DNA of 32,204 nt. Source: Ignavibacteria bacterium. Lineage in GTDB: Bacteria > Bacteroidota > Ignavibacteria > UBA10030 > SZUA-254. The notes beneath the pieces were generated by a model that saw nothing but the letters and a program-made list of their open reading frames with translations, searched no databases and had not been told where the DNA came from. Every line of letters begins with the position of its first letter. Within the stretch, counting starts at the first letter, position 1. Both the position numbers and the translations under genes were made by a program. The stretch covers positions 1 through 32,204 of the forward strand of contig JACOSX010000027.1 of the NCBI GenBank assembly GCA_016178625.1, given 5' to 3'. This document shows positions 1 through 32,204 of this stretch, in pieces.

Positions 1-57
1 CCGAAATGTTTCTGTTCGGAATCTAAACGCAGGGCTACGCTGATTGGCAACGCTTGG

Positions 58-130
58 ATGCTGAACAAAAGCATTTCAGCATGACGAGGCCAAAAAGAAC
101 GAAGCAAGCTTCGGGGTATTAAACCCGAAG
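58..130. repeat. Two adjacent palindromic repeat units
   Basis: Two short hairpins lie side by side. The first pairs ATGCTGAA (58-65) with TTCAGCAT (75-82). The second pairs CTTCGGG (109-115) with CCCGAAG (124-130). The look is that of the dispersed palindromic intergenic elements common in Bacteroidota/Ignavibacteria genomes. The in-frame stop of the downstream protein remnant lies within the first hairpin, so the repeat may have interrupted that gene. Copy number elsewhere in the genome cannot be seen from here. Confidence 0.45.
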
Positions 131-285
131 GGAATAAATTCGACAACGTCGTAGTCATCGGGGAGGCTTCACCGCCGCCACCAATAGGTGTCCCCGCACT
201 GAACCCATGGGGAGTGCTTCTCGCGTCGGTGCTGCTTGTTGGAACAGGTATCGCTATGGTGCGGAAGAACGCTCTCCGTGGATAG
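85..285 (+). pseudogene. C-terminal remnant of a surface protein with an IPTL-CTERM-like sorting tail
   Basis: The frame is open from just after a TGA at 82-84 to TAG at 283-285 but has no plausible start codon or ribosome site. Its end reads like a PEP-CTERM/IPTL-CTERM anchor: a Pro-rich linker (PPPPIG), the motif VPALNPWG, a hydrophobic membrane segment of about 17 residues (VLLASVLLVGTGIAMV) and a basic tail (RKNALRG). Upstream of the anchor is NKFDNVVVIGE, which resembles the last strand of an extracellular beta domain. The rest of the gene is either outside the window or was displaced by the repeats at 58-130. Proteins with such tails are exported and handled by an exosortase-like system; that part is family knowledge. 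The coding phase is inferred from the motif alone. Confidence 0.5.
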
Positions 286-306
286 GTGTGGCGATGGAAC
301 AGAGAT

Positions 307-342
307 AATCTCGTTCCCACGGTTTTTAGTGGGAACGAGATT
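307..342. repeat. Perfect 14-bp inverted repeat between convergent genes
   Basis: AATCTCGTTCCCAC (307-320) pairs perfectly with GTGGGAACGAGATT (329-342) around an 8-nt loop. It sits between the end of the plus-strand remnant and the end of the minus-strand kinase. It could act as a bidirectional terminator, but no T-run follows on either strand, so a dispersed repeat is equally likely. Confidence 0.5.
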
Positions 343-390
343 GCTGTAATTAACCGGGATAAAAGCAACTCATGAATGCACCAAATGCAG

Positions 391-434
391 GCAGCGGTTT
401 TGGTCCCAGAAGTCTTTGTGATCAAAACCGCTGC
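391..434. repeat. Perfect 12-bp inverted repeat downstream of the kinase gene
   Basis: GCAGCGGTTTTG (391-402) pairs with CAAAACCGCTGC (423-434) across a 20-nt loop. It lies 27 bp beyond the stop codon of the minus-strand histidine kinase, where a terminator would be expected. The long loop and the absence of a T-tract make its role uncertain. Confidence 0.45.
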
Positions 435-460
435 TTACGCTTTAACAGCGAGACAACATC

Positions 461-2917
461 TTAGCCAGAACCAAGAACAGTATGAACCCTCTTGAGCACG
501 TCATTAAGGATATACGGCTTTTGGATAAAGTCTTTCACACCATTGTTCAAAAGATCGGCGCGAAGGTCGGGATCGAGATAACCACTGGCAATGATCACTC
601 TCACCTGTGGGTTAACTGCTTTCATTCTCTTATACACTTCTCTGCCATTGAGCTTGGGCAAGCCCATGTCGGTCAGGACAAGGGCAACTTGATGTTGATG
701 GCGTGTGTACACTTCTATCCCTTCAAGACCATCTTGAGCGGTTAGCACATCGTATCCCATCCCCTCAAGAATGTCTTTCAACAAACCCAAAAGCATTTCT
801 TCATCTTCAACGACAAGGATCGTCTCGCTTCCTCCCGGAATGTCAACAGGATTCTCTCGCACATCATGAGATATCTCGTCAGCTTGCAGAGTGATGGGAA
901 AGTACAGCGAGAAGGTCGTTCCTTGACCGAGCTGGGTGTCAACGTCAATGAACCCACGATGGTTATTCACGATTCCATACACGACTGCAAGCCCAAGACC
1001 TGTTCCCTTACCAGGTCCTTTCGTGGTGAAGAACGGCTCAAAGATCCGACTTCGTGTGACCTCGTCCATGCCGTGACCCGTATCCATAATATTCACAGAA
1101 ACATATTGTTGCGACTCTGCATCAGAAAATCGTTCCTTCACGTTCATCCCTTCAATAACACTCGTCTGGATGGTCAGCGTCCCACTTTCTTGCATGGCAT
1201 CTTTTGCATTCACGCAGAGGTTAAGCAAGGCTTGATGTATTTGATTATGATCGGCAACGATGGAAGGAATTCTCTGGTCAAGTTGCAGAGAAAAGCTGAT
1301 CGTTCGGGGAAACGTATGTTTCAGCATTTTCTCGAGTTCCTTGACAACGGCATTAATGTTCACCGACTCGAATTCAACGGTGGTTTTCCGGGCGAACGTT
1401 AACATCTGCCGAACAACGGTGGCTCCGCGCTCGGAGGTTTTAATGATTGCTTCAATGCTTCGTGCAAATTCGGCGGGACTGTTCACTTGCTTCTCAAGGA
1501 CGGAGGCGTATCCTGTAATGATGCCGAGAATATTATTGAAATCATGCGCAATACCCCCGGCAAGCGTACCAATACTTTCCATTTTCTGTGAGTGTCGGAG
1601 CTGTTCTTCGAGCCTCCTTTGTTCGCTGACATCGCGGAAACTCCACACTCGTCCTGCGCTTTTTCCACCTATGGATTGCGACTGTGAATAGCGCTCAAAA
1701 ATCCTTCCATCTTTAAATTCCAATACATCATAACTCTCTGCCTCGGGTTGAGCATAAAGCTCTTTCACTTTTTTTAGGAATTCCTCTGGATTCACCAGTT
1801 GATCCAAAACGTACTTAAGAGCCTTCTCGTCGTCTAACGCTTCCATGATGGAATCTGGAATCCGCCACATCTCAACGAATTTTTTGTTATAACTCATTAT
1901 CTTTCCCTGACTATCCACGACCAGGATTCCATCGGCTGTGGATTCTAAGGTCGCCCGCAGGAGCGAGAAGGAACGTTCAAGTTCCTGCTCGGTATGCTTT
2001 CGGTCGGTGATGTCGCGAGATGCCCCCTGAAACCCATTGACCTCCCCTGTTGAATCCAGCAGGGGGACAATCCTGTCTTCCATCCAGCGATATTCTCCGG
2101 TTCTTTTGTGCCGAAAGCGGTACGTACGAATACCTGTGGTTTTTGTCGCATAGATTTTTCGTGTCGTTTCTTTCATTGCGGAAAGGTCATCGGGATGAAC
2201 CATTTGAAGCCAAAAATTCGGAGGCTGGCGTAAAAACTCATCGACGGTGTATCCAAGAACATTTTCTATTTGTGGGCTCACGTATTGGACCGCTCCCAGA
2301 AGCAGGTCGTTTTGAATACTCACACGATAAATCACTTCATTGATGTTTTCAACAATTAAGCGGTATCCTTCTTTACTCTCACGCAAAGATTCCTCGGCTC
2401 GCTTGCGGTCGGTAATATTCCGTACAATTGCCACGATGTTACTTTCCGGCAAGGGAACAAGCCTCGCTTCGTAAAAAAGAATTATGTCGTTCGCGAGCAT
2501 TGAGTACTCAATGTCGACCATTTGCTTCGATGACTGTAGAATATCAATCGCGTTTTGGAAAATCTTGCCGATATTTTGGAGGGGGACATCTTGAATTCTT
2601 TTGCCAAGAAGGGCTTGTGGAGGTAACAGGAAGTCCATGGCTTGCCCCCCTTTACAATCCAGGATTTTTCCTTTGTCATCGAGGAGAAAATACAGATCCG
2701 GTAACGCTTGGAAGATCCCCCGCATCTCGGAATTTGCCTGGACGAGCTCCTGAGAGCTAAGATCCAGCGACCGTTCCAGCATCTTCCGATCATCGTCGAA
2801 CTGGAAATATGCTTCGTTTATTTCGTCGAAGAATCTTCGCCACTCTCCTCCGAGCTTCTCAGCACTTTTGAAATGACGCTTTAACTGGCGCCGCAGGAGA
2901 CTGTGTAATTCCCGCAT
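461..2917 (-). CDS. PAS-PAS-PAS hybrid sensor histidine kinase with C-terminal receiver
   Basis: This 818-residue cytoplasmic hybrid kinase has no clear membrane segment. After a helical N-terminus (about 1-65) come three PAS domains (about 66-175, 180-308, 315-435); the first two end in the PAC-like motif ITDRK. A HisKA domain carries the phospho-accepting His458 in GGIAHDFNN. The HATPase domain shows the N box (NLCVNAKDAM, around 570), G1 box (DTGHGM, 612-617), F box (FEPFFTTK) and G2 box (GKGTGLGLA). A receiver domain (about 698-815) has the phospho-acceptor Asp750 (LTDMGLP), ASGY and Lys800. The gene starts 5 nt after the stop of the FIST gene, and the GGAG ribosome site overlaps that stop, so the two are co-transcribed and probably form one signalling unit. 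No separate output protein is adjacent, so the downstream partner is unknown. Confidence 0.93.
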   Translation of the reverse strand: MRELHSLLRRQLKRHFKSAEKLGGEWRRFFDEINEAYFQFDDDRKMLERSLDLSSQELVQANSEMRGIFQALPDLYFLLDDKGKILDCKGGQAMDFLLPPQALLGKRIQDVPLQNIGKIFQNAIDILQSSKQMVDIEYSMLANDIILFYEARLVPLPESNIVAIVRNITDRKRAEESLRESKEGYRLIVENINEVIYRVSIQNDLLLGAVQYVSPQIENVLGYTVDEFLRQPPNFWLQMVHPDDLSAMKETTRKIYATKTTGIRTYRFRHKRTGEYRWMEDRIVPLLDSTGEVNGFQGASRDITDRKHTEQELERSFSLLRATLESTADGILVVDSQGKIMSYNKKFVEMWRIPDSIMEALDDEKALKYVLDQLVNPEEFLKKVKELYAQPEAESYDVLEFKDGRIFERYSQSQSIGGKSAGRVWSFRDVSEQRRLEEQLRHSQKMESIGTLAGGIAHDFNNILGIITGYASVLEKQVNSPAEFARSIEAIIKTSERGATVVRQMLTFARKTTVEFESVNINAVVKELEKMLKHTFPRTISFSLQLDQRIPSIVADHNQIHQALLNLCVNAKDAMQESGTLTIQTSVIEGMNVKERFSDAESQQYVSVNIMDTGHGMDEVTRSRIFEPFFTTKGPGKGTGLGLAVVYGIVNNHRGFIDVDTQLGQGTTFSLYFPITLQADEISHDVRENPVDIPGGSETILVVEDEEMLLGLLKDILEGMGYDVLTAQDGLEGIEVYTRHQHQVALVLTDMGLPKLNGREVYKRMKAVNPQVRVIIASGYLDPDLRADLLNNGVKDFIQKPYILNDVLKRVHTVLGSG

Positions 2918-2922
2918 TAAAC

Positions 2923-4059
2923 CTACTCCATGAACGCAGTGATTGTCATCGTCTGGTTATGTAGTTCGCACTTTGCGTTTGGTGTGAATGGAGAAATTTC
3001 ACCGTAAGAATAAAAACCGGTCAACACTGTGCCCTCTCCCATAATATCTCGAACACCTTCTACTTCTTCTTCGATTCGCTGCTTCAACACCATTTTCCTT
3101 CCAACACAACTAATAAGGATTGCCAAGTCAGGCGACGACGTATTGAGCGCCTGGAAGCTGGTCTTCGCCGCTCCGGAAGCGCCATCAATAAGCCGATCAA
3201 AGTTAGCTTTCATTAAGCGGACGTATGATCCCTCAGGAACATCACCCGCAAATGTCATGCTTTGCTCCTTCTCGTTGACAGAGAGGATAGTACGCACGAC
3301 GGGAGTTCCACTTTCATCGCTCCGAAGACTCAGAGGAAACAAGAGCCCGGTGGCAGGTAATCCTTTGGCATGATCGCCCAAATACCGTTTATAAAGTTCA
3401 AGTGCTGATTTTCCATCAAGTTCATAGAGAACATTCGCACGCGACTTGGTCACTAAGCGTTCGGGTCCAAAAGAATCCCATCCCCCGAGCGATCCATACC
3501 CGACCTTCAGACGAGTTCCATAAAGTCCAATGATTGCGACGACATCCTTCTCAGGCTTTTCATCCCATAAGACGAGCGTCTCCGAGAAGCGGTCGCCGTC
3601 GCCGGAGAGTCCCCCTGTTACCGTAACTTCTGGTGGCAACTGACTCGTCAACCCCTTCACCAGCTCACTCCCATTGACACCAAGTCCATCCGACAAAACA
3701 AACACATGAACGAGCCCTTCCTTATTGATCGACTTCGCCAGGCGCATTCCTGCCTCGTGGCTATCTTTGACTTCATTGATTTTTATTCGCGCTCCGTGTA
3801 CTCGTGTGTGTTCGAATTGGATTGCAGTTACTACAAGAGAATCATCAGTCACCTCCGTGCCGCAGATTTCACCCGCTGTAGAGCAACCAAGAAGATGTGC
3901 GTTTGGATAAATTTTTCTGAGATAGTCATAATGCAGGCGGTCTTTGAGGATCGGTGTAGCACCGAAGACTAAAACAAGCTGTGCTTTGTCGTGCAACCGA
4001 CCTGGTTCATGAGGTTGCCACCCGTTCGCTCGCCCCCACCTTGATTGTTCAAGGAACAT
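2923..4059 (-). CDS. FIST N/C domain sensory protein
   Basis: The 378-residue soluble protein contains FIST_N (about 27-217) followed by FIST_C (about 218-360). Recognisable family motifs are GCSTAGEI (58-65), GGLSGDGDRF (149-158), ILISCVGRK (around 314-322) and GFYSYGEISP (348-357). FIST proteins are intracellular ligand sensors usually coupled to kinases or cyclic-di-GMP enzymes. NosP-type members bind haem and nitric oxide and are encoded beside hybrid kinases. The ATG at 4059 is preceded by AGGAG at good spacing. It is the first gene of a two-gene operon with the histidine kinase 5 nt downstream, so it most likely supplies ligand input to that kinase. The ligand itself cannot be told from sequence. 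Confidence 0.92.
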   Translation of the reverse strand: MFLEQSRWGRANGWQPHEPGRLHDKAQLVLVFGATPILKDRLHYDYLRKIYPNAHLLGCSTAGEICGTEVTDDSLVVTAIQFEHTRVHGARIKINEVKDSHEAGMRLAKSINKEGLVHVFVLSDGLGVNGSELVKGLTSQLPPEVTVTGGLSGDGDRFSETLVLWDEKPEKDVVAIIGLYGTRLKVGYGSLGGWDSFGPERLVTKSRANVLYELDGKSALELYKRYLGDHAKGLPATGLLFPLSLRSDESGTPVVRTILSVNEKEQSMTFAGDVPEGSYVRLMKANFDRLIDGASGAAKTSFQALNTSSPDLAILISCVGRKMVLKQRIEEEVEGVRDIMGEGTVLTGFYSYGEISPFTPNAKCELHNQTMTITAFME

Positions 4060-4086
4060 GTTGGTTCTCCTATTTTTTGATGGTTA

Positions 4087-4114
4087 AAGATATGAAATTT
4101 ATTTCTTTCTACAA
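4087..4114 (-). promoter_or_regulatory. Probable promoter of the FIST-kinase operon
   Basis: Read on the minus strand, TTGTAG (4114-4109) and TATCTT (4092-4087) are separated by 16 nt in an A/T-rich stretch, about 28 bp ahead of the FIST start codon. This is a reasonable sigma70-type match but not tested. Confidence 0.45.
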
Positions 4115-4500
4115 ATGTTGAGGGACACGGAAAAACCCGCTGTGATCTCTGCCACTCGCAGTTTAATACACATGAGACGCTGATTTTTTCCTTAGAGGGC
4201 GTGAATAACCTGCGAGCAATCTCCAGGAAGAGGCAAGGGAAAGGAATTATGAAAAGACAGCAAAAGTCGCATGAACCGCTGCCGACCTCGGCTCATTTCT
4301 TGCGATCACGCCTGAACATCTCCGCACATCAATCCCACTCGCAATCTCGATTGCAATTTGTGGCAGATACGAGAAGGTCCTGTCACTCTTGCGATTATGA
4401 TTTTATTCCCTTCCGGATTGAATAATTCGAAGCCTGTTTCATTATGTTGAATTGTTTTTTATCGACGCACACCGTGGATTGCTGAACGGTAGTTCATTTC
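4115..4500. other. Divergent intergenic region with no convincing gene
   Basis: About 390 bp lie between the two divergent promoters. Only a 58-codon reading frame from ATG 4250 with an AAAGGA upstream is seen; its product has no domain, membrane segment or natural-looking composition. A small hairpin, GCAAT-CTCG-ATTGC (4341-4354), is present. I see no riboswitch, tRNA or known operator here. The length leaves room for regulator binding sites for either operon. Confidence 0.4.
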
Positions 4501-4529
4501 TTGAATAAATGAAAAAAAATCCGTATACT
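4501..4529 (+). promoter_or_regulatory. Strong sigma70-like promoter for the cupredoxin/oxidase cluster
   Basis: TTGAAT (4501-4506) and TATACT (4524-4529) are separated by exactly 17 nt, with an A-rich spacer. Transcription would begin near 4536, giving a 5' leader of about 108 nt before the ATG at 4644. It is the only good promoter seen before the terminal-oxidase genes, which may therefore depend on it at least in part. Confidence 0.65.
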
Positions 4530-4539
4530 TATTGCCTAA

Positions 4540-4590
4540 ACAGGTGACCCGTCGATGCAGCTTCATGCTGTAAGAAATGCAACACCCTGT
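4540..4590 (+). promoter_or_regulatory. Possible structured 5' leader at the predicted mRNA start
   Basis: ACAGGTG (4540-4546) can pair with CACCCTGT (4583-4590) with one bulged base, enclosing a smaller hairpin CAGC-TTCAT-GCTG (4558-4570). The structure would sit at the extreme 5' end of the predicted transcript. It could stabilise the mRNA or be a regulatory element; it matches no riboswitch class I recognise. Confidence 0.3.
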
Positions 4591-4643
4591 TCAAAATAAG
4601 ACCAATAGAATTTATTATCCAACAATCACTTAGGAGACTACCT

Positions 4644-5351
4644 ATGTCCAGTAAACTGCGGCTTCCCTCTTTTCTTCTTACCACACTCTGCCTTGTAGCG
4701 ATGCAGGCATTTGCAGGAAATGTAACTGGAAAGATTAATTTCAAAGGGGCGAAACCCAACCTTCCCGCCATCACCATGAACGCTGATCAGAAATGTCTCA
4801 AGATGCACGGTGGCAAGACCGTTGCGTCAGAGCAAGTTGTTGTGAACCCCAATAACACGCTCCGATACGCACTCGTATATGTGAAGAAGGGTCTTGAAGG
4901 AAAGAAATTCCCGACTGCCAAGGATAAAATGACAATCGATCAAAAAGGATGTATGTACAACCCGCATGTGTTCGGCATGATGGCTGGTCAATCCCTCGAG
5001 ATACTCAACAGCGATCCAGTAATTCACAATATTCATGCTCTCCCAAAAAATAGCACACAGTTCAACATCGGTCAACCCAAGCAAGGACAAAAAACGACTA
5101 AGACGTTTGATAAACCCGAAATGCCGGTGAAAGTGAAGTGCGATGTTCATCCATGGATGGGCGCGTGGATTGGGGTGTTCGATCATCCATTCTATGCAGT
5201 CAGCGACGATAAAGGAAATTTCACAATCAAGAATCTTCCTGCCGGCGAATATGAGATCGAAGCCTGGCACGAGAAGTATGGTAGCCAGTCGATGAAGGTT
5301 ACCGTTGGCGCTTCCGATACGAAGACCGCTGACTTTACCTTCGGTCAGTAA
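4644..5351 (+). CDS. Secreted cupredoxin-like protein with carboxypeptidase-regulatory-like C-terminus
   Basis: The 235-residue protein begins with a signal peptide (about 1-24, ending AFAG), so it acts outside the cytoplasmic membrane. The middle has the fold and spacing of a plastocyanin/azurin-type domain. Candidate copper ligands are His128 (VIHNIH), Cys166, His169 and Met172 in KCDVHPWMGAW. The last 45 residues (GNFTIKNLPAGEYEIEAWHEKYG) match a CarboxypepD_reg/SdrD_B-type beta sandwich, as in methylamine-utilisation-like proteins. TAGGAG lies 7 nt before the ATG. It directly precedes ctaD (77-nt gap), which suggests a small electron carrier to the oxidase or a copper-handling protein. 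No haem-binding CXXCH is present. The role is inferred from the ligand set and its position. Confidence 0.8.
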   Translation: MSSKLRLPSFLLTTLCLVAMQAFAGNVTGKINFKGAKPNLPAITMNADQKCLKMHGGKTVASEQVVVNPNNTLRYALVYVKKGLEGKKFPTAKDKMTIDQKGCMYNPHVFGMMAGQSLEILNSDPVIHNIHALPKNSTQFNIGQPKQGQKTTKTFDKPEMPVKVKCDVHPWMGAWIGVFDHPFYAVSDDKGNFTIKNLPAGEYEIEAWHEKYGSQSMKVTVGASDTKTADFTFGQ

Positions 5352-5428
5352 ACGATCGAGCTTGTTTCTCCTCGCTCAATAGTTCAGAACATCACGATTC
5401 CAATAACGTTGATTTGGGATAAAATCCT

Positions 5429-7330
5429 ATGAGTACAAACAACACGACACCCGTCAGTGTCGCGGCGGCACCACACGTTGATTATCACCATCATGAGGAA
5501 CCTTCCTTCTGGCGGAAGTACGTTTTCTCCCCCGACCACAAGGTGATCGGCATCCAGTACGGGCTCACTGCCTTGTTCTTCTTGTTCTTTGGTTTCACGC
5601 TGATGATGATCATGAGGTGGCAGCTCGCATATCCCGAGAAAGCAATTCCTGCACTTCAGTTTGTCATTCCGATTGCAGTCATCGGTCTCATTCTTCTTTT
5701 CCTCTCGAAATTCAAACCATCTATTACCATGTTAATGGGATTTGTATTTCTTGGGATGGCTGCACTCGTGAGTTATTTGACATCGGGTGAAGAACGGATG
5801 CCGGGTGGCGTGATGTTACCTGAATTTTACAATCAGCTTGGCGCGATGCATGGAACGATCATGGTGTTCCTGGGAGTCGTGCCATTGGCGGTTGGTGCCT
5901 TCGGCAACTACATCATGCCGTTGCAGATCGGTGCGCCCGATATGGCGTTCCCGAAACTGAACATGACAAGTTACTGGGTATATTTCATCGGAGGCGTCAC
6001 GATGCTCGCGAGCTTTTTCGTTCCGGGCGGGGCAGCAAACTCCGGATGGACGTCATACGCTCCACTCTCAGTTATTGCCACAACGGGACAAACGCTCTGG
6101 CTGATCGGCATGGTCTTCCTCATCACCTCATCTCTCCTTGGTTCAGTGAATTTTATCGTGACAATTATACAACTACGGGCGAAGGGTTTAACATTCATGC
6201 GCCTGCCATTTTTTGTGTGGGCTCAGTTCGTAACGTCGTTCCTCCTCTTGTTGGCGTTTCCACCCCTTGAAGCAGCAGGAGTCTTGCAATTGATGGATCG
6301 TATCGCCGGCACAAGCTTCTTCATGCCTGCCGGATTGGTTGTGAGCGGTCAACAACTGCCGTATACCGGCGGCGGAAGCCCTTTGTTATGGCAGCATCTC
6401 TTCTGGTTCCTCGCTCACCCCGAAGTGTATGTGCTCATATTACCGGCTCTGGGAATCGTCGCGGAGATTATTGCGAATAATTCCCGGAAGCCGCTGTGGG
6501 GATATAAGTCGCTCGTCTTCGCCGTGATATTTCTCGGATTTATGTCGTTCATCGTGTGGGCACACCATATGTTTCTCACGGGAATGGGAACCGCCATTAG
6601 CGCATTTTTTCAGACGACGACGATGATCATCTCGATCCCATCTGTGATCATCCTCTCCGTGTTGTTTATCTCACTCTACGGTGCATCCTTGCGATTTAAT
6701 ACACCGATGCTCTTTGCACTCGCATTTCTCCCGATGTTCGGAATCGGTGGTTTAACAGGACTGCCTTTAGGTCTCGCGGCTTCCGATATTCCACTCCACG
6801 ATACATACTATGTTATTGGACATTTCCACTATGTCGTCGCCCCAGGGACAATTTTCGGACTCTTCGCAGGGATCTATTACTGGTTTCCCAAATTCACGGG
6901 GAAGGCTATGAATGAAAAACTTGGAAAGATACACTTCTGGGGTTCATTCGTCTGCATGAACTTCATTTTCTTCCCCATGTTGATCCAGGGCCTGGCTGGG
7001 GTATCACGAAGATTGTACGACGGCGGTCAACAGTATGCCCATGCACAGGGAGTCTTGCACCTGAACGAAGTCACGTCGGTCGCCGCTTGGGTGATGGCCC
7101 TTTTTCAGATCGTGTTTATCATCAACCTCTTTTTAACCCTGCGCAAGAAGGAAAAGGTCGGCGATAATTACTGGGAAGCTACTACTCTCGAGTGGTCAGC
7201 AACAACTTCTCCGCCGCTGGCACATGGTAACTTCGCTACCGTCCCGGAAGTGTACCGAGGTCCTTACGAGTACAGTGTCCCCGGACATTCAAAAGATTAT
7301 ACTCCTCAAAACGAATTAGTAAAGGCTTGA
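5429..7330 (+). CDS. ctaD: Cytochrome c oxidase subunit I, A-type, lacking the K-channel lysine
   Basis: The 633-residue integral membrane catalytic subunit reduces O2 to water and pumps protons. Ligands visible: haem a His141 (AMHGT) and His467, haem a3 His465 (GHFHY), CuB His330 and the His379-His380 pair (VWAHHMF), and the cross-linked Tyr334 within HPEVY. D-channel residues are kept: Asp171 (GAPDMAFP), Asn160, Asn178 and Glu332. The K-channel lysine is replaced by Ile408 (IPSVII where most have IPTGIK), and the channel serine after HPEVY is Ala. The propionate-clamp arginines Arg527-Arg528 are present. Between TM1 and TM2 about 60 extra residues form two more hydrophobic segments (about 75-95 and 99-120), longer than usual members. 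First gene of the oxidase block; ctaE follows after 6 nt. Confidence 0.97.
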   Translation: MSTNNTTPVSVAAAPHVDYHHHEEPSFWRKYVFSPDHKVIGIQYGLTALFFLFFGFTLMMIMRWQLAYPEKAIPALQFVIPIAVIGLILLFLSKFKPSITMLMGFVFLGMAALVSYLTSGEERMPGGVMLPEFYNQLGAMHGTIMVFLGVVPLAVGAFGNYIMPLQIGAPDMAFPKLNMTSYWVYFIGGVTMLASFFVPGGAANSGWTSYAPLSVIATTGQTLWLIGMVFLITSSLLGSVNFIVTIIQLRAKGLTFMRLPFFVWAQFVTSFLLLLAFPPLEAAGVLQLMDRIAGTSFFMPAGLVVSGQQLPYTGGGSPLLWQHLFWFLAHPEVYVLILPALGIVAEIIANNSRKPLWGYKSLVFAVIFLGFMSFIVWAHHMFLTGMGTAISAFFQTTTMIISIPSVIILSVLFISLYGASLRFNTPMLFALAFLPMFGIGGLTGLPLGLAASDIPLHDTYYVIGHFHYVVAPGTIFGLFAGIYYWFPKFTGKAMNEKLGKIHFWGSFVCMNFIFFPMLIQGLAGVSRRLYDGGQQYAHAQGVLHLNEVTSVAAWVMALFQIVFIINLFLTLRKKEKVGDNYWEATTLEWSATTSPPLAHGNFATVPEVYRGPYEYSVPGHSKDYTPQNELVKA

Positions 7331-7336
7331 TCCCCG

Positions 7337-7921
7337 ATGGAAATTCCTTATACGGTTACCGCTCGCCCTGAAACGGGTCTCTTTAATGCGAAGGCAGGCA
7401 TTTGGCTTTTCCTTGCATCTGAGGTGATGTTGTTCGGTGCGCTCTTCACCACATATATCCTGCTTCGCATCGGAGCGCCTGAATGGCCCCACGGCGAGCT
7501 CGACATCCCCCTTGCTACCCTCAACACTGCTGTCCTGATCACATCGAGCATCACGATGGTGATGTCGTGGGCATCGCTGATGATGAAAGATTTCAAGAAG
7601 TATAGAATCTACATGGGGGCGACGTTTCTCCTTGGCGTTGTTTTCCTCGTTATCAAAGCGTTTGAATATGGTCATCATTTTGGCATTGGAGAGTTACCTA
7701 ATAAGAGTACGTTCCTCGGAATCTATTTCACCATGACGGGGCTGCATGGCCTGCACGTCGTCGGTGGAATGATCGTGAATGCATACTTTTGGGGACCCGG
7801 CAGCAAGATGTGGAAAACCCAGCCAGAGCGTTTCACAAATCGCGTTGAAGTAGCTGGTCTATACTGGCACTTCGTCGATTTAGTGTGGATCTTTTTATTC
7901 CCCGTTCTTTATCTACTCTAA
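7337..7921 (+). CDS. ctaE: Cytochrome c oxidase subunit III (short, five-helix form)
   Basis: At 194 residues this is the short bacterial form that lacks the first two helices of the mitochondrial protein. Five membrane segments are evident. Family motifs are LFLASEVMLFG (Glu29), the conserved EYG around 110-112, GLHGLHVVGG (around 136-144) and the C-terminal GLYWHFVDLVWIFLFPVLYL. Subunit III stabilises the D-channel side of subunit I. The start ATG is 6 nt after the ctaD stop with little ribosome-site sequence, which suggests translational coupling. Confidence 0.96.
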   Translation: MEIPYTVTARPETGLFNAKAGIWLFLASEVMLFGALFTTYILLRIGAPEWPHGELDIPLATLNTAVLITSSITMVMSWASLMMKDFKKYRIYMGATFLLGVVFLVIKAFEYGHHFGIGELPNKSTFLGIYFTMTGLHGLHVVGGMIVNAYFWGPGSKMWKTQPERFTNRVEVAGLYWHFVDLVWIFLFPVLYLL

Positions 7922-7932
7922 GAGGTACTTAC

Positions 7933-8247
7933 ATGGAAACAGCAAACCCTCAAGAAATCAAGAAGCACGTCAGGACGTATATTACGGTGTTCGTTGCACT
8001 CCTAACTCTGACGATTATCACTGTGACCGTTTCATATCTCCACCTCAATATACCAGCCGCGATTACAGTTGCTCTCCTTATTGCAACCATCAAAGGATCG
8101 TTGGTCGCGAGCTACTTCATGCACTTGATCTCGGAAAAGAAGATTATCTATGCCACACTTGTCCTTACAGCGGTCTTCTTCATCGCCTTGATGTGGCTGC
8201 CTATTTTTCACCATGCCAATCCGGTCATCTACAAGAATGTCCCTTAA
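7933..8247 (+). CDS. ctaF: Cytochrome c oxidase subunit IV family protein
   Basis: The 104-residue protein has three membrane helices: YITVFVALLTLTIITVTVSY, a second one ending GSLVASYFMHL, and one before WLPIF. GSLVASYFMHL is characteristic of the prokaryotic COX4/CtaF family, a small accessory oxidase subunit. The start chosen is ATG 7933, with AAGAGG about 7 nt upstream. An upstream in-frame extension to 7885 would overlap ctaE and has no ribosome site. It overlaps the next small gene by 11 nt. Confidence 0.9.
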   Translation: METANPQEIKKHVRTYITVFVALLTLTIITVTVSYLHLNIPAAITVALLIATIKGSLVASYFMHLISEKKIIYATLVLTAVFFIALMWLPIFHHANPVIYKNVP

Positions 8248-8443
8248 GGCATTTCATATTTTCTTTATTGCGGTCTCAATCATACTGACGCTCGGATTTG
8301 CGGTCTGGTTGTTTGAATCCTATACTCGAAGTGAAAACTCCATGATGATGGTGGGGAGTATTCTTTCGATCATCATCGCGGTTGGATTAGGTATGTATGG
8401 CGTCCGGTTCCTTAAGAAACTCAAGAACGTGAGCTATCTGTGA
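8237..8443 (+). CDS. Small two-helix membrane protein of the oxidase operon
   Basis: The 68-residue protein (start ATG 8237, inside the end of ctaF) has two hydrophobic segments (about 6-25 and 38-55), a short polar loop between them and a basic end (FLKKLKNVSYL). I do not recognise a named family. Its place between ctaF and ctaC, the overlapping start, and a GTGA overlap with the next gene indicate that it is translated as part of the operon. It is probably an accessory subunit or assembly factor; that role is inferred from context only. Confidence 0.72.
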   Translation: MSLKAFHIFFIAVSIILTLGFAVWLFESYTRSENSMMMVGSILSIIIAVGLGMYGVRFLKKLKNVSYL

Positions 8444-8745
8444 AAAGCTGTGGTCGTCTCGCGTTTGGGTTGATACTCTATATGACATTCCGCCTCAACA
8501 CATGGGCATGTCCGGTCTGTTTCGGAGCAAACGATTCTCCAATGGCGGCGGGGATGAACACGGCTATCCTCGTCATGCTCGGAATCATCGGATTCGTCCT
8601 GAGTATGATTCTAACATTCTTCTTGATCATGTGGAGACGGTACAAGCATGAGAAGAGTGTACTTTCGGATCGAACCTTTATCGATGACCGCGGCAATCTT
8701 CAAATGAAAAATGAAAAAGGAGTTGTTGAATGGAACAATTTTTAG
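8440..8745 (+). CDS. Small CPVC-motif membrane protein of the oxidase operon
   Basis: The 101-residue protein starts at GTG 8440, which overlaps the preceding stop (GTGA). It has an N-terminal signal-like segment (about 1-23) followed by CPVCFG at 24-29, a membrane helix (about 42-66), a basic RRYKHEK stretch and a hydrophilic tail. The CXXC just outside the membrane could bind copper or act as a thiol pair, which fits its place directly before the CuA subunit. It overlaps the start of ctaC by 16 nt. No function is established that I can name. Confidence 0.78.
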   Translation: MKSCGRLAFGLILYMTFRLNTWACPVCFGANDSPMAAGMNTAILVMLGIIGFVLSMILTFFLIMWRRYKHEKSVLSDRTFIDDRGNLQMKNEKGVVEWNNF

Positions 8746-10073
8746 GACTACCCCCTGATGGCTCGGCACATGGCCCAGCAATCGATCACCTCATCGGACT
8801 TGTTCACTGGTTGATGCTCGTTCTCTTCGTCGGATGGGGTGCGTTTTACATCTTCACGTTGATCCGCTTCAGAAAATCCAGAAACCCGAAAGCAAATTAC
8901 GCCGGAGTAAAAAGCCATTTCTCGAATTACCTCGAGGTAGGAGTGTTGGTTATCGAAGTGCTCCTCCTTGTTGGGTTTTCTATTCCACTCTGGTCGAAGA
9001 GAGTTGATCAGTTTCCTCCGGAGAAAGACGCTACGGTGGTGAAGGTCGTCGCCGAACAATTCGCCTGGAACATTCACTATCCAGGACCTGATGGGAAGTT
9101 CGGAAAAACATCCCCAAACCTCATTGATGCCGACAACCCTCTTGGATTGGATCGCAACGACCCGGATGCGAAGGACGATATTACATCTGCTAACAATCTG
9201 AATCTTCCTGTTGACAAACCGGTGATTGTGTATCTCTCGACCAAAGACGTGATCCACAGTTTCAATTTGCCTGCCTATCGCGTGAAGCAGGATGTCATTC
9301 CGGGGATGAGTATTCCATTATGGTTCACGCCAACGAAGACCACTGCCGCAATTCAAGAAGAACTGCGAAAAAAATATTCTGTATTAGACGTGATGAAGAA
9401 AATTGCCAAAGTCTCCCTCCCTTCAATGACGAAGGTCGCTGTGAAGAGAGGAATGAACATGGATGAGCAAATGATGATGCAGGATGTCACCGATAGTTCC
9501 GGTACAATGATCTTGGCGAAGGGTGAACATCTCGATACAACGAACACCGCAAAGCTCGCCGATGCTGGCGTCGCTGAAGTTTCTGCTCGTTCCATGGCTA
9601 ACCTTGAGAAATTCGTGACGATGGAAGAATATAAAGATACGGCCGGTGCAACTCTCGTTGCCAAGGGGGAAGCGCTCACAGAAGAAACCGTGTCAAAACT
9701 CATGACTGTAGGGATGAATGATGTCTCTGCGCGCCCTGCAGCCAACATGGATGCTTTTGTCGTGATGGAGCCTTACAACGATAGGTCAGGATCGCCGCTG
9801 GCAGCAAAAGGTGACGCCGTCTCCGAGGAACTGTTGAACAAGCTTGCCGAGGCTGGCGTTGGAGAAATTGATATTGCACCTGCAACTCCGACAGAGATTG
9901 CTTGCGCACAACTTTGTGGTCTTGGTCATTTCAGAATGCGCGGGTATATGACCGTTCAATCCCCGGAAGAATTCAAGCAGTGGTTCGATCAGCAAGAAGC
10001 GGCTCTGCTGCCACAATCCACGTCGACCGATTCCACCGTTGCAGCACCGACTGATAGCTCCGCGGTCAAGTGA
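8730..10073 (+). CDS. ctaC: Cytochrome c oxidase subunit II with tandem-repeat insertion before the CuA loop
   Basis: The 447-residue subunit II is much longer than the usual 250-300. Two N-terminal helices (about 22-46 and 68-88) anchor a CuA domain that takes electrons from cytochrome c. CuA ligands: His176 (DVIHSF), Cys392, Cys396, His400 and Met403 in CAQLCGLGHFRM. Between PTKT (about 201-204) and PTEIACAQLC (387-396) lie about 180 extra residues. They include three similar units (about 249-288, 296-336, 343-383) of the form D..G..LAKGE.LTEE.V.KL..AGV.EVSAR, which resemble the barrel-sandwich repeats of RNA polymerase beta-prime. The Ser/Thr-rich tail holds no CXXCH, so this is not a caa3 fusion. 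The ATG follows AAAGGAG and lies inside the preceding gene. Confidence 0.95.
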   Translation: MEQFLGLPPDGSAHGPAIDHLIGLVHWLMLVLFVGWGAFYIFTLIRFRKSRNPKANYAGVKSHFSNYLEVGVLVIEVLLLVGFSIPLWSKRVDQFPPEKDATVVKVVAEQFAWNIHYPGPDGKFGKTSPNLIDADNPLGLDRNDPDAKDDITSANNLNLPVDKPVIVYLSTKDVIHSFNLPAYRVKQDVIPGMSIPLWFTPTKTTAAIQEELRKKYSVLDVMKKIAKVSLPSMTKVAVKRGMNMDEQMMMQDVTDSSGTMILAKGEHLDTTNTAKLADAGVAEVSARSMANLEKFVTMEEYKDTAGATLVAKGEALTEETVSKLMTVGMNDVSARPAANMDAFVVMEPYNDRSGSPLAAKGDAVSEELLNKLAEAGVGEIDIAPATPTEIACAQLCGLGHFRMRGYMTVQSPEEFKQWFDQQEAALLPQSTSTDSTVAAPTDSSAVK

Positions 10074-10077
10074 AATC

Positions 10078-10084
10078 AGGAGAG
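10078..10084 (+). promoter_or_regulatory. Ribosome binding site that decides a TTG start for ctaA
   Basis: AGGAGAG (10078-10084) is a strong Shine-Dalgarno sequence 6 nt before TTG 10091, whereas the upstream in-frame GTG at 10070 has none. The TTG start is therefore preferred. Confidence 0.6.
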
Positions 10085-10090
10085 TTATCA

Positions 10091-11134
10091 TTGACCAGCT
10101 ACAAGAACCTTCATAGGTTTATCCTCATCACCGCGATTTGTACTTTTCTTTTGATCATCGCCGGCGGCTTGGTAACGAGTACTCAGTCCGGATTATCAGT
10201 GCCTGACTGGCCCAATACGTACGGCCATTTTATGTTCGCGTTTCCGCTCGATCAGATGGCAGGCGGGATACTATATGAACACTCTCACCGGATGATTGCA
10301 TCGTTCGTTGGCTTCCTCACAGTCATCATGGCAATCTGGCTGTGGAAGAGAGAGGATAGTCGCTGGGTTCGGTTTCTCGGGGTCGCTGCCCTCGGGGCTG
10401 TTGTTGCCCAAGGAGTCCTCGGAGGGTTAACGGTGTTGTTCCTCCTTCCCACCGCAATTTCAGTGAGCCATGCAACTCTCGCTCAGACATTTTTTTCGAT
10501 CATTGTCTCTCTTGCACTCATCACTTCCCGCTGGTGGCACACCGAACAGCCGTTGCTTCGCCCGTCAACAAAGGGCATTTCACTTATTCAGCTATCCCTT
10601 ATGACGACAATCGTGGTCTATATCCAACTTGTTTTTGGGGCACTGATGCGCCACACACAATCGGGGTTAGCCGTTCCAGATTTTCCACTGGCATACGGGC
10701 AGTTGTTCCCTTCTCTTGCGCCGAACGCCGTCGCGCAATACAATCAACAGCTCATCCATTCGGATCTCCGCCTCGTTGCCGATGATCCAATCACATCGAC
10801 ACAAATCCTCATCCACATGCTTCACCGCCTCTGGGCAGTCGTGGTTTCGGGGATGGTGATCTGGACGTCAGTCCGTTTATTGAAGCTGTCGTCGATGTCA
10901 AAAAGAATTTCTCGGTTTGCTTATCTCTTATTGGCAACTATCATCGTCCAACTGACACTTTGTGCTATGACTGTGCTCTCATTGAAAGCAGTTGATATCA
11001 CGACGGCACACGTCGCAACGGGAGCGTTCTTACTTGCGAGTTGTGTTCTCGTTTCGCTCCATGCCATCAAGCTCTACGGTTTCAAAAAACGAAAGGCGGT
11101 AGTTTCATTTTCAGCGCAGGAAGTCACGGTATGA
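10091..11134 (+). CDS. ctaA: Haem A synthase (COX15/CtaA)
   Basis: This protein (347 residues from TTG 10091) oxidises the C8 methyl of haem O to a formyl group, making haem A for subunit I. It has eight predicted helices in two similar halves, each with the signature TQSGL.VPD.P..YG. Haem-ligand histidines occur in EHSHRMIAS and SHATLAQ of the first half and HMLHRLW and TAHVATG of the second. A longer form from GTG 10070 would overlap the ctaC stop (GTGA) but lacks a ribosome site. It ends in an ATGA overlap with ctaB, so haem O and haem A synthesis are co-translated with the oxidase. Confidence 0.94.
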   Translation: MTSYKNLHRFILITAICTFLLIIAGGLVTSTQSGLSVPDWPNTYGHFMFAFPLDQMAGGILYEHSHRMIASFVGFLTVIMAIWLWKREDSRWVRFLGVAALGAVVAQGVLGGLTVLFLLPTAISVSHATLAQTFFSIIVSLALITSRWWHTEQPLLRPSTKGISLIQLSLMTTIVVYIQLVFGALMRHTQSGLAVPDFPLAYGQLFPSLAPNAVAQYNQQLIHSDLRLVADDPITSTQILIHMLHRLWAVVVSGMVIWTSVRLLKLSSMSKRISRFAYLLLATIIVQLTLCAMTVLSLKAVDITTAHVATGAFLLASCVLVSLHAIKLYGFKKRKAVVSFSAQEVTV

Positions 11135-12060
11135 ATGGCGATGTAAAAGCATTGGAAGACATCAACATCCGTGTGCGCGCGCGGATATTGGATTACATTG
11201 AGCTGATGAAGCCAGAGCTTACAGGTCTGTCTGTCCTTACCACCCTCTGTGGATTCTACCTCGCCACCACGGGAAGGTTCAATTACTGGTTATTTTTCCA
11301 CACCGCCATTGGAACCTTACTCGTCGGCGGAGGAGCTGGTGCACTCAACAAGTACATTGAACGAGCTTATGATGCACTCATGAAGCGCACAGAGCATCGA
11401 CCACTTCCTTCCGGTCGCATGACGCCACTTGATGTGCTTATCTTCGGCATTTCAGTTTCCCTCATCGGCATTCTCGAGTTAAGCATCTTCACAAATCTGC
11501 TCACAGGATTTCTCGCCGTTCTCACTTGGACAACCTACTTATTCCTGTATACACCGTTGAAACGGGTTACTCCATTTTCCACGATCATCGGAGGGATTCC
11601 AGGTGCGCTGCCACCGGTGATGGGATGGACTGCCGCACGCAATGAGCTGTCGCTTCAACCATGGGTTCTGTTTGCCATTTTGTTCTGTTGGCAGATGCCT
11701 CACTTCTTTTCACTCGCATGGATGTACAGGAAAGATTATGCCCGTGCGGGATTCAAAATCCTTACAGTCATGGATCCTTCGGGCGAGCGAACAAGCCGAA
11801 TGATCCTCGGCTATTGCATCGGGCTGATACCTTCAAGCCTTGCGCCAACACTCTTGGGGATGACAGGAACATTTTCTATCGTCAGCGCTTTCGCTCTTGG
11901 CGTTGGGTTTCTTTACTTCGGAATCTTATTATTGAAGTTCTCGGGGCGTTCAGAGCCGGAAGCGCTTGGCAAAGTGAATTTCTACTCACGACGGATGTTC
12001 TTCGCTTCACTTCTCTATCTTCCCATCCTCATGATCATTTTGACACTCGATAAAGTGTAG
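11131..12060 (+). CDS. ctaB: Protohaem IX farnesyltransferase (haem O synthase)
   Basis: The 309-residue UbiA-family prenyltransferase adds farnesyl to haem B, the step before CtaA. The allylic-diphosphate site is visible as NKYIERAYDALMKRTEHRPL (73-92), with Asn73, Asp81 and the MKRT..RPLP signature. The second site is around YRKDYARAGFKIL. About eight or nine membrane helices are expected. The start chosen is ATG 11131, overlapping the ctaA stop (ATGA), with AGGAAG 7 nt upstream; longer frames would run deep into ctaA. Confidence 0.95.
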   Translation: MNGDVKALEDINIRVRARILDYIELMKPELTGLSVLTTLCGFYLATTGRFNYWLFFHTAIGTLLVGGGAGALNKYIERAYDALMKRTEHRPLPSGRMTPLDVLIFGISVSLIGILELSIFTNLLTGFLAVLTWTTYLFLYTPLKRVTPFSTIIGGIPGALPPVMGWTAARNELSLQPWVLFAILFCWQMPHFFSLAWMYRKDYARAGFKILTVMDPSGERTSRMILGYCIGLIPSSLAPTLLGMTGTFSIVSAFALGVGFLYFGILLLKFSGRSEPEALGKVNFYSRRMFFASLLYLPILMIILTLDKV

Positions 12061-12134
12061 GGACGGAACTCCAAGACGTGCTTCATCTCGAAACTGCCGG
12101 GAGGATCACTCCAAACTCACACCATACTGTGAGG

Positions 12135-13085
12135 ATGGATTCAGGAATTTCCATTGAAGGGCTGACTCATTCATATCCAACAACTCGACAGCGCACCACA
12201 GCGCGAATCGCCCTGAGCAATGTGAGCTTTCAGATTCAGTCGGGTGAGATATTTTGCTTGCTTGGTCCCAACGGAAGTGGCAAGAGCACACTCTTCCGCA
12301 TTCTCTCGACACTCTTAACTCCCAGTGAAGGCTCCGTTCGGATATTCGATCTGGACTTATTTCAGGAACGGCAGTTGATCCGACATCATATCGGCGTGGT
12401 GTTTCAGCATCCGAGCGTCGATAAGAAACTGACGGTGAGAGAGAACCTTTTCCACCAGGGACACCTTTACAACCTTCGGGGATCCGTCCTCAAGAGAAGG
12501 ATCGATGAAATGTTGATGAAGGTTGGCATTCAAGATCGTGCTTATGATCTTGTCGAAACTCTTTCTGGAGGGATGCGGCGGCGTGTCGAACTTGCCAAAG
12601 CGCTCCTCCATAAGCCGCGCCTCCTCATCTTGGACGAACCGAGCACGGGTCTCGATCCGGGAGCGCGCAGGGAGTTCATTGAATATTTACATTCACTGCG
12701 GGACACGGACCGTGTCACAGTGCTTCTCACAACCCACATCTTAGACGAAGCTGAGAAGTGCGACCGTCTCGCGATCCTGGATCAGGGAAGTCTTGTCGCC
12801 CTGGGCACTCCTCACGACTTAAAACACGAGATCGGCGGAGACATCATCTCGGTGTCTTCGCAAGAACCCTCGAAGCTCGCCGAAGTAATTCGCACACGGT
12901 TTAGAAGTAATCTCAGAGTTGTCGATGGGATGATCCGCATCGAACAAACCAAGGGTCACGAATTCATCCCCCAACTGATCAGGGAATTTCCCGGACAGAT
13001 CGAGTCCGTTACGCTCTCGAAGCCAACGCTTGAGGACGTGTTCATTCACCGGACAGGTCATAAGTTTCAGAGCGGAAAATCGTAA
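12135..13085 (+). CDS. ABC-2 type transporter ATP-binding protein
   Basis: From ATG 12135 the protein is 316 residues. Walker A is GPNGSGKS (44-51), the Q-loop is at Gln91, the signature is LSGGM (143-147), Walker B is LLILDEP (163-169) and the switch His is 201. The length and the C-terminal domain ending SKPTLEDVFIHRTG place it with DrrA/NodI/CcmA-like exporters. A GTG at 12078 would add 19 residues with no ABC similarity; neither start has a good ribosome site, so the start is uncertain. It pairs with the permease gene 9 nt downstream. Its place between ctaB and the SCO gene suggests a role in oxidase assembly, with substrate unknown. Confidence 0.92.
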   Translation: MDSGISIEGLTHSYPTTRQRTTARIALSNVSFQIQSGEIFCLLGPNGSGKSTLFRILSTLLTPSEGSVRIFDLDLFQERQLIRHHIGVVFQHPSVDKKLTVRENLFHQGHLYNLRGSVLKRRIDEMLMKVGIQDRAYDLVETLSGGMRRRVELAKALLHKPRLLILDEPSTGLDPGARREFIEYLHSLRDTDRVTVLLTTHILDEAEKCDRLAILDQGSLVALGTPHDLKHEIGGDIISVSSQEPSKLAEVIRTRFRSNLRVVDGMIRIEQTKGHEFIPQLIREFPGQIESVTLSKPTLEDVFIHRTGHKFQSGKS

Positions 13086-13094
13086 GGCATCGTA

Positions 13095-13901
13095 ATGGAG
13101 AACATGACAACTCATCTTTCGAGTTTCTCATTGCCGACAGTGACTCTTTGTCGGCGTGAACTCATACGTTTTTATCGGCAACGCAGCCGTATTATCGGTG
13201 TGATAGGGTCCCCGCTTATCTTCTGGTTCCTTATCGGTTCCGGGCTTGGGGGCTCATTCCGATTTCCCGGCGCTCAGTCTCAAATGAATTACCTTGAATA
13301 CTTTTTTCCGGGGACCATCGTCCTGATTATCCTGTTTACATCGATATTCTCAACAATCTCGATCATCGAAGACCGCAAGGAAGGCTTTCTCCAATCCGTG
13401 CTTGTGGCGCCGATTTCTCGAAGCAGTATCACATTAGGGAAGATATTAGGCGGTTCCGTTCTTGCATTGTTGCAGGCAGTGATTATGCTGCCCTTGGCTC
13501 CGGTCATTGGTATTTCACTGAATCTTTTTTCCATTGCATTCGTTTTGGTAGTGTTGTTCATCATCTCCTTCGGACTTACGGGACTAGGGTTCCTTATTGC
13601 TTGGAATATGGAATCCACCCAAGGCTTCCATGCAATCATGAATTTATTTCTCATACCCTTGTGGCTGCTCTCGGGCGCGTTGTTCCCTGTATCAGACGCC
13701 GCTGGCTGGTTGACCACAGTTATGATGCTGAACCCATTATCTTATGGAGTCACAGCGCTCCGTCAGGGACTGTACCTCCACAGTGAAGTCACTACACCCG
13801 ATAACGTATCTCTTCTCACTGCTCTGATCGTGACGGCTACTTTTGCCCTTTTAACCTTTCTGATCTCAACAGTGGTTGTCAATAAGACAAAGGTCGGGTA
13901 A
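13095..13901 (+). CDS. ABC-2 type transporter permease
   Basis: The 268-residue membrane protein has six hydrophobic segments and the ABC2_membrane layout. A cytoplasmic loop carries EDRKEGFLQSVLVAPISRSS before the helix LGKILGGSVLALLQAVIMLP, and the conserved PLWLLSGALFPV and LNPLSYGVTALRQGLY lie near the end. These are typical of NodJ/DrrB-like permeases that work with the preceding ATPase. TAAGG lies 7 nt before ATG 13095; a second ATG at 13104 is possible. The SCO gene starts 2 nt after its stop. The substrate is unknown. Confidence 0.92.
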   Translation: MENMTTHLSSFSLPTVTLCRRELIRFYRQRSRIIGVIGSPLIFWFLIGSGLGGSFRFPGAQSQMNYLEYFFPGTIVLIILFTSIFSTISIIEDRKEGFLQSVLVAPISRSSITLGKILGGSVLALLQAVIMLPLAPVIGISLNLFSIAFVLVVLFIISFGLTGLGFLIAWNMESTQGFHAIMNLFLIPLWLLSGALFPVSDAAGWLTTVMMLNPLSYGVTALRQGLYLHSEVTTPDNVSLLTALIVTATFALLTFLISTVVVNKTKVG

Positions 13902-13903
13902 CA

Positions 13904-14521
13904 ATGGGAATCAAGAAAACAGCTCTAGTCTTTTGCATCTTCGGCATTCCTTTTCTTCTCGGGATAAGCATCGTGGGGTACTGGTATTATACGACACGTG
14001 TGGAACAACGAATACTTCTTCCAAATTTTGGTACCGTACCAGAATTCTCTCTCACCTCGGAAGACAATCATCCCGTCTCCCGAAATGCGCTCTTAGGAAA
14101 AGTGAGTGTAGTGGACTTTATTTTTACTCAATGTGCGGGTGCGTGTCCACTGATGAGCTCGAAAATGTCTGAGCTGCAGGAGGTTCTTTTCGTTGACAAT
14201 AACGTTCAATTCATTTCTTTCTCCGTTGATCCGGAGACAGACACCCAAGGTGTCCTCAGCGAATATGCCAAGCAATACAACGCGACGAAAGGGAGGTGGC
14301 TCTTCCTTACAGGCAAGAAGGTTGATATCTATCAGATCACGAAGCAGGGATTCCATCTGGGACTGGATGTTGAGGGTGATAACGCAATCATCCACAGTCA
14401 GAAATTTGTCCTCATCGATCACCAAGGCGCGATCCGTGGATATTATGATAGTGAAGACGACCAAGCGATAAAAAACCTGATCCGCGATGCTCACATTCTT
14501 GCTAGAAGGATCGCTGCATGA
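13904..14521 (+). CDS. SCO1/SenC family copper chaperone
   Basis: The 205-residue protein is anchored by one N-terminal helix (about 7-28), with a thioredoxin-like domain facing outward. It carries the copper/redox motif Cys77-x3-Cys81 (CAGACP) and the distal His164 (IIHSQKFVLID), the three ligands of SCO proteins, which mature the CuA site of subunit II. SVDPETD is also a family motif. It overlaps the next gene by 4 nt (ATGA). Its co-location with ctaC supports a role in CuA assembly. Confidence 0.95.
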   Translation: MGIKKTALVFCIFGIPFLLGISIVGYWYYTTRVEQRILLPNFGTVPEFSLTSEDNHPVSRNALLGKVSVVDFIFTQCAGACPLMSSKMSELQEVLFVDNNVQFISFSVDPETDTQGVLSEYAKQYNATKGRWLFLTGKKVDIYQITKQGFHLGLDVEGDNAIIHSQKFVLIDHQGAIRGYYDSEDDQAIKNLIRDAHILARRIAA

Positions 14522-14937
14522 TCGAACATCTCCCCACGCTCAATGCACTGCTCAATGCAACAAGTGCAATCCTCCTTGTCACGGGTCATCATTTCATAAA
14601 ACGAGGGAACAAAGTTGCTCACAAAAAATGCATGATAGCAACGTTCTCGGTCTCCACCCTATTCTTGATTTCCTACCTTACTTACCATTATCATCATGGT
14701 ACAACACGTTTCATGGGAGAAGGCTTCATCCGTCCGGTGTATTTCACGATCCTGATTTCTCACACGATTCTTGCTGCTGCGATTGTCCCCTTCGCGATCA
14801 TTACATTGCGTCGGGGCTTGAGAGATCAGATCGAGAAACATGTGAAGATTGCTCGTTGGACATACCCCATCTGGCTCTATGTATCTTCAACGGGGGTCAT
14901 CGTATACCTCATGCTCTATCATCTCTATTCCAGGTGA
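14518..14937 (+). CDS. ctaM: DUF420/CtaM-like membrane protein
   Basis: The 139-residue protein has four membrane helices and DUF420 features: LNALLNATSAILLVTG near the start, HHFIKRGNKVAHKKCM, SYLTYHYHHGTTRF and the C-terminal ARWTYPIWLYVSSTGVIVY. DUF420 proteins (CtaM/YozB) are needed for haem A-containing oxidases in Firmicutes and sit beside SCO genes in many phyla. Conserved histidines near the membrane could bind a metal. It is the last gene of the oxidase block; the next promoter follows 35 bp later. Confidence 0.88.
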   Translation: MIEHLPTLNALLNATSAILLVTGHHFIKRGNKVAHKKCMIATFSVSTLFLISYLTYHYHHGTTRFMGEGFIRPVYFTILISHTILAAAIVPFAIITLRRGLRDQIEKHVKIARWTYPIWLYVSSTGVIVYLMLYHLYSR

Positions 14938-14972
14938 TTTTCCAATAGTTTCTATGGTGTTCATTTTTTCAC

Positions 14973-15001
14973 TTGACAATTTCCAAAATTCTTCGTATCC
15001 T
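14973..15001 (+). promoter_or_regulatory. Near-consensus promoter of the trp/aro supraoperon
   Basis: TTGACA (14973-14978) is a perfect -35 box, followed after 17 nt by TATCCT (14996-15001). Transcription should start near 15008-15010, just before or within the leader-peptide coding region, leaving almost no 5' untranslated sequence. No convincing Trp-repressor palindrome overlaps it. Confidence 0.75.
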
Positions 15002-15012
15002 TTCCCATGATT

Positions 15013-15099
15013 ATGAACTCAACCACCAAGTATATCGCTCTTCGTTATTGGTTCTGGTGGAGCGCGTCCTTATCGCTTGGTGGGAAGAGAATGGCATAA
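15013..15099 (+). CDS. trpL: Trp leader peptide of the trp attenuator
   Basis: A 28-codon frame runs from ATG 15013 to TAA 15097-15099 (an in-frame ATG at 15007 is also possible). Its product contains Tyr12-Trp13-Phe14-Trp15-Trp16: three Trp codons (15049, 15055, 15058) within four codons, flanked by Tyr and Phe. Such a peptide directly ahead of trpE is the hallmark of ribosome-mediated attenuation: scarce Trp-tRNA stalls the ribosome and changes mRNA folding downstream. No Shine-Dalgarno precedes either ATG, and the predicted transcription start is only a few nt upstream, so initiation may be leaderless. CCACCAAG (15023-15030) can pair with CTTGGTGG (15076-15083), a candidate leader stem. 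The frame is too short for ordinary gene finders. Confidence 0.75.
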   Translation: MNSTTKYIALRYWFWWSASLSLGGKRMA

Positions 15100-15119
15100 G
15101 TAAGTTTATATTCGAAGTA

Positions 15120-15157
15120 AGAGAAGCCCTTCTTGGAACACCAGGAAGGGCTTCTCT
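15120..15157 (+). terminator. Attenuator hairpin in the trp leader
   Basis: AGAGAAGCCCTTCTTGG (15120-15136) pairs over all 17 positions, with one G-U wobble, with the arm 15141-15157 around the loop AACA. It starts 20 nt after the leader-peptide stop codon, where an attenuator would lie. It is followed by GCTAATGGG rather than a T-run, so it is not a textbook intrinsic terminator. It may act as a T-less terminator, a pause site or a block to ribosomes. Confidence 0.6.
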
Positions 15158-15163
15158 GCTAAT

Positions 15164-15189
15164 GGGCCTCAGAGCAATACCCTGAGCCC
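15164..15189 (+). promoter_or_regulatory. Second hairpin in the trp leader
   Basis: GGGCCTCAG (15164-15172) pairs with CTGAGCCC (15182-15189) with one bulged C, 6 nt after the main attenuator hairpin and about 43 nt before the trpE start. The tandem arrangement suggests it belongs to the same leader switch. Confidence 0.4.
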
Positions 15190-15232
15190 GCGGAACTGTT
15201 CATCCCTAAACTGGCAATATAAAAGATCGAAA

Positions 15233-16630
15233 ATGAACTTCGACGAATTCAAAGAGCTTGCGCAATCATATAATGTCATTCCTGTAAGCAAGACACTGCT
15301 TGCAGACATGCTGACGCCTGTTTCTGCTTATTTACGTCTGCGGTCAGGGAGTAAAGGCTCGTTCCTGTTCGAGAGCGTCGAGGGTGGCGAGCGGTTCGCG
15401 AGATATTCCTTCATCGGTCGGGATCCCCATACAATACTGAAGTGCAAGTCCAAAAGGACATCGATCATCGAAAAGGACAAGCAGCGAGAATCAACAGAGA
15501 ATTTTCTTGACATCACTAACAATGTTATTGCGCACTTCCGACATCCCTCGATTCCTGGTCTTCCACGTTTCACCGGCGGCCTCGTCGGTTTCATCGGTTA
15601 CGACGCGATACGGTTCATTGAAGATATTCCCGAAACTGCCTCTGATACTCTTCACTTTGATGACAGCATCCTGGGACTCTTCACGTCTATCGTCGTGTTT
15701 GATCACTACAAACATCAGATCATTATCATCGTCAACGTTGTTCTTGATGAACGCTCGGACCTTCGCCATCAATTCGATGAGACCCTTCGGGAGATTAGCA
15801 ACGTGGAGTCACTTCTCTGGCAGTCTGTCCCTGAGCCACAACGCTTTCATTCCCACGCTGATCAGCTAAGCAAGGAAATGTCGCCAGACGAATTCCATTC
15901 GATCGTTAGAAAGGCAAAACAGTATATTGCATTCAACGCATACAGGACATTGCGGGTCGTCAACCCTTCTCCCTATCTTTATTATCTTGACTTCGGCGGA
16001 TTCAAGGTCATTGGATCCTCACCTGAGATTCTCGTTCGCATGGAAGGGAATACTGCGGAAGTTTACCCCATCGCCGGAACGCGACATCGAGGGACATCCG
16101 ATGCCGAGGATCAACGACTGGAGAGAGAACTACTCGCCGACCAGAAGGAGCGTGCTGAACATGTGATGCTCGTTGATCTTGGTCGGAACGATTTAGGCAG
16201 AGTCTGTGAACCGGGAACGGTTCACGTGGACCAGCTTATGACTATCGTGCGGTATTCCCACGTTATGCATATCGCATCGCGTGTGGTTGGGACGATTACG
16301 AAGGGAAAGACATGTGTTGACGTATTGAAAGCAACGTTCCCGGCAGGTACGGTCTCGGGTGCGCCAAAGATTCGCGCGATGGAGATCATTGATGAGTTAG
16401 AGGGTGCTCGCCGGGGCATCTATGCAGGGGGCGTCGGGTATTTAGATTTCTCCGGGAACATGGATATGTGCATCGCGATCCGGACGATGTTTGCAGTCAA
16501 CGGTAGGATCTATCTGCAGGCAGGAGCGGGAATAGTTGCAGATTCTGATCCGGAGACAGAGTATCAAGAAACTATCAACAAAGCGCGCGCGCTGGTAGAA
16601 GCCTTGCACATGGCGGAAAGAATCTCGTGA
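15233..16630 (+). CDS. trpE: Anthranilate synthase component I, with a conserved segment missing
   Basis: The 465-residue enzyme, with TrpG, converts chorismate and glutamine to anthranilate. It shows the feedback region (LFESVEGGERFARYSFIG, 45-62; NPSPY, 244-248), AGTRHRG (281-287), ERAEHVMLVDLGRNDLGR, SHVMHIAS, PAGTVSGAPKIRAMEI and QAGAGIVADS. At residues 231-238 the sequence runs YIAFNAYR. In homologues about 20 residues including GDIFQVVLSQR come between 'AK.YI' and 'F..YR.LR', so this copy has an in-frame gap around nt 15929-15932. The flanking motifs are intact. First structural gene of the supraoperon; it overlaps trpG by 1 nt. Activity with the gap is uncertain. Confidence 0.94.
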   Translation: MNFDEFKELAQSYNVIPVSKTLLADMLTPVSAYLRLRSGSKGSFLFESVEGGERFARYSFIGRDPHTILKCKSKRTSIIEKDKQRESTENFLDITNNVIAHFRHPSIPGLPRFTGGLVGFIGYDAIRFIEDIPETASDTLHFDDSILGLFTSIVVFDHYKHQIIIIVNVVLDERSDLRHQFDETLREISNVESLLWQSVPEPQRFHSHADQLSKEMSPDEFHSIVRKAKQYIAFNAYRTLRVVNPSPYLYYLDFGGFKVIGSSPEILVRMEGNTAEVYPIAGTRHRGTSDAEDQRLERELLADQKERAEHVMLVDLGRNDLGRVCEPGTVHVDQLMTIVRYSHVMHIASRVVGTITKGKTCVDVLKATFPAGTVSGAPKIRAMEIIDELEGARRGIYAGGVGYLDFSGNMDMCIAIRTMFAVNGRIYLQAGAGIVADSDPETEYQETINKARALVEALHMAERIS

Positions 16631-17208
16631 TGATTCTGATTATCGACAACTATGATTCGTTCACTTACAACCTCGTTCAACTTGTGGGACAGCACACCAA
16701 GGATTTCATCGTGCTTCGCAATGACAAGGTGACTACGAAGGACATTGAGCATCTGAACCCCGATGGGATACTCATCTCTCCAGGTCCCGGTCGTCCTGAA
16801 AACGCAGGGATTTGTGTCCAACTCATCCGCACGCTTGGGCACAGGATTCCAACACTGGGAATTTGCCTAGGTCACCAAGCCATAGGACACGCTTTTGGTG
16901 GAACAATTACTCACGCGTCCCAGCTTATGCACGGGAAGACATCTGCCATCCATCATGACCAAGAGCATCTATTCCACAGTCTTCCTACTCCGTTCGAAGC
17001 GACACGATATCACTCGCTGATTATTTCAGAAAACAATTTCCCTGGTGAATTAATCATCACGGCACGGACAGAGGACAATACCATCATGGGCATCAGACAT
17101 CGACACTACCCGATCGAGGGGATCCAGTTTCATCCCGAGTCCGTGTTGACAAAGGTGGGTCCCCAGATCATCGCGAACTGGCAAAGTATGCTTACGGAGG
17201 TCACATGA
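16630..17208 (+). CDS. trpG: Anthranilate synthase component II (glutamine amidotransferase)
   Basis: The 192-residue class I amidotransferase supplies ammonia to TrpE. The catalytic triad is Cys79 in GICLGHQAIG with His168 and Glu170 in GIQFHPESVLT. The oxyanion motif PGPGRPENAG (51-60) and the start IDNYDSFTYNL are diagnostic. ATG 16630 overlaps the trpE stop (TGATG); a GTG one codon earlier is also possible. It overlaps trpD by 4 nt. It is not fused to TrpE or TrpD. Confidence 0.96.
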   Translation: MILIIDNYDSFTYNLVQLVGQHTKDFIVLRNDKVTTKDIEHLNPDGILISPGPGRPENAGICVQLIRTLGHRIPTLGICLGHQAIGHAFGGTITHASQLMHGKTSAIHHDQEHLFHSLPTPFEATRYHSLIISENNFPGELIITARTEDNTIMGIRHRHYPIEGIQFHPESVLTKVGPQIIANWQSMLTEVT

Positions 17209-18215
17209 AAGAGTTCATCGAAAAGGTTAGTACAGGCCAACACCTCACGTGCAAGGAAGCCGCAATGGCTATGCGAAAGATCATGGAAGGTCAAGCAACC
17301 GACGCTCAGATCGCCGGCTTTTTGATTGCGCTGAAAGTGAAAGGTGAACACCCCGACGAGCTGCTCGGATTTGTGGAAGTCATGCGCGAGAAATCGGTGA
17401 AGGTGACGATCGACAACCATGACGCCATCGATATGTGCGGCACCGGCGGCGATGGAGCAGGAACGTTTAATATCTCAACTGTGGCATCGTTCGTTGTAGC
17501 TGGTGCGGGAGTAACAGTTGCAAAGCATGGTAATCGTTCCATCTCCAGTTCGTGCGGCAGCGCAGACGTGTTGAAGGCACTCGGCGTGAACATCGAACTC
17601 ATCCCCCAGAAAGTGGAAGGATGTATCAACACGATCGGAATAGGATTTCTCTTCGCACCACTCTTCCATCCGGCAATGAAACATGCTGCCAAACCACGTT
17701 CAGAGCTTGGGGTGAAAACGGCATTCAATCTTCTCGGACCTATGACGAACCCCGCGGGTGTGAAACGGCAACTTGTCGGGGCATTCAGTCATGACGCGGC
17801 ACAGAAGATGGCAACCGTGTTCTCACAACTTGGCTCGATCAGAGTGTTCATTGTACACTCTCACGATGGTCTGGATGAGATTTCTCTTGAGGAACCGACG
17901 ACGGTGTTTGAAGTGAACAATCAACTCCTCGATGGCAACTACGACGTAGAATCGAAAGCATTCGGCTTACCCACCGTCAAACGAGACGCCCTGAGCGGCG
18001 GTTCAGCAGAAACAAACGCGAAGATTGCGATGAATATCCTTGAGGGGCACAAAACTCCCCACCGAGACGTCGTGGTAGCAAATGCAGCGTTTGGGTTACT
18101 CGTTGCCGGACGAGCACCTAACGTCCGGGAAGGCGTTCAGATGGCGGTTGAATCGATCGATTCTGGACAAGCATTCAAGAAATTAAACGACCTGAAATCC
18201 TTTACTCAGCGATGA
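17205..18215 (+). CDS. trpD: Anthranilate phosphoribosyltransferase
   Basis: The 336-residue enzyme transfers the phosphoribosyl group of PRPP to anthranilate. The PRPP-binding signature CGTGGDG is at 78-84, KHGNRSISSSCGSADVLKALG (107 onward) forms the anthranilate/PRPP site, and the conserved acidic pair lies in HDGLDE. The length is normal for the family. It starts with an ATGA overlap on trpG and ends with a 4-nt overlap on trpC. Confidence 0.96.
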   Translation: MKEFIEKVSTGQHLTCKEAAMAMRKIMEGQATDAQIAGFLIALKVKGEHPDELLGFVEVMREKSVKVTIDNHDAIDMCGTGGDGAGTFNISTVASFVVAGAGVTVAKHGNRSISSSCGSADVLKALGVNIELIPQKVEGCINTIGIGFLFAPLFHPAMKHAAKPRSELGVKTAFNLLGPMTNPAGVKRQLVGAFSHDAAQKMATVFSQLGSIRVFIVHSHDGLDEISLEEPTTVFEVNNQLLDGNYDVESKAFGLPTVKRDALSGGSAETNAKIAMNILEGHKTPHRDVVVANAAFGLLVAGRAPNVREGVQMAVESIDSGQAFKKLNDLKSFTQR

Positions 18216-19012
18216 ACATCCTCCAGTCCATAGTCGAGCATAAACGAGAAGAAGTTGCCTCTCGAAAACAGAAGATCAAGCGATCCACTCTTCTGGAGTC
18301 TGAGTTCTTCAATCGGACAACGGTTTCACTTCAGACCAGTTTGAATAACCACAAGGTCTTCGGAATCATTGCTGAGATAAAGCGCTCCTCTCCTTCGGCC
18401 GGTTCATTACGCCCTACTGTCGAACCCTCGAAGATCGCCGAGGAATACGAAGCGAATGGAGCGGCGGGGATTTCTGTTCTGACCGACGAACGTTTCTTCG
18501 CTGGAACGCTCGACGATCTACAACGAGTGCGCCAATCGGTAACGCTTCCAGTTCTCCGAAAGGATTTTATTGTTGATGAGTACCAGGTCTATGAAGCTAA
18601 AGCGTTCGGCGCTGATGCGATCCTGCTGATTGCCGGTGTACTCGAACGGTCCCAATTATGTGAGCTTCACGTAGCTGCACAAGAGTTAGGTATGGAATGT
18701 TTGGTCGAATTGTATGAAAGGGCGGAGATTGATATATTAGACTTCGACCGCATGAAACTCATTGGAATCAATAATCGAGACCTCCGAACATTCAAAGTCG
18801 ATCTCAATCGTACATTCACGATCGCACAAACAATTCCGAAAGATTGTACGATCGTCAGCGAAAGCGGGATTCACACCTCTGACGATTTGAAACGATTGCA
18901 AGGTGCACAAATCGGGGCGGCGCTGATCGGGGAACATTTTATGAAAGCCAGTGACCCGGGTAAGTCGTTAAGAGATCTACTGTCAGGTTTAGACGATGGG
19001 CGTCCGCGTTAA
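18212..19012 (+). CDS. trpC: Indole-3-glycerol phosphate synthase
   Basis: The 266-residue TIM-barrel enzyme closes and decarboxylates the CdRP intermediate to indole-3-glycerol phosphate. Active-site residues: Glu55 and Lys57 in AEIKRSSPSAG, Lys117 in LRKDFI, Glu166 in CLVELYE, and GINNRDL (185-191). The phosphate-binding ends SESGI and AALIGEHFM are present. It is a stand-alone TrpC; TrpF is encoded separately and overlaps it by 17 nt. Confidence 0.96.
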   Translation: MNILQSIVEHKREEVASRKQKIKRSTLLESEFFNRTTVSLQTSLNNHKVFGIIAEIKRSSPSAGSLRPTVEPSKIAEEYEANGAAGISVLTDERFFAGTLDDLQRVRQSVTLPVLRKDFIVDEYQVYEAKAFGADAILLIAGVLERSQLCELHVAAQELGMECLVELYERAEIDILDFDRMKLIGINNRDLRTFKVDLNRTFTIAQTIPKDCTIVSESGIHTSDDLKRLQGAQIGAALIGEHFMKASDPGKSLRDLLSGLDDGRPR

Positions 19013-19616
19013 AATATGTGGAATCACGAGATCGGAAGATGCCATCTACAGCACACATGCAGGCGCTGATGCGCTCGGGTTCATTTTTTATGAGCGCAGT
19101 CCACGTTATGTCAGCCCTACTAACGCAGCCAAGATTATTGAAGCACTTCCTTCGTTCATCACGCCCGTCGGAGTTTTCGTCAACGAACGACGAGAAATGA
19201 TTGAGCAGGTCATCTCGCAAACTCGAATTCGGATCGTCCAAATGAGTGGAGACGAACAACCTGAAGATTGTTTAGGATATCCTGTAAAAGTATGGAAGAC
19301 GTTCCGAATCAGAAATCATGAAGAGATAGAGAAGGTGCGACGGTATTCAATTTCAGCAGCAATGCTCGATGGGGCAAACTCAACACAATACGGGGGTTCA
19401 GGAACGCTCGCCGATTTCGCGATTGCTCGTGAAATAAAGAATATTCATCCCCTCGTCCTCGCAGGAGGACTACATCCGGAGAATGTTGTTGGGGCAATTC
19501 GGAGTGTCGAACCGTACGCTATCGACGTCAACAGTGGAGTCGAGTCCGCTCCTGGCAAGAAGGATCATTCAAAAATCGCGTTATTGTTTGAGCGACTGGC
19601 TCAGATAAATCAATAA
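18996..19616 (+). CDS. trpF: Phosphoribosylanthranilate isomerase
   Basis: The 206-residue TIM-barrel enzyme isomerises PRA to CdRP. Cys8 in KICGIT and Asp125 in AMLDGA are the expected catalytic residues, and [10 protein letters not shown] plus DVNSGVES form the phosphate site. The usual VQLHG motif reads VQMSGDE, so the His is replaced by Ser. ATG 18996 lies 17 nt inside trpC, which points to coupled translation. A 17-nt gap with AGAGGA then leads to aroF. Confidence 0.95.
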
Positions 19617-19633
19617 ATCGAAGAGGACAGAAA

Positions 19634-20680
19634 ATGCTTATCGTGATGAAATTAGATGCGCCCCGCACCGACATTGATCGGGTGAAAGAAAAAATCCGCG
19701 CGCTTGGATACGTTCCCCATGAAATTCCGGGCGATCACCGCTTGGCAATTGGCATCACAGGCAACAAGAGTCGCCCCGATGCCGAGCAGTTCCTGAACCT
19801 TCCAAGCGTTCTGGAAGCCATTCCGATCACAAAACCCTTTAAGCTTGTTAGTCGAGACGTTAAACCCGAAGATTCGATTGTCGACGTGAACGATGAAGCG
19901 ATCGGTGCTCGAGAGCTCACAATCATCGCAGGTCCTTGTTCCGTCGAGAGCCGGCAGCAAATCATCGACATTGCTTGTACTCTCAAGGAGTGTGGTATAA
20001 AATTTCTCCGCGGTGGTGCATATAAGCCGCGAACGTCGCCGTATTCGTTCCAAGGGTACAAGACAGAGGCGCTCCAGTATCTCAAAGATGCCCGAGATAT
20101 CACGGGACTCCGCATCGTGACGGAAGTTAAGGATACCGAGACCTTGCCAATGGTCGCAGAATGTGCTGATGTTCTTCAGGTTGGTGCACGGAACATGCAG
20201 AATTATTCTTTGCTTGAAGCTGTCGGGGCTCAACGAAAACCGGTGCTCTTGAAGCGCGGGCTCTCAGCAACAATCGAGGAATTGTTGATGGCTGCGGAAT
20301 ACGTCCTCAATGGGGGAAATTACAACGTGATCCTATGTGAACGAGGCATACGCACATTCGAACCTGCAACGCGTAACACGCTCGATCTCAATGCTATTCC
20401 GATCATCAAAAAGCTTTCGCATCTCCCCGTCATCGTCGACCCGAGCCATGGGATAGGCGTTTGGGATGGGGTTGCTGCAATGTCGCTTGCTGCAATCGCC
20501 GCTGGCGCAGATGGTCTCATCATCGAGGTGCACCCTGATCCCGCGATGGCACTGTCGGATGGATACCAATCACTCAAGCCATCTAAATTCAAGATCCTCT
20601 TAGATAAACTTGAACAGCTTGCCCAAATTATGGATCGAACATTCACCCGATCACCGCAGAGCGTTGAGGCTATACGATGA
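19634..20680 (+). CDS. aroF: 3-deoxy-7-phosphoheptulonate (DAHP) synthase with N-terminal ferredoxin-like regulatory domain
   Basis: The 348-residue type I-beta enzyme (Thermotoga/Bacillus-like) condenses phosphoenolpyruvate and erythrose 4-phosphate, the entry step of the shikimate pathway. Residues 1-70 ([10 protein letters not shown]...[12 protein letters not shown]) form the ferredoxin-like domain that mediates feedback inhibition in this subtype. The barrel has AGPCSVES with the metal ligand Cys102, [31 protein letters not shown] and DPSHGIG. It sits between trpF and trpB, so entry flux is set together with tryptophan synthesis. It overlaps trpB by 4 nt. Confidence 0.96.
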
Positions 20681-21894
20681 ACCAGATTATCGAGACGCTA
20701 CCCGACAAGACCGGACACTTTGGGAAGTTCGGCGGCAGATTCGTTCCTGAAACATTGATTTCCGCACTCCATGACCTGGAGTGCGCGTACTTTTCAATTA
20801 AGGGTGACGCCGCCTTTCAGGCGGAGTTCAAATCGTTACTGCAAGACTATGTCGGTCGACCAACCCCATTGTACTTTGCCAAACAATTGACGGCAAGATA
20901 TGAGAAAGCAAGAATCTATCTGAAGCGGGAAGATCTCTGCCATACCGGCGCGCATAAGATCAACAATACGATCGGTCAAATACTCCTCGCGAAATACTTG
21001 GGCAAAACACGGATCATCGCCGAGACAGGTGCGGGACAGCATGGAGTTGCCACCGCCACTGTTTCAGCCATGATGGGATTGCAATGTGCGGTGTACATGG
21101 GCACGGAAGATATGGCGCGACAGGAAATTAACGTCACCCGCATGCGGTTGCTTGGCGCCGAAGTGATTCCCGTAACCTCTGGTACCAGAACCTTGAAGGA
21201 TGCTACCAACGATGCCCTCCGCGATTGGGTCGCAACAGTGCGCGATACATTCTACGTCATAGGATCAGTCGTGGGTCCTCATCCCTATCCAATGATCGTG
21301 AGGGATTTTCAGTCTGTGATTGGCCGGGAAACAAAGCAGCAGATACTCGAGAAAGAAAAGCATCTCCCAAGCCACCTGATTGCCTGTGTAGGAGGGGGGA
21401 GTAACTCTCTGGGATTATTCTATGATTTTCTCTCCGATGACGTCCGGATGATCGGTGTTGAGGCAGCGGGTTTCGGAGTGGCCAGTGGTAAGCATGCAGC
21501 AACACTCACCGCGGGAACCCCGGGTATTCTTCATGGCTCGTACAGTTACGTCTTGCAAGATGCAGCCGGGCAGATTCTTCCTGCCCACTCGATCTCCGCC
21601 GGTCTCGATTATCCGGGGGTTGGTCCGGAACATAGTTACTTGAAAGATATCGGTCGCGTCAAGTATGTTTCTGTAACAGATGAAGAAGCACTCGAGGCAA
21701 CTTTCAGGCTGACATCGTGCGAAGGTATTCTCCCTGCCCTCGAATCATCCCATGCCCTTGCATATCTCGAATACTTAATGCCTCAAACATCTCCGAATGA
21801 TACAGTAGTCGTGAATCTCTCAGGCAGAGGTGAAAAGGATCTTCCTACTATCATACAAGCATGGACGAAACGCGGACAGAAGGAATTACGTTGA
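20677..21894 (+). CDS. trpB: Tryptophan synthase beta chain
   Basis: The 405-residue PLP enzyme joins indole and serine. The Schiff-base lysine is Lys94 in [26 protein letters not shown] and the phosphate-cup motif GGGSNSLG are present, as is the start [12 protein letters not shown]. It is of the TrpB1 type, which works with TrpA. ATG 20677 overlaps the aroF stop; its own TGA overlaps the trpA ATG by one base. Confidence 0.97.
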
Positions 21895-22697
21895 TGAATC
21901 GCCTCGCCGACCATCTTACACAGCTTCGTACTCGAGGCAGAAAGGCGTTGTCACTTTTCGTTACTGCCGGATATCCGAGTGTCGATTCAACCGTCCCATT
22001 AGTCGTTGAGTTATCAAAATCCGGCGTAGACCTGATCGAACTTGGGATCCCCTTTTCTGATCCGATTGCTGACGGACCCACAATTCAGATGAGTTCTGAG
22101 ACAGCATTACGGAATGGCATGACGCTGCAACGGACATTGGAGATGGCAGAAGAAATTAGGAAGCGCTGTTCAGTTCCACTTGTGCTGATGGGGTATGCAA
22201 ACCCGGTCTATACATACGGAACCAAGAAATTCGTTTCGCGATGCGCAGAGATCGGTGTCGATGGCATGATCATCCCCGACGTCCCTCTCGAAGAAAGCGC
22301 AGAATTCCAGCGACTCTCACAAGAACACAACATCGCAATGGTGTTTTTGGCCGCGCCCACGACTCCCGATGAGAGACTCATTCAGCTCGATGAACATTCC
22401 ACAGGATTTCTTTATTGCGTTTCGATAACCGGAGTCACCGGAGCAAGGCAAGGATTGGCAAACCAGGCGGAGGAATTTCTTCAACGAGCACGCAGGTGCG
22501 TGAAGAGGAATCCACTCCTCGTCGGTTTTGGCATAGCGACCCCTGAGGATGCGCGTCGAGTCGGCAGCATCAGCGACGGAGTCATTATTGGCAGCGCCCT
22601 CATGAAAGTCATCGGGAATGCGTCTGGCAACCACGTGGTTGAGAACGCCATTCGTTTCATCACACCAATTCGCAATGCACTCGATACATTGGAATAA
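21894..22697 (+). CDS. trpA: Tryptophan synthase alpha chain
   Basis: The 267-residue TIM-barrel subunit cleaves indole-3-glycerol phosphate to indole and passes it to TrpB. Catalytic Glu49 (IELGIPFSDP) and Asp60 (IADGPTIQ) fall at the same numbers as in Salmonella; YCVSITGVTG and GFGIATPEDA complete the phosphate site. The start at ATG 21894 (AAGGA 9 nt upstream, TGATG junction) is preferred over ATG 21861, which would extend 11 codons into trpB. Confidence 0.96.
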   Translation: MNRLADHLTQLRTRGRKALSLFVTAGYPSVDSTVPLVVELSKSGVDLIELGIPFSDPIADGPTIQMSSETALRNGMTLQRTLEMAEEIRKRCSVPLVLMGYANPVYTYGTKKFVSRCAEIGVDGMIIPDVPLEESAEFQRLSQEHNIAMVFLAAPTTPDERLIQLDEHSTGFLYCVSITGVTGARQGLANQAEEFLQRARRCVKRNPLLVGFGIATPEDARRVGSISDGVIIGSALMKVIGNASGNHVVENAIRFITPIRNALDTLE

Positions 22698-22700
22698 GTG

Positions 22701-23765
22701 ATGCCCACAAAAGTGAGAGTGCGCCTCCGAGGCGTAATTGACAATTCCTATGACATTGTGATCGGAATTAAAATAGGAGGAATAGTTCATGGGCTATTGG
22801 AATTCCCTTCTCTCAAAAAATTCGTGATCACGGATTCGAACGTAGGCCCATTGTATAGAACATATTTTAAACGGCCGGATTTTCACTTGCTTACCGTCCC
22901 CGCAGGTGAACGAAGCAAGAGTCGTAGGTCAAAGGAGCTACTGGAAAACAATCTTCTTGCGTTAGGTGCTAATCGAGATTCCCTTATCGTCGCTCTCGGT
23001 GGCGGGATGGTCGGCGACCTTGCCGGCTTTGTGGCAGCTACTCTCTTGCGTGGAATTCCCTACATTCAGATCCCAACGACACTCCTCGCCCAAGTGGATA
23101 GCAGCATCGGTGGGAAGGTTGCTATTGACCATCCGTTAGGGAAGAATCTTATCGGTGCATTCTATCAGCCTCAGAAAGTGTATATAGATATTGGAGCATT
23201 GAAAACACTTCCTGATCGTGAGTTCTCGAATGGATTGGCGGAAGTTATTAAATACGCCGCGATACTCGATTCAGAATTATTCGATGAGCTTGAGCAGAAG
23301 CAGTCAAAGATCCTAAGTCGAGACGAGAAATCTCTCCTCAACATCATTAAGCGATGTTGCGAATTAAAAAAGAGTGTCGTCGAGGAAGATGAAAAGGAAA
23401 CTGATTACCGTCGGATTTTAAACTTTGGACACACTATCGGTCATGCAATCGAGCGTCTCTCAAAGTATAGGATCCCACATGGTCAAGCAGTTGCGATCGG
23501 AATGGTCGCAGAGTCGACCATGTCCTCTCACCTAGGGATATTGCCAGCCCGCCACGCCGAACGGATCACTTCACTTCTGAAGATGTACAACTTACCAACA
23601 GAAATCCCTTCGACTATTAAGCTCGAAGCAATCATGCGCGCGACATTGCAAGACAAAAAAGTTCATAGAGGTATGACGCACTACACACTCCTCGAAAGAA
23701 TCGGGCGTGCCCGCGTCGGCGTAAGATTGTCATTGAAGCAAGCCCGACTCTTAGTGCAGTCATGA
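22701..23765 (+). CDS. aroB: 3-dehydroquinate synthase
   Basis: The 354-residue NAD- and metal-dependent enzyme makes 3-dehydroquinate from DAHP. Seen are the NAD motif GGGMVGDLAGFVAATLLRGI, PTTLLAQVDSSIGGKVAID, the metal site within GLAEVIKYA, and LNFGHTIGHAIE. ATG 22701 is preferred to the GTG one codon earlier; GGAA at the end of trpA is 6 nt upstream. It overlaps aroDE by 4 nt. Confidence 0.95.
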   Translation: MPTKVRVRLRGVIDNSYDIVIGIKIGGIVHGLLEFPSLKKFVITDSNVGPLYRTYFKRPDFHLLTVPAGERSKSRRSKELLENNLLALGANRDSLIVALGGGMVGDLAGFVAATLLRGIPYIQIPTTLLAQVDSSIGGKVAIDHPLGKNLIGAFYQPQKVYIDIGALKTLPDREFSNGLAEVIKYAAILDSELFDELEQKQSKILSRDEKSLLNIIKRCCELKKSVVEEDEKETDYRRILNFGHTIGHAIERLSKYRIPHGQAVAIGMVAESTMSSHLGILPARHAERITSLLKMYNLPTEIPSTIKLEAIMRATLQDKKVHRGMTHYTLLERIGRARVGVRLSLKQARLLVQS

Positions 23766-25189
23766 AAATTTGTTTGTCAATAGCGCCCCAAACGATGGCC
23801 GACGCCCTGCGCGAACTTCGACGCGCATCTACATGTGCAGACCTGGTCGAAATTCGGATTGATGGACTTGCCGACCTGGATCTCAAGAAACTTCTGAAGA
23901 GACCTAGACCTAACGTCATCATCACAAATCGTCGCGTGGACGAAGGCGGAAAATTCAGCGGAACCACTGCTGAACAGTTCGATATCCTTTCTCAAGCTAT
24001 CCGCTTCGGAGCAGAGTATATTGACGTTGAGTTGAGCTGGGGTAAGCGTTTCGTACAGGATTTACTCTCATCATGTTCTAAGACGAAAGTTATCTGTTCT
24101 TATCATAATTTTCAAGAGACCCCTCGCGACATCCGAGGAATTTATTCCGCGATGCGAAAGACGGGTGCAGACATTCTAAAACTTTGCACAATTGCGAACG
24201 ACATCAGTGACAATCAAAAAATGTTTAATCTTACTCGATTAGCGAAAACCAACCGTCAACAAGTCATCTCCTTTTGCATGGGTGAGATGGGACAGATTAG
24301 CAGAATTCTAGGAGGAAAGTACGGGTCGTACCTGACATTCGGATCGACACGATCTGGGACTTGCACAGGAGTAGGTCAATTTACAGTTGAGGACTTGAAA
24401 AAGGTATTCAGAGTTCATACCTTAACTCAACGGACAAAGGTATTCGGTCTCGTGGGAAATCCGGTTAAATACAGTCAAGGAATTTATTACCACAATCGAC
24501 GGTTCACCAAGGCATCCATGGATGCTGTCTATGTCAATTTTCTAGTGCACGATCTTAAGCAGTTTTTTATAACGTTCGGCGATCAAGTCTCCGGATTGAG
24601 CATCACCATGCCTTTCAAGCGGGACATCATCCCACTCCTCGATGAAGTAGCCGAAGATGCGATCCCACTGCAAGCAGTTAACACAGTCATTCGACGAAAA
24701 GGAAAACTGGTCGGTTACAATACTGATCTGCCTGCTATCGCCTCACTTCTCCGGAGAAAAACACGTCTCAAGAACAAGCAGGCGGTCGTCCTCGGAACCG
24801 GCTCAACAGCAAAGACAATGGCATATGCTGTCGTTCACCATGGTGTACAAACCACAATTGTTGGTCGGTCCGCCGAAAAAGCAAAAGCACTCGCTGACGA
24901 TCTCGATTGTCAGTGGGCAACGGTTGACAATCTCGGGTTAATTCCTGCCGACATCTTGTTGAACGGCACTTCCGTCGGAATGGCGGCGGATGTCCCTTCA
25001 CAAAGGACGCTCGTTCCAAAACGTTATCTCCATCGAGGGATGATTGTTTTCGAGGCTGTGTATAATCCACCGATGACACATTTGCTTCGTGATGCAAAAT
25101 CAGCAGGCTGCACGACCATCTCCGGAATGGAGCTGTTTCAAAGGCAAGCGGAACTTCAATCTAAACTTTTTTTGGAATGCTGTTCATGA
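23762..25189 (+). CDS. aroDE: Bifunctional 3-dehydroquinate dehydratase / shikimate dehydrogenase fusion
   Basis: The 475-residue protein joins two consecutive steps. The N-terminal type I dehydroquinase (about 1-220) has EYIDVELSW, catalytic His115 (CSYHNFQETP) and the Schiff-base Lys140 (ILKLCTIAND). The C-terminal shikimate dehydrogenase (about 225-470) has Lys286 (TMPFK), Asp322 (YNTD), the nucleotide motif GTGSTAKT and NGTSVGM. The shikimate-binding motif, usually HS.SP..HN, reads YSQGIYYHN, so the second serine is glycine. Such fusions are known from plants, Chlamydiae and a few other bacteria. It overlaps aroA by 4 nt (ATGA). Confidence 0.94.
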   Translation: MKICLSIAPQTMADALRELRRASTCADLVEIRIDGLADLDLKKLLKRPRPNVIITNRRVDEGGKFSGTTAEQFDILSQAIRFGAEYIDVELSWGKRFVQDLLSSCSKTKVICSYHNFQETPRDIRGIYSAMRKTGADILKLCTIANDISDNQKMFNLTRLAKTNRQQVISFCMGEMGQISRILGGKYGSYLTFGSTRSGTCTGVGQFTVEDLKKVFRVHTLTQRTKVFGLVGNPVKYSQGIYYHNRRFTKASMDAVYVNFLVHDLKQFFITFGDQVSGLSITMPFKRDIIPLLDEVAEDAIPLQAVNTVIRRKGKLVGYNTDLPAIASLLRRKTRLKNKQAVVLGTGSTAKTMAYAVVHHGVQTTIVGRSAEKAKALADDLDCQWATVDNLGLIPADILLNGTSVGMAADVPSQRTLVPKRYLHRGMIVFEAVYNPPMTHLLRDAKSAGCTTISGMELFQRQAELQSKLFLECCS

Positions 25190-26460
25190 CAGATAATTCC
25201 GTACGAACGATCCGCCCGACAACCTGCGTGAATGCACGAATTCATCTCCCTCCTTCCAAGAGTTATACCAATCGTGCTCTCATTGCGGCGGCTCTCGCGG
25301 AGGGCACGTCGATGTTAGTGAATCCGTCGGTGAGTGACGATTCAGAGTTTCTTATCGCCTCATTACGAGAATTCGGGATCAGCATCAATCGCCGAAAGAA
25401 CGGCTTGGAAGTTGTAGGGTCGGGGGGACAGCTTAACATCCCATCCAAGGAATTATTCGTCGGCAATGCCGGGACGGCAATGCGCTTCTTAACCACACTC
25501 GCTGGCTTGGCTCACGGTGAAATAACCTTGACTGGAGACGAGCAGATGAAGCGTAGACCGATCAATGAGTTGCTTGACGCTCTTCGCGCGGCAGGCATTA
25601 AATGCTCAAGTAGTAACGGATGTCCACCGGTGAAAATCCATGGTGGCAACTTTGTTGGGGGTCGCATTGATGTCGTCGGTTCGACAAGCAGTCAGTTCGT
25701 ATCGTCCCTCCTACTCTCTGCACCATACGCGAAACGCCCGGTGACACTGCATGTGAAAGGCGGAATAAGTTCGATGCCCTATGTTCACATGTCGCTCCAT
25801 GTCATGCGATCATTTGGCGCGGCAATCGACACCGACGATCTGACGATGTTCCACGTTCACAACGATCAGAGATACATCGGGCACGAGTTTCGCATCGAAG
25901 CGGACGCTTCTGCCGCGACGTACTTTCTCGCAGCCGCAGCGATCACGAACGGTCATGTTGTTATCACCAATCTCTCTGTAGAGTCACTTCAGAGCGATGT
26001 GAGATTCATTTCCATCCTCGGAGATATGGGTTGTACTATCGTCAAGCATAATGATAGCATCGAGCTTCACGGCGGCACGTTACGCGGGATTGATATTGAC
26101 ATGAATGAAATGCCTGATTGCGTTCCGACGCTGGCTGTTGTAGCAGCATTCGCCGAAGGACCGACAATCATTCAAAATATTGCTCACCTTCAACACAAAG
26201 AGACAAACCGCCTTACTGCTCTCGCCACCGAATTGACGAAGCTCGGCACAAAAGTCGAAGCGAGTGACGATGGACTTGTCATCCACCCACAACCCATGAA
26301 AGGAACAACAATCGAAACGTATAATGACCACCGAATGGCTATGAGTTTTGCTGTTGCAGGTTTAAAAGTTGAAGGCATCCGTATTCAAAACCCAATGTGT
26401 GTTGCTAAATCATTCCCGGGTTTTTGGGAAGAGTTTAAAAAGATCGAGTCAAAGGAGTAA
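25186..26460 (+). CDS. aroA: 3-phosphoshikimate 1-carboxyvinyltransferase (EPSP synthase)
   Basis: The 424-residue two-domain enzyme transfers enolpyruvate from PEP to shikimate 3-phosphate. Motifs: [19 protein letters not shown] (Lys25), [15 protein letters not shown], a [11 protein letters not shown] motif, [16 protein letters not shown], and [15 protein letters not shown] followed by KETNRL and [17 protein letters not shown] 25186 (ATGA overlap) is chosen over ATG 25177, which would overlap aroDE further. The substrate-forming shikimate kinase gene is not in this window. Confidence 0.95.
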
Positions 26461-26462
26461 TA

Positions 26463-27800
26463 ATGGCAGGAAATTCTCTCGGAAGTTTATTTAAGATTAC
26501 AACGTTCGGCGAAAGTCACGGCAAAGCCGTTGGCGTACTGATTGATGGTGTTAAGCCAAACATACAGATCTCTGAAACTGATATCCAAAAAGAACTCGAT
26601 CGCCGGAGACCTGGCCAAAGCAGTGTGACAACGCCAAGGAATGAAACAGACCAGGTGCATATCCTCAGTGGAGTCTTTGAGGGTAAAACACTTGGGACCC
26701 CCATCTGTCTTCTCATCTGGAATAAAGATCAGAATTCAAACGCGTATGACGCGATCAAAGATTTGTTCCGACCCGGACATGCCGGATACACGTATCTTTC
26801 GAAGTACGGCATTCAGGACTATCGGGGTGGTGGTCGATCATCGGGGAGAGAAACCGCGGGTCGTGTTGGCGCGGGCGCTGTCGCAAAGAAGATCCTGGCA
26901 AAGAGAGGGATTCACATCGTCGGCTACACGAAAGAAGTAGACGGCATCATTGCGAAACATATTGACTACGATGAGATCGAGCGGAACCCAGTCCGGTGCG
27001 CTGACCGTGAAGCCGCAGCCAAGATGATAAGAAGAATTCACAAAGTGAAAAAGGAAGGCGATTCACTCGGTGGCGTTGTCGAAGCAGTCATCAAGAATTG
27101 CCCAGCCGGACTCGGCGAGCCGGTGTTCGATAAACTCGAAGCCGACCTTGCAAAAGCTCTCATGTCGATCCCTGCTATCAAAGGATTTGAGATTGGATCT
27201 GGATTCGCCGCGGCGAGAATGAAGGGTAGTGAGCACAATGATGAATTCTACAGAGACAAGAAGACGGGCAAAGTCCGAACCAAAACAAATTACGCCGGTG
27301 GAATTCTCGGTGGCATCTCGAATGGCGAAGATATCGTCGTTCGGGTTGCGGTAAAACCTCCATCATCAATTCTCAAAGCACAGGAAACAATTGATGTAAA
27401 AGGCAAGAAGCGCACTATCAAAGTCGAGGGCAGGCACGATCCCTGCCTGTGCCCAAGAGTGGTCCCTGTTGTTGAGTCCATGATTGCCTTGGTGATTGCT
27501 GATCATTTGGTGCGTCAGAGTCTCATCCGAAAGAATAAGTCGGTCGGCACCCTCCGCAGAGAAATCGACTTTCTCGATGATATGATGATGTTGATCCTCA
27601 GTCAGCGAGTCGAGTTAGTCCGAGAAGTCGGTCATTGGAAACGGAAGCATCAAGTACCGATCCAAAATCCGAAAAGAGAACGTGAGATATTAAAGGGGAA
27701 GCTATCGTTGGTCGATGAAGCAGGCCTTGACACGAAATTCGTGAGCAAAATTTTTCAGACGATGTTTGATCATGCTCGAAGAATCCAGCGTGAAGCATGA
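26463..27800 (+). CDS. aroC: Chorismate synthase fused to an AroQ-type chorismate mutase
   Basis: The 445-residue protein has two catalytic parts. Residues 1-355 are an FMN-dependent chorismate synthase with [45 protein letters not shown] and [16 protein letters not shown]. Residues 361-445 are a helical AroQ chorismate mutase: Arg365, Arg382, Lys393, Arg405, Glu406 and Gln442 align with E. coli Arg11, Arg28, Lys39, Arg51, Glu52 and Gln88, while Asp48 becomes Asn402. The frame is continuous across the join. The protein would make chorismate and turn some of it into prephenate for TyrA, encoded 4 nt back from its stop. A predicted product competing with TrpE for chorismate within one operon is notable. 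Confidence 0.93.
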
Positions 27801-28528
27801 CAAAACAGCTTGCTATCATCGGTCACGGACGGTTCGGGCAACTCGCGGCACGCCATCTGAAAAAACACTTCTCGGTTGTCGTCGTTGACAAACGATCCGC
27901 GGCTACAAAAACAAGAGGAATCAAATCAGTTTCCCTCTCAGAAGCAGCCGGCAAAAAGATCATCATCTTGGCTGTCCCCATCAATAAGCTGAGGTCAGTC
28001 CTTTCATCAATCGGTCCGTTCATCGGGGAAGGCACTCTGGTTGTCGATGTGTGTTCGGTGAAGGAACAACCAATCAAATGGATGAAGACTCTTCTGCCAA
28101 AGCACATTTCAATTTTAGGAACTCACCCCCTATTCGGTCCAGACAGTGCAGCACAAAGCATCAAGGGGAAACCCATCGTTTTGTGTCCGGTTAGGATCTC
28201 CAAGCAACGATTAGATCACGTAAGAGGCGTTCTAAAAAAGCTCGGACTTCATTCTCACCAGATGACACCCGCGCAACACGACAAACTGATGGCTTCAACA
28301 CTGTTCCTCACCCAATTCATCGGGCGGGGAATGCTGGCACTTGGTCTCCCGAAGACATCTATTGCCACACAGAATTACCGCTTACTCCAACAGATCACGA
28401 TAACATCGGGATCGGATTCCCTCGAACTCTTTAGAGACATGTTTCGATACAACCGTTTTGCGCGACGAATCCCTCAGAAAACGCTCACTCACTTCCAGAG
28501 AATAATACAACTCCTCTCCCGCCGGTAG
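27797..28528 (+). CDS. tyrA: Prephenate (or arogenate) dehydrogenase, short form
   Basis: The 243-residue protein has an N-terminal Rossmann fold with GHGRFGQ (9-15) and Asp31 after the second strand, which favours NAD. The catalytic histidine lies in [13 protein letters not shown], and the C-terminal half is helical ([18 protein letters not shown]). It oxidatively decarboxylates prephenate, or arogenate, on the way to tyrosine. It is shorter than most TyrA proteins (280-370 residues) and has no ACT domain. GTHPLFGP resembles archaeal and plant-type members, so substrate choice is open. ATGA overlap with the aroC fusion; last gene of the supraoperon. Confidence 0.9.
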
Positions 28529-28564
28529 ATCACTGGACCGTTCACGGGGGTTTACAACGATCTA

Positions 28565-28593
28565 TTGTTCTCGTCAAATTTTTTCCGTACATT
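28565..28593 (+). promoter_or_regulatory. Probable promoter for the isocitrate dehydrogenase gene
   Basis: TTGTTC (28565-28570) and TACATT (28588-28593) are 17 nt apart, with a T-rich spacer, about 29 bp before the ATG at 28623. TAGATC (28526-28531) and GATCTA (28559-28564), ending right at the -35 box, form an inverted repeat that might be an operator or a weak terminator for tyrA. Confidence 0.45.
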
Positions 28594-28622
28594 GGGTATC
28601 ATTTTTCCATGAAGGCAAAGAG

Positions 28623-29633
28623 ATGTACACAATAACATTGATTCCGGGAGATGGAATCGGACCGGAAATCTCAACAGCAGCAGTCAAAGTCATCGAGGCA
28701 ACCGGTGTCAAAGTGGATTGGGAATATCATGACGCAGGAATGACGGCTATCGACAAATTTAAAGATCCCCTTCCCTCTCAGGTCATCGAGTCGATCCAAC
28801 GAAATCAGGTTGCGTTAAAAGGTCCACTGACCACGCCAATCGGCACAGGATTCAGAAGTGTGAATGTCGCTCTCCGGAAGGAGTTCGATCTTTACGTTAA
28901 CCTCCGCCCTGCAAAATCATTCGAAGGTGTAGAATCGCATTGGCGAGACATCGATATGATTGTCTTCCGCGAGAACACTGAAGAGTTCTATGCGGGAATC
29001 GAGCATTACATCGATCCCGCGAAGAGTGCAGCGGAGACAATCGGGGTCGTTACTCGTGCAGGGTCGGAAAGGATTCTACGGTACGCGTTCGAGTACGCAC
29101 GGAAACATAAGCGGAAGAAGGTAACAATTGTGCACAAGGCGAACATTTTGAAATTCACCAGTGGCCTGTTCCTCGAAGTGGGAAAAAAGCTTGCCGAGGA
29201 ATATCCAGACATTGAAACAAGCGATAAGATCATCGACAACATGTGTATGCAGTTGGTGATGAATCCCCATCAGTTCGATCTCATCGTTACCACAAATCTC
29301 TTCGGCGATATTCTGTCCGACCTGTGTTCAGGACTGGTCGGAGGTTTGGGTCTCGCCCCCGGCGCGAACATCGGTTACAAAGTGGCAATGTTCGAAGCTG
29401 TCCACGGCAGCGCGCCTGATATTGCGGGCAAAAACATCGCGAACCCGTGCGCCATCATTCTCGCGTCTGCAATGCTGCTTCGACACATCGGTGAGCTTGA
29501 GGCAGCAACACGCATTGAACATGCCGTCGGAACAACTATCAAAGAAAAACATCATGTCACCCGCGACCTGAACCCCTCCAAACCTGTAGGCACACAGGAG
29601 ATGACAGACGCGATCATCCTCAACTTGAAATGA
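28623..29633 (+). CDS. NAD-dependent isocitrate dehydrogenase (IDH3-like)
   Basis: The 336-residue beta-decarboxylating dehydrogenase belongs to the isocitrate/isopropylmalate family. Substrate-site features GTGFRSVNVALRKEFDLY (Ser79 and following) and FRENTEEFYAGIEHY point to isocitrate, as in mitochondrial IDH3 and bacterial NAD-IDH. HKANILKFTSGLF, LFGDILSDL and HGSAPDIAGKNIANP complete the metal and NAD sites. The acid-rich end is short. Homoisocitrate or isopropylmalate activity cannot be excluded, but no leu or lysine genes are nearby. It has its own promoter after a 94-nt gap, so it is probably not part of the aromatic supraoperon. Confidence 0.88.
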   Translation: MYTITLIPGDGIGPEISTAAVKVIEATGVKVDWEYHDAGMTAIDKFKDPLPSQVIESIQRNQVALKGPLTTPIGTGFRSVNVALRKEFDLYVNLRPAKSFEGVESHWRDIDMIVFRENTEEFYAGIEHYIDPAKSAAETIGVVTRAGSERILRYAFEYARKHKRKKVTIVHKANILKFTSGLFLEVGKKLAEEYPDIETSDKIIDNMCMQLVMNPHQFDLIVTTNLFGDILSDLCSGLVGGLGLAPGANIGYKVAMFEAVHGSAPDIAGKNIANPCAIILASAMLLRHIGELEAATRIEHAVGTTIKEKHHVTRDLNPSKPVGTQEMTDAIILNLK

Positions 29634-29642
29634 ACACCCACC

Positions 29643-29760
29643 GCCTGCCTGCCGAAACGCACTACGGCGTGCAGGCACCGCCAAAGGTGTTGGCTTCTTT
29701 CGACCTCCTCTTTTTCTCCCCCTTGGCAAGGGGGAGATGTCTCGCCCTTTTTGCGGGACA
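29643..29760. repeat. Cluster of three palindromic repeat units downstream of icd
   Basis: GCCTGC (29643-29648) pairs with GCAGGC (29671-29676). CTCCCCCTT (29716-29724) pairs with AAGGGGGAG (29728-29736). TGTCTCGC (29738-29745) pairs with GCGGGACA (29753-29760) with one wobble. Similar G/C-rich palindromes are widely dispersed in genomes of this group. A minus-strand reading frame across them is not a real gene. Confidence 0.55.
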
Positions 29761-29794
29761 GTAGGGGTTAACAATGGAAACGCCTCCCGCTCGT

Positions 29795-29818
29795 AACCAC
29801 CGTTAGAGGTGGTGTTTT
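29795..29818 (+). terminator. Possible weak intrinsic terminator
   Basis: ACCACC (29796-29801) pairs with GGTGGT (29808-29813) around a 6-nt loop and is followed by GTTTT. It lies about 160 nt past the isocitrate dehydrogenase stop and before the next promoter. Confidence 0.35.
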
Positions 29819-29865
29819 CCTCCGGATAAATGAACTCCAACCTCCAGAGGCAGCAGCCTTTTAAA

Positions 29866-29890
29866 GGACAAAACCAAGATTTATTTGTCC
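29866..29890. repeat. Inverted repeat ahead of the surface-protein promoter
   Basis: GGACAAA (29866-29872) pairs with TTTGTCC (29884-29890) across 11 nt, ending about 56 bp upstream of the -35 box. It could be a regulator-binding site; no regulator is evident. Confidence 0.25.
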
Positions 29891-29945
29891 GTAACCAAGT
29901 ATTGACAAATGGGGAAATGGAAGATTTATTCATTCCAAAAAAGTC

Positions 29946-29974
29946 TTGACATCTGATGAAGAAAGTACGATAAT
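29946..29974 (+). promoter_or_regulatory. Near-consensus promoter of the secreted-protein gene
   Basis: TTGACA (29946-29951) is a perfect -35 box, and GATAAT (29969-29974) lies 17 nt downstream. The predicted leader of about 50 nt ends in AAAGGG before ATG 30034, so strong expression is likely. Confidence 0.7.
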
Positions 29975-30033
29975 AGTATGTGTCAAGCCTGAATAGGGAG
30001 CGCCTAAACCATTTTTAAATAGAAAGGGTCCCC

Positions 30034-32204
30034 ATGAAAAAAATCTTACTGCTTGTCTTAATTGCTGGTCAAGTAGCATTGGCTCAGCAAAAGTACCTTA
30101 TCTCTTCGGAAGGGGATATCATTCCGATGCAGAAAGGGCAGAGCGCTGCGCACCTGATCGCCAAGAAACTGAACCGACCGGACTTGGTATCTTCTACCTC
30201 GGCGTCATGCCCCACGACGTTCAAATTTGGTTTTACAGAAGATTCGTATCCTCCGGCGGGTTTTGTGCATGTTGCGTACCATAAAGATATCTTCGCAAGT
30301 TGGAATGTGACGCCGGCTGCCGGTACTATCGACAGTGTTTTCTTTCACTTAGGAGATGCAGGCACGAAGGATTCCTTGCTCACAGTCCGTTTGCTTCGAT
30401 CCAATATCTATCCAGGTCACGGACCGGGGTACGGTGGTTATCCCCCGCCACCAAAGCTCTGTTGGGGATATTACATCAATACCCAGGATCTTGATGGTGG
30501 TGTCGCTATGTTTCCAGAAGATGCATTTCCCGATACTACGTGGTTCTCAACTATCCACCTTTCGGACTCGACTGCTCCGGCTACGTTCCCACCCGCTGCA
30601 GAGGAGATCTGGGGGCTCGGTGGATATCCTGCCCCTGTTCATGCAAACAACATCAATAACGTCGCTATGATGGATCTTGGATACAAGCCAACGGTCACGT
30701 TAGGTTATCCGTTCTTCATCACACTCAAAGTCAATGGCAATCATCCGACGGGCAGCAGCGATCCTACCGCGACTACTGTCTGGGTAAGCAGCGAAGATGA
30801 TCCTATGAAGGCTCATAATTGGAAGTTCTACGAGCATACGACCTTCTGCGGACCAGGATGGCTTGCGCGGGGAGAGTGGAATAATTTGTTTTGGTACGTG
30901 ATGACAGTGACGACAAACGTCCCGCCCACGATCACTTCAGTCAATGGCGGTGACCCGGTGACAACCTTTGACAATGGTCCTCAGACTGTTACGTACGACA
31001 TCCTCGACTGTTACCCCACTCATCCTGAAAGTGCCGGCGTTGCATCTGCTGTCATCAAATGGTCGAAAGGGCCGACAGAGATTGGGGGCACCCTCGTTTC
31101 CCAATCCCCCATCACGCTAGTCAATTCATTCGGTACCCTCTGGGAAGGCGATATTCCGGGTCAGCCATGTGGAACAACCATAACGTATCACATCGAAGCG
31201 ACTGATGTTAATGGCGCTACCACAGTGGGTCCATCCCACACGTACAAGGTAGTGTGCCTGGCTCCTAACCAATACTATCTTGTGGATACGTCTTCTTCGT
31301 GCACGAAGAAAAGTATTGCTGCTACAGGCACTGTGATCGACACGGGAGCGTTCTTTACAACACCGTATTCTGGACACGGAACTGCTCCAAAAGACGACGG
31401 CACAGCGGGTCCATTTGATATGGGCGGTAATATGAATATTTTCGGCGTCCCTGCGCGATATGTGTGGGTTGGTGTGAACGGTGCTATCGCAGTCTCTGCA
31501 GGTCCGACCGATACACTTGATGTAAGCTCTAATGGTTTCGCGACAGATGGTTGGGATTTCCCCAATCTTCAACATCATGGTCGCCCCGATACTGCAGGTG
31601 CGGGCCGCATGCCGGGCAATTTCATCGCTCCGTTCTGGGGTGACTTCATCATTGGTGATTCTTCAGGTACCTTCGGTAAGATTCGCTACGGACACACCGC
31701 AGATCCGTGTGAGTTTGTTGTGGAATGGGATTCCGTCGGCGCCTTTGATTCCAACGGTCCAATTCCTGATGTGACGACCTTCCGTGTGATTCTGAATCGC
31801 TGCACCGGTTTGATTGAGTACCAGTATAACAGTGTTGGCATAAACGGTTTAGATAGTGCGGCGTTGGTTGGTATGCAGGCAGATTCGAATGGCCTTTCGG
31901 GGCCGAAGCCTGGCTTTGTCTTCATCAATAAAGATATTTATCCCATTGTGACGAAGCCGAGAAACAATTTCTGTATCAAGTTCTATCCGGGTGCTGCGGT
32001 GTTCGCCGCCGATGGATGGAACCTCTTGTCGGTCTCAACACAACCCGACGACTATCATAAAGCAGTGCTGTATTCGAGTGCCGTATCACAGGCGTTCCGC
32101 TATCAGGCAGGATACATACCGACCGATCCGTTAACGAACGGTCCCGGTTACTGGCTGAAATTTAATGGTAAATCCTATGCGGGCGGACCCGGCAAACCGA
32201 CCAC
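30034..32204 (+). CDS. Large secreted multidomain protein, 3' end cut by the window
   Basis: An uninterrupted frame of 723 codons runs from ATG 30034 (AAAGGG upstream) to the window edge with no stop. Residues 1-18 form a signal peptide (MKKILLLVLIAGQVALAQQ). Residues about 55-295 are a Gly/Pro/aromatic-rich extracellular region. Residues about 297-406 look like an Ig/fibronectin-type domain (PPTITSVNGGDPV...IEATDVNG). Residues about 420-625 include FIAPFWGDFI...VVEWDSVG and CTGLIEYQYNSVG, as in nidogen-like or glycan-binding beta domains. From 661, GWNLLSVS followed by AFRYQAGY and GPGYWLKFNG is a segment often seen just before the C-terminal sorting domain of type IX-secreted proteins. The sorting domain itself would lie beyond the window. 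The specific function is unknown. Confidence 0.85.
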   Translation, partial: MKKILLLVLIAGQVALAQQKYLISSEGDIIPMQKGQSAAHLIAKKLNRPDLVSSTSASCPTTFKFGFTEDSYPPAGFVHVAYHKDIFASWNVTPAAGTIDSVFFHLGDAGTKDSLLTVRLLRSNIYPGHGPGYGGYPPPPKLCWGYYINTQDLDGGVAMFPEDAFPDTTWFSTIHLSDSTAPATFPPAAEEIWGLGGYPAPVHANNINNVAMMDLGYKPTVTLGYPFFITLKVNGNHPTGSSDPTATTVWVSSEDDPMKAHNWKFYEHTTFCGPGWLARGEWNNLFWYVMTVTTNVPPTITSVNGGDPVTTFDNGPQTVTYDILDCYPTHPESAGVASAVIKWSKGPTEIGGTLVSQSPITLVNSFGTLWEGDIPGQPCGTTITYHIEATDVNGATTVGPSHTYKVVCLAPNQYYLVDTSSSCTKKSIAATGTVIDTGAFFTTPYSGHGTAPKDDGTAGPFDMGGNMNIFGVPARYVWVGVNGAIAVSAGPTDTLDVSSNGFATDGWDFPNLQHHGRPDTAGAGRMPGNFIAPFWGDFIIGDSSGTFGKIRYGHTADPCEFVVEWDSVGAFDSNGPIPDVTTFRVILNRCTGLIEYQYNSVGINGLDSAALVGMQADSNGLSGPKPGFVFINKDIYPIVTKPRNNFCIKFYPGAAVFAADGWNLLSVSTQPDDYHKAVLYSSAVSQAFRYQAGYIPTDPLTNGPGYWLKFNGKSYAGGPGKPT

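Follow-up and report, generated by a model that had tools for sequence, protein, structure and literature searches.

A probable ribosome-mediated attenuator with a presumably leaderless Trp-rich leader ahead of the trp operon in an Ignavibacteria genome

The trp operon in the window (the whole 32,204-nt stretch of DNA analysed) is preceded by a short Trp-rich reading frame and a long hairpin. This raises the question of whether a translating ribosome decides if the operon is transcribed, and which alternative folds of the leader RNA could carry that decision. The original prediction had read the arrangement as a probable trp attenuator, and this reading is supported here by conservation of the leader and by partner-swap tests of both of its helices. 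The trpEGDCF-aroF-trpBA-aroB genes all run in one direction from position 15233, in an Ignavibacteria-type genome whose assembly comprises 3.36 Mb in 177 contigs and is 97% complete. The nearest named relatives of its TrpE come from metagenome-assembled genomes labelled Ignavibacteria or Ignavibacteriales, the closest at 68% identity. The gene upstream ends at 14937 and trpE begins at 15233, leaving an intergenic region of 295 nt. A DAHP synthase gene (19634-20680) lies between trpF and trpB, and aroB (22698-23765) follows trpA; with these two genes inside the trp operon, an attenuator would control the way into the shikimate pathway too. The features of the locus are as follows.

14973-15001, plus strand: sigma-70-type promoter, TTGACA (14973-14978) and TATCCT (14996-15001) with a 17-nt spacer; similar spacing to the leader ATG in relatives
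15007-15099, plus strand: leader ORF MIMNSTTKYIALRYWFWWSASLSLGGKRMA, from ATG 15007 (30 codons) or ATG 15013 (28 codons) to TAA 15097-15099; no Shine-Dalgarno sequence
15023-15030, plus strand: segment 1 (CCACCAAG), pairing with 15076-15083 (partner-swap test)
15049-15060, plus strand: sensor codons Trp-Phe-Trp-Trp, with TGG at 15049, 15055 and 15058; Trp cluster kept in relatives
15076-15095, plus strand: segment 2, the antiterminator strand, within the leader ORF, immediately ahead of the stop codon (partner-swap test, core covariation)
15120-15157, plus strand: terminator hairpin of 17 bp with an AACA loop and weak T content behind it (CTTCTCTGC; RNA fold)
15126-15145, plus strand: terminator bases taken by the antiterminator, the lower 5' arm and then the loop and 3' arm (masked fold, swap test)
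15164-15195, plus strand: second small GC-rich hairpin, GGGCCUCAG..CUGAGCCC, between terminator and trpE (RNA fold)
15233-16630, plus strand: trpE, the first regulated gene (TIGR00564 over cut-off)
16627-23765, plus strand: trpG, trpD, trpC, trpF, DAHP synthase (aroF type), trpB, trpA and aroB (NCBIfam matches)

Direct reading confirmed the 28-codon frame and the positions of its three Trp codons, and every coordinate in the original prediction proved correct. A comparable frame, defined as an ATG frame of 10-45 amino acids with three Trp in four codons, did not arise once when the 295-nt intergenic region was dinucleotide-shuffled 3000 times. The entire leader also folds better than all of its shuffles (200/200, z -3.8).

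Conservation was assessed in 102 trpE upstream regions from sampled genomes of the same class, which were screened for short frames containing a Trp cluster. A trpE gene was counted as operon-heading when no long open frame ended shortly before it; on this simple criterion, 72 of these trpE genes head an operon and 30 lie directly behind another gene. A short ORF with clustered codons for the end product of the pathway, Trp-Phe-Trp-Trp in the window, was found ahead of 69 of the 72 operon-heading genes and of none of the 30 internal ones (Fisher p=9e-23, a value that overstates the evidence because related genomes are not independent samples; the leader is nonetheless absent from all internal trpE). 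Three Clostridia loci (L088, L090 and L108) and L149 also have Trp clusters, which were left out as unrelated frames. In families f4, f12, f20 and part of f6, trpE follows another gene and lacks a Trp leader (L010, L018, L019, L006, L122 and others). The leader peptides vary between WFWW, WAWW and WWWW, and the sequence outside the Trp cluster is variable. A hairpin follows the leader in 88 distinct leaders, and in nearly all of them a run of T comes next. A check of the relatives for loss of the Trp-rich frame or of the stem thus gave nothing against the attenuator.

The promoter reported upstream of the leader is present at 14973-15001, and the transcript is predicted to start at about 15008, on the first ATG and 5 nt short of the second. 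A TTGAC..TA promoter could be placed in 81 of the 88 leaders. In nearly all of these the predicted start coincides with the leader ATG or precedes it by 0-11 nt, and none of the 81 has a Shine-Dalgarno-like motif before that ATG. Lack of a Shine-Dalgarno sequence is common in Bacteroidota and therefore says little; the argument comes from the short promoter-to-ATG spacing. To judge from the predicted start, the leader transcript would be effectively leaderless, and the earlier suggestion that a leaderless ribosome senses the stall is strengthened by the equally short spacing in relatives. In two studied members of the phylum such 5' ends are rare genome-wide, those below 10 nt amounting to about 3.7% in B. 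thetaiotaomicron and leaderless or very short ones to 5.5% in F. psychrophilum (PMC9723704).

The hairpin at 15120-15157 begins 20 nt past the leader stop codon, with the 17-bp stem and AACA loop originally described, and has a folding energy of about -30.5 kcal/mol. An Rfam mir-3158 match to it (E=0.25) was dismissed as chance. The T count behind it is the lowest of the 88 related terminators, with no more than four T in any eight bases; only 4 of the 88 leaders have five T or fewer in any eight bases around the hairpin 3' end, and reduced T-tracts also occur in three close relatives (L003, L012 and L023). A search with the standard terminator pattern gave no terminator-like site at the window hairpin. 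With the weakest T-tract of the 88 and no standard pattern, efficient intrinsic termination in the window is not assured. The original prediction was thus right that the hairpin lacks a T-tract, but this is not a trait of the mechanism, since a U-tract after the hairpin and before the first structural gene is found in nearly all relatives and is missing from the window itself. The missing T-tract is a peculiarity of the window's genome and its nearest kin.

The second hairpin, at 15164-15195, has no T-tract and no second copy in the window's genome, and may not be part of the switch. Some relatives (L004, L002 and L034) carry other, unrelated extra sequence at the same place. The region 15100-15232 was also considered as a repeat element and rejected, as it has no second copy in the genome and its sole other match is the palindrome itself.

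The original prediction had found no clean antiterminator, a statement that did not hold. When the part occupied by the ribosome was masked, 15076-15095 folded against 15126-15145: CUUGGUG pairs with CACCAGG in the terminator loop and 3' arm, while GAGAA pairs with UUCUU and GGC with GCC in the 5' arm. This pairing and the terminator at 15120-15157 are mutually exclusive. Moreover, the first eight bases of segment 2 have a second partner on the 5' side of the Trp codons, 15023-15030, with which they form a protector helix (1:2). Leader lengths differ too much between families for a single alignment, so a partner-swap test was used in place of a covariance model of the whole leader; it compares pairing of each strand with its own partner against pairing with partners from other leaders, in 58 mutually dissimilar leaders. 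Own partners paired better both for 2:terminator (p=3e-11) and for 1:2 (p=6e-8), and the control combination 1:terminator gave nothing (p=0.19). Taken singly against dinucleotide shuffles, 39 of the 58 leaders reached p<0.05 for 2:terminator and 25 of the 58 for 1:2, which is weak or absent in some leaders. In the window alone, 7 of 1000 shuffles were as good for 2:terminator and 27 of 1000 for 1:2, and a second run of 200 shuffles gave p=0.015 and p=0.06, respectively. The protector helix is therefore supported class-wide and is marginal against shuffles in the window alone. In the eight-pair antiterminator core, pairs 2-4 change on both sides (U-A, C-G, A-U and G-C types) in many leaders, and the core is 90% paired compared with 67.5% (sd 1.6) when partners are shuffled. 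The helices were chosen as the best by energy, a choice that the swap test controls for and the core pair table only partly; the latter illustrates rather than proves coevolution, because its helices were preselected for pairing.

The distance from the last Trp codon to the start of the antiterminator is narrowly kept (median 20 nt, interquartile range 18-22, SD 4.6, n=61), whereas the antiterminator position relative to the leader stop codon is looser (SD 10.5; Levene p=5e-5). In 38 dissimilar leaders the SD was 5.1 from the Trp codon and 10.8 from the stop codon (p=0.001). The corresponding gap in the window, from the last Trp codon to segment 2, is 15 nt. A fixed gap of this kind fits a switch keyed to a Trp-halted ribosome with the antiterminator strand just ahead of it, and it is not what a device based on the stop codon or on the peptide would need. 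A ribosome is expected to cover about 13-15 nt ahead of its A-site codon. Folding of the window RNA was also computed as the chain grows. With no ribosome, 1:2 had formed already at 15100, followed by the terminator. When a ribosome was placed on the Trp codons, 83-99% of the antiterminator pairs held while the RNA end lay at 15143-15148; in longer RNA, the finished terminator wins over the antiterminator at equilibrium. Placing the ribosome at the stop codon left the terminator as the one structure able to form. As the terminator is favoured at equilibrium in these models, the switch would have to be kinetic, as is usual in attenuators.

Taken together, these features make it very probable that transcription of the trp operon is controlled here by ribosome-mediated attenuation, in which the sensing ribosome would initiate at or very near the 5' end of the RNA. 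In the proposed mechanism, segment 2 would be unavailable in two situations, being paired with segment 1 when no ribosome is present, and covered by the terminating ribosome when translation runs fast to the stop codon. In both, the hairpin at 15120-15157 would form and transcription would end short of trpE. A shortage of charged tRNA-Trp would stall the ribosome at the Trp codons (15049-15060), where it would separate segment 1 from segment 2. The latter, beginning about 15 nt further on, would then be able to capture the terminator strands 15126-15145 as they emerge, and RNA polymerase would read through into trpE. Against this scheme stand, besides the weak T-tract, the equilibrium preference for the terminator and the weakness of 1:2, the place of segment 1, which is a little upstream of the expected footprint and not under the stalled ribosome. 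The 1:2 helix may be blocked by the stalled ribosome itself, by distance, or with the help of a second ribosome waiting at the 5' AUG. With an AUG at the RNA 5' end, a queued second ribosome would cover segment 1, and queuing is thus perhaps part of the sensor.

Several other readings of the locus were weighed against this one. The poor T content, lowest of the 88, the lack of a standard terminator pattern, the reduced tracts in three close relatives, and the extra sequence with a second hairpin between terminator and trpE could all mean that the attenuator of the window has been weakened, its T-tract decayed and its leader partly a vestigial relic in front of a poor terminator. This is unlikely, as the 17-bp stem is still a duplex, the former T positions have matched partners, and the Trp codons, segment 1 and the antiterminator, which drift would erode, are intact. 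The same missing T-tract would suit a hairpin that works as a pause site or stops transcription with the help of a factor, NusG or Rho, while the choice of fold stays with the stalled ribosome. Against this, the homologous hairpins are followed by ordinary T-tracts at the equivalent position in nearly all relatives, and this version is considered quite unlikely.

A role of the leader peptide in translation, by reinitiation or coupling to trpE, or in trans in the manner of Sinorhizobium peTrpL, is very improbable. Trans-acting leader peptides do exist (PMC7298713), but the peptide here is variable outside its Trp cluster, 136 nt separate the leader stop codon from the trpE start, against about 80 nt in a typical relative, and coevolving alternative helices at a fixed distance from the Trp codons are explained by a fold switch in cis. 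Since the hairpin could serve the upstream gene too, it might even be that gene's terminator, placed by chance next to a Trp-rich frame. The shuffled intergenic regions, the restriction of the leader to operon-heading trpE and the swap tests refute such an adjacency, whose probability is negligible.

The attenuator reading can be compared with known systems. As in the window, the Escherichia coli trp attenuator (trpL; Rfam RF00513) has a leader peptide with Trp codons ahead of trpE and alternative protector, antiterminator and terminator helices, and a stalled ribosome frees segment 2. It differs from the window (see PMC1183508) in that its segment 1 overlaps the Trp codons, whereas that of the window is upstream of them. 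The window antiterminator, in contrast to that of E. coli, is nearly antisense to the terminator apex, taking mainly the loop and 3' arm with part of the 5' arm, and its leader has no Shine-Dalgarno sequence and a predicted 5' end 0-11 nt from the AUG. Covariance models detected no Rfam Trp_leader (RF00513) in the window at the gathering threshold or at E<=1, and no T-box or other Rfam family; T-box and TRAP control in Firmicutes are alternative solutions for the same operon, which in the window would be controlled by a leader peptide. The Sinorhizobium meliloti trpL/rnTrpL RNA is likewise a trpE leader and begins at the trpL ATG, leaderless (PMC7298713). It belongs to an Alphaproteobacterium and encodes a 14-aa peptide; a sequence relation is not expected. 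Actinobacterial trp attenuators (Corynebacterium, Streptomyces) share UGG-repeat leader peptides, T-tract terminators and antiterminators (PMC1262725), but occur in another phylum with other conserved pairing triplets. A leaderless ilvB leader was reported in C. diphtheriae (PMC5784534).

Vitreschak and colleagues reportedly listed some candidate attenuators in Bacteroidetes/Chlorobi in 2004. The literature searched yielded no publication on attenuation in Ignavibacteria, and the original prediction had stated that no case was characterised in this part of the FCB group. This stands with one caveat: for Flavobacterium psychrophilum, which belongs to the same phylum if that is taken broadly, 'strong clues', and no more, of attenuation by leader peptides in front of amino-acid operons are described (PMC9723704). 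That organism belongs to another class, and the portion of the report available here contains neither Ignavibacteria nor a pairing model.

Trp leaders also occur ahead of many sampled trpE genes in other classes of the phylum (L259-L302). Their best antiterminator mostly follows the classical scheme, pairing with the terminator 5' half at 9-21 nt past the last Trp codon, while the 3' half is used by the Ignavibacteria type and by two genomes of family f41; a clade-level change of switch layout is possible. No Trp leader was found in the genomes of family f37 and several others among the sampled trpE of these classes. His-run leader peptides with a terminator precede hisG in several relatives, at 300-560 of L191 (MNSLRHHHHHHHARTGSSGG) and in many of L233-L246 (e.g. 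MKNIPATYHLHHHHFNSKRAG), and constitute a histidine attenuator built to the same general plan. In L191, too, the T-tract of the terminator is weak. No His or Leu leader peptide was seen at hisG or leuA of the window's own genome. A Trp-repressor-family gene (PF01371, E=7.5e-19) is located directly upstream of its hisG (L197 2132-2395, minus strand, contig C62).

These results do not describe a new mechanism but a well-supported, class-wide variant of ribosome-mediated attenuation. Its antiterminator layout is unusual and its predicted leaderless start is conserved, in a phylum for which the literature searched holds only hints (PMC9723704). Very tentatively, and with low confidence in the claim as a whole, trp attenuation could be old and general in the phylum rather than a proteobacterial or actinobacterial speciality, with a distinct Ignavibacteria design (leaderless ORF, Trp codons outside segment 1, terminator 3' half captured about 20 nt past the Trp codons) in which queuing may be part of the sensor. 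Trp leaders across the class, with His leaders beside them and Trp leaders in other classes too, make the age and independent origins of attenuation testable. They also form a large natural set from organisms in which Shine-Dalgarno sequences are hardly used; on their presumably leaderless transcripts, the spacing between sensor codon and antiterminator serves as a ruler of the stalled ribosome.
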